A stretch of DNA of 64,000 nt from Bacteroidota bacterium (GTDB taxonomy: Bacteria; Bacteroidota; Bacteroidia; Bacteroidales; Lentimicrobiaceae). The notes below the pieces were generated by a model. The model saw only the letters and a program-made list of their open reading frames with translations, searched no databases and was not told the origin of the DNA. The DNA lies in the NCBI GenBank assembly GCA_009773455.1, contig WSXU01000015.1, positions 124,001 to 188,000 on the forward strand. The letters run 5' to 3'. Made by a program: the position numbers and the translations under genes. Positions 1 to 64,000 of the stretch are shown here, one piece after another. Position 1 is the first letter of the stretch; the number at the start of each line of letters is the position of its first letter.

Positions 1-279
1 GAACTCACGACGCATATACCGCTCATCTTTTTCTTCATTCTTCTCTTCCTTCTCAGATGAAATGGTCAGTACATTGTTTTCAAGGTTGATCCTGAAGTCT
101 CCCTTGTCGAGGCCAGGAGCAGCAACTTCAATCCGGAATTCGTCCTTGCCTTCTATGATGTTTACTGAAGGCATATTGATACCGGTCTGAAACTCGAAAA
201 GGTTGGGAAGATAATCCCTTCCGAAAAATTCATCCACGATGCTCGGGAAGAAGTTCTTGTTTTTCAAAATTGGTAACAT
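1..279 (-). CDS. Small heat-shock protein Hsp20 (N-terminal part, cut by window edge)
   Basis: Hsp20/alpha-crystallin family holdase that keeps unfolding proteins soluble in the cytoplasm. Ninety-three codons are visible and the gene runs off the left edge. It starts MLPILKNKNFFPSIVDEF, followed by a stretch with EVAAPGLDKGDFRI, the typical opening of the crystallin beta-sandwich, and then a charged lysine/glutamate loop. The ATG (277-279) has a good Shine-Dalgarno-like GGAGGG just upstream (about 286-291), which is unusual in this window. A TGACA/TGTCA palindrome lies about 90-105 bp upstream and may be the heat-shock control site. The family call is firm; the C-terminal IxI motif lies outside the window. 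Confidence 0.9.
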   Translation of the reverse strand, partial: MLPILKNKNFFPSIVDEFFGRDYLPNLFEFQTGINMPSVNIIEGKDEFRIEVAAPGLDKGDFRINLENNVLTISSEKEEKNEEKDERYMRREF

Positions 280-365
280 GGTTTAACCCTCCATTTTTAA
301 TTGTTAAACTTAATTTTCATGTACCCCTGTTCAAATTTTATTCCGGTTATAAAAAGAGGAAAAAC

Positions 366-383
366 TGACACGTTTTTCTGTCA
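366..383. promoter_or_regulatory. Palindrome TGACA-N8-TGTCA upstream of hsp20
   Basis: Inverted repeat TGACA cgtttttc TGTCA in the gap between hsp20 (minus) and the 3' end of udk. Position and symmetry suit a stress-regulator operator. It is not the CIRCE element (TTAGCACTC-N9-GAGTGCTAA). The regulator is not identified. Confidence 0.4.
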
Positions 384-404
384 TAATGTCTGTTTATCAG
401 TGTT

Positions 405-438
405 TTATAAAAAACTAAAGCGCCAAAATGACGCTTTA
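405..438 (-). terminator. Rho-independent terminator after uridine kinase
   Basis: Read on the minus strand, TAAAGCGTC and GGCGCTTTA form a 9-bp stem (one G-T wobble) around an ATTTT loop, followed directly by AGTTTTTTAT. It lies about 45 bp past the udk stop codon in the right orientation. Confidence 0.75.
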
Positions 439-482
439 ATAAAAGACAAAATCTGATGATGGTTGGTTGTAGATTTATCTCT

Positions 483-1097
483 TCAGATCAGCTTGAGGTT
501 CATTTTGATCCTGGATGTCAGAATATCTATGGCCACATGGTTGGCACCACCCTGGGGGACAATAATATCAGCATAACGTTTTGTTGGTTCAATAAACTGA
601 AGGTGCATGGGTTTCACGTACTTCTCATAATGTTCAAGAACCTGGGAGAAAGAACGTCCGCGTTCCTCAATATCACGACGGATAATCCGCATCAGGCGGT
701 CGTCGGCATCGGCATCAACAAAAACCTTTATATCCATTCGGTCGCGAAGTCGGGGGTTCGACATGATCAGAATGCCTTCAACAATAATGACTTCCTTTGG
801 TTGAACAGGGATGGTCTCTTTGGCTCTTGCACAGGTAAGATAACTGTATATAGGCATCCCTATGGTTTCACCTTCCTTCAGGGCATCAAGGTGCCGGATC
901 AAAAGGTTAAATTCAATGGAAGACGGGTGGTCAAAGTTGATTTTTGCCCGATCCTCCGGATTCAGATGGCCATTGTCCTTGTAATAGGAGTCCTGGGGAA
1001 TGACAGCAACAGAGTCCTTGGGGAGTTTCTTGATGATCTGTTTGACAACGGTGGACTTTCCGCAGCCGGAACCTCCGGCAATTCCGATGATTAACAT
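483..1097 (-). CDS. udk: Uridine kinase
   Basis: Cytoplasmic pyrimidine salvage enzyme that phosphorylates uridine and cytidine to UMP and CMP with ATP or GTP. The 204-residue protein has the P-loop GGSGCGKS at residues 8-15, an early QDSYYKD stretch typical of uridine kinases, the FDHP nucleoside-binding segment around residues 55-58, and a lid region with RRDIEERGRS. Length matches the family (about 205-215). It is single-cistron with its own terminator. The four-helix bundle cassette sits immediately upstream, between it and the methylmalonyl-CoA decarboxylase operon. Confidence 0.95.
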   Translation of the reverse strand: MLIIGIAGGSGCGKSTVVKQIIKKLPKDSVAVIPQDSYYKDNGHLNPEDRAKINFDHPSSIEFNLLIRHLDALKEGETIGMPIYSYLTCARAKETIPVQPKEVIIVEGILIMSNPRLRDRMDIKVFVDADADDRLMRIIRRDIEERGRSFSQVLEHYEKYVKPMHLQFIEPTKRYADIIVPQGGANHVAIDILTSRIKMNLKLI

Positions 1098-1140
1098 GTT
1101 CGACTATTTGGATATCCGGGTAAAATTAGTAAATTTTGAG

Positions 1141-1166
1141 TATTGGAAGGATGCAATGATGGAATA
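1141..1166 (+). repeat. Left arm of cassette 1
   Basis: Reads TATTGGAAGGATG then CAATGATGGAATA; inverted partner of 1754-1788. Its end also forms a local hairpin with 1177-1186 (AATGATGGAA / TTCCATCATT). Confidence 0.6.
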
Positions 1167-1309
1167 ATGAGGCTTCTTCCATCATTATCCCGGTTAGAAC
1201 CGGAAATATGGCCTTAAGGTAATTAATGCCGATCGAAAATTTGAGTAATGTTGGGCTGACTTCCAACTCTCCACCCTTCAAAAATTAAAGCATTTCAATA
1301 CTTCAAACT

Positions 1310-1714
1310 TCACAATTGGTCATCCCAGGTTCCGTTTTTCAACTTAACCTGTAGAGACTTAATTAATTGTATAAGTTCATTTTCAGTTTTGTAATGTAGT
1401 TCATCCATTTCCTCAAAGGATTTCTCAGAAATCTGTCCAGCCTTTAAAAAACTTGTAATACACGAACAAAACTCCCCGGAAGAACCAAGTGCAATGTTGC
1501 AAAAATGAAGATATTCCTTAATGCTTTTCCTGCAATAACCTTCAGCAATATTCCTACTGATGCTATGGGCAGAATCAATGCAATTTGAAGCGGTTTTCTT
1601 AAGTTCCCATGGGAAATTCATTAATTCATTGCAGGCAAGAATATATAAATCAACAGCATCCAGCCATACCCTGAGTTGTTTAAAACCACGGTTAATGTTT
1701 TTTCTTTCTGTCAT
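1310..1714 (-). CDS. Four-helix bundle protein (23S rRNA intervening-sequence protein family)
   Basis: 134-residue, all-helical small protein of the family named after ORFs in 23S rRNA intervening sequences (S23/IVP, TIGR02436). Family marks are the opening FKQLRVWLDAVDLY, the central SAHSISRNIAEGYCRKS (compare the usual 'S.P.NIAEG..R' core), then LHFCNIALGSSGEF, and a final long amphipathic helix. There is no signal peptide or membrane segment. The molecular function of the family is unknown. It is the only ORF between udk and mmdB and is flanked by inverted word repeats. No rRNA gene is nearby, so this is a free-standing copy. Confidence 0.85.
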   Translation of the reverse strand: MTERKNINRGFKQLRVWLDAVDLYILACNELMNFPWELKKTASNCIDSAHSISRNIAEGYCRKSIKEYLHFCNIALGSSGEFCSCITSFLKAGQISEKSFEEMDELHYKTENELIQLIKSLQVKLKNGTWDDQL

Positions 1715-1753
1715 GTATGGATTTATAATGTCTGGAACTAGCTACAACAAAAC

Positions 1754-1788
1754 ATATTCCATCATTCCAATATTCCATTCTTCCATTA
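1754..1788 (-). repeat. Right arm of cassette 1
   Basis: Tandem ATTCCA/TTCCAT words running into the mmdB stop codon; on the minus strand TGGAATATTGGAATGATGG, complementary to 1141-1166. Confidence 0.6.
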
Positions 1789-2949
1789 CGCAAGAAATCC
1801 CAGCAGGATACCGGCGGCAACAGCGCTGCCAATTACCCCGGCTACGTTGGGGCCCATGGCGTGCATCAACAGGTGGTTGGTTTTATCGTATTCAAGTCCT
1901 ACTATCTGCGAAACACGGGCACTGTCAGGAACTGCTGAAACTCCGGCATTCCCGATCAACGGGTTCATTTTGTTGCCTTCCTTCAGGAACAGATTAAGTA
2001 TCTTGACAAACATAACACCTCCAAAGGTAGCAATCACAAACGAAGCGGCTCCAAGGGCAAAGATACCGACAGACTTTGCCGTCAGAAAAGTGGTCGCCTG
2101 TGTTGATGCTCCGACAGTAAGGCCGATCAGAATGGTAACAATATCGATCAGGGGACCTTTTGCGGTATCAGCAAGGCGCTTGGTTACACCACTCTCTTTG
2201 AGCAGGTTCCCAAAGAAAAGCATGCCGAGAAGGGATAAACCAGAAGGCACGATGAAGGTTGTAAGCAACATCCCAATGATCGGGAACAGTACCTTTTCCG
2301 TCTTCGATACAGCGCGGGGAGGCTTCATCCGGATAACGCGCTCTTTGGATGTAGTGAGCAAACGCATTACCGGTGGCTGGATCACAGGCACGAGCGCCAT
2401 ATATGAATAAGCTGAAATAGCAATTGCCCCGAGAAGTTCAGGTGCCAGCTTTGATGACAGGAAAATGGCTGTGGGTCCGTCGGCTCCACCGATAATACCA
2501 ATGGCCCCCGCTTCTGAAGGTGTAAACCCCAGTAATAAAGCAATGCCATAGGCACCAAAGATTCCAAGTTGTGCTGCCGCTCCGATAAGCATTAATTTTG
2601 GGTTTGAAATGAGGGCAGAGAAATCGGTCATTGCCCCGATCCCAAGAAAAATCAATGGCGGATAAATACCTTGTAAAACACCGAAATACAGATAGTTTAA
2701 TACACTTCCTGATTCATAAATACCAATCTGTAACCCCGGCGTGAAAGGGATATTGCCGACCAGAATTCCGAATCCAATAGGCACAAGTAAAAGTGGTTCA
2801 TATTCCTTGGTAATAGCCAGGTATATAAAACTGAGCCCGACACAAATCATAACAAAGTGCCCCAATGTAAAATTGGCAAAAGCGGTATAGGAAAAGAACT
2901 GATTTAAGTGCTCTCCGATAAAGGTTAAAAAGGTTCCAGAATGTTCCAT
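1786..2949 (-). CDS. mmdB: Na+-translocating methylmalonyl-CoA/oxaloacetate decarboxylase, beta subunit
   Basis: Integral membrane subunit that couples decarboxylation of carboxybiotin to export of Na+. The 387-residue protein is highly hydrophobic with about ten membrane spans. It shows the family stretches GIYPPLIFLGIGAMTDF and IGIIGGADGPTAIF, the latter with the conserved Asp of the sodium path, and a late PLIGNAGVSAVPDSAR segment. Length is usual for OadB/MmdB (370-430). Only 2 bp separate it from the biotin carrier gene upstream. It is the last gene of the operon mce-mmdA-mmdD-mmdC-mmdB. Neighbouring mce and mmdA favour methylmalonyl-CoA over oxaloacetate as substrate. Confidence 0.93.
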   Translation of the reverse strand: MEHSGTFLTFIGEHLNQFFSYTAFANFTLGHFVMICVGLSFIYLAITKEYEPLLLVPIGFGILVGNIPFTPGLQIGIYESGSVLNYLYFGVLQGIYPPLIFLGIGAMTDFSALISNPKLMLIGAAAQLGIFGAYGIALLLGFTPSEAGAIGIIGGADGPTAIFLSSKLAPELLGAIAISAYSYMALVPVIQPPVMRLLTTSKERVIRMKPPRAVSKTEKVLFPIIGMLLTTFIVPSGLSLLGMLFFGNLLKESGVTKRLADTAKGPLIDIVTILIGLTVGASTQATTFLTAKSVGIFALGAASFVIATFGGVMFVKILNLFLKEGNKMNPLIGNAGVSAVPDSARVSQIVGLEYDKTNHLLMHAMGPNVAGVIGSAVAAGILLGFLA

Positions 2950-2951
2950 TG

Positions 2952-3395
2952 CTACTCTCCGATTACTATAAGTACATCACCCTCCATTACAGAATCACCC
3001 TTACTTACTTTCAGGGTCACAATTTTACCTTCCTTATCAGCATTAATGTTATTTTCCATCTTCATGGCTTCAAGGGTAAGGAGTTTCTGACCTACTTTTA
3101 CAGAATCTCCTTCACGAACATGAATATCTAGAATAACTCCCGGCAGCGGAGATTTAATACTACCGGTGCCTTTTGGCGCACTCGGGCTGGCAGTTTTGGC
3201 AATACTGGGTTCTGAGTCAGTTGAAGGAACACTGACAGACCTTACGAGTTTCGGGGTTTTGGTTGTTTGCATTGTTTTATCAACTTCAACCTTGTAAACG
3301 GTGCCATTTACATCAACTTCAGCAATATTATCGTCGATATTCTGGATATCAACCTCATAGATGTTGCCGTTTATAGTAAACTTAAATTTTTTCAT
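2952..3395 (-). CDS. mmdC: Biotin carrier subunit of methylmalonyl-CoA decarboxylase
   Basis: Carries the carboxyl group on biotin from the carboxyltransferase (MmdA) to the membrane pump (MmdB). The 147-residue protein has an N-terminal beta module (KFKFTINGNIYEVDI), a Ser/Pro/Ala-rich flexible linker (about 55-78), and a C-terminal biotinyl domain with EAMKMENN, in which the Lys is the biotinylation site (about residue 112). It ends at VLIVIGE. It lies between the OadG-type subunit and mmdB in a tight operon. Confidence 0.93.
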   Translation of the reverse strand: MKKFKFTINGNIYEVDIQNIDDNIAEVDVNGTVYKVEVDKTMQTTKTPKLVRSVSVPSTDSEPSIAKTASPSAPKGTGSIKSPLPGVILDIHVREGDSVKVGQKLLTLEAMKMENNINADKEGKIVTLKVSKGDSVMEGDVLIVIGE

Positions 3396-3455
3396 TTTTA
3401 ATGCTTTAAATCGTTCATTAAACTTTTATCTCTTTCCTGTTAAACAGAATCAACC

Positions 3456-4349
3456 TTATCTGGGAGAATTCCGTAAACCATATATCTTTGAACTCCACGG
3501 AGAATACGTACGGGCCACCTTTTTAATCGTAAGCACAGCTTCTTCATGATCGTGAAGCTGATGTATGTATAGGTGCATAGCCAGGGCAATGGCTGCATTT
3601 ACCTCACCCGAGAGCTCTTCAACCTGAATGGCAGGCTTAACAACCTGTTCCTTTCGGCTGAAAATCTTTCTCAAATTAATGCTGTACAATACCTTTGTGT
3701 TTCTGAACACCAGGTAAAGTAACATCAGGGCAATAAAAACCACCGACATGGCAATGATTGCCATTCCTATACCATATGGGTCCATTTTTACAAAATTTTC
3801 TCCGGCAGTAACCACAACCCCGGTATAATTATTTGCTTTGGGCGTCGTCTTTTCCAGAAAACCGAACACGGAAGAGCCGTCCTTCAACCTTCCGTAAGAA
3901 ACATCATGTTTCTGAGAAGGGAATTTTATCGCATCGATCATGGTTTTGCCATTGCCTTCGAATAATGCCAGATAGTTTGATTCTTCAAGGTCAAAATTCA
4001 AATGAAGAATACCCCTGGTAGTATAATTATCAGCAAAAAAGACCAGATAATTCCTGGGGGCTATTTTTGTGATCGGATCACCTTTGGGTATATAATACTT
4101 GGTCGGATTGGCAGGATCGTTTGTAAGGTAGGACCCTCCGATATCAACCGTATTGTATGCTGAATTAAATATCTCGATCCAACTGCTGTGCCGGCCATAG
4201 TCATCTACATAATTCGAATCATTTAAAACCAATATCTCATTGATTCTAAGGTCCTGCGTACTCTGTGAATAACAACTGCCGGCAAAAAACACCAGCGCAA
4301 GTGTCACCAGGATGCTGGATATACTGATTGTTTTTATGATTTTTGCCAT
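3456..4349 (-). CDS. Lamin-tail domain protein fused to OadG-type gamma subunit
   Basis: 297 residues. N-terminal signal segment to about residue 28 (...FFAGSCYSQS), then a lamin-tail-like (LTD) domain from about 33 to 165 (LRINEILVLNDSNYVDDYG, SSWIEIFNSAYNTVDIGG). A single membrane helix follows at about 193-215 (MAIIAMSVVFIALMLLYLVF), then a basic cytoplasmic tail ending near an HDHEEAVLTIKKV segment. The membrane helix and tail are in the position and style of OadG, the small subunit that anchors the decarboxylase complex. The LTD domain would face the periplasm. Placement between mmdA and mmdC supports an assembly or anchoring role. The OadG part is inferred from topology and context; the LTD is clear. 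Confidence 0.75.
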   Translation of the reverse strand: MAKIIKTISISSILVTLALVFFAGSCYSQSTQDLRINEILVLNDSNYVDDYGRHSSWIEIFNSAYNTVDIGGSYLTNDPANPTKYYIPKGDPITKIAPRNYLVFFADNYTTRGILHLNFDLEESNYLALFEGNGKTMIDAIKFPSQKHDVSYGRLKDGSSVFGFLEKTTPKANNYTGVVVTAGENFVKMDPYGIGMAIIAMSVVFIALMLLYLVFRNTKVLYSINLRKIFSRKEQVVKPAIQVEELSGEVNAAIALAMHLYIHQLHDHEEAVLTIKKVARTYSPWSSKIYGLRNSPR

Positions 4350-4359
4350 GACTGCCGGA

Positions 4360-5919
4360 TTATAAAGGTAAGTTTGAATGTTTCTTCGGAGGATTCACAT
4401 CCTTTTTGGTAGCCAAAGCCTGGAGCGCCCTGATTACACGGAAACGGGTATTACGGGGTTCGATTACATCGTCTATGTAACCATATTTCGCTGCATTGTA
4501 TGGGTTGGCGAACTTATCCTTGTATTCATCCTCACTTTTGCGCACAAAATCTTCCCGCTCCTGAGGATCGGTGAATTCAGCCAGTTTTTTATTCTGTAAA
4601 ACCTCGATGGCACCCTTTGGTCCCATTACCGCAATCTCAGCGCCAGGCCATGCATAGTTGATGTCTCCGCGCAGGTGTTTCGAACTCATTACACAATAAG
4701 CCCCGCCATAAGCCTTGCGCAACACAACGGTAACCTTGGGAACGGTTGCTTCGCCATAGGCGTAAAGCAGTTTTGCACCATGAATAATGATTCCCCCGTA
4801 TTCCTGGGCAGTTCCCGGCAGAAAACCCGGAACATCCACCAGGGTAAGGATGGGGATATTGAATGCATCACAGAACCTTACAAACCTTGCAGCCTTGCGC
4901 GATGCATTGATGTCAAGAACACCTGCCAGATAGTTTGGCTGGTTGGCTACAATACCAACGGTCATCCCATTGAACCTGGCATAACCGGTTACGATATTCG
5001 GTGCATAATGCCGCTGGATTTCAAGAAATTCACTGTAATCCACGATTGAATGGATCACATCCTTTACATCATAAGGTTTGTTCGGGTTATCAGGGATAAT
5101 ATAGTTCAAAGATTCCTCCAGCCTGTCGATCGGGTCGGTACAAGGGGCCAGAGGGGGGTCTTCAAGGTTGTTCTGCGGCAGGTAGCTGATGAGTTTCCTG
5201 ATCAGGGCAATGCCTTCCTTCTCGTCATCCGCCACAAAGTGAGAAATACCTGACTTTGACCCATGTACCATGGCTCCACCGAGTTCTTCTTCAGTTACAA
5301 TCTCACCGGTAACTGTCTTCACTACCTTCGGCCCGGTAACAAACATATTGCTGGTACCTTTGCTCATTACGATGAAATCGGTGAGGGCCGGAGAATAAAC
5401 AGCCCCTCCGGCACAGGGACCAAAGATGGCTGAAATCTGCGGAATCACTCCGGAAGCAAGGATATTACGCTCAAAAATTTCGGCATATCCTGCAAGACTG
5501 TTTACGCCCTCCTGAATTCTTGCGCCTCCTGAATCGTTGATGCCAATCACCGGTGCACCAACCTTCATTGCCTGATCCATCACCTTACAGATTTTATTGG
5601 CAAAGGTTTCTGACAAGGAACCACCAAATACGGTGAAATCCTGAGAGAAAACGTAAACCACTCGCCCGTCAATGGTGCCATGGCCGGTTACAACACCATC
5701 CGAAAGAAATTCCTGTTTCTCAATACCGAAATTTGTGCAACGGTGGGTTACAAACATATCGAACTCTTCAAAGCTGCCTTCGTCAAGCAGCATATCGATG
5801 CGTTCACGGGCCGTAAGTTTGCCCTTGGCATGTTGCGCATCAATCCTTTTTTGTCCGCCACCCAGTTTGGCAAGTTCTCTTTTGTCGAGAAGTTCTTTAA
5901 TCTTGTCTTCGAAAGCCAT
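4360..5919 (-). CDS. mmdA: Methylmalonyl-CoA decarboxylase alpha subunit (carboxyltransferase)
   Basis: Moves the carboxyl group from (S)-methylmalonyl-CoA to biotin, giving propionyl-CoA. The 519-residue protein is a two-domain crotonase-fold carboxyltransferase of the propionyl-CoA carboxylase beta type. It has [19 protein letters not shown] near the N-terminus, the first oxyanion region [10 protein letters not shown], the [16 protein letters not shown] stretch, and a C-terminal half with [16 protein letters not shown] and the conserved [10 protein letters not shown] segment. Length is standard. mce, 85 bp upstream, supplies the correct epimer. A propionyl-CoA carboxylase beta role is possible in reverse, but the co-encoded membrane pump favours decarboxylation. 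Confidence 0.94.
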
Positions 5920-6004
5920 CTGACTTTTTGTTTTTGTGCGATAAACAATAAGCCCTTTCGGGCTCAGAGTTATTTTTCGCGTTGGTTATTTATAATGTAG
6001 TTGT

Positions 6005-6415
6005 CTATTTGCTCTTATTTTCACAGAATTCTGTCAATACACCAAAGGTAGATTTGGGATGAAGAAAGGCAATGTGAAGCCCCTCCGCCCCTTTCCGGGG
6101 TTGTTGGTCAATCAGTTGTATCCCCTTTTCAGCCGTTTCTTTCAGGGCATCTTCAAGATTCTCCACTGCAAAAGCCATATGATGGATGCCCTCTCCCTTT
6201 TTTTCGAGGAATTTCCCGATCGGACCTTCAGGATCGGTTGACTCGAGAAGTTCGATTTTCGTCTGGCCAACCATGAAAAAGGCAGTCTTAACACGCTGAT
6301 CCTTAACTTCCTCAACGGCATAACATTTTAATCCAAGAACTTTCTCATAATATGGTATGCTTTCATCCAGGCTTTTAACGGCGATGCCAATGTGTTCAAT
6401 ATGTGTAGGTTTCAT
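6005..6415 (-). CDS. mce: Methylmalonyl-CoA epimerase
   Basis: Interconverts (R)- and (S)-methylmalonyl-CoA, linking methylmalonyl-CoA mutase to the decarboxylase. It is a 136-residue vicinal-oxygen-chelate protein with two beta-alpha-beta-beta-beta units. Metal ligands are visible in HIEHIGIAVKSLDESIPYYE (N-terminal His), GIHHMAFAVENLEDAL (second His) and GVLTEFCE (C-terminal Glu). It is first in the operon. With the four genes below it forms the last steps of the succinate-to-propionate pathway. The mutase is not in the window. Confidence 0.95.
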   Translation of the reverse strand: MKPTHIEHIGIAVKSLDESIPYYEKVLGLKCYAVEEVKDQRVKTAFFMVGQTKIELLESTDPEGPIGKFLEKKGEGIHHMAFAVENLEDALKETAEKGIQLIDQQPRKGAEGLHIAFLHPKSTFGVLTEFCENKSK

Positions 6416-6517
6416 GAAAAATAATTTAATGCTGTATTTATAATTGGTTTTAAATCCGGTCCTTAATTATCATCTGATTCACGGCAAATACATCATTCCC
6501 CGGTGTCAAATTTCCGG

Positions 6518-6525
6518 CAAAAGTA
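6518..6525 (-). promoter_or_regulatory. Promoter -7 element for the mce-mmd operon
   Basis: Minus strand TACTTTTG matches the Bacteroidota -7 consensus TAnnTTTG about 100 bp upstream of the mce ATG. No clean TTTG -33 box was found at the right distance. Confidence 0.4.
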
Positions 6526-6694
6526 TACACTAATTTGTTCGTATTAAAGGATTTTAATGAATTTATCCAAAAGTTAACAATATATAATCAGTCTAATTAA
6601 AATTTTGATTTTCACATACATACAACTACATATATACTTGTTGCTATATTAATAATGCCCGTGGAAAGAAGCAGTACTTCAGCTCAATGAATAA

Positions 6695-6729
6695 TGCTGC
6701 AGAGTCCCAAAAAACAAGACTCTGCAGCA
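6695..6729 (-). terminator. Hairpin after the VIT-vWA-TonB gene
   Basis: TGCTGCAGAGTC and GACTCTGCAGCA form a perfect 12-bp stem with an 11-nt loop, 22 bp past the stop codon. The following minus-strand sequence (ATTATTCATTG) is only weakly T-rich, so it may act as a 3' stabilising hairpin rather than a strict terminator. Confidence 0.55.
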
Positions 6730-6751
6730 ATAAACATTTAACCGGTGATGA

Positions 6752-9067
6752 TCAGAATCGAACAGGCAGTGTTACACTGGCCTTCACATTTTTACCCCTG
6801 TGTCGGGCCGGATTCCAGGCCGGCATCAGCCGGACCAGTCTTATTGCTTCTTCATCGCAACCATATCCCAGCGAGTTAACGACAGTGATATCGCTCAGGC
6901 TGCCGTTGGGATTTACCGTAAACTGAAGCACAACTTTTCCTGAAATACCATTTTTAATCGCGGCTTCTGGTATTCTGAGATTGGCCCTGATAAATCTGAG
7001 CAGTGCTTTTTCCCCTCCCGGAAACATTGGAACATTCTCCGTAATTAGAAATACCTCTTCTTCCTTATCTGACATTTCCAGTTCGTTCATAGCCGTTCCC
7101 GAACCTTTTCTGTCAGCACTGATCAATCCCGGTGTCATGGTGGCATAACCAACCCCGATGGCGTAATTGCTCACCCCTTCGGGTAAAGGTAGCGGCTCCC
7201 TGACTGTAGTATATGTACCATTCCCATTCCTGACTTCACTGTCGATGGCCACAAAAGAAGTATAGGCGGTCAGCAGATTGTATTGCAAACCCAGTTGAAT
7301 TACCTTTTGTTTTACATCTGCCGGCATACTTCCATCACCACCCGGGTAATCGTCTGTCATTCTGATCTTTTCACGCGCCCACAGGTATTTGATGGCCTGA
7401 TTTTCTTGCGCGGGAATTACCAGCCCTGCCTGGATGCCCCCGAAGAATCTGCCATTGCCGTTGTTCCCTGTCAATTCTATTTTTCCGGAAGGGTTTCCAT
7501 GGTATTTACCAAAAACCACTACCGGCCTCGATGAAAAAATATCCGGTATTACCGCGGGTTCAACATCATAAGCTTCAAAATCTTTGAAAATCAATTTAAT
7601 GTTGGTCAGCAACGGAGTACTGATATATTCGAGAAATTCAGGGGCCTTTTTCCTTGCTTCAGCTTCATTCGTAATGATAAAACCTTCACCGGCGCCGGCA
7701 TGTGCCAAACCTTCAATCAGGTATCGGTTGACCGAAGTTCCGATTCCAAAAGCAAAGAAACTGGCGATACCAAGATTTGATTTTATCAGGCTGAAAGCTT
7801 CCTTTTCCACCGTTACATAGCCATCTGTGGCAATCACAAAGGTTCTGGCGTATTCATCGTCAATTTCCATTTCCAGGGCCCTTTTCAATGCGGGAAGCAA
7901 TTCGGTGCCACCTCCACCCGACTGCGAATCAAGCATTTGCATTGCCCGCTGTATATTATCTTCGTTTGCAGGTACCGATTGTCCGGAAAACAGATTATTC
8001 CCACCGGCAAAGAAAAGGATATTGAAACGATCGGTGCTTTTCAGGCCTTCAAGCAGTTCACCGATCAACCTTTTAGATACATCAAGCGGAAAGCCATGCA
8101 TGGAACCGGAAACATCGACGATAAAAATATATTCACGGGGTGGGATCATCCCGGCCTTCACCTGATCGGGTGGCTGGATGGTTGCCATGAAGAAGTTTTC
8201 TTTTCCGTCACTGTATAGCCACAGACCACTTTCAATTTCATTGCCTCCCAACCTGTAGCGTAGAATGAAATCACGGTTTCCACCCTGAATTTCACTTTGA
8301 TCAAGCGTTACCTGAACAGCGTTTCTGCCTTTAAAAACCATATCAGCCTTGTGGGATGGACAACTCACATTTTTCAACGGAATACCCGATGTTATGCGAC
8401 AATCAAGTTTGAAATCATAAGCCGGCTTTTCGCCTTCATGCAGATATGGGTTGGCATTCCATCCTGGAAGTCCGTCCCCGGTTTCACTTTTTGATGAATA
8501 CCTTGGACCAACCACTGTTGGATATACAAACTCGTAAATTCCCATCACAGGAACAATGTTTTCCGTGTATTGTACTTCAACCTCAACAAGATCTCCCGGC
8601 AAAATATTACCGACTCTCATCTGAAAAACATTGGGTCTTTGCTGCTCAAGCAAAGTAGCGGTACGTCCTTCGTTAACTGCACTGGTATAGTCGTTTCTGG
8701 CCTTCTCACGTTCTTCTATCTTCGCCCGGATGGTTCTTTCCCCTATCTTCATGTTTAATGCATGAACCGCGGCCCGGGTAGAACCCGGAAACACATATAC
8801 AGCTTCGATGGCCTTGTTTCCCCGGTTCCTGTATACCTGACTCACAGTAACATGGGCTATAACCCCGGCAATATGAACATCGGCTCTGGTTGAGAGCAGT
8901 GGTAATGATTCCCCGGCATTAGGAGTGTTCATTTCAAAATAGGGAACACCGGGCCGGTCGGGTCCGGGTTCCTGCCCCCTGACATCAAGAATAAATACAA
9001 TCGCGAAAAGTGCTGATAATCCAGCTGTTCTAAGGTGCTTTGTCCTGAATAATATATGTGGTTTCAT
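6752..9067 (-). CDS. VIT and von Willebrand A domain protein with TonB C-terminal domain
   Basis: Secreted or periplasmic protein of about 771 residues. A signal peptide starts at the chosen ATG (MKPHILFRTK...FILDVRGQ). A GTG at 9104-9106 would give 784 residues but buries the signal. Next come a VIT domain (VTVSQVYRNRGNKAIEAVYVFP, EEREKARNDYTSAV), a vWA domain with an intact MIDAS (FIVDVSGSMHG and a later TDGYVTVEKE), a linker, and a TonB C-terminal fold (VPMFPGGEKALLRFIRANL, GCDEEAIRLVRLMPAWNPA). VIT-vWA proteins usually bind protein partners through a metal ion. The TonB-like end suggests coupling to outer-membrane proteins. It lies 227 bp downstream of a separate TonB gene on the same strand. 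Confidence 0.85.
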   Translation of the reverse strand: MKPHILFRTKHLRTAGLSALFAIVFILDVRGQEPGPDRPGVPYFEMNTPNAGESLPLLSTRADVHIAGVIAHVTVSQVYRNRGNKAIEAVYVFPGSTRAAVHALNMKIGERTIRAKIEEREKARNDYTSAVNEGRTATLLEQQRPNVFQMRVGNILPGDLVEVEVQYTENIVPVMGIYEFVYPTVVGPRYSSKSETGDGLPGWNANPYLHEGEKPAYDFKLDCRITSGIPLKNVSCPSHKADMVFKGRNAVQVTLDQSEIQGGNRDFILRYRLGGNEIESGLWLYSDGKENFFMATIQPPDQVKAGMIPPREYIFIVDVSGSMHGFPLDVSKRLIGELLEGLKSTDRFNILFFAGGNNLFSGQSVPANEDNIQRAMQMLDSQSGGGGTELLPALKRALEMEIDDEYARTFVIATDGYVTVEKEAFSLIKSNLGIASFFAFGIGTSVNRYLIEGLAHAGAGEGFIITNEAEARKKAPEFLEYISTPLLTNIKLIFKDFEAYDVEPAVIPDIFSSRPVVVFGKYHGNPSGKIELTGNNGNGRFFGGIQAGLVIPAQENQAIKYLWAREKIRMTDDYPGGDGSMPADVKQKVIQLGLQYNLLTAYTSFVAIDSEVRNGNGTYTTVREPLPLPEGVSNYAIGVGYATMTPGLISADRKGSGTAMNELEMSDKEEEVFLITENVPMFPGGEKALLRFIRANLRIPEAAIKNGISGKVVLQFTVNPNGSLSDITVVNSLGYGCDEEAIRLVRLMPAWNPARHRGKNVKASVTLPVRF

Positions 9068-9293
9068 GGCTTTGTAATTTTTGTCTTTTAAAGGATTGGG
9101 AGACACACCTCCGGCTCCTCCATGTTAATTATGAAGTATGGAAAAGTTTGGGAAATTATACGGGGTGCTGAAAATTCAACTGAAACTTACCGATCAGCTA
9201 TGTTCTGTCTGAAAGGCTAATGGAATAATCGGGAAAAGAATACTGCCGGTAATAATCATCCGCTGAATGCCGTATTTCAACGGGAGAAAACTG

Positions 9294-9974
9294 TCAATTC
9301 AACAATTTAAAATAAACCGGCAGGTTCATACATACCCTGACGGTCTTTCCCCTCTGCATTCCAGGGGCCCAGCCGGTCATTTCACGCACCACCCTGATGG
9401 CTTCCTCGGTACACCCTCCGGGAACTTCACGAAGCGCCCTGATGTTGGAGATACTTCCGTCCGGCTCAATGATGAAAGAAACATAAACCACTCCGCTTAT
9501 ACCGGTTTCTCTGGCAATCTTAGGATAAACTGTATTCCCTGCAAGATATTTACGGAGGGCGGCCTCACCTCCCGGGTATTCAGGCATCTTTTCTGCAATC
9601 AGAAAAAAGTCCGGTTCGCTGGGATCGGTCTCCTCAATGGACTTTTCAGGAAGTTTGTAAGGCCCGATTTTTTCAAACGGGTTTGTTTCGACCATAATTT
9701 CAATTTCCGGAAGTTCATCCTTATTGTTTTCAACTTCCTTAAATAGGGTCGGATTTACCGGCTTTGGGAGTTCCTGCTTTTTCTCCACCACCACATCAAT
9801 AATGTCGGTCACAGGCTCGGCCATGACTAACGGAGGGAGGACAATATTACCCGTATTCGGGGTCTTCCATTCAAAGGCTGCAAGGGCAGCAGAAATGGCA
9901 ATAATTAAACCGAGTTGTAGAAAGACCGGGCGTTTGCGCTCCAGGTCTGCGCTGTTGGTTTTTCGTGTTTCCAT
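9294..9974 (-). CDS. Energy transducer TonB
   Basis: 226-residue TonB family protein. It has a short cytoplasmic N-terminus, one membrane helix (about 18-36, LQLGLIIAISAALAAF), and a periplasmic linker rich in Pro, Glu and Lys (VVEKKQELPKPVNP). The C-terminal TonB domain contains AEKMPEYPGGEAALRKYLAG, then GISGVVYVSFIIEPDGSI and GCTEEAIRVVREMTGWAPG. It would transmit proton-motive force from ExbBD to TonB-dependent receptors. It is one of three proteins with this C-terminal fold within 5.5 kb, and it is divergent from the sigma/anti-sigma pair. Confidence 0.92.
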   Translation of the reverse strand: METRKTNSADLERKRPVFLQLGLIIAISAALAAFEWKTPNTGNIVLPPLVMAEPVTDIIDVVVEKKQELPKPVNPTLFKEVENNKDELPEIEIMVETNPFEKIGPYKLPEKSIEETDPSEPDFFLIAEKMPEYPGGEAALRKYLAGNTVYPKIARETGISGVVYVSFIIEPDGSISNIRALREVPGGCTEEAIRVVREMTGWAPGMQRGKTVRVCMNLPVYFKLLN

Positions 9975-10348
9975 GGCTCTTTGTTTTTGAATAAGTACCG
10001 GATTTATTATAAAGATGCGTTAACCATCCCGATTCCATAAACCAGAGAAAATAATTTCATTTTCCAACAATGTGCCTCTTTCAATCCGACTGTTAAAAAG
10101 TGCAGATTCCTGAAACCCCTTTCTTTATTAACGAAACCGGACTGGTTATTATTGCGGCTTAAACAACCTGATAAACAGCGCCAGATTAATGTTCAACATT
10201 AACACTATTTAAAATTCCTGTTCGTTACTGAAGGAAAGGAACTTAATTGTTGCTTCTCATTGCCCAATGACTATTTTTGTAACCACACACAGATGAAAAC
10301 CTTTCCACTAAAACAGGCAGGTTAATTGACCACCTGCCGGATGAGGAA
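9975..10348. other. Divergent intergenic region between tonB and the sigma factor gene
   Basis: 374 bp upstream of both transcription units. The plus side holds a good -7 box (10272-10279) and a tiny in-phase-broken leader ORF (ATG at 10293, stop at 10323-10325). No clear minus-strand promoter box was found for tonB. No RNA gene was seen. Confidence 0.55.
10249..10279 (+). promoter_or_regulatory. Promoter of the sigma/anti-sigma operon
   Basis: -7 box TATTTTTG (10272-10279) preceded after 19 bp by GTTG (10249-10252), close to the TTTG -33 box. Predicted transcription start is near 10286, only a few bases before the ATG at 10293. Confidence 0.5.
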
Positions 10349-10888
10349 TTGGTTAATTTATTCCGGGAATCAGGGGACCAGGAAATTATCGGTGTTCTGT
10401 TCAGGCGATATACTCATCTTGTTCTGGGGGTTTGTATCAAATATCTCCGTGACAGGGAAACTGCCAGGGATATAGCTATGGGTGTATTTGAAAGCCTGTT
10501 TTCTTCACTGAAGAAATACGAAATACACAATTTTAAATCATGGCTTTATACTGTTGTCAGGAGTCATTGTGCCCAGGCCTTGCGTGATCAGAAGAAAGAT
10601 CCATTGATCATTCAATGGGAGGAAAATCTCATTCAGGATGTTATGGAAAAGGACGGGTTTTCACATCTTAACAACAACGATGAATCGGAGGAGCGGATCA
10701 GGAAACTCCACAGGGCTGTCGGAGATTTATCGCCGGGACAGCAGAAATGCCTGTTGCTCTTTTACCTGGATGGCAAATCCTATCAGCAGATCACGGAAAC
10801 AACAGGATTCAGCATGAATGAAGTCAAGAGTTTTATTCAGAATGCGAAAAGGAACCTTAAAATCAATCTGGAAAGAAGTTATTATTGA
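10349..10888 (+). CDS. ECF-type RNA polymerase sigma factor
   Basis: Sigma-70 family, ECF group, 179 residues from a TTG. Region 2 is GVLFRRYTHLVLGVCIKYL...ETARDIAMGVFESLF with FKSWLYTVVRSHC; region 4 is LSPGQQKCLLLFYLDGKSYQQI then a helix-turn-helix with TGFSMNEVKSFIQNAKRNL. In-frame sequence continues upstream of the TTG (RLIDHLPDEE before LVNLF) and looks like normal family sequence. The true start is therefore probably upstream, at an unusual codon such as ATT at 10325 or after a frameshift from the ATG at 10293. Overlapping the next gene implies co-translation with its anti-sigma partner. Confidence 0.88.
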   Translation: MVNLFRESGDQEIIGVLFRRYTHLVLGVCIKYLRDRETARDIAMGVFESLFSSLKKYEIHNFKSWLYTVVRSHCAQALRDQKKDPLIIQWEENLIQDVMEKDGFSHLNNNDESEERIRKLHRAVGDLSPGQQKCLLLFYLDGKSYQQITETTGFSMNEVKSFIQNAKRNLKINLERSYY

Positions 10889-10896
10889 ACAAAGAG

Positions 10897-12213
10897 ATGG
10901 AAAAGGGGAGAAATAATATACTTTTTACACCCTCGGGCTGCCTGACTGAAAAAGCGCTGGTCATGTTTACCCGCGGCCTGCTTTCAGAAGAAGAAACATC
11001 TTCTGTTAATGATCATATGCGGGTGTGCGAGATGTGTGCTTATGCTGCCGATGGATATTTACTCGCCGGGCCTGAAGCGTTTGCAGAAGACTTGTTATTC
11101 CTTAATTCAAGCATTACTGATCTATCTCTCAGTGAAGGAGAAATCCGGGAAACAACATTTGCTGTAGAAAGTCCTTTCGAAGAACCCCGGTTACCTGAGA
11201 TGAGCCACGGGAAAATCAAACAGTTTACAGGAGATCTAAAAGCAAAAGCTGCAGCTGATCAGGACACCCCCGCTGAACGTGATCCGGAACCCATCATTCT
11301 TCATGCCGGTAAAACCACTTTCCACCGTTACCAGTTCCGGTTAATGGCAGCCGCTATCCTTTTACTGGTCGGATTCGGGAGCATACTCCTGTATTTTCAG
11401 TTTAAACATTCCACTGTTAACAGGGATACCGCGGCTCTGATTGAGAAATCAGATTCCATTTCCCGTGAATTAACATCAATCGGTGAGGTTTCTGATAAAA
11501 AGGCGGTTTCTGAGAAAAAAGTTCAACCCGGCCATACCCCCTCTATGGTAAAGGATTCAGGGAAGGTGATTACTGTAAATGACAACCACCAAACCAAGTC
11601 CCTTGGATATGCGAATCATCCGGTTGCCGGTTTGATTGACAGAAGCAGCTATACAAACCGTGAAGGAAATGCAATAGCTCCTGCCCTGGGAATGCCTCAG
11701 GGTGCTACTCCCGGCGCCCCTCAGGGTACCTCCGGCAACAAGACACCTAAGATTCCTGAAGAAAATGAAATTGTGACAATGAGTGTATCTTCAGATCAGG
11801 AAGAAACTATACCCATACCGGTCAATATGGATGAAAAAGCCTCACAGGAGTTAAAAATGAAATCCGCAAACGAAGAGGAAGAAATAATAGAAGCAGAGAT
11901 TTTTACTGTTGTGGAAGAATCTCCACACTATCCGGGAGGAGATGAAATGAGAATAAAATTTCTGCAGGAAAATATTAAATATCCGCAAGCTGCCAGGGAG
12001 TCTTCACTCAGTGGTCTTGTGCATATTACCTTCATAATCGAAACTGACGGTACCATTACAGGCGTAAGGGTTTTAAGGGGAATCGGGGGTGGTTGTGACG
12101 AGGAGGCTGTGAGGGTGATTAAACTCATGCCAAAATGGACCCCCGGAAAGCAACGGGGTAAACCTGTAAGAGTTCAGTATAGTATGCCTGTGCTGTTTAA
12201 GCTGGCAGGATAG
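10897..12213 (+). CDS. Zinc anti-sigma factor domain fused to a TonB C-terminal domain
   Basis: About 438 residues from the ATG at 10897 (a TTG at 10885 overlaps the sigma stop). The N-terminus has the HxxxCxxC zinc signature of anti-sigma (ZAS) domains in NDHMRVCEMCAY. One membrane helix follows at about 148-170 (LMAAAILLLVGFGSILLYF). After a long periplasmic Gly/Pro-containing linker comes a TonB C-terminal domain (ESPHYPGGDEMRIKFLQENI, GGCDEEAVRVIKLMPKWTPG). The cytoplasmic domain should hold the upstream sigma factor, while the periplasmic TonB fold could sense or contact outer-membrane transport. Domains are clear; the signal is inferred. Confidence 0.8.
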   Translation: MEKGRNNILFTPSGCLTEKALVMFTRGLLSEEETSSVNDHMRVCEMCAYAADGYLLAGPEAFAEDLLFLNSSITDLSLSEGEIRETTFAVESPFEEPRLPEMSHGKIKQFTGDLKAKAAADQDTPAERDPEPIILHAGKTTFHRYQFRLMAAAILLLVGFGSILLYFQFKHSTVNRDTAALIEKSDSISRELTSIGEVSDKKAVSEKKVQPGHTPSMVKDSGKVITVNDNHQTKSLGYANHPVAGLIDRSSYTNREGNAIAPALGMPQGATPGAPQGTSGNKTPKIPEENEIVTMSVSSDQEETIPIPVNMDEKASQELKMKSANEEEEIIEAEIFTVVEESPHYPGGDEMRIKFLQENIKYPQAARESSLSGLVHITFIIETDGTITGVRVLRGIGGGCDEEAVRVIKLMPKWTPGKQRGKPVRVQYSMPVLFKLAG

Positions 12214-12254
12214 TTGCTTTTAAAATATTTGTTCCCCCGGTTTAAATATTACTA

Positions 12255-12262
12255 TATTTTTG
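12255..12262 (+). promoter_or_regulatory. Promoter -7 element for the lytic transglycosylase gene
   Basis: TATTTTTG fits TAnnTTTG. A TTTG at 12228-12231 is 23 bp upstream, somewhat long for a -33 box. The leader to the ATG at 12404 would be about 135 nt. Confidence 0.45.
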
Positions 12263-12287
12263 CGGGTGACATACTCAGGGATAATTG

Positions 12288-12307
12288 ATTGCATGAAATC
12301 ATGCAAT
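12288..12307. promoter_or_regulatory. Palindrome in the transglycosylase leader
   Basis: ATTGCATGA and TCATGCAAT are perfect inverted arms separated by AA, about 25 bp after the predicted start of transcription. It could be an operator or a small leader hairpin. Confidence 0.4.
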
Positions 12308-12403
12308 ATTGTAAATGAATTTTCATTTTTTTGCTTTCTTCCCTGATGGGAAGAATGTGATTTTTAATCACTCATATCGCTAACTGCTGAATTTATAATA
12401 AGG

Positions 12404-14239
12404 ATGAAAAACACCCGACCTCTATTTATTCTAGTCACCGCAGGCCTGATTCTATCCTCTTTCATTTCAAGGGGCCAGGAAGCCGGCAAAGTCAATCCTG
12501 TTGATTCCTTAACCAATTCGTTTGAATTTGTTAAGGATGATTTCATTGCAGCTTCGCTTGACAGTCTGGCCAATCTGAAATTTTTTGAAGGCTTTGATTG
12601 TGCGTCGGCAGCAGAAATAGAGAATATATTCGGGTTTTCACCCGGGTTTGTTCCTGTTTATGCCGATTCTGTATATTACAACAGAATTAAAAAGCTTGAT
12701 GCTGCAACACCGATCGATCTCACGTATAATCAATATGTGAAGGATTATATTGAACTGTATGCTGTTAAGAAAAGAGCATTGACAGAGCGTGTCATGGGTA
12801 TGGCCCAGATTTATTTCCCTCTGTTTGAAGAGCATCTTGACCGTTACAACATGCCACTGGAGTTAAAATATCTGGCAATTGTTGAATCGGCGCTGAATCC
12901 GATTGCCAAATCACCTGTCGGAGCATCAGGCTTATGGCAGTTTATGTATGGCACCGGTAAGGCATATAATCTGAATGTAACTTCGCTGGTCGATGACCGC
13001 CGCGACCCGATTAAATCGACCATTGCGGCCTGCCAGCACATGAACGATCTTTATAAAATGTATCATGACTGGTTGCTTGTACTCGCAGCCTATAATTCAG
13101 GGGCAGGAAATGTTAATAAAGCGATAAGGCGTTCGGGCGGAAAAATGAACTTCTGGCAGATCAGACCTTTTCTCCCGCTCGAAACCAGGGGATATGTTCC
13201 GGCTTTTATTGCTGTGAATTATGTAATGAGTTACGCTGCCGAACATAATCTCCGTGCAGTGCAGCCCCGTTTCCATCACTACGAAATTGACACTGTCATT
13301 GTTAAGGATGTATTATCGTTCGGTCAGATTTCAAAAATGCTGAATCTCCCCGCCGAAGAAATCCAATTCCTGAACCCTTCTTTTAAAAACGGTATTATCC
13401 CTGCAACCAAAGGGAATGTCTATACCCTGAGACTTCAGAAAAAAAACATTCCTGATTTCGTTAACAATGAAGCCCAGCTGTATGCGTTCCGCACCCAGTC
13501 AGAACTTGAAAAAGAACAGGTGCTGAGCATGATGAAAACCGTTACCCAGGCTGAATATCATAAAGTTAAACGGGGAGAAACCCTCGCATCGGTTGCTAAA
13601 AAGTATCACTGTTCAACCAGTGAAATTAAACGGTGGAACAGACTGAAATCATCGAAGGTTAAAATTGGCCAGCGACTCGTTGTCAGGCCGGAAAGTCCAT
13701 TGCCGGTTCAGATGGCTTCCGGCGAATCCAAATCAGCGGTATCATCAGCAGACAATAAAGACAAAACCACCCTGGCCATGGCCGACGGTAAGGAAGCAAA
13801 AGTTGCAAACCAGGCAGCTGCCGATAAAGACACCAATGCTGCTGTTATTAACAAAACCAAGGTGGTTAATAAATATCACAAGGTTAAATCGGGAGAATCA
13901 CTGGGGAAAATTGCCGATAAGTACAAAACTTCGCTTGCCGATCTCAGAAAATGGAACAATATCAAGGGAAGCACCATTCATACGGGTGACAAACTGATTG
14001 TCGGAATGACTGAGATATCAGAGCAGATTGCTGAGAATACTCCGGAAACCAAGGCAAAACCAAAACAAAATTCAAACAGCCTTGACTTTATTTATTATAC
14101 AGTCCGTCAGGGCGACACCCTCTGGAAAATAGCCCAGAAACACAATGGAACCGTTGAAGAAATCAAAAAACTGAATAACATCTCAAACGAAAAATCCCTG
14201 AAACCAGGTCAGAAAATTAAGGTCGGCGTAGCCTCCTGA
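12404..14239 (+). CDS. LysM-containing lytic transglycosylase (MltD-like)
   Basis: Peptidoglycan-cleaving enzyme exported to the periplasm. 611 residues: signal peptide (1-24, ...SSFISRGQ) and an SLT domain with catalytic Glu at about residue 161 in YLAIVESALNP, with the supporting GASGLWQFMYGTGKAY and VLAAYNSGAGNVNKAI motifs. Three LysM repeats begin at about 385 (YHKVKRGETLASVAKKY), 487 (YHKVKSGESLGKIADKY) and 567 (YYTVRQGDTLWKIAQKH). The order SLT then LysM is that of MltD. It is a single gene with its own promoter and a strong terminator. Confidence 0.93.
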   Translation: MKNTRPLFILVTAGLILSSFISRGQEAGKVNPVDSLTNSFEFVKDDFIAASLDSLANLKFFEGFDCASAAEIENIFGFSPGFVPVYADSVYYNRIKKLDAATPIDLTYNQYVKDYIELYAVKKRALTERVMGMAQIYFPLFEEHLDRYNMPLELKYLAIVESALNPIAKSPVGASGLWQFMYGTGKAYNLNVTSLVDDRRDPIKSTIAACQHMNDLYKMYHDWLLVLAAYNSGAGNVNKAIRRSGGKMNFWQIRPFLPLETRGYVPAFIAVNYVMSYAAEHNLRAVQPRFHHYEIDTVIVKDVLSFGQISKMLNLPAEEIQFLNPSFKNGIIPATKGNVYTLRLQKKNIPDFVNNEAQLYAFRTQSELEKEQVLSMMKTVTQAEYHKVKRGETLASVAKKYHCSTSEIKRWNRLKSSKVKIGQRLVVRPESPLPVQMASGESKSAVSSADNKDKTTLAMADGKEAKVANQAAADKDTNAAVINKTKVVNKYHKVKSGESLGKIADKYKTSLADLRKWNNIKGSTIHTGDKLIVGMTEISEQIAENTPETKAKPKQNSNSLDFIYYTVRQGDTLWKIAQKHNGTVEEIKKLNNISNEKSLKPGQKIKVGVAS

Positions 14240-14286
14240 TTTTCTCCGCATCCTGAACTCCTTAAAGAATATTCTCAATTGCTTTT

Positions 14287-14322
14287 ATGCCGGAACTGTT
14301 ACTTGTTTCCGGCATTTTTTTT
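14287..14322 (+). terminator. Rho-independent terminator after the transglycosylase
   Basis: ATGCCGGAA and TTCCGGCAT form a 9-bp perfect stem with an 11-nt loop, followed by a run of seven or eight T. It lies about 50 bp past the stop codon. Confidence 0.85.
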
Positions 14323-14348
14323 CACATGCTGGATACTAAAAGAACAGG

Positions 14349-14356
14349 TATATTTG
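14349..14356 (+). promoter_or_regulatory. Promoter -7 element for the DUF4837 gene
   Basis: TATATTTG matches TAnnTTTG, 27 bp before the ATG at 14384 and just after the preceding terminator. No clear -33 box was seen. Confidence 0.5.
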
Positions 14357-14383
14357 TTCTTTCTAATCAATCTTATTTCTCAG

Positions 14384-15388
14384 ATGAAAATATTCAACGG
14401 GATCTTTAAAATGTGCCTTGGGCTCTGTGCTGCAACTTCATTGCTTACTTCATGTGTAAATGACGAGAAATCACTGAAAGCAGAATCGACCGGAAAACCA
14501 TCTGAAATCCTGATCGTGTCGGAGAAGGCTTTATGGAAAAGTTCTGCCGGCGACTCCGTCCGGGCTTTTTTTGATGGTCCGGATGTTGGATTACCACAGC
14601 CGGAACCACTCTATAAACTTGCCCAGGTTGAAGAAGATGAATTCAACCGCTTGTTGCAATCGCACAGGAATATTTTCATCATGACAATAGACAGCAGCTT
14701 TAAAGAGCCTCTGGTTGAGTTACGCCGTGATATCTGGGCTGCTCCTCAAAGAGTGGTTAAAATCACGGCCCCTTCAATTGAGATGATAAAGAGCAGCTTT
14801 TTAGAAAAACAGGCTGAGATAATCAATATGTTTGATAATGCTGAAATTGAAAGGCTTCAGAAATTATATTCCAAATCGATGAATCTGAAGGCTATTGAAC
14901 TTGTTAAAAAGAAATTCAACCTTACCGTAAAAATTCCCGCTGATTATTATCTGGCTGTCAATAAAGAAAATTTTGTGTGGCTGCGCCGCGAAGCCAACAG
15001 GTTAAGCCAGGGAATCCTGATTTATTCTTATGCCTATACCGACACCATTGCATACAATCCTGCCAAAATCAGGTCGGTCAGGGATCAGTTTACCCAATTG
15101 TATGTACCCGGCCCCAGTGACAGTTCCTTTATGATTATTGCAGATGAATTTGTTCCTCCGGTTGCCCGTAAACTCAGCCTGAAAAAGGAACTGGCCGTCG
15201 AGACACGTGGTTTGTGGGAGGTCAGGAAGGACTTTATGGGAGGCCCTTATATCAGTTATACCTTTGTTGACAAACGGAATAACATGGTGATTACCCTTGA
15301 TGGATATGTTTATGCACCCAACGAAGATAAAAGGGATCTGATCAAACAGGTTCAGTCCATCCTCTTATCTTATGAATATGTAGAATAA
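14384..15388 (+). CDS. DUF4837 family lipoprotein
   Basis: About 334 residues. The start at 14384 gives a lipoprotein signal (MKIFNGIFKMCLGLCAATS then LLTSC), with the lipobox Cys at about residue 24. The body matches the Bacteroidota DUF4837 family: GKPSEILIVSEKALWKS near the N-terminus, HRNIFIMTIDSSF, a helical stretch MFDNAEIERLQKLYSK, then VKIPADYYLAVNKENFVWLRRE and the C-terminal LWEVRKDFMGGPYISY. The function of the family is unknown. An upstream in-frame start at 14279 would run through the preceding terminator and is rejected. Confidence 0.82.
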   Translation: MKIFNGIFKMCLGLCAATSLLTSCVNDEKSLKAESTGKPSEILIVSEKALWKSSAGDSVRAFFDGPDVGLPQPEPLYKLAQVEEDEFNRLLQSHRNIFIMTIDSSFKEPLVELRRDIWAAPQRVVKITAPSIEMIKSSFLEKQAEIINMFDNAEIERLQKLYSKSMNLKAIELVKKKFNLTVKIPADYYLAVNKENFVWLRREANRLSQGILIYSYAYTDTIAYNPAKIRSVRDQFTQLYVPGPSDSSFMIIADEFVPPVARKLSLKKELAVETRGLWEVRKDFMGGPYISYTFVDKRNNMVITLDGYVYAPNEDKRDLIKQVQSILLSYEYVE

Positions 15389-15429
15389 AGGCCCGAAAAC
15401 CACCTCTGAAATATTTTTTTTAAAAAACC

Positions 15430-15460
15430 TTGACAAGCGATCCTTTATTATCTACTTTTG
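15430..15460 (+). promoter_or_regulatory. Promoter of the tetR-efflux operon
   Basis: -7 box TACTTTTG (15453-15460) with TTGaca at 15430-15435 about 20 bp upstream as the -33 region. Transcription would begin at about 15467, inside the palindromic operator that follows. Confidence 0.55.
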
Positions 15461-15467
15461 ACCACTT

Positions 15468-15489
15468 GGTTAAATCATATGATTAAACC
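15468..15489. promoter_or_regulatory. Near-perfect palindromic operator for the TetR-type regulator
   Basis: 22-bp inverted repeat: GGTTAAATCAT followed by ATGATTAAACC, with one mismatched pair (positions 5 and 18). It sits between the -7 box and the ATG of the tetR gene (15492), where a bound dimer would block initiation. TetR regulators commonly repress their own operon from such sites, so autoregulation of the efflux operon is likely. Confidence 0.65.
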
Positions 15490-15491
15490 TT

Positions 15492-16118
15492 ATGGATAAT
15501 AACTATATGACTGGAATAGATTCAAATACAGAGCAAATCATCATGAAGGCTGCCCGCAGAGTTTTTACCAACAAGGGCTTCGATGGGGCACGCATGCAGG
15601 AGATCGCCGATGTAGCCGGAATAAACAAAGCGCTCCTCCACTATTATTTCAGGAGTAAGGATAAACTTTTTGAAGCCATATTCAAAGAAGTGCTGAATAC
15701 GGTTTTCCCAAAAATAATTGCAGTGCTGATGTCACCGCTTACACTGTTCGAAAAAATAGAAAAGGTCAGTTTCAACTACATTGAGATGCTGAAACAAAAT
15801 CCTGATCTGGCCATTTTTGTCTTCCATGAAATCAGCAGGAATCCCGAACGACTGGTAGGAAATTTCAAGAATGTCGGTGCCGATTTTAAAATCATCCAAA
15901 CACAGATTACGAAAGAGGTAGAAGCAGGAATCATTGTACCCATTAAAGCGGAACACCTGATAGCCAACCTGATCAGCTTATGTGTGTTCCCTTTTATTGC
16001 CAGACCGGTTCTCATGGGTATGGCCGGAATGGATCAGGCTGAATATGACCGGTTTCTTGAAGAAAGAAAGCAGATTATTCCCCATACCCTCATTACCGCG
16101 ATAAAAAAACAGAAATGA
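15492..16118 (+). CDS. TetR/AcrR family transcriptional regulator
   Basis: 208-residue ligand-responsive repressor. The N-terminal helix-turn-helix is clear at about 15-60 (IIMKAARRVFTNKGFDGARM, IADVAGINKALLHYYFRSKD, KLFEAIF). The helical C-terminal domain would bind the inducer and dimerise. It is first in an operon of TolC, HlyD, DUF2147, two ABC ATPases and two permeases, and overlaps tolC by 4 bp (ATGA). It should sense the substrates of the pump, which are unknown. Confidence 0.92.
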   Translation: MDNNYMTGIDSNTEQIIMKAARRVFTNKGFDGARMQEIADVAGINKALLHYYFRSKDKLFEAIFKEVLNTVFPKIIAVLMSPLTLFEKIEKVSFNYIEMLKQNPDLAIFVFHEISRNPERLVGNFKNVGADFKIIQTQITKEVEAGIIVPIKAEHLIANLISLCVFPFIARPVLMGMAGMDQAEYDRFLEERKQIIPHTLITAIKKQK

Positions 16119-17392
16119 AAACTATGATACGATTTGGCATTGTAATGCTGTTCTTCCCGGGAAACATCATTGCCCAGCAGGCCGGCATGCTTACCCTTGA
16201 CTCCTGCTATAAACTGGCAGCAGTGCACAATCCTCTGACCCGCCAGGAATCCCTTTACAATGATGCCTACCGGTTTCAGTTATCTGCACTGAATGACAAT
16301 TACCTTCCCCTGGTTTCAGCGGGTGGTCAGCTCAGCTGGCAATCAGATGTAACCGCACTGCCGATCTCCCTTCCCAATGTAGAAATTCCTTCACTTGACA
16401 AAGACAGTTACAAATTGAACCTGGATATCAGTCAGTTGATCTGGGACGGAGGTACTGTAAGAAAACAAAAAGAACTTGAGAAAGCCGGGCTGCTGGTTAA
16501 CCTTCAGTCGGTTGAGGCCGAGAACTACCGGTTACGTGAAACTGTTAACCAGGTATATTTCAGTATCCTGTTGATCAGGGAGAATGAGAAATTGCTGAAA
16601 ATCAGCATGTCGGAAATACAATCAAGGCTGGGACGGGTCAGAGCCGGTGTAGCAGGAGGAACAGTTTTACAGTCGAATGCAGATGTGCTGGATGCTGAAG
16701 TTATCAAGATAGAACAATTACTGACCGAGCTTGCCCACAACCGGGCAGCAGCCATATACCGGCTTGGTGAGATTACAGGACTTCAACCGGGGCCAGCCGT
16801 TGAGCTGCTTCAACCCGTTTTTGATACGCTACCTCTGGCTAATACCCGCCTGAGACCGGAATATCGTCTGCTGGAACTGCAGCAGGACAGGCTGACCGTC
16901 CAGCAGAAGATGACCGGATTAAAGGTAATGCCACGAATTTCGGCTTTCGCGACTGTTGGTTATGGCAAACCAGGGTTGAATATGCTTTCAAATCAGTTTG
17001 ACACGTGGGCCATGGCCGGAGCCCGGTTTTCCTGGACGCTCTGGAACTGGAAACAGCATAAAAAGGAGTTCCAGATCATAGGCATACAAAAGGAAATTAT
17101 TGAAACTCAAAAGGATAATTACGAAAGGAATCAGCGTATTCTGCTCAGCAACCTGAAGCAGGAAGTGCTGAAAAATGAAAATTTAGTTGCAGCTGACCAC
17201 CGTATAGAACAATTGCGTGAATCGGTGGCAAAATCTGCTGGTGCACAGCTTGACCAGGGTATTATAACTTCTTCGGAATATCTGACGGAACAGAATGCCC
17301 TTACACAGGCCCGCATCAACATGAGCCTGCACTATATTCAGTTGCAGTATTCAAGGTTGAACTACATCACTGCAACAGGCCTGCTGAAGTGA
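16115..17392 (+). CDS. TolC family outer-membrane efflux protein
   Basis: Outer-membrane channel of a tripartite ABC efflux pump. 425 residues with a signal peptide (...FPGNIIAQQ). Two homologous halves of long helices carry LDSCYKLAAVHNPLTRQ near the N-terminus, and repeated beta-strand/helix segments follow (ISQLIWDGGTVRKQKELEKA; ARFSWTLWNWKQHKKEF). The start overlaps the tetR stop. Length fits TolC-family proteins of Bacteroidota. Confidence 0.9.
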   Translation: MKTMIRFGIVMLFFPGNIIAQQAGMLTLDSCYKLAAVHNPLTRQESLYNDAYRFQLSALNDNYLPLVSAGGQLSWQSDVTALPISLPNVEIPSLDKDSYKLNLDISQLIWDGGTVRKQKELEKAGLLVNLQSVEAENYRLRETVNQVYFSILLIRENEKLLKISMSEIQSRLGRVRAGVAGGTVLQSNADVLDAEVIKIEQLLTELAHNRAAAIYRLGEITGLQPGPAVELLQPVFDTLPLANTRLRPEYRLLELQQDRLTVQQKMTGLKVMPRISAFATVGYGKPGLNMLSNQFDTWAMAGARFSWTLWNWKQHKKEFQIIGIQKEIIETQKDNYERNQRILLSNLKQEVLKNENLVAADHRIEQLRESVAKSAGAQLDQGIITSSEYLTEQNALTQARINMSLHYIQLQYSRLNYITATGLLK

Positions 17393-17425
17393 CAAATAAT
17401 AAACGAGTATAAATATCAGGAAAAA

Positions 17426-18316
17426 ATGAAAATCAGGCAAACACTAATACTTCTGACCATGGGTTCCGGTTTATTGGTTTCTTGTAAACAAAACAACACT
17501 GCTTCTGATGCTTACGGAAACTTTGAAGCCGTCGAGACAACCATCTCGAGTGAGGCGAATGGCCGTATCCTCTGGCTTGACATTATGGAAGGTCAGGTTC
17601 TGAAAAGAGGGGATACTGTTGGTTTAATCGACACAACAGACCTACATTATAAGAAACTTCAGCTTCAGGCCCAAAAATCGGCCATTGAAAGCAAATCGGC
17701 CAGCATCAATGCCCAGGCATCTGTTTACAATCAGCAAAAGTCAAACCTGAACAATGATCTCAGGCGGATTGAAAACCTGATGAAAGATCAGGCTGCTACA
17801 CCAAAACAGCTGGATGATGTTACCGGTTCCATCAGGATAGCAGAGCAGCAGATTATAAGTGTAAAAACACAGTTGGCAGCCGTCAGCGACGAAATTAAAG
17901 CCATTGATGCACAGATTGCCCAGGTAAATGAAGCCCTGAAACGATGTTTTCTGATTAATACCGTTGAGGGAACCGTTTTGTCGCGCTATGCTGAAACCGG
18001 AGAGGTTACGGCCTTCGGAAAACCACTTTTCAAAATAGCCAATCTGAAAACAATGGACCTCAGGGTGTATATCAGTGGCAAGATGCTTTCGGATGTTAAA
18101 ACAGGGCAGAAAGCCCGGGTTCTTATAGATTCGGACAAAGGCATGAGTGAATTGGAAGGGGTTGTGACTTGGGTTTCGCCTGCTGCTGAATTCACCCCAA
18201 AAATTATCCAGACACGTGAGGAGAGAGTTAATCTTGTATATGCGGTGAAATTAAGTGTTGTGAATGACGGCAGACTGAAAATTGCCATGCCGGCCGAGGT
18301 TGTTTTCATCAAATAG
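17426..18316 (+). CDS. HlyD family periplasmic adaptor (membrane fusion protein), lipoprotein
   Basis: Links the ABC permease to TolC across the periplasm. 296 residues. Lipobox in LLVSCKQ (Cys about 21). First half of a biotinyl-lipoyl-like domain (GRILWLDIMEGQVLKRGDTVG), then a long coiled-coil hairpin (about 75-165, rich in Gln, Lys and Ala), the second lipoyl half (VEGTVLSRYAETGEVTAFGK), and a beta-barrel domain (DLRVYISGKMLSDVKTGQKA). The architecture is that of YbhG/HlyD-like adaptors, which pair with YbhFSR-type ABC exporters, as found here. Confidence 0.92.
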   Translation: MKIRQTLILLTMGSGLLVSCKQNNTASDAYGNFEAVETTISSEANGRILWLDIMEGQVLKRGDTVGLIDTTDLHYKKLQLQAQKSAIESKSASINAQASVYNQQKSNLNNDLRRIENLMKDQAATPKQLDDVTGSIRIAEQQIISVKTQLAAVSDEIKAIDAQIAQVNEALKRCFLINTVEGTVLSRYAETGEVTAFGKPLFKIANLKTMDLRVYISGKMLSDVKTGQKARVLIDSDKGMSELEGVVTWVSPAAEFTPKIIQTREERVNLVYAVKLSVVNDGRLKIAMPAEVVFIK

Positions 18317-18356
18317 AGTATCTTCGACACATATTCACAAATTAATCTATGTAAAC

Positions 18357-18845
18357 ATGAAACAGACATTAATCCTCGCAATGTTCGCCATTGCCCTGGT
18401 TTTTCCTTCCCCAGCAAAAGCCCAGAATGCAAAAGCAGATAGAATCGCAGGCATTTACCTGACCTATGATGATGAAACCCTCAAGGAGAAATCGCAGGTA
18501 AGAATCCACAAAGCAGCCAATGGCAAATATGTCGGTGAAATTGTGTGGCTTAAAGCCCCAAAAGAAACCAACGGTAAAGAAAAGCTGGACAAGAACAATC
18601 CCGATCCAAAGCTTCAGTCAAGGAAGATCATGGGGCTTCAGATCCTGAAGGATTTTTCGTATGATGCTGACAATGATGAGTGGAGTGAGGGAACCATTTA
18701 CAATCCTACCAGTGGGAAGACCTACAACTGCTATATGAAATTCGAGAATTCGAAGTCTTTGAAAATCAGAGGTTACATTGGTGCGGCATGGATGGGGCTC
18801 GGAAAAACTGCCGTGTGGACGAAAGAAGAAACTATCAGAAAATAA
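18357..18845 (+). CDS. DUF2147 domain secreted protein
   Basis: 162 residues from the ATG at 18357, which opens a clean signal peptide (MKQTLILAMFAIALVF, cleavage after ...SPAKAQ). The mature part is one DUF2147 domain: IAGIYLTYDDE, GKYVGEIVWLKAP, LDKNNPDPKLQSRKIMGLQI and GYIGAAWMGLGKTAVW. Family members are small periplasmic lipocalin-like or beta-barrel proteins of unknown function. Its position between the adaptor and the ATPases, with short gaps on both sides (40 and 8 bp), suggests it is co-expressed with the pump and may bind its substrate; that role is an inference. Confidence 0.85.
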   Translation: MKQTLILAMFAIALVFPSPAKAQNAKADRIAGIYLTYDDETLKEKSQVRIHKAANGKYVGEIVWLKAPKETNGKEKLDKNNPDPKLQSRKIMGLQILKDFSYDADNDEWSEGTIYNPTSGKTYNCYMKFENSKSLKIRGYIGAAWMGLGKTAVWTKEETIRK

Positions 18846-18853
18846 ATTTCCTG

Positions 18854-19777
18854 ATGTCAGAATACGCCATCAATTGCATTGGTCTCAATAAGCGTTATGG
18901 AAAAACACAGGCACTTGACAACCTGAGTTTTTCGGTAAAACAGGGGGAGATTTTCGGTTTTATCGGTCCCGATGGTGCCGGTAAAACCACTCTTTTCCGG
19001 ATTCTGACCACGCTGTTGCTGGCCGACTCCGGCACTGCCAGTGTTGCCGGATTTGATGTGGTAAGGGATTACAAAGCATTAAGAAAGATCCTGGGTTATA
19101 TGCCCGGCAAATTTTCACTTTACCAGGATTTGACCGTTGAAGAAAACCTGACGTTTTTTGCCGGAATTTTCAAGGCCAACATCAAAGAGAATTATTATCT
19201 GATCAAAGATATTTATGATCAGATAGCGCCTTTTGCCCGGCGAAGAGCCGGAAAATTATCGGGCGGGATGAAACAGAAACTTGCACTTTCATGCGCCCTG
19301 ATCCACAAACCTGTTGTACTGGTGCTTGATGAGCCAACCACCGGTGTTGATGCCGTTTCACGGCGGGAATTCTGGGAAATGCTTATCCGGCTGAAAAAGG
19401 AAGGCATTACCATCATCGTTGCCACACCTTACATGGATGAAGCAATCCTCTGCGACAGGGTTGCACTGATCCAACACGGTAAAATACTGGTAACAGGTAC
19501 CCCATCATTCATCACCGGAGCCTACCCATGGAAGCTCTTCAGGGTCAGGAGCAACAACACGCTGAACCTGATAAGTCAGCTGAAAAAGCACCCGGATATA
19601 CACAGTGCAGATATGTTTGGCGAGTATGTACATGCCGGAACAGAACATGGGAAACTCAACACGGAAGCCATCCATGCATTTCTTGAGGCGTCAGGAACAG
19701 TTATGACAGAAGTGTCCGAAATCCCTGCAGGCATTGAAGATTGTTTTATTGACCTGATGAGAAAAGAAAATGAATAA
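18854..19777 (+). CDS. ABC exporter ATP-binding protein 1 (YbhF N-half-like)
   Basis: Nucleotide-binding subunit, 307 residues. Walker A GPDGAGKT (38-45), signature LSGGMKQKL, Walker B VLVLDEPTTGVD. The H-switch position carries Pro instead of His (VATPYMDEA, about residue 192). The C-terminal extension (about 220-307) is typical of drug-export ATPases. It is the first of two adjacent ATPase genes; together they resemble the two halves of E. coli YbhF. The missing switch His implies that its own ATP site is weak, while its intact LSGG serves the partner's site. It overlaps the next gene by 8 bp. Confidence 0.92.
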   Translation: MSEYAINCIGLNKRYGKTQALDNLSFSVKQGEIFGFIGPDGAGKTTLFRILTTLLLADSGTASVAGFDVVRDYKALRKILGYMPGKFSLYQDLTVEENLTFFAGIFKANIKENYYLIKDIYDQIAPFARRRAGKLSGGMKQKLALSCALIHKPVVLVLDEPTTGVDAVSRREFWEMLIRLKKEGITIIVATPYMDEAILCDRVALIQHGKILVTGTPSFITGAYPWKLFRVRSNNTLNLISQLKKHPDIHSADMFGEYVHAGTEHGKLNTEAIHAFLEASGTVMTEVSEIPAGIEDCFIDLMRKENE

Positions 19778-20513
19778 CGCTGAAACCGCCATAGAAGCAA
19801 AAGACATGGTGAAACGGTTCGGCAGTTTTATTGCCAACGACCATCTGACTTTTTCGGTATATAAGGGTGAGATTTTCGGTTTCCTGGGAGCCAATGGCGC
19901 CGGAAAAACTACAGCCATAAGAATTCTTTGCGGATTGTCAAAACCAACCTCCGGTGAAATCAGGGTTGCCGGTTTCAATGTTTTCACTGAAACTGAAAAG
20001 ATCAAGAAGCACATCGGGTATATGAGTCAACGTTTTTCACTCTACGAAGATCTTACAGTTTTTGAAAATTTCAGGTTTTACGGGGGGATTTACGGCATGA
20101 GTCGTTCTGCCATCAGGGAAAAAACCAGTGAAATGCTCGGAAAACTGGGGATTACAGAGCTCCGCAACACCATCATTGCTTCCCTCCCATTGGGTATCAG
20201 GCAGAAACTGGCTTTTTCCGTAGCGATTATGCATACCCCGGAAATCGTATTTCTGGATGAACCGACAGGGGGTGTTGATCCGATCACCCGGAGACAGTTC
20301 TGGACCATGATTTATGAAGCGGCAGCTTCAGGAATCACCGTTTTTGTGACCACCCATTACATGGATGAGGCCGAGTACTGCAACAGGGTTTCCATTATGG
20401 TGGATGGCCGGATTGAAGCACTTGACACGCCTGCAAAACTCAAAGCCAGGTATGAAGCAGCCAGTATGAACGATGTTTTCATAAAGCTGGCCAGGAATAC
20501 TATTGAAAAATGA
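19770..20513 (+). CDS. ABC exporter ATP-binding protein 2 (YbhF C-half-like)
   Basis: Nucleotide-binding subunit, 247 residues. Walker A GANGAGKT, Walker B IVFLDEPTGGVD, H-switch His intact (VTTHYMDEAEYC, about 196). The signature is degenerate: LPLGIRQKL (about 139-142) instead of LSGGxxQ. This complements the neighbour, which has a normal signature but no switch His. The pair would therefore form one canonical and one degenerate ATP site. It is followed 42 bp later by the two permeases. Confidence 0.92.
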   Translation: MNNAETAIEAKDMVKRFGSFIANDHLTFSVYKGEIFGFLGANGAGKTTAIRILCGLSKPTSGEIRVAGFNVFTETEKIKKHIGYMSQRFSLYEDLTVFENFRFYGGIYGMSRSAIREKTSEMLGKLGITELRNTIIASLPLGIRQKLAFSVAIMHTPEIVFLDEPTGGVDPITRRQFWTMIYEAAASGITVFVTTHYMDEAEYCNRVSIMVDGRIEALDTPAKLKARYEAASMNDVFIKLARNTIEK

Positions 20514-20555
20514 GAAGTAATAATTATTCAAACCCGAAAATGGTTTTATCCGGTT

Positions 20556-21650
20556 ATGAAAAGATTTGTGATTAAGGAATTCCTGCACATTTTCCGGGAT
20601 ATCCGGTCGATGGTTATCCTTTTCGGGATGCCACTGGTACAGGTTCTTCTTTTCGGATATGCCATTACCAATGAGGTTAAAGATGTTCATGTTTCGGTGG
20701 TTGACCCTTCGCATGATCAGGTTACTACTGCCATTCAGCAGAGACTCTTTGCTTCGGGATATTTCCTGCAGGGGGAGGTACTGTATTCGCAGGGTGAGAT
20801 TGAAGAGAGTTTTCGTAAAGGCCGCAATAAAATGGTCGTGGTCTTTGATGACAACTTCGCCCAAAAGCTTGAGCGGCGAGAAATACCATCCATTCAGCTG
20901 ATTGCCGATGCTTCGGACCCCAACACCGCCAATCTGCTGGTAAACTATGCCAATGGCATTATTGCCGGATATAATCAGTCAATGGCTGTTTCCGCCGGAG
21001 GTCCGGTTATTGTCCCTGAAATCAGGATGATGTACAATCCGGCCCTGAAGGGTGTTTTTATGTTTGTGCCGGGTATTATTACAATTCTTCTGATGCTGGT
21101 CTCCGCCATGATGACATCCATTTCAATTGCGCGGGAAAAGGAACTTGGCACGATGGAAGTATTGCTGGTATCTCCGTTAAAACCACTGCATATCATTGCG
21201 GGTAAGGTAATGCCTTATGTTCTGCTCTCCTTCATCAATGCCATCTCTATCCTGATTCTGAGCCACTTTGTGTTTGGTGTTCCGGTAAACGGCAGCCTGG
21301 CCTTACTCCTGGCCGAAAGCATGCTGTTTATTGTGCTTGCACTGTCGCTGGGGATTTTTATTTCCACTGTCAGCAACAACCAGCAAACAGCCATGATGCT
21401 TTCCATGTTTGCTCTGATGCTTCCCACTATATTACTTTCCGGTTTTATATTTCCGGTTGAAAACATGCCGGTTGTATTGCAATGGCTGAGCGCTGTCATG
21501 CCCCCCAGATGGTTCATCCTGATTATCAAATCGATTATGCTTAAGGGAACAGGCCTTGCCTATTTCTGGAAAGAGACCATAATCCTGATCGTCATGACCC
21601 TGGTATTTATTCTGGCGAGTGTTAAAAAGTTCAAAATCAGGCTTGCCTAA
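20556..21650 (+). CDS. ABC-2 type permease 1
   Basis: Transmembrane subunit of the exporter, 364 residues. One N-terminal helix (about 20-40, MVILFGMPLVQVLLFGYAI), a large extracytoplasmic domain (about 45-175), and five C-terminal helices from about residue 172 onward. The cytoplasmic coupling loop contains SIAREKELGTMEVLLVSPLK, the hallmark of YbhS/YbhR-type permeases. Works with the second permease as a heterodimer. Confidence 0.92.
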   Translation: MKRFVIKEFLHIFRDIRSMVILFGMPLVQVLLFGYAITNEVKDVHVSVVDPSHDQVTTAIQQRLFASGYFLQGEVLYSQGEIEESFRKGRNKMVVVFDDNFAQKLERREIPSIQLIADASDPNTANLLVNYANGIIAGYNQSMAVSAGGPVIVPEIRMMYNPALKGVFMFVPGIITILLMLVSAMMTSISIAREKELGTMEVLLVSPLKPLHIIAGKVMPYVLLSFINAISILILSHFVFGVPVNGSLALLLAESMLFIVLALSLGIFISTVSNNQQTAMMLSMFALMLPTILLSGFIFPVENMPVVLQWLSAVMPPRWFILIIKSIMLKGTGLAYFWKETIILIVMTLVFILASVKKFKIRLA

Positions 21651-21665
21651 AGGTATTTCCACAAC

Positions 21666-22772
21666 ATGAGGACAATTTTCTACATAGTGCAGAAAGAGTT
21701 TTTACAGGTGTTCCGTAACCGGATGATGCTGCCCATCATATTTGTGATTCCGGTGGTTCAGCTGCTGATCCTGTCCTATGCGGTGACTTTTGAAATAAAG
21801 AACATCAATCTGTATGTCGTGGACAATGACAATACGGTAAGCTCAAGAAGCCTGCTGGAGCATTTCAGGTCATCACCATTCTATCACATAACCGGTCAGG
21901 GCACCAACAGCCGCCTGGGCATGGAGTATCTGCAAAAGGGGAAAGCCCATCAGATGGTGGTACTGCTCCCCGGATTCGAAAAGAACCTGGTAACAGGGGC
22001 GCCGGCCAGGGTACAGGTGATCAACGATGCCATCAACGGTAGTGCTGCCGCCCTGATGAATGCCTACACCATGTCGATCATCAGTGATTATAATAAAACC
22101 ATTATTACCAGGGTACTACCCGCGGCTGCATCACCCATGAATGTATGCTGGTCTTTCTGGTTCAATCCCGAACTGGACTATAAAACCTATATGGTACCCG
22201 GCATCCTGGTGTTGCTGGTTACCATCATCGGGATGTTTCTGGCCGGGATGAATGTAGTTCGGGAGAAGGAGATCGGGACCATAGAGCAAATCAACGTTAC
22301 CCCGATCAGGAAATACCAGTTTATTGCCGGAAAACTTATCCCTTTCTGGATTATAGCCCTTTTTGAACTGGCTATTGGTCTCCTGGCTGCCCGGCTGATA
22401 TTTGATATTCCATTGTTGGGCAATATTTTCCTCATATTTTTCATTGCCTCGGTTTATCTGCTGGTTGTTATGGGCATCGGGCTTTTTTTATCAACAATTA
22501 CCAACACCCAGCAACAATCTATGTTTCTGGCCTGGTTTGTCCTGGTAATCTTTATTTTAATGAGCGGTTTATTTACCCCGGTCGAGAGTATGCCACAGTG
22601 GGCCAGGAGTCTGAATGTGGTGAATCCGATTGCCTATTTCATTGCCATGATCCGGATGGTTATGCTAAAAGGTTCTGGTTTTCAGCATGTTTCGGATAAA
22701 CTTGGACTACTTTTCATCTATGGTATCGCCATGCTTTCACTGGCGGTGTGGCGATACAGGAAGACCACCTGA
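21666..22772 (+). CDS. ABC-2 type permease 2
   Basis: Second transmembrane subunit, 368 residues, same topology as the preceding gene: N-terminal helix (MLPIIFVIPVVQLLILSYAV), soluble extracytoplasmic domain, and five C-terminal helices with the coupling loop NVVREKEIGTIEQINVTPIR. Starts 15 bp after permease 1. Last gene of the efflux operon. The substrate cannot be told from sequence; YbhFSR-like pumps are linked to drugs and cations. Confidence 0.92.
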   Translation: MRTIFYIVQKEFLQVFRNRMMLPIIFVIPVVQLLILSYAVTFEIKNINLYVVDNDNTVSSRSLLEHFRSSPFYHITGQGTNSRLGMEYLQKGKAHQMVVLLPGFEKNLVTGAPARVQVINDAINGSAAALMNAYTMSIISDYNKTIITRVLPAAASPMNVCWSFWFNPELDYKTYMVPGILVLLVTIIGMFLAGMNVVREKEIGTIEQINVTPIRKYQFIAGKLIPFWIIALFELAIGLLAARLIFDIPLLGNIFLIFFIASVYLLVVMGIGLFLSTITNTQQQSMFLAWFVLVIFILMSGLFTPVESMPQWARSLNVVNPIAYFIAMIRMVMLKGSGFQHVSDKLGLLFIYGIAMLSLAVWRYRKTT

Positions 22773-23008
22773 TTAATTCAAAGCTTCAGGTACAAAGCTC
22801 CAATTAATCGCATTATCATCTGAAGCGAAATTTCACCGTATTAATTCTCACCGATTCCATTGGTCTGACGATCCGAACTCAGGATTCTTTTGGCACACCG
22901 TTTGTAAAAAGGTTTTACACTTCATGTTAAAAGCCATAACATGCTGTACAGCCGGGGATTCCGTAAATGAATCATTAAACCGGCCAGTGATTAACCAAGA
23001 ATAGCTGA

Positions 23009-24448
23009 ATGCGTAAGCGAATTATATATAATACCCTGAGTTTATTTATCCTGATGTTTATCATGCTGGTTCCTGAATCATGCTCGGTATCATCGGAACA
23101 ACATTTTTTAAGCACCGACCAGACCGGTGGTGTTTTGAAAGACATTATCCGCAGGGGCAAGCTGGTAGCTCTTACCGATGATAATCCATTCAATCATTTT
23201 GAACTTGAAGGGGAATCAAGGGGATACCAGTATGAAATGCTTAAAAAGTTTGCAACTAACCTTGGCGTGGAACTCGAGGTTATCGTTGAACCAGATTATC
23301 ACAAAGCCCTGCAATACCTGCAACAACGCAGGGTTGACATTGTTGCCATGGAATTGCCTGCTGTAACCGACCACAGGTTTGCGATAGAACAAACCGAGCC
23401 TCTGTTTCTGGCAAAGCAGGTACTTATCCAGCGCAAGCCCGACAACTGGCGCAGGATGCGTGATATGAACAAGGTAGATGCCAGGTTGGTCAGGGATTTG
23501 AAGCAGCTTGAAGGCAAGACCATTACGTTATCGTCACTTTCACGCAATCAGTATTACCTCTCTGACCTGCAACATGCAACCGGCAATGATGTCCTGATCA
23601 GTGCGGATTCCAGAAGAAATGTAGGAAAACTTATCGAAGCGGTGGCCAGCGGTGAAGCTGATTATACCATAGCATTTCAGAATACGGCCAATGCCTACTC
23701 ATTAATTTACAATGATCTTGATGTTAAGACATTTGTCAGTCCTGAGATCGGGGTAGGCTGGGTTGTAAGGAAGGGCTCTGTCAACCTGCGCGAAGCCGCT
23801 AACCAATGGATTGAAGCCAACCAGAACAGCCGTGAATTCAAATATCAGTACACAAGGCATTTTGAAAATCCGCGATATGTTCATCTGGCTCTCGGTGTTC
23901 CGTTAAAGCACAGATCCATCTCCGATTATGACGATGTCATCAGGCAGATGAGTGCAAATATTGGCTGGGACTGGCGTTTACTTTCGGCCCTGATTTACAG
24001 GGAATCGAAATTCCGTACCGATGTCCGGTCAAGGGTTGGCGCTTTTGGCCTGATGCAGCTGATGCCTGCCACAGCCCGTCGTTTTGGGGCACATGAGGGA
24101 TCCACACCGCAGGAGCAGATTGAAGCCGGCGTGAGGCTGATAAAATACCTCGACAACCAGTTTAAAGGCCTTGTTCCTGATCCTGAAGAGCGGAAGAAAT
24201 TCGTGCTTGCCGCCTATAACATCGGCCTCGCCCATGTACTGGATGCCTATAAGCTGGCAGAAAAACATGACAAAAACCCTAAGATCTGGGCTGGCAATGT
24301 TGAATATTGCCTGTTGTCGAAATCACAACCGGAATTTTACAATGACCCGGTGGTAAAGCATGGACGTGTCAGCGGGAAAGAAACACAGCGGTTTGTAACC
24401 GATGTGCTTGAAAAATACGACCACTATAAAACGATTGCGAAAGACTGA
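23009..24448 (+). CDS. MltF-like membrane-bound lytic transglycosylase lipoprotein
   Basis: 479 residues. Lipoprotein signal with lipobox ending at Cys25 (MLVPESC). The N-terminal half is a solute-binding (SBP family 3) domain: IRRGKLVALTDDNPF, then EMLKKFATNLGVELEVIVEP and a GEADYTIAFQNT segment. The C-terminal half is an SLT domain with catalytic Glu at about 332 in LIYRESKFRTD, plus GAFGLMQLMPATARRFG and VLAAYNIGLAHVLDAY. This two-domain order is that of MltF, whose binding domain senses cell-wall peptides. Probably anchored to a membrane facing the periplasm. Confidence 0.92.
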   Translation: MRKRIIYNTLSLFILMFIMLVPESCSVSSEQHFLSTDQTGGVLKDIIRRGKLVALTDDNPFNHFELEGESRGYQYEMLKKFATNLGVELEVIVEPDYHKALQYLQQRRVDIVAMELPAVTDHRFAIEQTEPLFLAKQVLIQRKPDNWRRMRDMNKVDARLVRDLKQLEGKTITLSSLSRNQYYLSDLQHATGNDVLISADSRRNVGKLIEAVASGEADYTIAFQNTANAYSLIYNDLDVKTFVSPEIGVGWVVRKGSVNLREAANQWIEANQNSREFKYQYTRHFENPRYVHLALGVPLKHRSISDYDDVIRQMSANIGWDWRLLSALIYRESKFRTDVRSRVGAFGLMQLMPATARRFGAHEGSTPQEQIEAGVRLIKYLDNQFKGLVPDPEERKKFVLAAYNIGLAHVLDAYKLAEKHDKNPKIWAGNVEYCLLSKSQPEFYNDPVVKHGRVSGKETQRFVTDVLEKYDHYKTIAKD

Positions 24449-24457
24449 AATGTCTCC

Positions 24458-25477
24458 TTAACGGGAATTCTTTATATCTTCACTGATCAGCCGGCATGTC
24501 CGGCTGATTGTTTTTTCGATGGGGGTGTATTCAAAGTTGAGGGTACAATGCAGTTTTTTCGAGGAATAATAGAAACTCCCTTTAGAGGTTCGGGCTGTTT
24601 CCCGGGTAATCAAAGGCCTGGCACCGGTCAGTTTGCTCCTGAGCCATTCGAGCCGCCAGGTAACATTGAGTAAAAAATCAGGCAAGGCTATTTTCGGATC
24701 AGGTTTCCCGAACCCGCGGGCAATCAGCGTAAAAATCTCACGATAAGTAAAATCGCCTGCTGATACAACAAAACGTTCATTCCGGACATTGCTTTCCATC
24801 AGCCCGGTCATTGCCCTGACCACATCCCTCACATCCACAAATCCATTGATTCCTTTCCCATAAAACAATGCGTTCTGCCGGATCACGGAAAACATTTTTG
24901 TACTTCCTTTATCGGTATCACTATAGCCAAGGATTACCGAAGGGTTTACAATCACCGCATTCAACCCTTCTGCGGTACCACGCCACACTTCCCGTTCACC
25001 GGCATATTTACTGAGCGAGTATTTCGAATTGTAGGCGTTGGTCCTGAACTGTGATTTTTCATCAATGATGTTGCTGTTCTCAGTCCGTCCGAGCGAAGCA
25101 ATGGAGCTGACATGGCATAGTTTGCCGATCCCGGCTTCCAGTGCGGCATTCACCACATTGGCCGTACCGTCCACATTAATTTTCATCATCAGGTCACGGT
25201 CGCGGGGATCGAAGGAGACAATGGCGGCACAATGGTAAACTTTCTGAACGCCCTTCATGGCATCGGCCAGGGAGAAATAATCCAGCACATCGCCATCCAC
25301 CCATTCAATCCTGTTGATGAGGGATTGGGCATCGGCTCCCAGGCCGGTGAATATTTTCCTGGTATGACCGAGGCTTGCAGGGTTGTGCAAAATTGCACGG
25401 ACAGGCTCATCTGCCTTCAATAATTCGTACAAAAGATAAGAACCAACCAGTCCGGTGGCGCCTGTAATAAGTATCAT
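24458..25477 (-). CDS. NAD-dependent epimerase/dehydratase family protein (extended SDR)
   Basis: 339-residue Rossmann-fold protein with the extended-SDR glycine motif at the N-terminus (ILITGATGLVGSYLLYELL), a DGDVLDYFSLADAM cofactor segment, the HCAAIVSF region, and the catalytic YxxxK in NSKYSLSKYAGEREVW. It resembles dihydroflavonol reductase/3-beta-HSD-like SDRs. The substrate is unknown. It is convergent with the mltF-like gene (9 bp apart). Confidence 0.85.
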   Translation of the reverse strand: MILITGATGLVGSYLLYELLKADEPVRAILHNPASLGHTRKIFTGLGADAQSLINRIEWVDGDVLDYFSLADAMKGVQKVYHCAAIVSFDPRDRDLMMKINVDGTANVVNAALEAGIGKLCHVSSIASLGRTENSNIIDEKSQFRTNAYNSKYSLSKYAGEREVWRGTAEGLNAVIVNPSVILGYSDTDKGSTKMFSVIRQNALFYGKGINGFVDVRDVVRAMTGLMESNVRNERFVVSAGDFTYREIFTLIARGFGKPDPKIALPDFLLNVTWRLEWLRSKLTGARPLITRETARTSKGSFYYSSKKLHCTLNFEYTPIEKTISRTCRLISEDIKNSR

Positions 25478-25481
25478 GGTA

Positions 25482-25489
25482 CAAAGCTA
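25482..25489 (-). promoter_or_regulatory. Promoter -7 element for the SDR gene
   Basis: Minus strand TAGCTTTG (TAnnTTTG) only 5 bp before the ATG, so the transcript would be nearly leaderless. Confidence 0.45.
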
Positions 25490-25506
25490 TGAAATTACTT
25501 TCTGTG

Positions 25507-25540
25507 AATTGCGGACTTCGGATTGCGGATTGCGGATTTA
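25507..25540 (+). repeat. GCGGATT-word tandem tract upstream of tyrS
   Basis: Imperfect repeats of ATTGCGGA / TTCGGATT. The same word tract recurs in the same orientation just after tyrS (26907-26967) and after scoA (57251-57267). Confidence 0.6.
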
Positions 25541-25568
25541 ATCGGTAATGTCCCTATTCATTGACGAC

Positions 25569-25600
25569 TTTGGTCAATTGAACGGATAAGCGTAAATTTG
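25569..25600 (+). promoter_or_regulatory. Promoter of tyrS
   Basis: TTTG (25569-25572), 20-bp spacer, TAAATTTG (25593-25600): a full match to the Bacteroidota -33/-7 consensus. Start of transcription would be about 8 nt before the ATG at 25615, giving a very short leader. Confidence 0.75.
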
Positions 25601-25614
25601 CAAAAAATGATTGT

Positions 25615-26904
25615 ATGAATTTTGTTGAGGAATTACAGTGGCGTGGTATGATCCATACCATGATGCCGGGAACGGAAGAATTATTGCAAAAGGAAATGAT
25701 TTCGGCTTACGTAGGCATTGACCCTACCGCCGACTCCCTGCATATCGGCCATTTGGTAGGCGTGATGATGCTGAAACACCTGCAGCGATGCGGTCATAAG
25801 CCCATTGTGCTGGTTGGCGGGGCTACCGGTATGATCGGCGACCCTTCAGGCAAATCTGAAGAGCGCAACCTCCTCGACGAAGCGACCCTGCGACATAATC
25901 AGGAGTGTTTGAAAAACCAATTGATGAAACTGCTCGATTTCGACACTGCCGAAGCCAACAGGGCCGAGATGGTAAACAATTACGACTGGATGAAAGAGTT
26001 CAGTTTCCTGGACTTTATCCGCGATATCGGCAAGCACATCACCGTAAATTATATGATGGCCAAGGATTCGGTGAAAAAACGCCTGACCGGGGAAGCCGGT
26101 GACGGTATGTCGTTTACCGAGTTCACCTATCAGCTGGTTCAGGGCTATGATTTTTTGCATCTCTACCAGCACAACAACTGCAAACTTCAGATGGGCGGTT
26201 CCGACCAGTGGGGTAACATCACCACCGGCACCGAACTGATCCGCCGCAAAACCGGTGGAGAAGCCTTTGCCCTTACCTGTCCGCTGATCACCAAGGCCGA
26301 TGGCGGAAAATTCGGAAAAACCGAATCGGGTAACGTATGGCTTGATCCGGCACGAACCTCTCCCTATAAATTTTACCAGTTCTGGCTTAACACTTCTGAT
26401 GCCGATGCTGAAAAATATATCCGCATCTTCACCCTTTATGGGAAAGAGGAAATTGAAGCCATGATAACTGAGCACCAGTCTGCACCTCACCTGCGTATTC
26501 TTCAAAAGGCCCTGGCCAAAGACATTACCATCAGGGTACATTCTGAAGCCGACTACGATTCAGCCCTGGAAGCTTCCGAAATTCTTTTTGGGAAAGGCAC
26601 TGCCGAAGCCCTGCATAAACTTGATGAAGAAACTTTATTATCCGTTTTTGAAGGCGTTCCCCAATTTGATATCAGCCTAGCAGAACTTGCAGAAGGAATT
26701 GGAATCGTAGAGCTGGTAGCAGAAAAAACCGCCATTTTCCCCTCTAAAGGAGAAGCCCGCCGGATGCTTAAGGATGGTGGGGTTCAGGTAAACAAAGCCA
26801 AGGTCGGGGAAGATTTTACGGCCGGTGTTTCACAGCTGCTCAGCGGGAAATACATGCTGGTCCAAAAAGGCAAGAAGAATTATTATCTACTGATTGCCAG
26901 GTAA
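25615..26904 (+). CDS. tyrS: Tyrosine--tRNA ligase
   Basis: Charges tRNA-Tyr. 429-residue class I synthetase. HIGH motif at residues 43-46 in SLHIGHLVG, the tyrosine-binding segment [14 protein letters not shown] and [12 protein letters not shown], the KMSKS-equivalent KFGKT (about 235), and a C-terminal S4 RNA-binding domain ([20 protein letters not shown]). Length and motif order match bacterial TyrRS of the TyrS type. Single gene with a strong promoter. Confidence 0.97.
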
Positions 26905-26906
26905 AA

Positions 26907-26967
26907 ATTGCGGATTGGCGATTGCGGATTACCTTCGGTGAACTCCCTTTGGTCGGTTGCGGATTGA
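26907..26967 (+). repeat. GCGGATT-word tract downstream of tyrS
   Basis: Begins right after the tyrS stop codon. Repeats ATTGCGGATT, GCGATTGCGGATT and GGTTGCGGATT; direct-orientation relative of 25507-25540. Confidence 0.6.
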
Positions 26968-27070
26968 GAGCACAGGGCACAGGGTAAGGGCTTTGAACTA
27001 ACGTTTTCATTATTCATGCCTCCAATGATGGATGTTAGTAGCAGGAAGAATACAGCTTGTTCAGGATTCC

Positions 27071-27109
27071 AACTTTAGACTTTAAACTTTTTACTTTGAG
27101 CTTGACTTT
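27071..27109 (+). repeat. ACTTT-word tract upstream of the purN 3' end
   Basis: Repeats of ACTTTAG, ACTTTAA, ACTTTTT and ACTTTGAG. The same word family occurs at 44949-45001. Confidence 0.55.
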
Positions 27110-27111
27110 CC

Positions 27112-27195
27112 CCCTTGTCTCCCACTCCCCGTGTCCCCTTGTCAGTTGAAGCAGGATGTTCGTCCCTCGTCTCTTTCAACGTCCCTCGCCCCTTC
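27112..27195 (-). repeat. GACAAGG / AGGGACGAGG word tract abutting the purN stop
   Basis: Plus-strand words CCTTGTC, TCCCC and CGTCCCTCG repeat up to the purN stop codon at 27196. The GACAAGG family reappears as the arms of cassette 4 and the CCCTCGTCCC family at 57270-57303. Confidence 0.55.
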
Positions 27196-27759
27196 TTACT
27201 CCAGGATTTTCTCAATCACCTTCGGAAAATGCTCATACTCCAGCCGGTGCACTTTTTCAGCCAGACTTTCAGGCGTATCCCCGGGTAATACCGGGCATTT
27301 TTCCTGCAGAAGTATTTTACCTTTATCGTAAACTTCATCGATCAGGTGGATGGTGATACCGGATTCGGTTTCTCCGGATTGGATCACGGCTTCGTGCACA
27401 GCCATGCCGTACATACCCTTGCCTCCATAAGCGGGCAAGAGGGCCGGGTGGATGTTTACTATCCTGTCGCTGTAAGCCCTTAAGATATTTCCGGGAATCA
27501 GCCAGAGGAAGCCGGCCAGCACAATCAGATCCGTTTTCCGCAACTGCAAATCGCGTAACACCATGTCTCCGGCATAAAATTTCTCTCTGTCGAACAACAC
27601 CAGGGGAATATTAAGCCTTGAAGCACGCTGAATAACGTAGGCCTTCGGGTTATTACAATATATGGCTTCCACCTTAGCCAGATTGCCTTTGGAGAAATAT
27701 TCAGCAATATGCTCGGTATTTGACCCGCTGCCTGAGGCAAAAATGGCGATTCGTTTCAT
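27196..27759 (-). CDS. purN: Phosphoribosylglycinamide formyltransferase
   Basis: Third step of purine synthesis: transfers formyl from 10-formyl-THF to GAR. 187 residues from the ATG at 27757-27759 (an upstream start would add seven residues). Visible motifs: IAIFASGSGSNTEHI at the N-terminus, the active-site segment NIHPALLPAYGGKGMYG, and HLIDEVYDKGKIL with the catalytic Asp region. Length is slightly short but normal for Bacteroidota. Confidence 0.94.
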   Translation of the reverse strand: MKRIAIFASGSGSNTEHIAEYFSKGNLAKVEAIYCNNPKAYVIQRASRLNIPLVLFDREKFYAGDMVLRDLQLRKTDLIVLAGFLWLIPGNILRAYSDRIVNIHPALLPAYGGKGMYGMAVHEAVIQSGETESGITIHLIDEVYDKGKILLQEKCPVLPGDTPESLAEKVHRLEYEHFPKVIEKILE

Positions 27760-27777
27760 GTGCAGGAATTTCAGATG

Positions 27778-27785
27778 CAAAGTTA
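27778..27785 (-). promoter_or_regulatory. Promoter -7 element for purN
   Basis: Minus strand TAACTTTG, 18-19 bp before the ATG, the same sequence and spacing as in front of lnt (38986-38993). Confidence 0.55.
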
Positions 27786-27952
27786 CACAGAAATGATGGT
27801 TACTTGTTACTATGTAATCGTGTCGGGACTATATAACCGATTAGGGACACGGCATGTCGTGTCTCTTTGTAAAATTGGTTTCCTTGCTAAAGCCACTTAT
27901 TGGAAATCAATAATTAATTCTAGTTTTTTACATCAACAGGCAACCCAAGCCC

Positions 27953-27960
27953 TATTTTTG
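27953..27960 (+). promoter_or_regulatory. Promoter -7 element for the second ECF sigma operon
   Basis: TATTTTTG, 25 bp before the ATG at 27986. No clear -33 box. Confidence 0.5.
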
Positions 27961-27985
27961 TGTCTGCATATTCACAAGGGAATGA

Positions 27986-28552
27986 ATGCGAAGTGATGAC
28001 AAATTAATAAGAGACTGTTTATCAGGCAATAAACAGGCACAATACGAATTGTACCAGCGCTTTTCGGGGGTACTTTTTGGTATTTGTCTTCGTTACACCC
28101 GCAACCGTGCCGAGGCAGAGGACCTGTTGCAGGAAGCATTCATTAAGATCTTTGCCAAACTGGAGTCCTTTGGTTTTAAAGGTTCGTTTGAGGGCTGGCT
28201 TAAAAGGCTGGTGGTAAATCAGGCCATTAATTTCAGGCGTGACAACCTGAAGCAATTGTTTGTCCAGATTTATGCCGACTCACCCGAACCGATAAGCAAT
28301 GATGATACAGAATCTTTTTCTGCATCAGACATCCCAAAGGAAAGGCTGTTGCAGATGATTCAATCACTGCCCGATGGATATCGCCTGGTTTTCAATATGT
28401 ATGTTTTTGAGAGCCTTGCCCATCAACAGATTGCGGAGATGCTTGAAATCAGCGAAAATACCTCGAAAACCCAACTGATGAAGGCCCGCAACAAACTCAA
28501 ACAAATGGTTACGGCTGAAATGGCCGCCAAAAATATAAGCGTGAAGTCATGA
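27986..28552 (+). CDS. ECF-type RNA polymerase sigma factor
   Basis: 188 residues. Region 2: YELYQRFSGVLFGICLRYTR then NRAEAEDLLQEAFIKIFAKL and FEGWLKRLVVNQAINFRR. Region 4: LPDGYRLVFNMYVFESLAHQ with a helix-turn-helix in IAEMLEISENTSKTQL. The start overlaps nothing upstream; the stop overlaps the ATG of the next gene (ATGA), so the next product is probably its membrane partner. Context suggests control of surface-protein genes downstream. Confidence 0.93.
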   Translation: MRSDDKLIRDCLSGNKQAQYELYQRFSGVLFGICLRYTRNRAEAEDLLQEAFIKIFAKLESFGFKGSFEGWLKRLVVNQAINFRRDNLKQLFVQIYADSPEPISNDDTESFSASDIPKERLLQMIQSLPDGYRLVFNMYVFESLAHQQIAEMLEISENTSKTQLMKARNKLKQMVTAEMAAKNISVKS

Positions 28553-29910
28553 AAGACGAACGAAACAATATGGACAAACTATTCAGTGAAGGACTGGGTG
28601 ATTTCAGCCCGGCCCCGCCACCTGAATTGTGGGAGCGGATTGAAGCTATACTTCCGGCACCGGTACCGGTTACCCCGCCCATCCCGGTAAGCAGTTCAGC
28701 CCGCCTGGTTACCATCGGTATTGCAGCAGCGGTGCTCACAGGACTGGCTGTGCTTTGGTTCCTTAATGGTAAGGATACAGGATCAGAGAAAAAAGAAACC
28801 ATCATTCAGCATGATATACAGGCCAAAGAAATAACTAATAAACCGAAAGAGCCTGTAATCAATGCTGACAAATACGTCACAACCGATAACTCAGGCAAAA
28901 ACACATCAACGCTGATTAACAAACCGGAAGTTAACAACCATGCAGCAGGGCAGCTCATAGAATCTTCACCCATTAATACAAAAAATGAAATTACTGATCT
29001 GTTGATTGAGGATCCGAAAATGAAAAGGCCCAGGGTGGTTGAGGCACAGACAATAGTACCTGACCCTGTCCTTCAAGCAGAACCTGCGCAGAATTCTGCT
29101 CCAATTGCTGAACTTCGCCGCGATTTCACCTACTGGCTGAATTCACAACCCGCCGCTTTCAGGCCGGCATCCGCTGCATCCGCTTTCAGTAGCCAGTATA
29201 AATCCTCACACAGGCCGGCCATACCCAAAGGTGATGGAATTCCCTTGATTGGCGGAATTTACGCTTCGCTCGATCTTATTGATTATGGTCATGGTCAAAA
29301 AAAACAGAGCCGCTCTGCAGGTATAAGCCTTTCAACCTTTAAAGGCCCCTGGACTATTGAAACCGGAGCAGCCTTTTGCCTGAGCGATGACAATGGCCGT
29401 TATATGATCAATTATAACTCCTGGGACAGCCTGGGGTTCTATAACAAAGTGGTTTCATTCAGTCCGCAACCGGATGGCACCATCCATTTCGATACTGAAG
29501 TCCAGGGGGTGTTCGACTCCATCGATCACAAGATTGAAACAAGCACCCGGAACAGGTACACCTATCTTCAGATACCACTGATGGCTGGCTACCGCTTATA
29601 CAGCAACCGGCTTCTGACCATCAGCCTGAAAGCCGGACCAATATTCTCGGTGATGCTGGCTTCCGATGAACCCGGGGCAACCTTTTCTGAAAATGGAACT
29701 AACCTGCAGTCCATTGAGAATTTAAGCCCTTCCCGGCTTTCAACTGACTGGCAGGTCGCTGCCGGACTTGGCCTGGGATTTTATCTCTCACGAAGATTCA
29801 CCTTACTGGCTGAACCGACTTACAAAACGTATCTGCGCCCTGTATACAGGAACCACAACATCAGACCTCAAAGTATTGGTATTAAGGCAGGATTGCTCTA
29901 CAGATTTTAA
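28549..29910 (+). CDS. Membrane-anchored protein with C-terminal outer-membrane beta-barrel-like domain
   Basis: 453 residues. A cytoplasmic N-terminus of about 50 residues (SEGLGDFSPAPPPELWERIE) looks like the short anti-sigma-type segment often found next to ECF sigma genes. One membrane helix follows at about 53-71 (VTIGIAAAVLTGLAVLWFL), then a low-complexity periplasmic linker and a C-terminal region of alternating strands (about 225-453), ending in a typical C-terminal Phe (AGLLYRF), as in PF13568-type barrels. An anti-sigma or envelope-sensing role is inferred from translational coupling to the sigma gene; domain boundaries are approximate. Confidence 0.65.
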   Translation: MKDERNNMDKLFSEGLGDFSPAPPPELWERIEAILPAPVPVTPPIPVSSSARLVTIGIAAAVLTGLAVLWFLNGKDTGSEKKETIIQHDIQAKEITNKPKEPVINADKYVTTDNSGKNTSTLINKPEVNNHAAGQLIESSPINTKNEITDLLIEDPKMKRPRVVEAQTIVPDPVLQAEPAQNSAPIAELRRDFTYWLNSQPAAFRPASAASAFSSQYKSSHRPAIPKGDGIPLIGGIYASLDLIDYGHGQKKQSRSAGISLSTFKGPWTIETGAAFCLSDDNGRYMINYNSWDSLGFYNKVVSFSPQPDGTIHFDTEVQGVFDSIDHKIETSTRNRYTYLQIPLMAGYRLYSNRLLTISLKAGPIFSVMLASDEPGATFSENGTNLQSIENLSPSRLSTDWQVAAGLGLGFYLSRRFTLLAEPTYKTYLRPVYRNHNIRPQSIGIKAGLLYRF

Positions 29911-29922
29911 AACCCTCAATTT

Positions 29923-32433
29923 ATGAAACTCAGGAATCTCATTCCCTTAATACTATTCATGATCCTTAGCAGCCAAGTGTTTGCACAGGATCCGCTTTAT
30001 GTCAGCGGGCAGGTCACTGCCTCCGAAACCGGCCTCCCGATATCACAGCATGAAGTTTCAGTAGGACTTGTTCTCGGGCAACCCCTGTTTACGGATTTCA
30101 CCGATGAAAACGGCTTTTATCTCACTCAGATTCCTCCCGCAATCTTTGACACCACCACTATGTTATATGTGTGGGTTCTCGATTGCAACCAGGAAATCCA
30201 GTTTCATCCGTTTGTAGCCAATCCGAATCTTTTCTTTGATCTTGATTTTTCAATATGTTCGCTCAACAATGATTGTCAGGCCGATTTTTTGGTCCATTAC
30301 GATGGTGCGCATGAGTTGCTGGTCTATTTCTACAACCAAAGCATCCCTGTCGGCAACTCCACCCGCTGGTACTGGGATTTCGGAGATGGAATGACTTCGG
30401 GAGATTTTGAGCCGATGCATAATTATAACCAAGCCGGGAACTACACCGTTTGCCTGACCATGGTCGATTCAACCATATCCTGTACCAGCAGTTTCTGTAC
30501 TGAAATCATTGTCGGCAATAATCCGGGTGACTGTCAGGCGATGTTTTCATGGGTATCGCAGGGTCTGACAGCGACTTTTACAGATCTTTCAACAGGCTCT
30601 CCGGATAGCTGGTTCTGGGATTTTGGCGATGGAACTTCTTCCAATGATCCCAATCCGGTTCATAGCTGGGCTTTGCCTGGAACCTATCCGGTGAGTCTTG
30701 CCATCCTGAGTAATTTAACCTCTTGTGAGAGTACCTTCTTTGCCGTTGTTACTGTTGGGGATACCCTGAATGATTGCCAGGCCGCCTTTTCCTATTCACT
30801 TTTTCATAGTCCCATCTGTGAATTCACCAATCTCTCAACGGGGCAACCCGATCAGGTAATCTGGGATTTTGGTGACGGAACCACGTCCAATGAATATGAT
30901 CCAATCCATGTATGGGAGTTTCCCGGAGTTTACACAGTTTGCCTCAGTATCTACAACAGTATTACCCAGTGCGGAAGTACATACTGTGAAAATATCATGT
31001 TCGGAGATACCCTGCCCTCGTGCCACGCTGCCTATACCTACGAACAAACCGGGGATCTGACTTTTGCCTTTACAAACAACTCAACCGGAATGCTGGATCA
31101 GGTAATCTGGGACTTTGGTGATGGTAGCCCGTTTTCACATGAATACAATACGGAACATACCTGGGAACAGCCGGGAATCTATCACGTTTGCCTTGCCGTC
31201 ATTAGCAATTACACCGGCTGCCAGGATGTGATGTGCCTCGACATTACCGTGGGGGATACCATTTCTGGCTGTCAGGCTGACTTTTCGGTCATTATTGAGT
31301 CCATTCCCGGAAACATCAATCACTATTTTTTCAATGATGAATCGACCGGCACCAATATTACCAACTGGTACTGGGATTTCGGCGATGGCACTATATCGTT
31401 TATCCAGAACCCGGATCACACTTACACAAACAGTGGAACCTATCAGGTATGTCTTACGGTCAGCGGTGAAGGCAATGGCGGTTATTGTTCCTCCACCACC
31501 TGTTACACATTTACAACACCGGCTTATTACAACCTGGGCGGACAGGTATTCGCTGGTAACTTCCCGATCAACAATCCATCCAATACAGGAGATACTGCCC
31601 TTGTAAGATTGTACAGGAATGAAGGAAATCTGTTATCTGAAGTGGCAGCAGGCACCTTTTACGAGTACGGATATTACTTTTTTGTGGATGTGCCGGAAGG
31701 CAACTATGTGGTTCACGCAGAACTCACTCCCGGATCAGTCTCCTATAAGTCATATCTTCCGGCCTATACTGGCGAAACCCCGAACTGGCAGCAGTCACAA
31801 TTCATCAGTCTGAATACGTCCGATATTTTTGATGCCAACGTGTTTATGCCTGAACTTTCGCAGATCAGTTCCGGACCCGGAACCATCAGTGGAAACATTA
31901 ACTGTCTGGAAAATACATATGTCGACTTCGCCCGGCGGATTGTTTTCCTGAAGCAATCGGGAAACATCATAGCCTACACTAACACCAATGAAAACGGTGA
32001 ATTTATTTTCAACGGTCTTGCACTCGGAGCCTATAGCCTTAAAGCAGAGATTGCAGGAATGTACAGCCAGACACTGGAGGTTAACCTTACAGAATACGGA
32101 AATCAGGCATTGAACAATCTGCTGCTGATCTCATCATTCAACATCACCGGACTGGAAGATCATCCATACAACGTCTTCCCGGAAGTAACGCTCTATCCGA
32201 ATCCGGCCACTGAAAACGTTTACCTTAAATTCAGCATGACCAATCCTGCCAACCTCATTTCAGAAGTTTATAATGCATCAGGATCCGTCTGCATCAGAAA
32301 CAACCACCATTGCAGTGAAGGTGTTAACAACCTCTCCCTCATTACCGGTAACCTTAGTCAGGGCATATATCTTCTCGTTCTTAAATCTGACGATGGCCAG
32401 GTTCTGAAAACAATAAAATTTGCGAAAAGGTGA
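29923..32433 (+). CDS. PKD-repeat surface protein with T9SS sorting domain
   Basis: 836 residues. Signal peptide (...ILSSQVFAQ), a carboxypeptidase-regulatory-like domain (about 25-110), and five PKD domains recognised by WDFGDG. A second CarboxypepD_reg/SdrD-like region follows at about 645-730, and a C-terminal Por secretion domain (VTLYPNPATENVYLKFS ... GIYLLVLKSDDGQVLKTIKF). Exported by the type IX system and likely attached to or released from the cell surface as an adhesin or structural protein. Cys pairs recur in each PKD unit. It follows the barrel protein by 12 bp and is probably in the same operon. Confidence 0.87.
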   Translation: MKLRNLIPLILFMILSSQVFAQDPLYVSGQVTASETGLPISQHEVSVGLVLGQPLFTDFTDENGFYLTQIPPAIFDTTTMLYVWVLDCNQEIQFHPFVANPNLFFDLDFSICSLNNDCQADFLVHYDGAHELLVYFYNQSIPVGNSTRWYWDFGDGMTSGDFEPMHNYNQAGNYTVCLTMVDSTISCTSSFCTEIIVGNNPGDCQAMFSWVSQGLTATFTDLSTGSPDSWFWDFGDGTSSNDPNPVHSWALPGTYPVSLAILSNLTSCESTFFAVVTVGDTLNDCQAAFSYSLFHSPICEFTNLSTGQPDQVIWDFGDGTTSNEYDPIHVWEFPGVYTVCLSIYNSITQCGSTYCENIMFGDTLPSCHAAYTYEQTGDLTFAFTNNSTGMLDQVIWDFGDGSPFSHEYNTEHTWEQPGIYHVCLAVISNYTGCQDVMCLDITVGDTISGCQADFSVIIESIPGNINHYFFNDESTGTNITNWYWDFGDGTISFIQNPDHTYTNSGTYQVCLTVSGEGNGGYCSSTTCYTFTTPAYYNLGGQVFAGNFPINNPSNTGDTALVRLYRNEGNLLSEVAAGTFYEYGYYFFVDVPEGNYVVHAELTPGSVSYKSYLPAYTGETPNWQQSQFISLNTSDIFDANVFMPELSQISSGPGTISGNINCLENTYVDFARRIVFLKQSGNIIAYTNTNENGEFIFNGLALGAYSLKAEIAGMYSQTLEVNLTEYGNQALNNLLLISSFNITGLEDHPYNVFPEVTLYPNPATENVYLKFSMTNPANLISEVYNASGSVCIRNNHHCSEGVNNLSLITGNLSQGIYLLVLKSDDGQVLKTIKFAKR

Positions 32434-32512
32434 TCCGCTCAGGCAACCTTTTTCACAGATTGTGTCTTTTTATCAAATCCTTTTTAATCCGAATCAGTAA
32501 AACCAAAGAACA

Positions 32513-35500
32513 ATGAACCAGATGAAAAAACTACTCGCTACGCTGCTTCTGCTGATGACGGCTGTGACTTTTGTCATTGCCCAGCAGCCTTTCGTAACAC
32601 TGACTGGTCATGTGGTGAATCAGGAAACCGGAGCACCGGTTCCCGGACAAACCATGTATATTTCAGTTGACAGCATGAACTATCCGGGGTATTACAACCA
32701 GGTAGTAACCGATGGAGACGGTTTCTATACCGACCAGATTCCGGTCTACCCGGGAACATCACAGGGCCTCATCATGGTCAGCACACCTGACTGTAACGGG
32801 ATGATGGCATCTGCTACCGCTGCATTTTTCCCCGGCATCCAGGAAGTTATACTCAACTTCAGTATTTGTGGCAATCCTGCAACGGGGTGCGTGGCTTCAT
32901 TCAGGTATGTGCCTGAAGCGAACGACATGCTGACTTTCACATTCTTCGATGACAGTTATCCTATGCCCGGCTCAACCATTGACAACCGGGTCTGGGATTT
33001 TGGTGATGGAACCATTTCCAATGAACAAAATCCTGTGCACACTTTTGCTGAAGCCGGATTATACAATGTGTGCCTGATGATCAGCAGCATCGACAGTTCC
33101 TGTAACAGTATCTACTGCCTGCCGGTTGATGCCGGATCAACCAATCCCGGATACTGCGAAAACTCCTTCTGGTATTACACTGATTCCACCGGTACTGCAG
33201 CTTCCTATACCTTTGAAGGATGGACAACAACCGGGCAGGCCGATTCATGGACCTGGGATTTCGGCGATGGAACCACCGGCTCAGGACAGTTAGTCTCTCA
33301 TGTATTTGCCGACCCGAATATGTCCTATCTGGTTTGCCTGACCACTACCGGAACAGGACCCGACAGCCTGCCTTGTACGGCTGTTTCATGTCAGGAAGTA
33401 TTCAACTACATTCCTTCGCCCTGTGAAAATTACTTCTGGTATTCGGCCGACAGCACCGGAACAGGTTATCTTTTCGAAGGCTGGGCTATGAATGGCCAGA
33501 TTGATTCATGGATGTGGGATTTCGGTGATGGAACCACGGCTTCGGGTCAGTCAGTAACACATACATTTGCTGCATCCAATACAGTTTACAATGTTTGCCT
33601 TACAACCTCCGGGACAGGTCCTGATGGAACGGCATGTACATCGGTATCCTGCCAGGAAGTCTATATTTATATTCCATCACCTTGCGAGAGCTTTTTCTGG
33701 TATTACCCGGATTCAACCGGCACAAATTATATATTCGAAGGCTGGGCCATGAACAATCAGATTGATTCATGGAATTGGGATTTCGGCGATGGAAGCACTG
33801 CTACCGGCCAGACTGTTACGCATTCTTTTACCGATCCTTCGGCAATTCATCCTGTTTGTCTGACAACAACCGGTACATCAAACGGAGAAACCTGCAATTA
33901 TACCTCATGCCAGGACGTGTTTATCTACGTTCCGGATCCATGTGAAAGCTATTTCCAGTATTATCCTGATTCTTCAGGAGCAGGTTATTTTTTCGAAGGC
34001 TGGACGATGAACAATCAGATTGAGTCCTGGACATGGGATTTTGGTGATGGAAGCGTTGGCTCAGGACAATATGTATCGCACAGCTATAATGACCCGACAC
34101 AGGTTTACACAGTTTGTCTGACCACAACCGGCACCGGGCCGGATGGCACCTCCTGCTCCTATACTTTTTGCCAGGTCGTTTTCCCCAATACACCCTCTCT
34201 TTGCGATAATTATTTCGAAGTATATTCGGATGACGGAATGACCTATTCCTTCACAGGTTACCTGCTTTCAGGGGCTCCGGCCAATTATTACTGGGACTTT
34301 GGCGATGGCTCAACAGGCTATGGCCAGCAGGTCACCCATACTTTCCAGAGTGTGCCTGGAATGGCTTACAATGTTTGTCTTACTACCATTACAGATCAGC
34401 CGGCTACCAACGACACCTGCATGGGTGTCAGTTGCCAGACCATCTTCCCCGGAGGTGGCGGAGGCACCTGTGAGGCTGTTATTTCTGCCATTCCTGACCC
34501 ATCAGGCTATACATACAACTTTGAAGACTTATCTCTGGGCGAACACTCTTTCACTTTCTGGGATTTTGGTGATGGTGAACAATCGACCCTGACCAATCCG
34601 GTACATACTTATACTGCTCCGGGAATTTATTATGCCTGCCTTACCATTAAGGACACCCTGAATTACTGCTGGGATCAGACCTGCCTTGAGATATGGGTGA
34701 ATTATATTCAACCCGATTGCCAGGCTTCATTTTTCGCTTTCCCTTCTGACTCAACCAGTTCATCGCTCAGCTATCAGTTCATCAATACTTCAGTCCCCGG
34801 CTTTACCAGCCAGCAATGGTCGTTCGGCGACGGAACCGGTTCAACTGAAGCCAACCCGATTCATACCTATGCAAACCCAGGCATCTATACTGCCTGTCTC
34901 ACCATCTGGGATTCAACAGGAAACTGTCAGAATACCAGCTGCATGGAAATTTTTGCTGGTGAGGCATCCGGTGACTATACCATTGCAGGCATTGTGATGG
35001 CCGGAAACACCCTGGCCAATCAGGGAATTGTATGGCTGATCGGCGCCAACAACTACTATTATGCTGAAACCACGATAGATCCATCCGGTACCTATAACTT
35101 TGGCGGCGTCCCTGCCGGGTCATACTACATATATTCTATGTTGACCCCGGGATCTCCCAATTTCTTTGAATACCTGCCAACTTATTATGCGAGTTCACTT
35201 ACCTGGCAGGGAGCAACCATTGTTACTACCGGTGAACCCAACGGCTGGTATCCTATCAGCCTCATACAGTCGTTGTGCTGGGTGCAGGGCAGTGCTGGAA
35301 TCACAGGAACCATCAACTGGGCAGGAACCTTCAAATCAGGAGGTGCTCCCGCTGCCAATGTTGAAATCGTATTATACAACAGCACAGGCTTGCCGGTTGC
35401 CTATACCTTCTCAAACAGCGACGGAACCTTTAGCTTCAGCAACCTTCCATACGGGGAATATACCCTTTATGCAGAAATGACAGGTAAAATAACAGAAGCT

Positions 35501-35857
35501 GTTGTGGTTGTCCTTTCTGAAGGATCCTCTACTGCCAACATCAACCTCGTGGTTACCGCAACAGCCATTGCAGCCCTTGGCAGTGATGGTCCCAATGCCC
35601 CTAAACTTGCCGCCGGAAATCCGTATCCCAACCCGGCAGGTGAACTGCTCTATCTAGAACTGAATTCATCCGTTTCAGGTAAAGCACTGGTGGAAGTAAC
35701 CGATCTGCAGGGACGCCTGATTTTCAGTGAATCAAAAGAAATGACAAACGGAACCAACCGGATTGACATCGCTACAGGTAATCTGCCGGGGGGCATGTAT
35801 CTGCTCAGGGTCAGCACAGCAGGACACGAGCCGGTTCAGCGCAAATTTGTCAAATAA
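32513..35857 (+). CDS. Large PKD-repeat surface protein with T9SS sorting domain
   Basis: 1114 residues, paralogue of the preceding gene. Signal peptide (MKKLLATLLLLMTAVTFVIA), an N-terminal CarboxypepD_reg-like domain, and eight PKD units (seven WDFGDG plus one WSFGDG). Units 2-6 are a recent-looking tandem array with period about 86 residues (repeat feature 33146-34450). Two further beta-domains follow (IAGIVMAGNTLANQGIVWLI; GITGTINWAGTFKSGGAP), then a C-terminal Por domain (GNPYPNPAGELLYLELN ... GMYLLRVSTAGHEPV). Extracellular; adhesion or matrix role inferred. Confidence 0.87.
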   Translation: MNQMKKLLATLLLLMTAVTFVIAQQPFVTLTGHVVNQETGAPVPGQTMYISVDSMNYPGYYNQVVTDGDGFYTDQIPVYPGTSQGLIMVSTPDCNGMMASATAAFFPGIQEVILNFSICGNPATGCVASFRYVPEANDMLTFTFFDDSYPMPGSTIDNRVWDFGDGTISNEQNPVHTFAEAGLYNVCLMISSIDSSCNSIYCLPVDAGSTNPGYCENSFWYYTDSTGTAASYTFEGWTTTGQADSWTWDFGDGTTGSGQLVSHVFADPNMSYLVCLTTTGTGPDSLPCTAVSCQEVFNYIPSPCENYFWYSADSTGTGYLFEGWAMNGQIDSWMWDFGDGTTASGQSVTHTFAASNTVYNVCLTTSGTGPDGTACTSVSCQEVYIYIPSPCESFFWYYPDSTGTNYIFEGWAMNNQIDSWNWDFGDGSTATGQTVTHSFTDPSAIHPVCLTTTGTSNGETCNYTSCQDVFIYVPDPCESYFQYYPDSSGAGYFFEGWTMNNQIESWTWDFGDGSVGSGQYVSHSYNDPTQVYTVCLTTTGTGPDGTSCSYTFCQVVFPNTPSLCDNYFEVYSDDGMTYSFTGYLLSGAPANYYWDFGDGSTGYGQQVTHTFQSVPGMAYNVCLTTITDQPATNDTCMGVSCQTIFPGGGGGTCEAVISAIPDPSGYTYNFEDLSLGEHSFTFWDFGDGEQSTLTNPVHTYTAPGIYYACLTIKDTLNYCWDQTCLEIWVNYIQPDCQASFFAFPSDSTSSSLSYQFINTSVPGFTSQQWSFGDGTGSTEANPIHTYANPGIYTACLTIWDSTGNCQNTSCMEIFAGEASGDYTIAGIVMAGNTLANQGIVWLIGANNYYYAETTIDPSGTYNFGGVPAGSYYIYSMLTPGSPNFFEYLPTYYASSLTWQGATIVTTGEPNGWYPISLIQSLCWVQGSAGITGTINWAGTFKSGGAPAANVEIVLYNSTGLPVAYTFSNSDGTFSFSNLPYGEYTLYAEMTGKITEAVVVVLSEGSSTANINLVVTATAIAALGSDGPNAPKLAAGNPYPNPAGELLYLELNSSVSGKALVEVTDLQGRLIFSESKEMTNGTNRIDIATGNLPGGMYLLRVSTAGHEPVQRKFVK
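33146..34450 (+). repeat. Tandem array of five PKD repeat units inside the surface protein
   Basis: Period about 258-261 bp; copies begin near 33146, 33413, 33674, 33932 and 34193. Each encodes P-x-x-C-(E/D)-N/S-x-F, then FEGW, WDFGDG, GQxVTH, VCLTT and a closing C-Q. The middle copies are the most alike, and unit-number variation is expected. Confidence 0.8.
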
Positions 35858-35892
35858 AACTTCCCTGAACAGGAAGCTCATTCCCTGATTAA

Positions 35893-35926
35893 AAAAGCCC
35901 CGGCTATGTGCCGGGGCTTTTCTTTT
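35893..35926. terminator. Bidirectional rho-independent terminator
   Basis: AAAAGCCCCGGC and GCCGGGGCTTTT pair perfectly around TATGT; T-runs flank it on both strands. It lies between the convergent surface-protein gene (plus) and acyl-CoA dehydrogenase gene (minus). Confidence 0.9.
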
Positions 35927-35995
35927 ATCACCTTAAATGCTGAAACCTGATGTGCCGGTTGTCCCGGGTACTTATTTTCAGATCTGAACTCCTTC

Positions 35996-37141
35996 TCAGA
36001 ACTCACTCAGGATCTGCCTCGAAATCACAATCTGCTGTATTTCGGATGTCCCTTCATAAATCTGGGTGAGCTTGGCTTCACGCATCAGCCGCTCAACATG
36101 GTACTCCTTCACATAACCATACCCTCCGTGAATCTGAACGGCTTCGGTTGTTACTTCCATAGCGATTTCAGCGGCATAATATTTGGCCATAGCGCTGGCA
36201 TAGCCGTAAGGTTGTCCCTGGTCTTTCAGCCAGGCTGCTTTCAGGCAAAGGTTGCGGGCATTTTCGATTTTCACAGCCATGTCGGCCAGTTTGAAGGCAA
36301 CCGATTGATGGTTGGCTATTTCAGTACCAAAAGCTTTGCGCTCTTTAGAATATTTGACGGCCCTTTCAAACGCACCCGATGCGATTCCCAATGCCTGTGC
36401 AGCGATGCCGATGCGACCACCTTCAAGGGTTTTCATGGCAAACTTGAATCCGAAGCCATCTTCCCCGATGCGGTTCTCTTTCGGCACTTTTACATCGTTG
36501 AACATCACCGAATGGGTATCGGAACTGCGCATACCCATTTTGTCTTCATGCGGACCGATGGTGATGCCGGGTGAGTTACGATCAACAATCAATACATTGA
36601 TGCCCTTGTGCCCTTTTTCCTTATGGGTCTGGGCTATTACCAGGTAAGTACCAGCAGAATTGCCATTGGTTATCCAGTTTTTTGTGCCGTTAACCAGGTA
36701 ATGGTCGCCCATATCCTCTGCCGTGGTGCGTTGTGAAGTAGCATCAGAGCCCGCTTCCGGCTCCGAAAGCAGGAAAGCTCCGATCTTCTCGCCACGGGCC
36801 AGTGGTTTCAGGAATTTTTCCTTTTGTTCTTCCGTTCCGAATTTCTCAATCCCATAACAGACCAGTGAGTTGTTTACCGACATAATCACGCTAACAGAAG
36901 AATCCACTTTTGAGATTTCTTCCATTGCCAGGACATACGAAACGGTATCCATACCACCGCCATCGTATTTCGGATCAACAAGCATGCCCAGAAAACCCAG
37001 TTCCGCCATGGCTTTAACATGTTCGGTCGGGTAAATGGCATGGGTGTCGCGTTCAATCACGTCTTTAATCAATTCGCGCTGGGCATAATCACGTGCCGAT
37101 TGCTGAATCATCAATTGTTCTTCGGTAAACTCGAAATTCAT
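35996..37141 (-). CDS. Acyl-CoA dehydrogenase (short-chain/butyryl type)
   Basis: FAD enzyme that desaturates short acyl-CoA. 381 residues, the standard length. N-terminal helical domain (FTEEQLMIQQSARDYAQREL), the flavin-binding LLSEPEAGSDATSQRTTAE segment, GGRIGIAAQALGIASGAFER, and the C-terminal catalytic Glu region QIYEGTSEIQQIVISRQIL. It is similar to butyryl-CoA dehydrogenase. No etfAB is next to it. Single gene, convergent with the PKD operon. Confidence 0.92.
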   Translation of the reverse strand: MNFEFTEEQLMIQQSARDYAQRELIKDVIERDTHAIYPTEHVKAMAELGFLGMLVDPKYDGGGMDTVSYVLAMEEISKVDSSVSVIMSVNNSLVCYGIEKFGTEEQKEKFLKPLARGEKIGAFLLSEPEAGSDATSQRTTAEDMGDHYLVNGTKNWITNGNSAGTYLVIAQTHKEKGHKGINVLIVDRNSPGITIGPHEDKMGMRSSDTHSVMFNDVKVPKENRIGEDGFGFKFAMKTLEGGRIGIAAQALGIASGAFERAVKYSKERKAFGTEIANHQSVAFKLADMAVKIENARNLCLKAAWLKDQGQPYGYASAMAKYYAAEIAMEVTTEAVQIHGGYGYVKEYHVERLMREAKLTQIYEGTSEIQQIVISRQILSEF

Positions 37142-37338
37142 AGGGATCGATTTTAAATATTGCTGAATAATAAATGGTTTACCTGATCTGTATAATCATT
37201 GGACTGTCAGACTGTTCCGGATGATTAATCTCAGGTTATGAATATCTATGATTATTATTGATAACCGGTGCCGCAGCCGGATAACTGCAGCCCATAATCA
37301 ATTCAGGCTAAAATAATATATTTAGAAATATAAATGTA

Positions 37339-38967
37339 TCAGTTTGTTTTTTTTCTCTGAAATCTTAAACCTATAACCATCAGCAGAAACAAAACCATGC
37401 CCAGTACTGAGGCCCGTGCAATGTAATCACCGTATTTTACGTAGAACGTGATTTTATCATTGGCGTTGAGGGTTTGCCTGATAACGGCCGGTTCCCAATA
37501 TTTCGTGGCTTGAAAAACATCGCCACGCTGGTTAACGAAGCAGGAGGTACCCGTGTTGGCTGACCTGGCGATGCTTCGCCTGGTTTCGATAGCCCTGATG
37601 GGTGAAAACAGCATATGCTGACGGTGACCGGCGGTGTTGCCCCACCAGCCATCGTTGGTTATCACAAAAATCATATTTGCACCGTTTCGTACAAATCCCG
37701 CAACAAACTCACCATAGGCTGACTCATAACAAATTACCGGCGCAACCTTCAGGGTATCGTTGATGGTAAAGGGTGTTCTTTCGATATCAACACCCAGTTG
37801 CCCGACGGTCCCGCCCAGGTCAAGCGCGAAATCGCCCAGGGGTTTCAGCAACCAGGGAAAAGGCATCAGCTCTACCCCAGGGGTAAGTTTTGATTTATGG
37901 GTACGCTGCAAATCGAGCGGGTGCCTGATCAGGAAAGCTGTATTGTAGGCATCGTAATAACCTTCTCCTCCGCGGAACTGCCGGGCTGTTGGCGGAATCA
38001 CATCGCCTTCGCTGTAAGAGCGATACGTGGAATAACCCACCACGAGGCTGACTTTCGGAAATCTAGTCAGCAAACCTGCCCTGAACATGTTGATGGTCGG
38101 CTGATTGGTCAGATCGTTTTCCCAGATCATCTGGCCTGAAGACCAGTCGGGCTGAACCATCGATTCGGGGAAAACGATAAAATCGGTCAGGCTATCGGCT
38201 TTTGATTCTGCCAGTTTTGAAGCATTTTCAATCACCTGTGATGCCGGAAGTTCGTATTGTTCATCGTACGGATCGATGTTCGGCTGAACCACCACCACAT
38301 CCACCGGTGCATTCTTTTCGGTGTAGGTATAATAAACAGTCATTGATATCACGGCCGGAACCACAATCAGCATAGCAATGCCTAAAAGCTTCTTTACAGG
38401 GACTCCTTTCAGAGAGCCCTCTATCATTCCTTTAATAACTTTAAACACCAAAACATTAACGACAAGTACCCATAAAGAACCACCATACATCCCTGTATAT
38501 TCATACCATTGAATCCATGACGGCCAGGCAGCAAATCCATTACCCAGACTCATCCATGGCCAGTTGAGGTCCCAGTGGTGGTGCAGGTGTTCATAGGCAA
38601 TCCAGATAAAAACAAAACTCAGGTAGCCCTGGCCTGGGTTTTTCAGGCTTCTGCGGATAAAATGAAACAGCCAGAATACCAGTGACATGCAGATCGTATT
38701 GACAACCGTCGCTGCGATTGCACCCACAAGCGTGGCATTGTATATCCACCATGTTGTTAATCCGTTCCAGATGATGAAAGCCGGAGCGACCCTGAAAAAA
38801 ACGTGGAAAGTGCTGTGTTTAAGCCTGTTTTTAAGCAGGTGATCTTCCAGTAACAAAAGGGGGACAAGTCCCAGAAAAAGCAATAACGGGAACCCTCCTG
38901 CAGGCCATGAAAATGCCAACAACAGTCCGGAAATTAAAGGCAATGAGCGCAACAATCGTTTGTCCAT
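37339..38967 (-). CDS. lnt: Apolipoprotein N-acyltransferase
   Basis: Last step of lipoprotein maturation in the inner membrane: N-acylation of the lipobox Cys. About 542 residues from the ATG at 38965-38967 (a TTG 21 bp upstream is possible). The N-terminal half has several membrane helices (LPLISGLLLAFSWPAGGFPL etc.). The nitrilase-like periplasmic domain shows the catalytic Glu-Lys-Cys: FPESM, the Lys within KSKLTPGVELMPFPW, and VICYESAYGEF. A final helix closes the protein. Fits the many lipoproteins in this window. Confidence 0.94.
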   Translation of the reverse strand: MDKRLLRSLPLISGLLLAFSWPAGGFPLLLFLGLVPLLLLEDHLLKNRLKHSTFHVFFRVAPAFIIWNGLTTWWIYNATLVGAIAATVVNTICMSLVFWLFHFIRRSLKNPGQGYLSFVFIWIAYEHLHHHWDLNWPWMSLGNGFAAWPSWIQWYEYTGMYGGSLWVLVVNVLVFKVIKGMIEGSLKGVPVKKLLGIAMLIVVPAVISMTVYYTYTEKNAPVDVVVVQPNIDPYDEQYELPASQVIENASKLAESKADSLTDFIVFPESMVQPDWSSGQMIWENDLTNQPTINMFRAGLLTRFPKVSLVVGYSTYRSYSEGDVIPPTARQFRGGEGYYDAYNTAFLIRHPLDLQRTHKSKLTPGVELMPFPWLLKPLGDFALDLGGTVGQLGVDIERTPFTINDTLKVAPVICYESAYGEFVAGFVRNGANMIFVITNDGWWGNTAGHRQHMLFSPIRAIETRRSIARSANTGTSCFVNQRGDVFQATKYWEPAVIRQTLNANDKITFYVKYGDYIARASVLGMVLFLLMVIGLRFQRKKTN

Positions 38968-38985
38968 AGGTATTGTTATTGATGA

Positions 38986-38993
38986 CAAAGTTA
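38986..38993 (-). promoter_or_regulatory. Promoter -7 element for lnt
   Basis: Minus strand TAACTTTG, 18-19 bp before the lnt ATG, identical in sequence and spacing to the purN element. Confidence 0.55.
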
Positions 38994-39168
38994 TTCAATC
39001 CGGGATTGTAAGCCGAACGACCCCGTGAAATAAAAAATAATTCCGAAAAAATCCTGAAATTCAGGGACCTGACAACAATTACTTTTCTTCCAAATCCGAA
39101 TTAACTTTTATTGTGTTAGTATGATAATTCAATGCCTGACAGCCCGGATGAAAACACCAAATCCCGCC

Positions 39169-42100
39169 ATGAAAAAACTGATCTTCATATTTCTGATTAT
39201 TTTTGGCTACTCCACCTCCTCCGCCCAGGAAAATACTGCCGGATCTGGTCTGATGAACTTTGCAGAAAAAAAAGTAGCCTCCAATAAAATAAGGAAAGCG
39301 GAAACACTCCGGCTTGCCAACTCCCTTAACATTCTCCTGAGATCAGAAGAAGGAAGCTCCATCATAGAACTCAGCCATTTTGTCAACGGATTTCCACGAT
39401 TTATCGGCACAACCAACAACAATGCCGCTGCAACCACCGCCGCTTCCGCTGTTTGGCCGGGAGGCACAGCTGGTCTTAACCTTACAGGCAATGGGATAAG
39501 CCTTGCTGTCTGGGATGGAGGCCGGGTTCTTACGGGTCACCAGGAATACAGCGGCAGGGCAAGCCAAGGCGATGGTTCGGTAAGTACAAGCAGTCATGCA
39601 ACCCATGTGGGTGGAACAATGATTGCCGCTGGCATCGACCCTGCTGCAAAGGGAATGTCATTTCAGGCAAATCTTGTTTCCTTTGACTGGACCGATGATG
39701 AAAGTGAGATGGCAACCGCTGCCGCCGGCGGACTTCAGGTTTCAAACCATTCCTATGGATATCTGACCGGATGGGCCAACAATTATCGTGGTGACGGACG
39801 GTGGGTATGGTTCGGGGATACCACGCTCAGCCGGACTGCTGATTATGGTTTCGGGGCTTATGAATATACTTCCCATGACTGGGACACAGTTGCCTGGATG
39901 GCACCCAATTACCTCATCGTCAAATCATCGGGCAACGATCGGTTTGAAGGCCCTGTAACACAACCTGTGGCTCACTGGCTGTGGAATGGCGGAACCTGGG
40001 TACTTTCCAGTTCAGTAAGGGACCGCGACGGAGGCGTAAACGGCTATGATTGTATTCCCTGGCAGGGTGTAGCAAAAAATATTCTGACCATGGGCGCTGT
40101 CAACGACATTCCTGCCGGATATAATTCGCCCTCTGATGTTGTACTGGCCAGCTTCAGCGATACCGGACCGGCCGATGACGGAAGGATAAAACCTGACCTG
40201 GTTGCCAATGGAACCAGCCTTTATTCGTCTACCTCAACTTCGACTACAGCCTATACCACAATGACCGGTACTTCCATGTCGACACCCAATGCCAGCGGAT
40301 CTATCGGACTGCTGCTGCATCACCGGAAGAATCTGACCGGGAGCAGTACCATCAGGGCTGCCACCATCAAAGGATTGCTGATACATACAGCCGATGAAGC
40401 CGGCGCAAATGCCGGTCCTGACTATAATTTCGGATGGGGATTGCTCGACACCCGCAAAGCGGCATTGCTGATGAGTGAAGATGCCGGGTATGGTTTCAAT
40501 TTCAATATCCGTGAATTATCCCTTTCGCAGGGCGATACCATCCGTATCCCGGTTTATACCAGCGGATCCCAGCCCCTGGTCTCGACAATATCATGGACCG
40601 ACCGACCCTCCAATAGTTTCACAATGTTTACCAACGATCCGACACCCGCACTGGTAAATGACCTTGACGTCCGGCTTATCAGTGAAACTGCCGTTGTCTC
40701 CTACCCATGGAAACTGGATGTCGGCAATCCCGCATCAGCAGCAACAACAGGAGATAACCTTGTTGATAATGTAGAAAAGGTAGAAGCCGGTACGCCCCAG
40801 GCCCAGCATACCTATCTTTTACAAATAACCCATAAAGGAACCCTGGACATGGGCCCTCAGGCTTTTTCTCTTATCATCAGTGGCATAACCCGGGCACCGG
40901 CTACCACCACCTGGAATGGCTCAGTCAGTGGAGACTGGCATACTTCCGGAAACTGGAGCAACGGGATTCCCGGGGCTGAAACTGATGTTGTGATCAATGA
41001 TGTCACAGCCAATATTCCCGTTATCAATGCTTCGGCCTGGTGTCATGATCTCACTATCGGGACTGAAGGTTCTCTCACGGTGAATGAAGGCATGCAATTT
41101 ACAGTCTCGGGCGATCTTCTGATAGCGTCTGATTCAGGAAGTACCGGATCTTACCTTGGCGGTAACCCGGATGTTGAAGGCACCCAACAGATTGAAAGAT
41201 ACATCAATGGATTCACAACCGCTGAGGATGGGTGGCATCTGCTTGCCTCCCCGGTATCTGATCAGCCGATCGCGGATTTCCATACTCCGGGATCGGGCAA
41301 TGACTTTTATAAATGGGATGAAAATGCCGGGCTCTGGATCAACAGGACAGCTCCCGGTGGGATATTGAACGAATTATTTGAATCCAATTTCGTTGCCGGA
41401 AGAGGTTATCTTGTTGCCAACTCAAGTGCAGGTACCAGGGTTTTCTCAGGGCCATTCTACGAAGATGAATTATCTGTAACAGGGCTAACACGAAATACAG
41501 ATTCAGATTATGCCGGGTGGAACCTGGCCGGTAACCCTTTCCCCTGCGCCATAGCCTGGAATGATGGAGTAAACTGGAATGTACCCGCTGAATTTGCCGG
41601 TGTGGCCAAAGTCTGGGATGAAGCCGGTTCGGCATACACCGACAGGGGAGCAGGAGACCTGATCCCTGCAGAAAATGGATTTATGGTTCAATTGCTGACA
41701 GGTAGTTCTTCTGCATTGACAATTCCCGCCGCTTCAAGGGTGCATGGCGCTGTACCCTGGTTTAAGAACGCTCAGGCCAGCCTGATTCTGACCGTCACCG
41801 ATCAGGAGAAGTCAACTGCCCAGCAGACAGTAATTTCCTTCAGGGACAACGCCACAGAATTTTACGACAGGGATTTTGATTCCCGGTTCCTTGAAGGCTT
41901 TGCCCCCTGTTTTTATTCGGTGGCAGGAGGTGAATTTCTGTCGACCAACACACTGCCCGATATTCCCGGCAGGAAATACATTCAATTGGGATTTGCCGGA
42001 AATGTTTGCGGAAATTACAGCATCTGTCTGAGCAGGAATGATCTTAACGGGATCACAGGAATTTACCTGATTGACGAACTGGAGGGAAATGTTGCCGACC

Positions 42101-42432
42101 TTATCCGGACCCCTGTTTATGAATTCAGATCATCTCCAGGTGATGACCCTTCAAGATTTAAGTTACTACTTACTCCGAATCCGGAGGTTACCCCGGAAGA
42201 AAAGGCAGTTTTCAGTGTTTATGTCAGCAACGGTGTTATTTACCTGACTTCACTAACAAATACCGACAAGGAATTCAGTATATCTGATGTTACCGGCAGG
42301 TTGTTGATTAATGGACATACCCGGGGGGAAAATCTTCTTACGGTGAATGCAAGGAACTATCCGCGCGGTCTTTATATTGTTGCGATTGATGATGGGGGAT
42401 TTTTTCAGACAGAAAAATTTCTGCTGAATTAG
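39169..42432 (+). CDS. S8 family (subtilisin-like) serine peptidase with T9SS sorting domain
   Basis: Secreted protease, about 1087 residues from the ATG at 39169 (MKKLIFIFLIIFGYSTSSAQ signal); in-frame ATGs at 39121 and 39148 are alternatives. Subtilase triad: Asp in LAVWDGGRVLTGHQ, His in SSHATHVGGTMIAAG, Ser in TGTSMSTPNASGS. A P-domain-like beta region follows (about 455-590), then beta-rich repeats with SWCHDL/GNWSNGIPG features, and a C-terminal Por-type domain (FSISDVTGRLLING ... GLYIVAIDDG). Exported by the type IX system. Role probably protein breakdown, feeding amino-acid catabolism encoded nearby. Confidence 0.9.
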   Translation: MKKLIFIFLIIFGYSTSSAQENTAGSGLMNFAEKKVASNKIRKAETLRLANSLNILLRSEEGSSIIELSHFVNGFPRFIGTTNNNAAATTAASAVWPGGTAGLNLTGNGISLAVWDGGRVLTGHQEYSGRASQGDGSVSTSSHATHVGGTMIAAGIDPAAKGMSFQANLVSFDWTDDESEMATAAAGGLQVSNHSYGYLTGWANNYRGDGRWVWFGDTTLSRTADYGFGAYEYTSHDWDTVAWMAPNYLIVKSSGNDRFEGPVTQPVAHWLWNGGTWVLSSSVRDRDGGVNGYDCIPWQGVAKNILTMGAVNDIPAGYNSPSDVVLASFSDTGPADDGRIKPDLVANGTSLYSSTSTSTTAYTTMTGTSMSTPNASGSIGLLLHHRKNLTGSSTIRAATIKGLLIHTADEAGANAGPDYNFGWGLLDTRKAALLMSEDAGYGFNFNIRELSLSQGDTIRIPVYTSGSQPLVSTISWTDRPSNSFTMFTNDPTPALVNDLDVRLISETAVVSYPWKLDVGNPASAATTGDNLVDNVEKVEAGTPQAQHTYLLQITHKGTLDMGPQAFSLIISGITRAPATTTWNGSVSGDWHTSGNWSNGIPGAETDVVINDVTANIPVINASAWCHDLTIGTEGSLTVNEGMQFTVSGDLLIASDSGSTGSYLGGNPDVEGTQQIERYINGFTTAEDGWHLLASPVSDQPIADFHTPGSGNDFYKWDENAGLWINRTAPGGILNELFESNFVAGRGYLVANSSAGTRVFSGPFYEDELSVTGLTRNTDSDYAGWNLAGNPFPCAIAWNDGVNWNVPAEFAGVAKVWDEAGSAYTDRGAGDLIPAENGFMVQLLTGSSSALTIPAASRVHGAVPWFKNAQASLILTVTDQEKSTAQQTVISFRDNATEFYDRDFDSRFLEGFAPCFYSVAGGEFLSTNTLPDIPGRKYIQLGFAGNVCGNYSICLSRNDLNGITGIYLIDELEGNVADLIRTPVYEFRSSPGDDPSRFKLLLTPNPEVTPEEKAVFSVYVSNGVIYLTSLTNTDKEFSISDVTGRLLINGHTRGENLLTVNARNYPRGLYIVAIDDGGFFQTEKFLLN

Positions 42433-42587
42433 ATTTGACCTTTCCCAGGGATAAGCTCTATAACATCTGTATTCAGGTAATTACTAAATATATCCTGAAA
42501 AACCGAACTGCTTTTACAATCAGGGATTCCCAGCAGGCTTCATCGTTCAATAAAATCATTCTAAATAATTTAGGTGAATCACTTATT

Positions 42588-42619
42588 TTTGAAACATATG
42601 ATCTGAATTGATAATTTTG
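42588..42619 (+). promoter_or_regulatory. Promoter of the ptb-buk operon
   Basis: TTTG (42588-42591), 20-bp spacer, TAATTTTG (42612-42619): full Bacteroidota consensus. A second TATTTTTG at 42584-42591 overlaps the -33 box and could be an alternative -7 element. Confidence 0.65.
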
Positions 42620-42632
42620 CACCCTGAAATTG

Positions 42633-42651
42633 TAATGCAAGTATCGCATTA
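42633..42651. promoter_or_regulatory. Inverted repeat at the ptb transcription start
   Basis: TAATGC-N7-GCATTA, about 14 bp after the -7 box. Its position would let a bound regulator block or a hairpin stabilise the transcript. Confidence 0.4.
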
Positions 42652-42835
42652 TCAAGATATTTAACTTTAGTTCAATAAACAATTATTTCAGCAAAGACAC
42701 AATGATGTGAAGATTTGATCTGACCCAATCATATTGATTAAGCCAGATGATATAAAATCTTGTTATTCAATCATTAAGCGGTCTTACAAGGTAAAAATTA
42801 AAACAATCAATTTAAAATAACAACGGAGGAACAAT

Positions 42836-43741
42836 ATGGCAATTACCAAACTGGACCAGATGTTTGATGTCCTGAAATCGAAAACAAAGAAAAGACTGGT
42901 TGCGGCTTATGCCAATGACGCACACACCATTGAAGCCGTTGGTGAAGCAGTAGATAAGGGAATCATAGATGGAATCCTTGTTGGCGATGAAGAGACCATG
43001 CGGAAGGTATGCGGACAACTGGGCATCGACCCGGGAAAGTTCAGGCTGGTACACGAGCCAAATGAAGCAAAGGCTGCGGTTGCTGCTGTTAAGCTTGTCA
43101 ACAGCGGTGAAGGCGATCTTCTGATGAAAGGCCTGGTCAGCACCGATAAATACATGAAAGCCATTCTGAACAAGGAAGAAGGCCTTATGGATCCGGGTGC
43201 CGTGCTGAGTCATGTAACCGTAATAGAAAACCCTCTCTATCATAAGCTGCTGATCGTTGGCGACGTTGCCATCATTCCGCTTCCTGAATTCAAACAAAAG
43301 ATTGCCATTTTAAATTACCTTGTTAACACAGCAAAAGCACTGGGACTTGAAAAACCCAAAGTGGCCGTGATTACCGCTTCTGAGCAGGTCCTTGCCGGGA
43401 TGCCTTCGTGCGTTGATGCCGCCCTTTTGTCGAAAATGGCCGACAGGGGCCAGATCACCGGGGCTTATGTTGACGGGCCGCTGGCGCTTGATGCCGCCAT
43501 TGACAAGGAATCCGCTGAGATAAAGAAACTTACCGGTCCCGTTGCCGGAGATGCTGACTGCCTGCTTTTCCCGAACATTGAAGCCGGAAATGTCTTTTAT
43601 AAAACAAACACAAAACTGGCTGGTGCAGAACTTGGCGCTTTTGTTGCCGGAGCAAGGGTTCCCTGTGTTCTGTCATCGCGTGGCGACAGTGCGCAGACCA
43701 AATTATACAGTATCGCCCTGGCCGCTTTAATCGCGAAGTAA
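42836..43741 (+). CDS. ptb: Phosphate butyryltransferase
   Basis: Converts butyryl-CoA (or branched acyl-CoA) and phosphate to acyl-phosphate and CoA. 301 residues, the usual length. Family PTA/PTB fold: AYANDAHTIEAVGEAVDKGI, LLMKGLVSTDKYMKAIL, the HVTVIENPLYHKLL stretch, and C-terminal LLFPNIEAGNVFYKTN. Strong Shine-Dalgarno 5 bp from the ATG. It pairs with buk 25 bp downstream for substrate-level ATP formation. Confidence 0.94.
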   Translation: MAITKLDQMFDVLKSKTKKRLVAAYANDAHTIEAVGEAVDKGIIDGILVGDEETMRKVCGQLGIDPGKFRLVHEPNEAKAAVAAVKLVNSGEGDLLMKGLVSTDKYMKAILNKEEGLMDPGAVLSHVTVIENPLYHKLLIVGDVAIIPLPEFKQKIAILNYLVNTAKALGLEKPKVAVITASEQVLAGMPSCVDAALLSKMADRGQITGAYVDGPLALDAAIDKESAEIKKLTGPVAGDADCLLFPNIEAGNVFYKTNTKLAGAELGAFVAGARVPCVLSSRGDSAQTKLYSIALAALIAK

Positions 43742-43765
43742 TCCACCCAATAAAAATCCAAGAAA

Positions 43766-44842
43766 ATGGAAGAGCTCCGCATTCTGGCCATCAATCCGGG
43801 GTCTACATCGACCAAAATAGCCGTTTTCAGCGGTGCCAATCCGGTTTTTGTCCGGACTATATCCCATTCAGCCGAAGAACTTTCAAAATTCAATAAGATC
43901 ACCGATCAGTATGCATTCCGCAAGGAGATCATCTACAAGCAACTGGAAGAAGCCGGAATTGAGATGGATACTATCCGGGCGGTTGTTGGCCGGGGCGGAC
44001 TGACCAAACCTATTGCTTCGGGAGTTTATGAAGTGAATGAGGCCATGAAACGCGATATGGTCAACAGCCCGATGGGGGAACATGCCAGCAATCTTGGCGG
44101 TTTCATCGCAGATGATATCGCGAAAAGCCTTCCCAATGCCCGGGCTTTTATTGCCGATCCTGTGGTGGTTGATGAACTGGAGCCGCATGCCAGGGTATCG
44201 GGCCATCCTGAATTTCAGCGGATCTCTATATTCCACGCACTTAATCAGAAAGCCACTGCCCGTCAGCATGCCAAGTCAATCATGCGCAGGTATGAAGACC
44301 TCAATCTGATTGTGGTTCATCTGGGTGGTGGAATTACGGTTGGTGCACACCGACATGGCAGGGTGATCGATGTTAACCAGGGACTCGATGGTGAAGGTCC
44401 TTTTTCACCCGAACGCAGTGGTACTTTGCCCTCAGGAGATCTGGTAAGGCTTTGCTTCAGCGGAAAATACACGCAACAGGAGTTGCTGAAGATGATCAAG
44501 GGCAATGGTGGTATGATGGCCTTCCTGGGCACCAACAGCGCTTTTGAGGTTGAAAAACGTGCCGAAGCAGGCGATGAATATGCCAAGTTTATTTTTGAAG
44601 CCATGGCCTACCAGGTCGCCAAAACCATCGGAGCTATGAGCACAGTGCTTAAAGGTGAAGTGGACGGAATTTTAATTACCGGTGGTATAGCCCATGGAAA
44701 ATGGTTTGTAAACCAGGTAATTGAGCGCGTTTACAAAATCGCTCCGGTACATGTGTATCCCGGAGAGGACGAAATGCGCGCGCTGGCCATGAACGGACTG
44801 ATGGTACTGAAGGGCGAGATTGAAGTCAAGGAATACCGGTAG
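43766..44842 (+). CDS. buk: Butyrate kinase
   Basis: Makes ATP and butyrate (or branched-chain acid) from acyl-phosphate. 358 residues, ASKHA fold: phosphate-binding ILAINPGSTSTKIAVF at the N-terminus, VVGRGGLTKPIASGVYEVNE, LIVVHLGGGITVGAHRHG, and the adenosine motif DGILITGGIAHGKWF. With ptb it ends butyrate or isovalerate/isobutyrate fermentation, which fits the branched-chain catabolic genes 3 kb downstream. Confidence 0.95.
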   Translation: MEELRILAINPGSTSTKIAVFSGANPVFVRTISHSAEELSKFNKITDQYAFRKEIIYKQLEEAGIEMDTIRAVVGRGGLTKPIASGVYEVNEAMKRDMVNSPMGEHASNLGGFIADDIAKSLPNARAFIADPVVVDELEPHARVSGHPEFQRISIFHALNQKATARQHAKSIMRRYEDLNLIVVHLGGGITVGAHRHGRVIDVNQGLDGEGPFSPERSGTLPSGDLVRLCFSGKYTQQELLKMIKGNGGMMAFLGTNSAFEVEKRAEAGDEYAKFIFEAMAYQVAKTIGAMSTVLKGEVDGILITGGIAHGKWFVNQVIERVYKIAPVHVYPGEDEMRALAMNGLMVLKGEIEVKEYR

Positions 44843-44846
44843 TGGA

Positions 44847-45001
44847 AGCTCAAAGTAAAAAGTTCCGTTCTGTGGAAGGGATGGTGTTAATTCTGGAAAA
44901 TTACTTTTTACCTGTCTGCCGATTTATCCACCTAAGGTGGACAGGCAGGCTTTAGACTTTTTACTTTGAACTTTGAACTTTTTACTTTAGACTTTTTACT
45001 T
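44847..45001. repeat. ORF-less inverted word-repeat element between buk and the C26 peptidase gene
   Basis: Left arm 44847-44865 (GCTCAAAGTAAAAAGTTCC); right arm 44949-45001, tandem ACTTTTT/ACTTTGA/ACTTTAG words whose complement pairs with the left arm. Between them lies a nested hairpin (44911-44949) with CCTG.CTG and TCCACC arms closing on CCTAAGG. The element starts 5 bp after the buk stop and the right arm covers the stop codon of the convergent gene (44996-44998). It looks like a cassette without its ORF. Confidence 0.5.
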
Positions 45002-46090
45002 GTACACCTCTCCCATCCATTTCCAGATGTTCCGGTTAAATGATTCTCCCTTATTCCCCGGATAGATGTCAATAAATGAGCTGAGTGACGGTTGGTTTGG
45101 TAAACTATGGAATCTGGTTTCAGCCTGATAGAGAAAGGATGGCTCCGGATGAAATTGGAATGCCATTACATGGGGATATTTTTCGTGAACAAGCGCTTCC
45201 ACGACTTTACTGTCCATGCTGGTAGCCGCAATCATCAGACCTTTTCCAATACGGTCTGCTCCCTGGTGATGGCTGCTCAGAACATACGGATGCTCATCAG
45301 ACCCCTGCAATAAAAACTGCATTCTTTCGGGTAGTGTAATTTTTATCCTGTGGAAATACCCCCAGAGCAATTCATCGTCCGTGCCTAAGTTGGTATTATA
45401 ATTCCTGTGCCGGGCGTCGGGGTCGGCCTTCAGTATCTGTTCGGCCGATTTCAGCCCGTAAACCATTGATGGGATATCCTGAACCAGCGTGCCGCCGGTG
45501 GCGACATTCAGGGTTTGCATGCCAAGGCAGATACCCAGTATCCTGTAATCCGGCTTCTGCTCCAGCAGGGGCACATAGTTTTCATCCTGATATCCGCCCA
45601 GAAGGTGAAAAAGAAAAGAGGCCTCAAAGGTGTGGCGATTGTAATCGGTTATCTCTGTAAGTAAGCTTGTTTCCTGCCCGTAAAGTGTTGGTGGTATATC
45701 GGGCCCGCCGAAAAAGATAACACCTTCTGATCCCGAAAAAACCAGGTTAAAATCTTTGGTACAGCTGTTTTCCGAGAAGACAGAATCGCCGGTCTGGTAT
45801 ACACAGGCGTGCAAAAATACATTGGTACGGCCCGATTGACGGATGAAGTCGGCCGAAACGCTGAAATCATAGGCCTGAGAACGGCAATAAAACCCAACCA
45901 GGTTATAATCGTCGGGCAGTGTGAGTATATGATTGTCGATCAGATTAAAGACTGTGCTCAGATTGTTCTCCGTCGGATTCATCAGTACAATACTCCGATG
46001 TCCCAGGGCAGCAGGCGATCCGAAATACTGCTGGGCTGAAAGCGAAACACTGAGCAGTTGAAATATGAAACAAATTGCTGTTTTCTTCAT
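44996..46090 (-). CDS. Class I glutamine amidotransferase-like (peptidase C26) secreted protein
   Basis: About 364 residues from the ATG at 46088-46090, which opens a signal peptide (MKKTAICFIFQLLSVSLSA). An upstream start (46168) would bury the signal. C26 / gamma-glutamyl hydrolase fold: EGVIFFGGPDIPP, nucleophile Cys in RILGICLGMQTLNVATGG, and a His-Glu pair in FQFHPEPSF. Similar to gamma-glutamyl-GABA hydrolases (PuuD), but export is unusual for those, suggesting an envelope or secreted role. Substrate unknown. Confidence 0.82.
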   Translation of the reverse strand: MKKTAICFIFQLLSVSLSAQQYFGSPAALGHRSIVLMNPTENNLSTVFNLIDNHILTLPDDYNLVGFYCRSQAYDFSVSADFIRQSGRTNVFLHACVYQTGDSVFSENSCTKDFNLVFSGSEGVIFFGGPDIPPTLYGQETSLLTEITDYNRHTFEASFLFHLLGGYQDENYVPLLEQKPDYRILGICLGMQTLNVATGGTLVQDIPSMVYGLKSAEQILKADPDARHRNYNTNLGTDDELLWGYFHRIKITLPERMQFLLQGSDEHPYVLSSHHQGADRIGKGLMIAATSMDSKVVEALVHEKYPHVMAFQFHPEPSFLYQAETRFHSLPNQPSLSSFIDIYPGNKGESFNRNIWKWMGEVYK

Positions 46091-46200
46091 TGTCAGGGGT
46101 CTTAGATATTTAAAAAGACGGGATTGGGTTTCATGTTGCCTGTCAGAACTTTCGCCAGAAAGTCTCAACTTAACAAATTAATGTTTTCAGTATTTCAGAA

Positions 46201-46240
46201 AAAACTTTGTGAATCCTGGTGCCTTAGTGCTTTGGTGGCA
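46201..46240 (+). repeat. CTTTGTGAA/CTTAGTG/CTTTGGTGGCA word tract
   Basis: Single copy in the gap between the divergent C26 and MBL genes. Same word family as the arms of cassette 3 (52473-52516 and 52958-53002). Confidence 0.55.
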
Positions 46241-46316
46241 GAAGTATCCAATCAAATTACATTCCGCCAACAAAACCACCCATTCCCTTGTTTAACAGGC
46301 TAAAAATACGAAATCT

Positions 46317-47165
46317 ATGAAGCTTTATGCCATTCCAACAGGAAATCTGAAACTCGATGGTGGCGCCATGTTTGGTGTGGTCCCAAAATCCCTTTGGAGT
46401 AAACACTACCCTGCCGATGAAAACAACCTGATCAATTTATCGATGCGCTGCCTGCTTGTGGTTGATGGGGACAGAAAAATTCTGATCAACAATGGCATCG
46501 GCGACAAGCAGAGTGAGAAGTTTTTCAGCCATTACGATCTGAATGGCGATGATACCCTTTTGAAATCTCTTGCTGATCTTGGCTTCACTCCTGAGCATAT
46601 CACCGACATGTTTCTTACCCACCTGCATTTCGACCATGCCGGTGGAAGCGTTAAATACACCCCCGACCGCAGTGGGTTTGAAACCGTATTTCCGAACGCC
46701 ACCTACTGGATCAGCGCCCCCCAGTGGGAATGGGCCATGCATGCCAACCGTCGCGAAAGCGCTTCCTTTCTGAAAGAAAACATCAAACCCATTGAAGAGA
46801 GTGGAAGGCTGAAGTTGTTCGATTATCCCGGAGAACTATTCCCCGGAATAGAGGTGAGGTTTTACAATGGCCACACCGATGGACAGGCCATTCCGTTTAT
46901 CAAATACAAGGACAAAACCATTGTGTTTACCAGCGACCTGCTACCCACCGCAGCCCACCTCCCTTTGCCCTGGGTGATGAGCTACGACACCCGCCCGCTG
47001 ATAACGCTGGATGAAAAGGAACTTTTCCTTGAAGAAGCTGTTGACAATGGCTATATTCTATTTTTTGAACACGACCTTTATACTGAATGTTGCACGCTGC
47101 AAAGAACTGAAAAGGGAATAAAAACAGACAAGGTGTTTACTTTAAATGAGTTAAGAAGCATTTAA
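46317..47165 (+). CDS. MBL-fold metallo-hydrolase
   Basis: 282-residue metallo-beta-lactamase-fold protein. Metal motif HLHFDHAGG (HxHxDH), later metal His in YNGHTDGQAIPF, Asp in FTSDLLPTAAHL and a C-terminal His in FFEHDLYTE. Cytoplasmic (no signal). Resembles lactonase/quinase-like members with the GIGDKQSEKF opening. Substrate not assignable. Confidence 0.88.
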   Translation: MKLYAIPTGNLKLDGGAMFGVVPKSLWSKHYPADENNLINLSMRCLLVVDGDRKILINNGIGDKQSEKFFSHYDLNGDDTLLKSLADLGFTPEHITDMFLTHLHFDHAGGSVKYTPDRSGFETVFPNATYWISAPQWEWAMHANRRESASFLKENIKPIEESGRLKLFDYPGELFPGIEVRFYNGHTDGQAIPFIKYKDKTIVFTSDLLPTAAHLPLPWVMSYDTRPLITLDEKELFLEEAVDNGYILFFEHDLYTECCTLQRTEKGIKTDKVFTLNELRSI

Positions 47166-47311
47166 TTATAGCCTGATATTTTATATCATCAAGGAATTGT
47201 CAGAAATTCCTTACAGAACCGATCATATCAATAAAGTTAACTATGTAATATAAATTCCATATATTTACTTCTGCTTCAGTTCTCATCAGTTTTATTTAAA
47301 ACATAGCTGCC

Positions 47312-48919
47312 TTGTACCGCATCGAATCAAAAACCGACACAAATTCAGCAGAGTACCGGCTGAATTATGAAGCCTATCAGCTTCTGCTGGGGCAGTTTCG
47401 TAAACGTTTGTCAGAAACCATCCACGGAGCCCCGGAGGCTGCTGTTCAAAAACATAAGGAACGCGGCAAACTGCTTGCCCGCGAACGCATTGATCTCTTG
47501 GTTGACCCTAATACGCCATTTCTCGAACTTTCTGTGATGGCAGCCAACGGCATCCACAACAATGAATTCCCTTCGGCGGGTATAGTCACCGGTATAGGTG
47601 TCATCCATGGCCGTGAAGCCATGATTGTGGCCAACGATGCCACGGTGAAAGGCGGAACCTATGTGGAGGAAACCATCAAAAAGCATGTCAGGGCGCATGA
47701 AATTGCCATGGAAAATCACCTGCCCTGTGTATATATGGTTGACTCGGGCGGGGTATTTCTGCCGGAACAGGCGAAGGTTTTTCCGGATAAATACGATTTT
47801 GGCCGCTTTTTCTTCAACCAGGCGCGTATGTCGGCCGAAGGCATTCCGCAAATTGCCATTGTGATGGGATCCTGCACGGCCGGTGGCGCCTATGTGCCGG
47901 CCATGAGCGATGAAACCATCATCGTCCGCAACCAGGGCACGATATTTATTGGTGGCCCACCGCTGGTTAAAGCCGCCACAGGAGAAGAAGTTACTGCCGA
48001 AGAATTGGGCGGCGCCGATGTACATACCAGTATTTCAGGGGTTGCTGACCACCTTGCGGAAAACGATCAGCATGCGATCCGAATCTGCCGCGATATTTTC
48101 CGCACATTGAAACCAGCCAGCCGTCAGCCACTCGACCTTCAACCCATTGAAGAACCATTTTACAATCCAGAAGAACTCTACGGCATTGCCCCGCTCGATC
48201 TGCGCAAGCCGGTTGACTCAAAAGAAATCATCGCCAGGATTGTGGATGGCAGCCGCTTTCATGAATTCAAGGCACGCTACGCACCTACCCTTACCACCGG
48301 GTTCGCCCATATTATGGGTTTCCCGATCGGGATACTGGCCAACAATGGGGTACTTTTCGGTGAAACGGCTTTAAAAGGTGCCCATTTTATTGAATTGTGC
48401 ACTTCGCGCAATGTTCCCATCCTGTTTTTACAGAACATTACAGGCTTTATCGTTGGCCGTGAATATGAACGCAGGGGCATTGCCCGTGACGGCGCCAAAC
48501 TGGTGCATGCCGTTGCCAATGCCCGGGTGCCTAAGTTCACGGTGGTCTTTGGCGGATCATTCGGTGCCGGTAACTATGCCATGGCCGGACGGGCTTACGA
48601 ACCGCGACTCCTTTTTATGTGGCCCAACGCCAAAATATCAGTGATGGGTGGCGAACAGGCTGCCGGGGTGCTGATCACAGTAAAGGAAGAACAACTGAAA
48701 GCCAAAGGCAAAACCCTACCCGATGACGAACGCGAAGCCCTTCGACAATCCATCCTGAAAAAGTATGAGGAAGAAGGCTCTGCTTATTACAGCACTGCAC
48801 GATTGTGGGATGATGGGATTATTGACCCGGTGGACACCCGTAAGATTCTGGCAATGGGAATTTCAGCTTCGATGAATAAGCATTGGGAGGAGACAAAGTA
48901 CGGGGTGTTCCGGATGTAG
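47312..48919 (+). CDS. mccB: Methylcrotonyl-CoA carboxylase, carboxyltransferase (beta) subunit
   Basis: Leucine degradation: carboxylates 3-methylcrotonyl-CoA together with the biotin subunit at 50484. 535 residues, TTG start. Opening [20 protein letters not shown] and [20 protein letters not shown] match MCC beta rather than propionyl-CoA carboxylase. Also [34 protein letters not shown] and [20 protein letters not shown]. Its partner genes liuC, mccA, the acyl-CoA dehydrogenase and HMG-CoA lyase follow in order. Confidence 0.92.
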
Positions 48920-48945
48920 GGACGAGGTACGGTTGGTTAATTGCC

Positions 48946-48969
48946 GTGGTCTCGACTCCGCTCGACCAC
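48946..48969. repeat. REP-like hairpin GTGGTCTCGA-ctccgc-TCGACCAC
   Basis: 24-bp imperfect inverted repeat in the mccB-liuC gap, 27 bp past the mccB stop. Small extragenic palindrome; no T-run follows. Confidence 0.5.
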
Positions 48970-48975
48970 CTGAAA

Positions 48976-49056
48976 GACAAGGGGAGAAAGGAATTTCTAA
49001 TGTCTAATTTCTAATGCCTAATGTCTGATGTCTGATGTCTGATGTTTGATGTTTGA
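48976..49056 (+). repeat. Tandem word tract GACAAGG / TTTCTAAT / GTCTGATG / GTTTGATG
   Basis: Short words repeated 2-4 times each. TTTCTAATGCCTAA here is repeated almost exactly at the left arm of cassette 2 (50011-50037), so liuC is bracketed by direct copies. Confidence 0.65.
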
Positions 49057-49164
49057 CACCAAACGGTAAATTTTCAGTATCGTCAGAATTTGAATAATTT
49101 AAACTATTATTCCTGCTTGAAATATTTCGGAATTCAATAAAATTTTTGCGACTTTGCTTCCCCT

Positions 49165-49180
49165 CCTGCCGTCGGGCAGG
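49165..49180. repeat. Short palindrome CCTGCC-GTCG-GGCAGG
   Basis: Perfect 6-bp arms with a tetraloop. Related to the CCTG.CTG palindrome at 44911-44949. Confidence 0.5.
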
Positions 49181-49225
49181 TTTGCGTGAAAGTCGACAGA
49201 ACATCAAACCTTCATCGATAGATAT

Positions 49226-50014
49226 ATGAATAAATACATGACTCTGGAAGTTGAAATCAGAAATCAAACAGGAACCATCTGGCTGAATCGCCCGGATATC
49301 CGCAACGCCTTTAACGAGGTGATGATCGGCGAACTGATCAAGGCTTTTAACGAAGTTTCATCGCTTGAAGAAGTTCGGGTGATTGTGTTGCGCGGGCGGG
49401 GGAAATCCTTCTGCGCCGGAGCCGACCTGAACTGGATGCGCGATGTTGCGACATACAGCTATGAGCAGAACTATAAGGAGAGTCTGCAACTTTCAGACTG
49501 TTTCTATACCATCTACAACTGCCCGAAACCAACCATTGCCGTGGTTCACGGGGCAGCCATCGGTGGCGCCAACGGACTGCTTTCGGCCTGTGATATGGCT
49601 GTTTGCGATGATGAAACTGTTTTTTCACTTTCAGAAGTTAAAATCGGTATCGTTCCGGCCTGTATTTCACCCTATGTGATTAAGCGGGTGGGTGAGTACG
49701 GGGCAAGGGAACTTATGCTGACCGGAAGGCGCATCAAAGGAAAGGAAGCCGAACATTTCAGGCTGGTAAACAAATCGTTGCCTGCTGCTGAACTTGATGC
49801 TTATCTCAGTGATCTTATCGCCCTGCTGATGAGCAGTGGCCCCAAAGCCATGACCCAATGCAAGACCCTGATTGACCAGGTGTCCAACAAAATCACCCTG
49901 GAAGAAGCCCTCGGATACACCGCAAAAATGATTGCCGAAATCCGTGCCTCGGAAGAGGGACAGGAGGGGATGGCTGCCTTCCTTGAAAAACGGATACCCG
50001 GATGGAATATCTAA
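49226..50014 (+). CDS. liuC: Enoyl-CoA hydratase (methylglutaconyl-CoA hydratase)
   Basis: Crotonase-family enzyme, 262 residues. Motifs: GTIWLNRPDIRNAFNEVM, the oxyanion hole segments GKSFCAGADLNWMRD and VHGAAIGGANGLLSACD, and the ETVFSLSEVKIGIVPA segment with the catalytic Glu. Placement between mccB and mccA and the match in style to LiuC/AUH indicates hydration of 3-methylglutaconyl-CoA to HMG-CoA. The stop codon lies within the left arm of cassette 2. Confidence 0.9.
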   Translation: MNKYMTLEVEIRNQTGTIWLNRPDIRNAFNEVMIGELIKAFNEVSSLEEVRVIVLRGRGKSFCAGADLNWMRDVATYSYEQNYKESLQLSDCFYTIYNCPKPTIAVVHGAAIGGANGLLSACDMAVCDDETVFSLSEVKIGIVPACISPYVIKRVGEYGARELMLTGRRIKGKEAEHFRLVNKSLPAAELDAYLSDLIALLMSSGPKAMTQCKTLIDQVSNKITLEEALGYTAKMIAEIRASEEGQEGMAAFLEKRIPGWNI

Positions 50015-50037
50015 TTTCTAATTTCTAATGCCTAAAG
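50011..50037 (+). repeat. Left arm of cassette 2
   Basis: CTAATTTCTAATTTCTAATG then CCTAAAG; complementary to 50444-50471 and a direct relative of 48992-49023. Confidence 0.7.
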
Positions 50038-50085
50038 TACTCATAGTAATTAAATTAGCTTAATGGCAAAGAAAAATTTTTAATT

Positions 50086-50439
50086 ATGAAATCAAAATAC
50101 GATTTACTTGAGCGGACAGCCGTTTTCGGAGAAAGTATTATCACATTCTGCCTTTCGTTGCCAAAAACAGTTATTACTATTCCACTGATCAATCAATTGG
50201 TAAAGTCTGGTACCAGCATTGGAGCCAATTATACAGAAGCAGATAATGCTGAAAGCAAAAAGGATTTTAAACATAAGATTGGAATATGCAGAAAAGAATC
50301 TAAAGAGGCTGGTTTTTTCCTGAGAATGATAAAGACTGCAGTTCCGGAGAAATCAACAGAAGTTGAGATGCTTCTGCAAGAAGCTCATGAATTAAATCTG
50401 ATCTTCAATGCAATCAATCACAATACTCATATTGATTAA
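50086..50439 (+). CDS. Four-helix bundle protein (23S rRNA intervening-sequence protein family)
   Basis: 117-residue helical protein. Family marks: LLERTAVFGESIITFCLSLP, the central LVKSGTSIGANYTEADNAES (equivalent of the 'S..I..N..EA' core), KKDFKHKIGICRKESKEAGF and a C-terminal helix ending NAINHNTHID. No signal or membrane segment. Lower GC than the flanking liuC and mccA genes as judged by eye. It interrupts the leucine operon between liuC and mccA but in the same orientation. Function unknown. Confidence 0.87.
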   Translation: MKSKYDLLERTAVFGESIITFCLSLPKTVITIPLINQLVKSGTSIGANYTEADNAESKKDFKHKIGICRKESKEAGFFLRMIKTAVPEKSTEVEMLLQEAHELNLIFNAINHNTHID

Positions 50440-50443
50440 TTGA

Positions 50444-50471
50444 TTTTAGAAATTAGAAATTAGAAATTTTT
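50444..50471 (-). repeat. Right arm of cassette 2
   Basis: TTTTAGAAATTAGAAATTAG then AAATTTTT; inverted copy of 50011-50037. Confidence 0.7.
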
Positions 50472-50483
50472 GTAATTTAAGAA

Positions 50484-52472
50484 ATGAAAACAATAAAACT
50501 CCTCATAGCCAACCGCGGAGAAATCGCTTTAAGGATTCAGCGCACAGCCCGGAAAACGGGAATCAGCACCGTTGCTGTTTACTCGAAATACGATGCTGAA
50601 GCAAAGCATGTTCTGAATGCTGACGAATCTGTAATGCTTCATGGCGAAAGTCTGGCTGAAACCTATCTTAACATTGAAGCCATGGTCGCAGCAGCAAAGA
50701 AAACCAGGGCTACAGCTATCCACCCCGGCTATGGTTTTCTGTCGGAAAATCCACTGTTTTCTGAAGCCTGTGAAAGGGAAGGAATCATTTTCGTGGGCCC
50801 TTCGGCTGATTCGGTGCGGGCCATGGGCAATAAGATTGCGGCCCGCGAAGTTGCCGTAAGACTGGGCGTTCCTGTCACCCCCGGCATCACCGGTTCGCCG
50901 GATGAGCTGCTCAGAGATCATGGCAATGTCGGGTTTCCGATGCTGATCAAAGCCGCTGCGGGTGGTGGAGGAAAGGGTATGCGCATCGTCCGGACCCGTG
51001 AAGAACTTGCCCTGGCCCTGGAAAACACTTCCCGGGAGGCCCTGAACTATTTCAGCGATGGGACCATCTACATTGAAAGGTTTGTTGAAAATCCCAGGCA
51101 CATTGAAGTGCAGGTTCTGGGTGACAAACACGGGAATATGGTTCACCTGTTCGAAAGGGAGTGCTCTGCGCAGCGCCGTCACCAGAAGATCATTGAAGAA
51201 GCTCCATCGCCTACACTGACGACTGAAGTCAGGCTGAAGATGTGTGAATCGGCTGTAATACTGGCTTCATCCATCGGATATTACAGTGCAGGAACCATCG
51301 AATTTCTTGTCGACAGTGAACTGAATTACTATTTCCTTGAAATGAATACCCGTATCCAGGTGGAACACCCTGTAACGGAAATGACCACTGGGTTTGACCT
51401 GGTGGAAGAGCAGTTAAGGATTGCTACAGGCGAACCATTGCGGATGAAACAGGAAGAGATAAGGCAGACCGGACATGCCATCGAATGCCGTATCTATGCT
51501 GAGGATCCTTCAAACAATTTCATGCCTTCACCAGGGCATATCAGCCTGTATCATGAACCTGCCGGGCAGCACATCCGCATTGACAGCATGGAAATTGATC
51601 ATGAAGGACTCATTCATTCCTTTTTTGATCCGATGATCGGGAAACTGATTACCTGGGGCGAAAACCGGGAGGAAGCCCGCCTGAGAATGATCGGTGCACT
51701 GGAAAACTGGGTGGTACAGGGAATCCATACCAACATCACTTTTCTGGCCGGTATCATGCAACATACTTCATTTTCCGGCAACACAATTACAACCCGTTAT
51801 ATTGATAATCATCTTGAAGAACTTGTCGGGTATACCAACCAGTTAAAATCTGCAATTCCCCCTGAAATCCCCTTGCTTTCCGGAACACTTTTCAGTTTAT
51901 CGGTAAACAGGAGCACAATCGCGAACATCTGGCAGGCCATCGGATATTGGCGTCATCTGCCGGAACCCATCGTGCTGCTTGATGGTATAAGACAGGAAAT
52001 AAAGATTATCGGCCTGAAAGGAGACCAACTGGAGTTTACGTTGAATGGAAGAACAGGACAGGCATCTCTGCAAGGCGACCCAGGCCAGCAGAGACTTTGG
52101 CTCGACGGAATTAGCCACACCGTATTTATCGGTAAGGATGAAAATGGCCGGTTTGCTGTTACGTACAAAGGATTTAAATTTATTGTAGAACGCTCCGACA
52201 TGCCTGGTCCGGAAAATATCAGTTTTGCTGAAGCGGGAAATGTGAACATTGACCCGGGAAACATTGTTTCTCCAATGCCGGGCAGGGTGCTCAAAGTCAA
52301 CGTGTCAGAAGGTGATGAAGTGAAGAAAGGCCAGGTCCTGATGGTGGTGGAGGCCATGAAAATGGAGAATAATATCCTTTGCCCCGAAGATGGTGTGGTT
52401 GATAAACTGCTGGTCAAAGAAGGCGACATGGTCGACAGCAGTGCCCGGCTGGTGCATATCGGAGAGCGATAA
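50484..52472 (+). CDS. mccA: Methylcrotonyl-CoA carboxylase, biotin carboxylase/biotin carrier (alpha) subunit
   Basis: ATP-dependent carboxylation of biotin for MccB. 662 residues. Biotin carboxylase domain (1 to about 450): LLIANRGEIALRIQRTARK, HPGYGFLSENPLFSEACE, the ATP loop KAAAGGGGKGMRIV, HIEVQVLGDKHGNMVHLFER, and EMNTRIQVEHPVTEM. A beta-barrel BT region follows, then the biotinyl domain with VVEAMKMENNI (Lys near 628). Length and the BC-BT-BCCP order match MCC alpha. Confidence 0.93.
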   Translation: MKTIKLLIANRGEIALRIQRTARKTGISTVAVYSKYDAEAKHVLNADESVMLHGESLAETYLNIEAMVAAAKKTRATAIHPGYGFLSENPLFSEACEREGIIFVGPSADSVRAMGNKIAAREVAVRLGVPVTPGITGSPDELLRDHGNVGFPMLIKAAAGGGGKGMRIVRTREELALALENTSREALNYFSDGTIYIERFVENPRHIEVQVLGDKHGNMVHLFERECSAQRRHQKIIEEAPSPTLTTEVRLKMCESAVILASSIGYYSAGTIEFLVDSELNYYFLEMNTRIQVEHPVTEMTTGFDLVEEQLRIATGEPLRMKQEEIRQTGHAIECRIYAEDPSNNFMPSPGHISLYHEPAGQHIRIDSMEIDHEGLIHSFFDPMIGKLITWGENREEARLRMIGALENWVVQGIHTNITFLAGIMQHTSFSGNTITTRYIDNHLEELVGYTNQLKSAIPPEIPLLSGTLFSLSVNRSTIANIWQAIGYWRHLPEPIVLLDGIRQEIKIIGLKGDQLEFTLNGRTGQASLQGDPGQQRLWLDGISHTVFIGKDENGRFAVTYKGFKFIVERSDMPGPENISFAEAGNVNIDPGNIVSPMPGRVLKVNVSEGDEVKKGQVLMVVEAMKMENNILCPEDGVVDKLLVKEGDMVDSSARLVHIGER

Positions 52473-52516
52473 ATGCCACAAAGACCCTAAGCCACAAAGT
52501 TACACAGAGAATTTTT
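52473..52516 (+). repeat. Left arm of cassette 3
   Basis: Words GCCACAAAG (twice), CCTAAG, ACACAGAGAATTTTT; inverted partner of 52958-53002. Confidence 0.6.
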
Positions 52517-52537
52517 AATGCCTTTAAAAAAAATTAC

Positions 52538-52882
52538 ATGAAGGATTTTCCTGATCTTTCAAATGAGGAAGAAAGAATAGGCAAAGCATTGGTTGACGCT
52601 GCCTACAAAGTGCATTCTGAATTAGGGCCAGGTCTGCTTGAAAAAGTTTATGAATCATGCCTGTCACACACACTCAAAAAGGCAGGTTTTGATGTAAAAC
52701 GTCAGTTAGATGTTCCCATTGCCTTTGACGGACTAGTTTTTGAAGAGGGATTGCGATTGGATATTCTTATAAATGATCTTGTAATTTGTGAACTCAAAGC
52801 AGTTGAAGTGGTAAATCCGGTTTGGACAGCACAAATTCTCAGTCATTTAAAACTGACCAATAAGCGTTGGGGTATCTTATAA
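52538..52882 (+). CDS. GxxExxY protein (PDDEXK-like), C-terminus shifted out of frame
   Basis: 114 residues in frame. Opens with ERIGKALVDAAYKVHSELGP and the family signature GLLEKVYE (GxxExxY). Then come RLDILINDLVICELKAVE, with Asp and Glu-x-Lys placed as in PD-(D/E)xK nuclease folds, and HLKLTNKRWGIL. A stop follows at 52880-52882. The next frame continues INFNVPLIKDGIKRFIR to a stop at 52930-52932, which is the normal end of this family. A single missing base near 52879 therefore truncates the protein by about 17 residues (or is a sequencing error). Function of the family unknown; nuclease activity is only suggested by the fold. Confidence 0.85.
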   Translation: MKDFPDLSNEEERIGKALVDAAYKVHSELGPGLLEKVYESCLSHTLKKAGFDVKRQLDVPIAFDGLVFEEGLRLDILINDLVICELKAVEVVNPVWTAQILSHLKLTNKRWGIL

Positions 52883-52957
52883 ATTTTAATGTTCCATTAA
52901 TAAAAGACGGAATAAAGAGATTTATCAGATAAGTTATCAGATTGATATTAAATTGTT

Positions 52958-53002
52958 AAAAATTTTGTGAACCTTAGTGTCTTTGCGCCTTTGTGGCAAA
53001 AA
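52958..53002 (-). repeat. Right arm of cassette 3
   Basis: TTTTGTGAACCTTAGTG then TCTTTGCGCCTTTGTGGCA; inverted relative of 52473-52516 and direct relative of 46201-46240. Confidence 0.6.
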
Positions 53003-53011
53003 CCAACAATT

Positions 53012-54157
53012 ATGGACTTTAACTTAAGTGAAGAGCACCGGATGATCCGCGAAACTGTCAGAAGTTTTGCCGAACGTGAAATCAAACCAGTCGCACGTGA
53101 GCTGGATGAAAAAGCTGAATTTTCAACAGATCTTACGCGGAAAATGGGTGAATTAGGCCTGTTTGGCATTTACCTGCCTACCAAATACGGTGGTGAAGGG
53201 ATGGACTACCTGGCCTATATCATCGCTGTGGAAGAGCTGGCCAGGATTGACGGTTCGCAGGCTGCAACGCTGGCCGCACATAATTCGCTTGGTGTTGGTC
53301 CGTTATATTATTATGGTTCGGAAGAGCAGAAGATGAAATACCTTCCAAAGTTGTGTACCGGGGAGGCTTTATGGGCTTTCGGTCTTACCGAACCCGATGC
53401 CGGGTCCGATTCACGCGGCTCAAAGACCCGTGCTACCCTCGAAGATGGTGAGTGGGTCATCAACGGATCAAAGATATTTATCACCAATGGTTCAGCCGAT
53501 ATCTCTGTCGGAGCCACGGTTCAGGCCGTTACCGGAGAAAAACACGGAAAAAAAGAATTCACTACCATCCTTGTTGATAAGGATACTCCAGGATTTACCC
53601 GCCGGACCATGCATGGAAAAATGATGTGGCGTGCTTCCGACACTGCCCAGCTCTTTTTCGATGACTGCCGTGTCCCCGAAGAAAATGTGCTTGGAAAAAT
53701 TGGTGACGGTTCAAAAATCATGCTTTCGACCCTTGATTCAGGCCGCTTGTCAATCGCAGCCATGGGACTTGGATGCGCCCAGGGTGCCTATGAGCTTGCC
53801 CTTTCCTATGCCCAGGAACGCAAGCAGTTTGGTCAGCCCATCTCAAAATTCCAGGCTATTGCTTTTAAGCTGGCCGATATGGCTATGAAGATTGAATTGG
53901 CGCGCAACCTGCTTTATAAGGCCTGCTGGCTGAAAGACAATCATTTGCCCTTTGCCAAGGAAGCCGCGATGTCGAAACTCTATTGCTCAGAAATTGCAAG
54001 GGAAGTTGCCGACGAAGGAGTTCAGATTCATGGAGGTTACGGACTTATGAAAGACTATGACATTGAACGTTTCTACCGTGATCAACGCCTGCTTCAGATC
54101 GGTGAAGGCACTTCAGAGATTCAGAGGATGGTTATCTCCAGGTATATTGGATGCTGA
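53012..54157 (+). CDS. Acyl-CoA dehydrogenase (isovaleryl-CoA dehydrogenase role)
   Basis: 381-residue FAD enzyme from the ATG at 53012 (MDFNLSEEHRMIRETV); the longer in-frame start at 52967 lies inside the repeat arm and is rejected. Motifs: FGLTEPDAGSDSRGSKTRAT, DSGRLSIAAMGLGCAQGAYE, and the C-terminal QIGEGTSEIQRMVISRYIG. Its position in the leucine cluster (mccB-liuC-mccA-this-HMG-CoA lyase) points to oxidation of isovaleryl-CoA to 3-methylcrotonyl-CoA. Sequence alone would fit any short-chain acyl-CoA dehydrogenase. Confidence 0.9.
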   Translation: MDFNLSEEHRMIRETVRSFAEREIKPVARELDEKAEFSTDLTRKMGELGLFGIYLPTKYGGEGMDYLAYIIAVEELARIDGSQAATLAAHNSLGVGPLYYYGSEEQKMKYLPKLCTGEALWAFGLTEPDAGSDSRGSKTRATLEDGEWVINGSKIFITNGSADISVGATVQAVTGEKHGKKEFTTILVDKDTPGFTRRTMHGKMMWRASDTAQLFFDDCRVPEENVLGKIGDGSKIMLSTLDSGRLSIAAMGLGCAQGAYELALSYAQERKQFGQPISKFQAIAFKLADMAMKIELARNLLYKACWLKDNHLPFAKEAAMSKLYCSEIAREVADEGVQIHGGYGLMKDYDIERFYRDQRLLQIGEGTSEIQRMVISRYIGC

Positions 54158-54164
54158 AAGATAC

Positions 54165-54204
54165 CGACAAGAAGACAAGGGGACAAGGGGACAAGGAGAA
54201 ATCC
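54165..54204 (+). repeat. Left arm of cassette 4
   Basis: GACAAGAAGACAAGG, GGACAAGG, GGACAAGG, AGAAATCC; complementary to 54704-54742. Confidence 0.7.
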
Positions 54205-54245
54205 AAAAATGGAGCAATTAAAACCTGAAAAAAATGTTCTGAGTT

Positions 54246-54629
54246 ATGAAAATTGAGAGTTACCGCGACCTGAGGGTTTATCAGGCATCAGTTGCGGCTT
54301 CAATGAGGATTTTTGAAATTACCAAATCATTCCCAAAGGAAGAAATGTATTCGATGACGGATCAGATGCGGCGCTCATCCAGAAGTGTTTGTACCAATAT
54401 AGGCGAAGCCTGGAGAAGAAGACGTTATAAAGCAGCCTTTATCGCAAAACTGAATGATTCCGAAACAGAAGCAACGGAAACCCAGGTCTGGCTTGAACTG
54501 GCTTTGCGTTCAGGTTATATCTCACAAGAATTTAATGATGAGATGTTTACCGAATATGAATCAATAATATCTCAGCTTGTGATCATGATAAATCAACCTG
54601 AGAAATGGATAATAGGACCTCTTAAATAG
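54246..54629 (+). CDS. Four-helix bundle protein (23S rRNA intervening-sequence protein family)
   Basis: 127 residues: ESYRDLRVYQASVAASMRIF, MTDQMRRSSRSVCTNIGEAW (the clear family core), RRRRYKAAFIAKLNDSETEA and TQVWLELALRSGYIS. Closest of the three to the common IVP consensus. A short upstream frame beginning at the ATG near 54209 (MEQLKPEKNVLSYEN) runs into this gene one frame away. One extra base in an A-run would fuse it, so the N-terminus may have been lost by a frameshift. Function unknown. Confidence 0.88.
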   Translation: MKIESYRDLRVYQASVAASMRIFEITKSFPKEEMYSMTDQMRRSSRSVCTNIGEAWRRRRYKAAFIAKLNDSETEATETQVWLELALRSGYISQEFNDEMFTEYESIISQLVIMINQPEKWIIGPLK

Positions 54630-54703
54630 GCTTAGTCGCTAAATTTACATATCACCCGGTCTATCAGTCAGAAAACATAAATAAACCATTCACCGATCAA
54701 AAA

Positions 54704-54742
54704 GGATTTCTCGCCTTGTCTCCATGTCTCCTTGTCCCCATT
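54704..54742 (-). repeat. Right arm of cassette 4
   Basis: GGATTTCTCGCCTTGTCTCC then ATGTCTCC, TTGTCCCC; inverted copy of 54165-54204, ending at the start of the HMG-CoA lyase gene. Confidence 0.7.
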
Positions 54743-54746
54743 TCAC

Positions 54747-55610
54747 ATGAAAAGTAACAAAGCCATCAAACTCACAGAGAGTCCCCGCGATGCCCAGCAG
54801 GGCCTACCCTATGTAATTCCGCCTGAAAAGCGGGCTGCTTACATCAATGCCCTGATGAAGGTTGGATTTGATGTCATCGACTTCGGAAGTTTTGTGTCGC
54901 CAAAGGCAATTCCGCAAATGGCGGAGGCTGGCAGGGTATTGTCAATGGTTGATAAAAGCCGGAGCCTTACAAAGTTAATGGCCATTGTCGGCAACCTGCG
55001 GGGAGGAGAGGAAGCTGCAGCTCAGAAGGCACTCGATATCATAGGGTTTCCGTATTCCACATCCGAAACCTTCCTGATGAAGAATATCCATGCCAATTCA
55101 GCAAAGGCTAACGAAATCATCGATGGTTTGCAGGATTTGTGCAACGATAGCGGGAAAGAGTTGCGCGTATTCATAAGCCTCGCCTTTGGTAATCCATACA
55201 ACGATCGCTGGGACGTAAACATTTTGTCGGGGCATATTGAAAACCTGGCCTCGAAAGGCATATCCACCATTACCCTGGCCGATACCATCGGTATTGCTTC
55301 GGCTCAACTGATTGATAGCGTTTATTCCACTCTTTTACAGCGATTTCCCGGAATAGAGTTCGGATTACACCTCCATACCAGGCCGGGGGAGTGGTATGCA
55401 AAACTTTCCGCAGCCTGGAATGCCGGTTGCCGCTGGTACGAAGGGGTAATCAGTGGGGTTGGCGGTTGCCCTATGACTGGCTACGAACTTGTAGGAAACC
55501 TCGACACCCTTAGCCTGATTTCGTTTCTGGAAGAGAAAAAAGTAAACCACCACATCAACACCAGCCATCTTTTTAACGCGGTGCGGCTGGCCGGTGAGTG
55601 GAACAGTTAA
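54747..55610 (+). CDS. Hydroxymethylglutaryl-CoA lyase
   Basis: Cleaves HMG-CoA to acetyl-CoA and acetoacetate, the last step of leucine degradation. 287 residues from the ATG at 54747, directly after the cassette arm (an upstream start lies inside the arm). TIM-barrel with ESPRDAQQGLPYVIP (catalytic Arg-Asp and Gln), FVSPKAIPQMAE, ADTIGIASAQLI, the metal-binding HLHTRPGEWYAKL, and the active-site Cys loop GVGGCPMTGYELVGN. Slightly short for the family (about 300) but complete. Confidence 0.92.
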   Translation: MKSNKAIKLTESPRDAQQGLPYVIPPEKRAAYINALMKVGFDVIDFGSFVSPKAIPQMAEAGRVLSMVDKSRSLTKLMAIVGNLRGGEEAAAQKALDIIGFPYSTSETFLMKNIHANSAKANEIIDGLQDLCNDSGKELRVFISLAFGNPYNDRWDVNILSGHIENLASKGISTITLADTIGIASAQLIDSVYSTLLQRFPGIEFGLHLHTRPGEWYAKLSAAWNAGCRWYEGVISGVGGCPMTGYELVGNLDTLSLISFLEEKKVNHHINTSHLFNAVRLAGEWNS

Positions 55611-55628
55611 CCGATTCATCATTTGACC

Positions 55629-56468
55629 ATGACGTTTCATCATCACATTCAGCAATTCACTCTACTGCTTTTCAGCGTTACCCTTTTTGGTCTTAACGGA
55701 ATGGCACAAAGCCAGCCCAGCTGCGAACCAGGTGAATTCGGCCATAACCAGCGTTACGGACAGTTTATTGCAGTTCATGGCATTTCAATCTATGTTGAAC
55801 GCTATGGCAAAGGTGAACCACTGCTGTTGCTTCATGGTAATGGGGGTTCCATAGCAAATTTCTCCTGCCAGATCCCTTACTTTGAGCAGAAATACGAAGT
55901 AATAGCCGTCGACAGCCGTGCACAGGGCAAATCAACCGACAAGGGCGATTCGTTGAGCTTCGAAATGATGGCCGATGATTTCAGTGAGCTGCTCGATTCG
56001 CTTCATCTCGACTCCTGCTATGTTCTGGGTTGGAGTGATGGGGGCATCAATGGGCTGATGCTGGCCATGCGCCATCCTGAAAAAGTTAAAAAACTTGCCA
56101 TTACAGGGGCAAATCTCTGGCCCGATAGCACCGCCATCAGACCTGCTGATTACAAGTGGATGGCCTCAGCCTATAAGGAACTCGGACAACAGCAACAAAC
56201 ACCGGAGATAAAAAATACCAGAAAATTGATCAGGCTTGACCTGACCGAACCCCACATTACCAAGGATCAGCTGCAAAAGATAAAATGCCCTACCCTGGTG
56301 ATTGGCGGCGACCGCGACATAATCCTGACTGAACATACGGTCTGTATCGCCCGCTCTATCCCGGATTCATATTTGTGGATTTTGCCTGGTTCAGGACATG
56401 CAACACTCATCGATCATAAGGATGAATTCAATGAAGTTGTGGGTAATTTTCTTGGAAGCGGATTATAA
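55629..56468 (+). CDS. Secreted alpha/beta hydrolase
   Basis: 279 residues from the ATG at 55629 (a TTG two codons earlier is also open). Signal peptide (...LLLFSVTLFGLNGMAQ). Oxyanion segment LLLLHGNGGSIANF, nucleophile Ser in VLGWSDGGINGLML, acid in VIGGDRDIILTEH and His in LPGSGHATLIDH. An esterase or peptidase-type serine hydrolase acting outside the cytoplasm. It lies 18 bp after HMG-CoA lyase, so it may be co-transcribed, but it has no evident role in leucine breakdown. Confidence 0.87.
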   Translation: MTFHHHIQQFTLLLFSVTLFGLNGMAQSQPSCEPGEFGHNQRYGQFIAVHGISIYVERYGKGEPLLLLHGNGGSIANFSCQIPYFEQKYEVIAVDSRAQGKSTDKGDSLSFEMMADDFSELLDSLHLDSCYVLGWSDGGINGLMLAMRHPEKVKKLAITGANLWPDSTAIRPADYKWMASAYKELGQQQQTPEIKNTRKLIRLDLTEPHITKDQLQKIKCPTLVIGGDRDIILTEHTVCIARSIPDSYLWILPGSGHATLIDHKDEFNEVVGNFLGSGL

Positions 56469-56558
56469 AACTGACAGGTGTGTTTAAAAAATAAAAATTA
56501 CTGCTGGAAAATAAATTCAATAATAAAAACCTGTATTTTCATATGCAAATTCTGAAAT

Positions 56559-57248
56559 ATGAATAAAGTAGTTAAAAATGCCTCTGAAGCATTATACGGT
56601 ATCAGGGATGGCATGACCCTGATGGTTGGTGGATTCGGCCTTAGTGGTCTCCCTGAAAATACCATAGCAGCCCTGGCTTCCAGCGAAGTGAAAGGGCTTA
56701 CCTGCATTTCAAACAATGCTGGCGTTGATGATTTCGGACTTGGGTATCTACTTAAAAACAGGCAGATAAAGAAGATGATTTCGTCGTATGTAGGCGAAAA
56801 TGCTGAATTTGAACGCCAGTTGCTCAACGGAGAACTTGAGGTTGAATTGATTCCGCAGGGAACCCTTGCCGAGCGTTGCCGGGCAGGTGGCGCCGGAATC
56901 CCGGCTTTCTTTGTTCCGGCCGGTTATGGAACAGAAGTTGCCGATGGGAAAGAGGTTCGTGTTTTTAATGGGAAACCACATCTGCTCGAACATGCTCTTG
57001 TCGCTGATTTTGCCATCGTAAAGGCCTGGAAGGGTGATACCCACGGCAACCTGATTTACCGGCATACCGCCAACAATTTCAACCAGGCCATGGCAATGGC
57101 AGGCAAAATCACCATTGCGGAAGTGGAAGAACTGGTTCCCGCCGGCGAACTCGATCCCAATCAGATCCATACGCCCGGCATTTTCGTGCAGAGGATTTTC
57201 CAGGGAAAAGATTATGAGAAAAGGATTGAGCGACTTACGGAAAGGTAG
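56559..57248 (+). CDS. scoA: 3-oxoacid CoA-transferase subunit A
   Basis: Activates acetoacetate to acetoacetyl-CoA using succinyl-CoA or another acyl-CoA donor. 229 residues, class I CoA-transferase alpha: [56 protein letters not shown] and the C-terminal [20 protein letters not shown]. Follows HMG-CoA lyase and the hydrolase, so the acetoacetate from leucine is used directly. Partner subunit 98 bp downstream. Confidence 0.93.
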
Positions 57249-57250
57249 AA

Positions 57251-57306
57251 TTTCGGATTGCGGATTTCCATCCCCCGACCCTCGTCCCCCGTCCCTCGCC
57301 CCTTAA
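57251..57306 (+). repeat. GCGGATT and CCCTCGTCCC word tract between scoA and scoB
   Basis: Starts 2 bp after the scoA stop: TTTCGGATTGCGGATT then CCCCCGACCCTCGTCCCCC, GTCCCTCGCCCC. Both word families also occur near tyrS and purN. Confidence 0.6.
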
Positions 57307-57346
57307 ATCAAATTCAAAATCAATACAGCATCATAATACTTCAATC

Positions 57347-58003
57347 ATGGCACTATCAAAGGAACAAATCGCGCAACGCATAGCGCAGGAATTGAAAGAT
57401 GGTTATTATGTCAACCTTGGAATTGGTATCCCGACCCTGGTAGCCAATTATGTGCCGGAGGGCATTGAAGTTGTTTTGCAATCAGAAAACGGCATGTTGG
57501 GTATGGGTCCGTTCCCCGAAAAGGGACAGGCAGATGCGGATATGATCAATGCCGGAAAGCAAACGGTGACTGTCCTGCCCGGGGGGTCATTCTTTGACTC
57601 CTCTGCCAGTTTTGCCATGATCCGCGGTGGTCATGTTGACCTGACGGTTCTTGGTGCTTTTGAAGTGACCGATAAAGGTGATATTGCCAGCTGGAAAATT
57701 CCGGGTAAGATGGTAAAAGGAATGGGAGGAGCCATGGATCTGGTTGCCTCTGCAAAAAACATTGTGGTAGCCATGCAGCATTGCAGCAAAGATGGGGAGT
57801 CCAAGCTGCTGAAAGAGTGTACATTACCTCTCACCGGTGTCGCTTGTGTGAAGAAAATAGTAAGTGATCTGGCAGTACTGGAGGTAACTGATGATGGATT
57901 CCTCCTGCTGGAACGGGCGCCGGGTGTCAGTGTCGAAGATATCAGAAAGGTAACTGCCGGCCGTTTGATTGTCAACGGAGAAATTCCCGAAATGAAGTTT
58001 TAA
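57347..58003 (+). CDS. scoB: 3-oxoacid CoA-transferase subunit B
   Basis: Beta subunit carrying the catalytic Glu that forms the enzyme-CoA thioester, in LQSENGMLGMGPFP. 218 residues. Also YYVNLGIGIPTLVANYVPEG, a glycine-rich DKGDIASWKIPGKMVKGMGG and GAMDLVASAKNIVVAMQH. With scoA it completes the route leucine to acetyl-CoA plus acetoacetyl-CoA. Confidence 0.93.
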   Translation: MALSKEQIAQRIAQELKDGYYVNLGIGIPTLVANYVPEGIEVVLQSENGMLGMGPFPEKGQADADMINAGKQTVTVLPGGSFFDSSASFAMIRGGHVDLTVLGAFEVTDKGDIASWKIPGKMVKGMGGAMDLVASAKNIVVAMQHCSKDGESKLLKECTLPLTGVACVKKIVSDLAVLEVTDDGFLLLERAPGVSVEDIRKVTAGRLIVNGEIPEMKF

Positions 58004-58209
58004 GCCTGTCCTCAGGAATTTAGGATGCCATTCCTTCATTCCACCAAAAATGGCCGATGCTGCATGGGTCGATTCTTCCAATACCGGATTTCCTTTCCGG
58101 AATTTTCAGGAACATTCATTTTACGTACCAACAGAAGTGCAGAATTATCCTGTGTGGGTTAAATTCTGGTTCCTGAGTCCCTTTTTCTTTTTGTTCGCGC
58201 GCTGGAATT

Positions 58210-58221
58210 GAACATATGTTC
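58210..58221. promoter_or_regulatory. 12-bp perfect palindrome GAACATATGTTC
   Basis: Lies 290 bp upstream of the ammonium channel gene; possible operator for a nitrogen or other regulator. No factor identified. Confidence 0.3.
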
Positions 58222-58394
58222 GTTTCGTCACTTATTTTCTTTCCTGTTTTATTTGTTTGAGGCCGCAGTCTTTCGCAAATAAGAACTTAAATACCTGATT
58301 ATCTGAAGGTAATTATACCGCCTGAAGCCTTGATTTAAATTTACTCCGAAAGGCACGCATCCGTGGCAGACCGCTGAACCTATAGTCATTTTGA

Positions 58395-58402
58395 TACATT
58401 TG
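58395..58402 (+). promoter_or_regulatory. Promoter -7 element for the ammonium channel gene
   Basis: TACATTTG (TAnnTTTG); no clean -33 box at 19-21 bp. Confidence 0.4.
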
Positions 58403-58511
58403 CAGCAGCAATAAAGTACTTAAATTCTTTGTATTGTTTTCCAAAAATCTGTCAGTGTAAATTCAGGTTCATCCCGATAATATCATCCTTATCAAGCAAC
58501 ACCAAACTTTT

Positions 58512-59675
58512 ATGAAAACACACACAACATTGCTAAGAATTTTATCAGCGGTAATTATTTTGCTTTATAGTTCAAACGGACTTCTTGCACAGAATACCGA
58601 TGCCTCACAAATCTCAAACATCCTGCAGGTTCAGCAATACGAACGCGCCATTCATATCATGGCGATGCTGCTCATCGGATTTGGATTTCTGATGGTTTTC
58701 GTTAAGAAATACGGACGTTCCGCATTAACTGCAACTTTCCTCCTGGTAAGCGTTTCACTGCCTCTCTATCTTTTTGTTAAAGGACTGGGAGTATTTGAAG
58801 AACGCGGGGAGATTGAACAGTTTATACTGGCCGAGTTTGGTGCAGCCAGTTTATTGATTGCAGCTGGTGCTGTGCTGGGCAGGATCAGGATCTATCAGTA
58901 TCTGATCCTTGGACTCGTTTTCATACCTTTTTACATGTTGAATGAATTAATAGTGGTGGATGACTTTTTCCATTTTGTGGGAAAAGTATATGATACCGGT
59001 GGTTCCATTGTGATTCACTCTTTCGGGGCGCTTTTCGGAATATCGGCAGCCATTTCACTAACAACAAAACAGGACCTGGAAATTCCGATAGAGTCTGATG
59101 CTACCACGGATAAATATTCGGTTCTGGGAAGCATGGTTCTGTGGGTTTTCTGGCCAAGTTTCTGTGCAGCGCTGGTTCCGGTGGAAGCGATCCCTTATAC
59201 CGTTGTAAATGTATTCCTTGCGCTATGCGGATCAACACTGGCAACCTATTTTGTTTCAGTGAAACTGAGGGGAAAAGTACTGATTGCGGATATTGCCAAT
59301 GCAGCCCTTGCCGGTGGAGTGGCCATCGGTGCCACCTGTGATTTCGCCTCCCATCCCCAGGCCATGATCATTGGATTGCTGGCCGGGACCATTTCTACAT
59401 TCGGCTTTGCCATTCTTCAGGACAAGCAACAAAAATTTCACAAAATCGTTGACACCTGCGGCGTTTCAAATCTGCATGGACTACCGGGTATATTCGGAGG
59501 ACTTGCTGCCATTTTCGTGATCGATGGCATTGATGCTGTCTCGCAGCTGAAGGGCATAGCAGTAACCCTTATTCTCGCTGTTGTTTCAGGTTTGCTGGGC
59601 GGAAAACTGGTAGCCCTTTTCGGACGAACGAAAGAGGCTTACAATGATCGGGCTGAATTTAAAGATGCAGCATAG
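58512..59675 (+). CDS. Rh-type ammonium/CO2 channel (Amt/Rh family)
   Basis: 387 residues, signal peptide (...NGLLAQ) and about eleven membrane helices. Segments match Rhesus-type rather than AmtB-type channels: DTGGSIVIHSFGALFGISAA (first twin His), LGSMVLWVFWPSF, NAALAGGVAIGATCDF, MIIGLLAGTISTFGFAIL and DTCGVSNLHGLPGIFGG (second twin His). Rh proteins pass NH3 (and perhaps CO2). No glnK/glnB gene is adjacent, as is common for Rh genes. Amino-acid degradation upstream would release ammonium. Confidence 0.9.
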   Translation: MKTHTTLLRILSAVIILLYSSNGLLAQNTDASQISNILQVQQYERAIHIMAMLLIGFGFLMVFVKKYGRSALTATFLLVSVSLPLYLFVKGLGVFEERGEIEQFILAEFGAASLLIAAGAVLGRIRIYQYLILGLVFIPFYMLNELIVVDDFFHFVGKVYDTGGSIVIHSFGALFGISAAISLTTKQDLEIPIESDATTDKYSVLGSMVLWVFWPSFCAALVPVEAIPYTVVNVFLALCGSTLATYFVSVKLRGKVLIADIANAALAGGVAIGATCDFASHPQAMIIGLLAGTISTFGFAILQDKQQKFHKIVDTCGVSNLHGLPGIFGGLAAIFVIDGIDAVSQLKGIAVTLILAVVSGLLGGKLVALFGRTKEAYNDRAEFKDAA

Positions 59676-59743
59676 CCGCGTTTTACCAGTTATTCATTGT
59701 TGTTGATTGGTTTATTACCGAAAAACTGCCTGCTCCAGGCCTT

Positions 59744-62239
59744 CTATCTTTCATTAAAGTCAGGATCCATCCAGGGTGTGCGGAGGCCGGCCACTTCATT
59801 GGCCATCAGGATAAATACATTCCAGCATAAACCCCGGGTGGAGGGCCACCAGGTATCGGTGGTGCTCCATTTTGTGGGAATAAATTCCTTACTGAAAGGC
59901 CACTCCGGATTGAGGTATATTTCCGCCCATACCCTGTTTTCCATCCGTTTTTCTGCATCCCTCCATCCGTGTTTCAGTCCGGTAACGTAAGCACAATACT
60001 CGGCCCTGAACCAGCTGCCGCCATTGTAATAAAACCCGTCACTCCTGCCGTCGCTGTAATTGTCCTGCCCGAATTTTTCAAACGGCTGGTAGTCCCCGGT
60101 AAGGTATGAGAACCCCGGATATTTATTGATCAACCTGACACAAATGGGCGCGGTTGTGCCAGATTCCGGATGGGGCGAACCAGTTACTTTGTTCAGCGCC
60201 GGTATCTGGCTGAGGTGATTTCTGACCATTTCATCCGCAAGGATGGGGCGGTTAAACAGCCACAGTGAAAAGAATTCGGGTTCAAGGTCGGTAAGGGTGA
60301 TGATGTCGGGGTATTTCCGGTCAAAGAGGAGGTGCTTTCTCTCTGTATCATAAAAATTTCTGTATTCATCCTCTGCCTTAAGGATATAGGATTCTGAAAT
60401 GTCAAATCCCAGTTCCTTAATGGTTCTCAGGGCAATGGCCAGCATGCCCTGATTTACACCAAGCCGGTCGGTTTTAGGGTTGAAATCAACGATATCAACC
60501 TGGCTCAGCGAAAAGCGGGATGTACATTTCCCATCCCGGTCAGAGTCAAATTCATTCAACACATAATCAACCGCTTTCTGAATCTTCTCCCGGGGAAGCG
60601 TAACACTAAAACGGCGTTTGTTCAGCATGGCCCAGATCAGCCACTGGATCGTGGCTTCATTGTCTTTCGCCTCCACCGATCCCATAAGCGGAGTGATGAT
60701 GGTACCGATTCCACCCTCCGGTGTCTGGGTTTTACCCCATTGTTCCCAAATGGAAAGGTTTAGCGCCTTGTTGTAGGTTGAAACCGTTGCAAAAAAAGAA
60801 TCACGGTTGTACATATCCGGAGCGTAATTCATATTGGGCACGTTAAACGGCGTAAAATCCCTGGTATCGGTGATCCAGGTGAGCATGTTGAAATTGGCAT
60901 ACAGCATTTTTTCTATCTCCGACCCCTGAAACCCTTTCGCTTCAGCCAGACGCAATTGTGAAGAGATCATAAACTGCTGATGCGATTCCCATGGTTCAAC
61001 AAAAATATAGTTCGTTTTCTCTACCTTCTCTCCCATGGGCAGCAGGTTGTAAGGTTCCGACTGTGGCTGATGTTCTGTTATAGTCAGATCCCTGATCTGA
61101 AGCCTGCATTCCTTGCCCGATTGGGTGCCAATGAACATGGCAACACTGTCATTCTCAATATATGGAACCAGGATGCTTCCTTTAAACTGAGTCCATTCAT
61201 TTTCGTTAGCCGGAAAGTTATCGATGTACTTTACCCCCTGTTCCAGTTCAATGGTTCTCTGACCGTTTCTGACCCTGAAGAGTTTCACCGCCGCGCCTGT
61301 GTTTCCCTTGCAAAGGAATGAAATGGTATATAGTTTCTGATCCTGAAATGGCGTGATGAACTCAACCCCTGCCCTACCGCCAGGATGGCCGGTGATGGTG
61401 ATCAGGCTATCCTTCCACTGAACTTCCGCGTTGCCTTCTTTCAGATATTTATTTGTTAAAGGCAATATAATTGATGTTCCGGCATCCAGATTGAGCATTT
61501 CCCCAAAAGTCTGCCTGATGTAGTGATTGTTATCTGTCTGTTCTGATGGGGTGGCAACGGCAAACAAATTGGCATCGGGCAACCGCCTTATACCTACAAA
61601 CCCGCCTCCCCGGCCGCTGAAACGCCGGCGGGTGTTTCTTGTATATTGATTTTTGTAACCCGCATCCGTCAGGAAACCTACCACATCGTTGCCCGGTGTG
61701 ACAAAACCTGCAGACGGATATATCTCATGAATAAATCCGCCGGGAAAGTTATCGTATTCGAAGCTGACATACCGCTGAGGTTTTTCGGCCGGTCTTGAAG
61801 TCTGCTTCAAAATATAATACATCCCCGGCATGGATGGCTGAAACAGTTCTATCGTTTTTTTTACGATGTTGGTATTTACAACTTCATATATTACTGAAAC
61901 CGTCAGGTTTGCATCAAACTCCGGAATATAGGAATCTCTCCACAGGGTGATCCGGCTTTCATTCCCTTCCCATTGCTCGCCTGTCCAGTGCGGGAGATCG
62001 GCAATTGTACTCAGGTCGAGGTTGGACAGATGCAGGGAAAGTTCTTCCTTGCCTGAAACCAGCAAGTGAGAGCCATTGTATATGTCAACCCGGTAACCCT
62101 GGGTCTGATCTCCCACTACTTTCAGAGAAAGCTTCTGACACTGGGCTACTGATATATTCAACACAATACCCAGGCAGAGGAATAAAGCCGGCAATAGTTT
62201 TCTGAGATGTGACACGTTTTTATGGGTTTTGTCAGGCAA
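59744..62239 (-). CDS. Secreted protein with an (alpha/alpha)6 glycosidase-like C-terminal region
   Basis: 831 residues, not assigned to a named family. Signal peptide (...VLNISVAQC). N-terminal beta-rich region (about 30-290), a carbohydrate-binding-like beta-sandwich (about 300-395, with GRAGVEFITPF and LQIRDLTITEH), then a helical domain (about 430-831). Aromatic/acidic clusters such as TRDFTPFNVPNMNYAPDMYNRDSF (from about 465), EATIQWLIWAMLNKRRF, DGFYYNGGSWFRAEY and STTDTWWPSTRGLCWN resemble six-hairpin glycosidases (GH78/GH37 type). Catalytic acids cannot be fixed. It is followed on the same strand by a LamG/T9SS protein, consistent with polysaccharide use. Confidence 0.6.
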   Translation of the reverse strand: MPDKTHKNVSHLRKLLPALFLCLGIVLNISVAQCQKLSLKVVGDQTQGYRVDIYNGSHLLVSGKEELSLHLSNLDLSTIADLPHWTGEQWEGNESRITLWRDSYIPEFDANLTVSVIYEVVNTNIVKKTIELFQPSMPGMYYILKQTSRPAEKPQRYVSFEYDNFPGGFIHEIYPSAGFVTPGNDVVGFLTDAGYKNQYTRNTRRRFSGRGGGFVGIRRLPDANLFAVATPSEQTDNNHYIRQTFGEMLNLDAGTSIILPLTNKYLKEGNAEVQWKDSLITITGHPGGRAGVEFITPFQDQKLYTISFLCKGNTGAAVKLFRVRNGQRTIELEQGVKYIDNFPANENEWTQFKGSILVPYIENDSVAMFIGTQSGKECRLQIRDLTITEHQPQSEPYNLLPMGEKVEKTNYIFVEPWESHQQFMISSQLRLAEAKGFQGSEIEKMLYANFNMLTWITDTRDFTPFNVPNMNYAPDMYNRDSFFATVSTYNKALNLSIWEQWGKTQTPEGGIGTIITPLMGSVEAKDNEATIQWLIWAMLNKRRFSVTLPREKIQKAVDYVLNEFDSDRDGKCTSRFSLSQVDIVDFNPKTDRLGVNQGMLAIALRTIKELGFDISESYILKAEDEYRNFYDTERKHLLFDRKYPDIITLTDLEPEFFSLWLFNRPILADEMVRNHLSQIPALNKVTGSPHPESGTTAPICVRLINKYPGFSYLTGDYQPFEKFGQDNYSDGRSDGFYYNGGSWFRAEYCAYVTGLKHGWRDAEKRMENRVWAEIYLNPEWPFSKEFIPTKWSTTDTWWPSTRGLCWNVFILMANEVAGLRTPWMDPDFNER

Positions 62240-62304
62240 AATTCAGCAGCCCCGGTTTGGATATGGCGCACAAGAGCGGAAAGGAGAGGAAATTGTTAAT
62301 CCCA

Positions 62305-64000
62305 TCACTCTTTAACGATCTTTCTGATCACCACCCGGCCATCTTTAAAAATGATTCTGATCAGATATAACCCGGCCGGGAAACCAGCGATGGCAAATTG
62401 TATCTTGCCAGAAGATTCTTCCGTCCGGGGACACTCTACCCTTTTTCCATCCGCTGATATCAGTGAAACATCTTCTATTTCAGAACGACCGGTCAATTCC
62501 AGGAAAATCACATTTCCGGAAGGATTCGGCCAGATGCGGGCAACGAGCTCATTTTCATTTATACCGGCCGGAGTGGCCCACTGATTCCTCAGGTTGTAAA
62601 TCTGTGAAACCGGAATTTCCCTGTCCCATATTTTTACTTCATCCACGCTGCCTCGCAACGCATAGAGGGTTTCTGTGTTATCCATCCTCCCAATGGTAAC
62701 TGGCTTGGTTGACGGCTGAATGGCCCCTGAAAATGCCTTAAAAGCCTCAAGGAACCCGTCGACATACAATTCCATGGAATAACCGGTATAAAGTACCGCA
62801 ACATGGTAATACCGGTTCAGTTCAATGGGAAATGAACCATCAAGATCGGCTATTCCGGTGCTGGTCTTAACTGTCCAGCGAAAATAACCCTCTGGTGTAA
62901 CCGACAGTTTGTACCGCTGCTGCCATGAACCATGAGAAATAATAAATCTTTCGGACCCGAATTGATCGCATTTTACCCAGCAGCTGAGACTTACAGCTCC
63001 GGTGAAGTTCAGGTCGGCATGATTCTCAGTGTAAATGATATTTGATCCTGTGGTGAAGCGGTAAGCCAGGGATGGCATTCCACGGGCATCCGGAGTTTTG
63101 GTGACACCTGAGACTGTAGCATGAAACCGATCGGACGCCATGTTTTTGTTGTCAGTATCAAAAGGATACCAGATCAGCGGAAGCTGCTGGGCAAGGGTCG
63201 TATCTTTTACCAGTACCTCTGCTGTTACGCTTGTGGTAAGCATATCCTGATTGGTAACTTCAACGGTAACCACCGCAACGGCGGGGGTTCCGGGAGCCTG
63301 CCAGGTTACAGGATTTCCGGTCGTCTGGTTCAGAACACCTGACGTAACACTCCATTCGTATTCAAGAATTTCTCCCGGTGCCGGTTCAACCAAAGCGGTA
63401 AAGGTGTTTTGCTCTCCGACAGCCGTGTAATTGAAAGCGGATTGAATCCCTGTGACGACAGGTGGAACAGGAATGCGGTCGACAATATGCAAATGTAAAG
63501 TGTCTTCGGCGGTCTGGCCATCGGAAGTAATCCTGCATTTCAAAACAACTTCCGCAGGAACCGAAGGAGCTGTTATGATCGCCGAAGACCCGGTTTGTCC
63601 GTCAATCAGCACATTGTCAAGGTACCACTCAAATTGCACCTGATTGCCCTGACTTACATTGCCGGGTTCGCACCATGCGGTGAACACCGCATTGGTAATC
63701 ACCGGATTATGATCGGTCGACAAGGCTTTAATCCTGATATTTTCAGAATAGTCGTACTGGCTGTGATAATCAAGCACATCATCACCCACGTAAAGCCTGC
63801 CGTCATTGACTACCGGAATCAGTCCCGAAGGATAAAAACGCACAATTCTCACTTCTCCGGCTGGAATGGTCAATTGCAATGAACCGGTATAGGATGATTG
63901 TGATACAAGTTCGGTAATGGCCTCATACATCCCGAATGTGCCGGCCGGGAGGTTAATCTGTACCTGTTTTCCTGCAGTGGTTGGATTATAGTACATATAG
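62305..64000 (-). CDS. LamG-domain T9SS protein (N-terminal part beyond window)
   Basis: The frame is open to the right edge: the visible Met (63994-63996) is preceded by further in-frame codons and the segment lacks a signal peptide. The gene is therefore cut, with at least 563 codons present. A first beta region (YNPTTAGKQVQINLPAG...VRIVRFYPSG) looks like the C-terminal end of a glycoside hydrolase or similar. Two Ig/PKD-like units follow (about 60-265), a LamG-type lectin domain (about 280-465; HADLNFTGAVSLSCWVKCDQ, GSVDEVKIWDREIPVSQIY), and a Por sorting domain (VARIWPNPSGNVIFLEL...GLYLIRIIF). Exported surface or secreted protein, likely polysaccharide-binding. Confidence 0.8.
   Translation of the reverse strand, partial: YMYYNPTTAGKQVQINLPAGTFGMYEAITELVSQSSYTGSLQLTIPAGEVRIVRFYPSGLIPVVNDGRLYVGDDVLDYHSQYDYSENIRIKALSTDHNPVITNAVFTAWCEPGNVSQGNQVQFEWYLDNVLIDGQTGSSAIITAPSVPAEVVLKCRITSDGQTAEDTLHLHIVDRIPVPPVVTGIQSAFNYTAVGEQNTFTALVEPAPGEILEYEWSVTSGVLNQTTGNPVTWQAPGTPAVAVVTVEVTNQDMLTTSVTAEVLVKDTTLAQQLPLIWYPFDTDNKNMASDRFHATVSGVTKTPDARGMPSLAYRFTTGSNIIYTENHADLNFTGAVSLSCWVKCDQFGSERFIISHGSWQQRYKLSVTPEGYFRWTVKTSTGIADLDGSFPIELNRYYHVAVLYTGYSMELYVDGFLEAFKAFSGAIQPSTKPVTIGRMDNTETLYALRGSVDEVKIWDREIPVSQIYNLRNQWATPAGINENELVARIWPNPSGNVIFLELTGRSEIEDVSLISADGKRVECPRTEESSGKIQFAIAGFPAGLYLIRIIFKDGRVVIRKIVKE

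Follow-up and report, generated by a model that had tools for sequence, protein, structure and literature searches.

The intervening sequences (IVS) of 23S rRNA in Coxiella and Leptospira carry an open reading frame (ORF) for a four-helix S23p protein inside terminal inverted repeats; they lie in an rRNA helix, and RNase III cuts them out of the transcript. Their distribution is sporadic, and the parts of PMC4990558 used here term their functionality and origin unclear more than 25 years after discovery. The same parts describe the Coxiella IVS as bounded by inverted sequences, with heptamers (GACAGAT) repeated in tandem, in numbers that vary among strains, upstream of the four-helix ORF; the ORF itself is described as undergoing reductive evolution and as unlikely to be expressed (PMC4990558). 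Tandem heptamers are also on record outside rRNA: excerpts of PMC4679880 report them as common to Beggiatoaceae, Cyanobacteria and some Bacteroidetes, by a mechanism that is not evident. Repeat motifs likewise occur in the P6b stem-loop of the Nostoc tRNA-Leu intron, according to an extract of PMC4476775.

Here we analyse small genes that lie between inverted arms of short words at the junctions of protein-coding genes. The P6b motifs of the Nostoc intron pair with each other. Searches of the open-licence PMC literature (subscription papers lay outside this scope) found no title or abstract that describes a four-helix or GxxExxY gene flanked by inverted word arms; the term 'helix bundle' is absent from the text of PMC4679880, and the excerpts of that paper describe no gene between such arms.

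Results

The window, by which we mean the whole 64,000-nt stretch of Lentimicrobiaceae DNA that was analysed (contig WSXU01000015.1), contains four cassettes at the places given in a preliminary description of this DNA, each consisting of one small ORF between complementary arms. Profile matches bear out the families assigned there: PF05635/TIGR02436 (four-helix bundle) match the ORFs of cassettes 1, 3 and 4, and PF13366/TIGR04256 (GxxExxY) match that of cassette 2. Their parts and related features are as follows.

50006..50028, plus strand: cassette 1 left arm, AATATCTAATTTCTAATTTCTAA, 7-nt words (TRF period 7), 96% complementary
50086..50439, plus strand: cassette 1 ORF, 117 aa, four-helix bundle (PF05635 E 5.5e-11, TIGR02436)
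50446..50468, plus strand: cassette 1 right arm, TTAGAAA words, 15 nt upstream of the mccA start
52474..52506, plus strand: cassette 2 left arm, TGCCACAAAGACCCTAAGCCACAAAG..., 33 nt, 79% complementary, directly 3' of the mccA stop
52538..52882, plus strand: cassette 2 ORF, 114 aa, GxxExxY / PDDEXK_3 (PF13366 E 7.9e-30, TIGR04256 E 2.1e-31)
52966..52998, plus strand: cassette 2 right arm, from the inverted-repeat search
54166..54199, plus strand: cassette 3 left arm, GACAAGGG, 8-nt words (TRF period 8)
54246..54629, plus strand: cassette 3 ORF, 127 aa, four-helix bundle (PF05635 E 1.3e-29, TIGR02436)
54708..54744, plus strand: cassette 3 right arm, CTCCTTGTCCCC words, ending 2 nt short of the likely HMG-CoA lyase ATG (54747)
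1755..1786, minus strand: cassette 4 upstream arm (relative to the minus-strand ORF), touching the stop of gene 1786-2949(-)
1310..1714, minus strand: cassette 4 ORF, 134 aa, four-helix bundle (PF05635/TIGR02436)
1141..1169, minus strand: cassette 4 downstream arm, upstream of gene 483-1097(-), read as uridine kinase
48920..49225, plus strand: mccB/liuC gap, no cassette ORF; words of other gaps (GGGACGAGG, GACAAGGGG, TTTCTAATGTCTAA), then GATGTCT repeats
44846..45001, plus strand: gene-less arm pair, CAAAGTAAAAAGT / ACTTTTTACTTT words about 90 nt apart, score 16 against a maximum of 14 in 100 shuffles

Cassette 4, too, sits between protein genes. The left arm of cassette 1 overlaps the liuC stop codon (50012-50014), and the acyl-CoA dehydrogenase probably starts, to judge from the sequence, at ATG 53012, 3' of the cassette 2 right arm. 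Contact between an arm and a neighbouring stop or start, proposed earlier as a rule, is common: abutment favours stop codons in a multi-phylum set, and both stops and starts in compact Bacteroidota operons. Lone 7-mer arrays with no good partner lie at 25508-25538, 48996-49056 and 57271-57302, and an Rfam search of 49000-56000 returned nothing up to E 1.

In the window, the arm-pairing score was reached by none of 200 dinucleotide shuffles for cassettes 1, 2 and 4 and by one for cassette 3; across the whole genome, 10 of the 14 members of both families pass dinucleotide shuffles at this level, and the others (L007, L009, L011 and L014) fall short of it. For comparison across sets, a locus passed when at most 1 of 100 shuffles reached its real score. 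The genus set held 140 loci once short flanks and identical copies had been removed from 199 family matches; 4 of 30 cyanobacterial loci were dropped, and none from the multi-phylum set or from the Bacteroidota sample, which comprises the 30 best-match loci, a small part of all matches there. By this measure 64/81 four-helix and 20/40 GxxExxY loci of the genus passed, as did 62/80 of the named multi-phylum loci and 20/26 cyanobacterial loci; among the best 30 Bacteroidota loci, 13 passed and 17 failed. None of 19 arm-less, vertically inherited core members of the genus passed. The 18 multi-phylum failures include both Cloacimonadota loci and one of the two labelled Anaerolineales or Chloroflexi. 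Some passing GC-rich loci, such as L244, L237 and L282, resemble long weak alignments rather than word arms.

Ranked among the partners of other loci, the own partner came within the top 5 of 140 for 59/81 genus four-helix loci (2.9 expected), 21/40 GxxExxY loci and 0/19 arm-less core members, within the top 5 of 80 for 45/80 multi-phylum loci, and within the top 3 for 20/26 cyanobacterial and 23 of the best 30 Bacteroidota loci; because differences in base composition between genomes bias this control towards own partners, the shuffle figures are given beside it. Scores of at least 19 were reached by 63/81 genus four-helix, 20/40 GxxExxY, 59/80 multi-phylum and 20/26 cyanobacterial loci and by 11 of the best 30 Bacteroidota loci, against 1/35 control genes in the genus and 4/59 in the others, these being small sets of genes chosen to lie more than 700 nt from any family match. 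The excess of paired arms that the preliminary description expected around these families elsewhere is thus shown by shuffles, mispairing and control genes alike.

Congeners also supply the empty sites that an insertion would leave in relatives' operons, with the same gaps being empty, filled, or occupied by another cassette. In 13 genomes the liuC/mccA gap spans 468-770 nt; in G008, G003 and G009 it spans 3, 1 and 27 nt, respectively. Gaps of 111-142 nt, present in G006, G010 and G002, were not counted as clean empty sites. One and the same gap holds non-orthologous cassettes in different congeners, and the mccB/liuC gap carries a four-helix cassette in seven congeners and an eighth, G010. 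Nostoc cassettes are 92-96% identical at unrelated loci, and one Nostoc site is near-empty in another Nostoc, an allele that may be a deletion scar because it retains 10 nt from the outer end of the left arm. No direct repeat was seen at the one well-resolved Nostoc site, and the four-helix type yielded neither a transposase nor a target duplication. By eye, some Nostoc cassettes (L249 and L258) are nested in other inverted repeats. The cassette ORFs are under purifying selection: median dN/dS is 0.06-0.12 in 7 ORF groups (53/94 pairs usable) and 0.10 for the cassette 1 ORF in its group of 7 genomes.

The four-helix arms are built of tandem words with a period of 7 or 8 nt, and these words travel with the element; the general claim of tandem words fails for GxxExxY arms, which are barely tandem. 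Arm sequences are unrelated between cassettes within the window, as first described, though words are often common to orthologous cassettes of different congeners. Relative to the ORF, the upstream arm is richer in G than in C at nearly every paired four-helix locus (61/62, 25/27 sites, 19/20 and 15/16). In groups of orthologues at the same site, arms paired in cis exceed those paired in trans modestly (combined z 2.56, 11 groups), with no excess in the cassette 1 group (25.1 vs 26.0), so that concerted change of both arms is weakly supported. An alternative count of 64/84 for such change was set aside, as it mixed word types and overstated the effect.

The preliminary description took the cassettes for IVS-like elements carried in mRNA, with arms that pair in RNA; such elements would be processed, for which RNase III cutting is the likely form, or bypassed, and would be tolerated because they run with their host genes. 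Kinship with IVS in protein and layout speaks for this, as do the compact operon junctions of Bacteroidota, and folding of the predicted transcripts lets the two arms pair in each of the four window cassettes, a result given here with no shuffle comparison. Upkeep of the arms for RNA pairing finds no sign in their mismatches, since G.U is not favoured over A.C: the counts are 208 vs 246 in the genus, 189 vs 227 in the multi-phylum set and 16 vs 37 in the best 30 Bacteroidota loci, or 413 vs 510 for these three sets pooled (p 0.0016, in the direction opposite to the RNA prediction), and the cyanobacterial set is flat (56 vs 53). Co-direction holds for 4/4 window cassettes but not as a general rule. 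Genus four-helix ORFs share the direction of 23/24 upstream and 23/28 downstream neighbours, not clearly above the baseline of 168/204 neighbouring gene pairs; the multi-phylum figures are 35/57 and 35/55, and both neighbours are antisense to the cassette at 11/49 multi-phylum loci with both neighbours called. We consider this explanation unlikely, though it survives best among the alternatives.

Slightly less probable still is a passenger origin, in which known transposases move classic terminal-inverted-repeat (TIR) elements that carry the ORF and arms as cargo or have them as degenerate ends. It draws on the GxxExxY kind, which in one congener, G011, rides as cargo of an ISL3-type element. 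There, 12/14 compared GxxExxY copies are one dispersed element of about 700 bp with GGGT TIRs; of six copies with both ends, judged by eye, three have a perfect 8-bp target duplication, two have one mismatch and one is unclear. The TIR (up to 3 mismatches) is present in 9/19 genus genomes, with 0 for a reversed-pattern control; ORF-less TIR copies measure about 312-330 bp, one of them (L324) with an 8-bp duplication, and a 286-aa ORF near a TIR at L334 in G013 matches DDE_Tnp_ISL3 (PF01610) over its first 140 residues. The nested Nostoc cassettes are also in its favour. Against it, the window's own genome has a single TIR pattern match, on contig C56 and none at the window, neither an outer TIR nor a target duplication turned up at the window cassettes, the words of the arms vary between copies, and both arm polarity and the 7-8-nt period track the four-helix ORF. 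Cassette 2 is a second kind with a similar layout; GxxExxY should not be lumped with four-helix cassettes, as it was at first, because its arms are of another sort, with no polarity (5/11), weak tandem words and the dispersed TIR element of G011.

The G-rich polarity of the upstream arm also invites a regulatory reading, in which purine-rich upstream words serve as a ribosome-binding or leader sequence, the complementary downstream arm masks these words or terminates transcription, and the gene moves by ordinary recombination. Cyanobacterial arms do continue into a GGAGG-like run immediately 5' of the ATG, and arms adjoin stop codons, but AT-rich words such as TTTCTAA are unlike ribosome-binding sites, G.U is not preferred, and arm-less core members are maintained in 8 and 11 genomes; we regard this reading as very improbable. 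Accidental complementarity of slippage-prone intergenic repeats, for which the solo 7-mer arrays noted above might be cited, is refuted for the cassette class as a whole by the shuffle, mispairing and control-gene tests and retains a negligible probability.

Discussion

We favour, with moderate confidence, a reading of the four-helix cassettes as compact elements, mobile now or in the past, that are kin to 23S-rRNA IVS and have arms that work at the DNA level, with GxxExxY cassettes as a second kind. Each four-helix cassette consists of one four-helix gene between inverted arms of tandem 7-8-nt words, placed at gene junctions and often right at a stop codon. We propose that the arms would serve as the ends of a DNA element and stay complementary because a protein binds them or because one arm is copied from the other, that the encoded four-helix protein may recognise its own arms as a putative binding partner, and that movement would depend on a trans-acting enzyme or on hitchhiking. 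More speculatively, several phyla may carry transposase-less DNA cassettes whose ends can be any matched G-rich/C-rich tandem 7-8-nt words, matched by arm copying or by the four-helix protein, and which home to the 3' ends of genes; the 23S-rRNA IVS would then be the branch that landed in rRNA. This wider proposal is tentative.

Kinship with 23S-rRNA IVS, as the preliminary description has it, holds by protein family and by layout. Cassettes 1, 3 and 4 share the four-helix protein (PF05635 above cut-off), which cassette 2 lacks, and the window cassettes share the inverted complementary termini. They differ in lying between protein genes and in having ORFs under purifying selection where that of Coxiella is in reductive evolution. 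Cassette arms show no G.U-over-A.C signature as would be expected of an RNA stem (413 vs 510 in the three pooled sets). What stands of the IVS-like interpretation is the arm excess, the empty or replaced sites and this kinship; RNA-pairing upkeep, general co-direction and the inclusion of GxxExxY are not supported.

Foldback elements, which are eukaryotic and of another scale and content, have long terminal inverted repeats of short tandem units; in arm build they resemble the cassettes, as an analogy only. ISL3-family elements and their non-autonomous derivatives share GGGT-type TIRs and 8-bp duplications with the G011 GxxExxY copies, traits not seen at the window cassettes and not found for the four-helix type. 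The Avd protein of diversity-generating retroelements (DGR) is distant kin of the cassette 3 protein, which has a weak bAvd match under the family cut-off (PF22296 E 2.7e-4) and also matches PDB 2rld and 2gsc by sequence. A reverse-transcription route or DGR membership was rejected: a profile search found RVT_1 in 8/19 genus genomes, the two matches of the window's own genome being on contigs C137 and C41, off the window's contig, and found none in the cassette-bearing G001, G011 and G016, absences that are soft because the genomes are drafts. With RVT_1 in 8/19 genomes only, no reverse transcriptase is needed. The heptamers of PMC4679880 are likewise 7-nt tandem words, as far as its excerpts describe them; here, the words form matched pairs around a gene.

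PF05635 is common in Bacteroidota, with a match in 157/198 sampled genomes. The members that founded the family lie within inserts of rRNA. Many relatives, for example in Nostoc and Calothrix, share the same layout of inverted word arms between protein genes, so that what the protein does and where IVS come from can be tested directly. A gene family is thereby tied to some of the short tandem words that cyanobacteria and Bacteroidota carry, which the excerpted literature treats as repeats without a known mechanism.

Paired arms surround small ORFs in several phyla

In the window, each of three consecutive gaps of a leucine operon is occupied by a cassette, a single small ORF between inverted complementary arms. 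The operon runs mccB, liuC, mccA, acyl-CoA dehydrogenase (acdh) and HMG-CoA lyase (hmgl), with names assigned by reading the proteins. A further cassette lies apart:

1141-1786, minus strand, cassette 4

The ORFs of cassettes 1, 3 and 4 encode four-helix proteins (PF05635), and that of cassette 2 encodes a GxxExxY protein. The cassette 3 protein matches PDB 2rld and 2gsc in sequence; a search for PDB matches to the cassette 2 protein, up to E 0.1, found none. In the source genome, 10 of 14 members of both families, among them all four window cassettes, have arms whose pairing score is reached by at most 1 of 200 dinucleotide shuffles. We also scored, irrespective of ORF content, the 42 operon gaps of at least 380 nt in genomes of the genus, with 300 shuffles each; in 32, the score was reached by at most 3 shuffles.

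Operon gaps passing the shuffle test, by position
mccB-liuC: 6/8
liuC-mccA: 13/13
mccA-acdh: 6/10
acdh-hmgl: 7/11

Among 140 distinct loci in the genus, 19 form two vertically inherited groups (represented in the source genome by L007 and L014) that score 11-17. In a mispairing test across the genus, the own partner ranked in the top 5 for 0/19 of these, 59/81 other four-helix and 21/40 other GxxExxY loci. It did so for 45/80 of a multi-phylum set of named loci from Bacteroidota, Cyanobacteria, Nitrospirae, Planctomycetes, Verrucomicrobia, Chloroflexi, Cloacimonadota and others, and ranked in the top 3 for 20/26 loci from ten cyanobacterial genomes and 23/30 of a Bacteroidota sample. As partners borrowed from other genomes are of different base composition, we added 100 shuffles per locus, a test passed by 64/81 four-helix, 20/40 GxxExxY and 0/19 arm-less loci of the genus, and by 62/80 multi-phylum, 20/26 cyanobacterial and 13/30 Bacteroidota-sample loci. 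Both Cloacimonadota loci fail it, and a few GC-rich passing loci resemble long weak alignments. A score of 19 was reached by 1/35 and 4/59 control genes. These shuffle, mispairing and control-gene tests in several phyla bear out the cassettes with paired arms reported in the preliminary description, and extend them far beyond what it claimed. G-rich word arms (GGGGTAGGGAGTAAGG / CCCCTTACCCATCC) also flank one control gene from outside both families, and a further gene family may make use of such arms.

Arm anatomy and position

Four-helix arms consist of tandem words, 7 nt long in 30/46 tandem up-arms of the genus and mostly 8-9 nt in the multi-phylum four-helix set, which was retrieved using the clade of cassette 3. 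GxxExxY arms scarcely show tandem structure. Counting paired loci only, with some shared between the cyanobacterial and multi-phylum sets, the arm upstream of the ORF is G-rich at 61/62 multi-phylum, 19/20 cyanobacterial and 15/16 Bacteroidota-sample loci and at 25/27 genus sites; for GxxExxY this is so at only 5/11 sites. Arms adjoin stop codons: no more than 25 nt separate the start of the upstream arm from the stop of a neighbour on the same strand in 14/23 genus, 16/34 multi-phylum, 5/9 cyanobacterial and 10/16 Bacteroidota-sample cases (medians -3 to -7). Downstream neighbours whose stop points towards the cassette give 12/20 multi-phylum and 7/11 cyanobacterial cases. On sides that face a start codon the fit is less tight in the multi-phylum set (4/21 and 9/33), but not clearly so elsewhere (cyanobacteria 4/8 and 3/9, genus 13/23, Bacteroidota sample 9/15). 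All these distances are approximate, as a local alignment may extend past the arm into a gene. Co-direction with the host genes, earlier put forward as a rule, is not one.

Solo arrays of 7-nt words (ATTGCGG, TCTGATG and CCCTCGT type) also lie in gene gaps of the window:

25508-25538, solo array
48996-49056, solo array
57271-57302, solo array

No good inverted partner was found for them within 1.6 kb; a weak partner of the array at 48996 is the right arm of cassette 1.

Cassette sites differ in content among related genomes

Comparison of the operon among congeners reveals both empty and swapped sites, in agreement with the mobility originally claimed. The liuC-mccA gap measures 468-770 nt in 13 genomes; it lacks a cassette in G008 (3 nt), G003 (1 nt) and G009 (27 nt). 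A single gap can house different cassettes: liuC-mccA holds ORFs resembling that of cassette 1 (70-89% identity) in six congeners and, in five others, a more distant four-helix ORF (31-33% identity) beside words of the GATTTCG/GATTGCG kind, which replace AATTTCT; in G007 it holds an 89-aa ORF with no listed match. In acdh-hmgl, GACAAGGG words accompany one ORF type and GGGACGA words another. A four-helix cassette occupies mccB-liuC in seven congeners and G010; the source genome's gap is cassette-free, yet retains stretches of the other gaps' words. The mccA-acdh gap of G017 (L056) is 60 nt long, its sole content a hairpin-like TTATCAC..CAAAGACC..GGTCTT..GTGATAA that is perhaps a collapsed arm pair; several relatives hold a GxxExxY cassette there. 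The L154 region (G012:C65:1-9800) contains a pair of four-helix cassettes less than 8 kb apart; both have long AAAGACAAAAGTA-type arms, and one has an internal stop. Four Bacteroidota-sample loci (L347, L353, L367, L374) have arms with differing words seemingly between the same two genes, the upstream ending ..EENWN stop and the downstream starting MINLFNT-like; from these gene ends they appear to be another recurrent junction.

In Nostoc, some cassettes that are 92-96% identical over about 430-525 nt have different flanks; they share word type and differ in word number. A joined-flank search found one such site nearly empty in another Nostoc, where 22 nt separate the stop codon from the bases that are next conserved; the filled allele has 468 nt at this position. 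Three further Nostocaceae have other contents there, with outer ends still inverted-looking; at the well-resolved site, no direct target duplication was visible. Five Nostocaceae genomes (L235, L375, L381, L383, L384) have five different contents after the same stop codon, all beginning TTGRAGA and 4/5 ending in its near complement; this junction is a hypervariable site between inverted ends.

In G011, 12/14 compared GxxExxY copies are one element of ~700 bp with imperfect terminal inverted repeats (TIRs) beginning GGGT. Six copies have both ends: read by eye, the 8-bp duplication is exact in three, differs at one position in two and is unclear in one. Several contigs terminate inside the element, which fits a repeat of recent origin. 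Allowing up to 3 mismatches, we detected the TIR in 9/19 genus genomes (reversed-pattern control, 0), including ORF-less copies of about 312-330 bp, one of which (L324) has the duplication TCGATTCG; at L334 it lies near an ORF matching DDE_Tnp_ISL3. Judging from duplications, TIRs and this match, the G011 GxxExxY-plus-arms unit is, or formerly was, mobile as putative ISL3-type cargo. L120-L130 and L132 represent a burst of this element, with several copies decayed, and a few copies have an extra palindrome (ATCCCGAT..ATCGGGAT) within one arm. No TIR of this GGGT type was seen at the window cassettes. The treatment of the two families as one class holds in part: paired arms occur in both, and the putative ISL3-type cargo of G011, inconsistent polarity and barely tandem arms set GxxExxY apart.

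Relation to rRNA intervening sequences and maintenance of the arms

The nearest known counterpart of the cassettes, alike in layout, is the intervening sequence (IVS) of 23S rRNA, which lies in an rRNA gene and is excised from the transcript; the window cassettes sit between protein genes. The Coxiella IVS is described as a four-helix ORF within a 28-bp terminal stem, preceded by tandem GACAGAT heptamers in strain-dependent copy number; its functionality and origin are there termed unclear, with transposition and mobility among the authors' hypotheses (PMC4990558). The IVS kinship proposed earlier is upheld by ORF family, for the four-helix cassettes, and by layout. Heptamer arrays are known, without a mechanism, from Beggiatoaceae, Cyanobacteria and some Bacteroidetes (PMC4679880). 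We found no description of armed four-helix or GxxExxY cassettes in the literature searched, whose coverage was partial.

Median dN/dS is 0.06-0.12 in seven orthologue groups of cassette ORFs (53/94 pairs usable, synonymous sites often close to saturation), indicating that the proteins are kept, and the arms are still matched across this divergence. Arms are not required for gene retention, since one four-helix and one GxxExxY gene with constant neighbours and no paired arms (L007- and L014-type) are kept in 8 and 11 genus genomes, the source genome included.

Selection for sense-RNA pairing, for which the arms had been proposed to be kept, should tolerate G.U above A.C differences. Across 85 genus, 63 multi-phylum and 16 Bacteroidota-sample loci we counted 413 G.U-type and 510 A.C-type differences, and 56 and 53 in the cyanobacterial set, so that the proposal goes unsupported. 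Predicted transcripts of all four window cassettes can fold arm to arm (without shuffle control), and an RNA role of the arms is possible, though one that finds no evolutionary support here. Orthologues show a modest degree of concerted arm change (combined z 2.56, 11 groups). It is most evident at the L159 site and lacking in the cassette 1 group, in which different species have words in common. The lack of a G.U excess argues for arms kept matched as DNA rather than by RNA pairing; such upkeep could involve a protein binding to both arms, or the use of one arm as template for the other.
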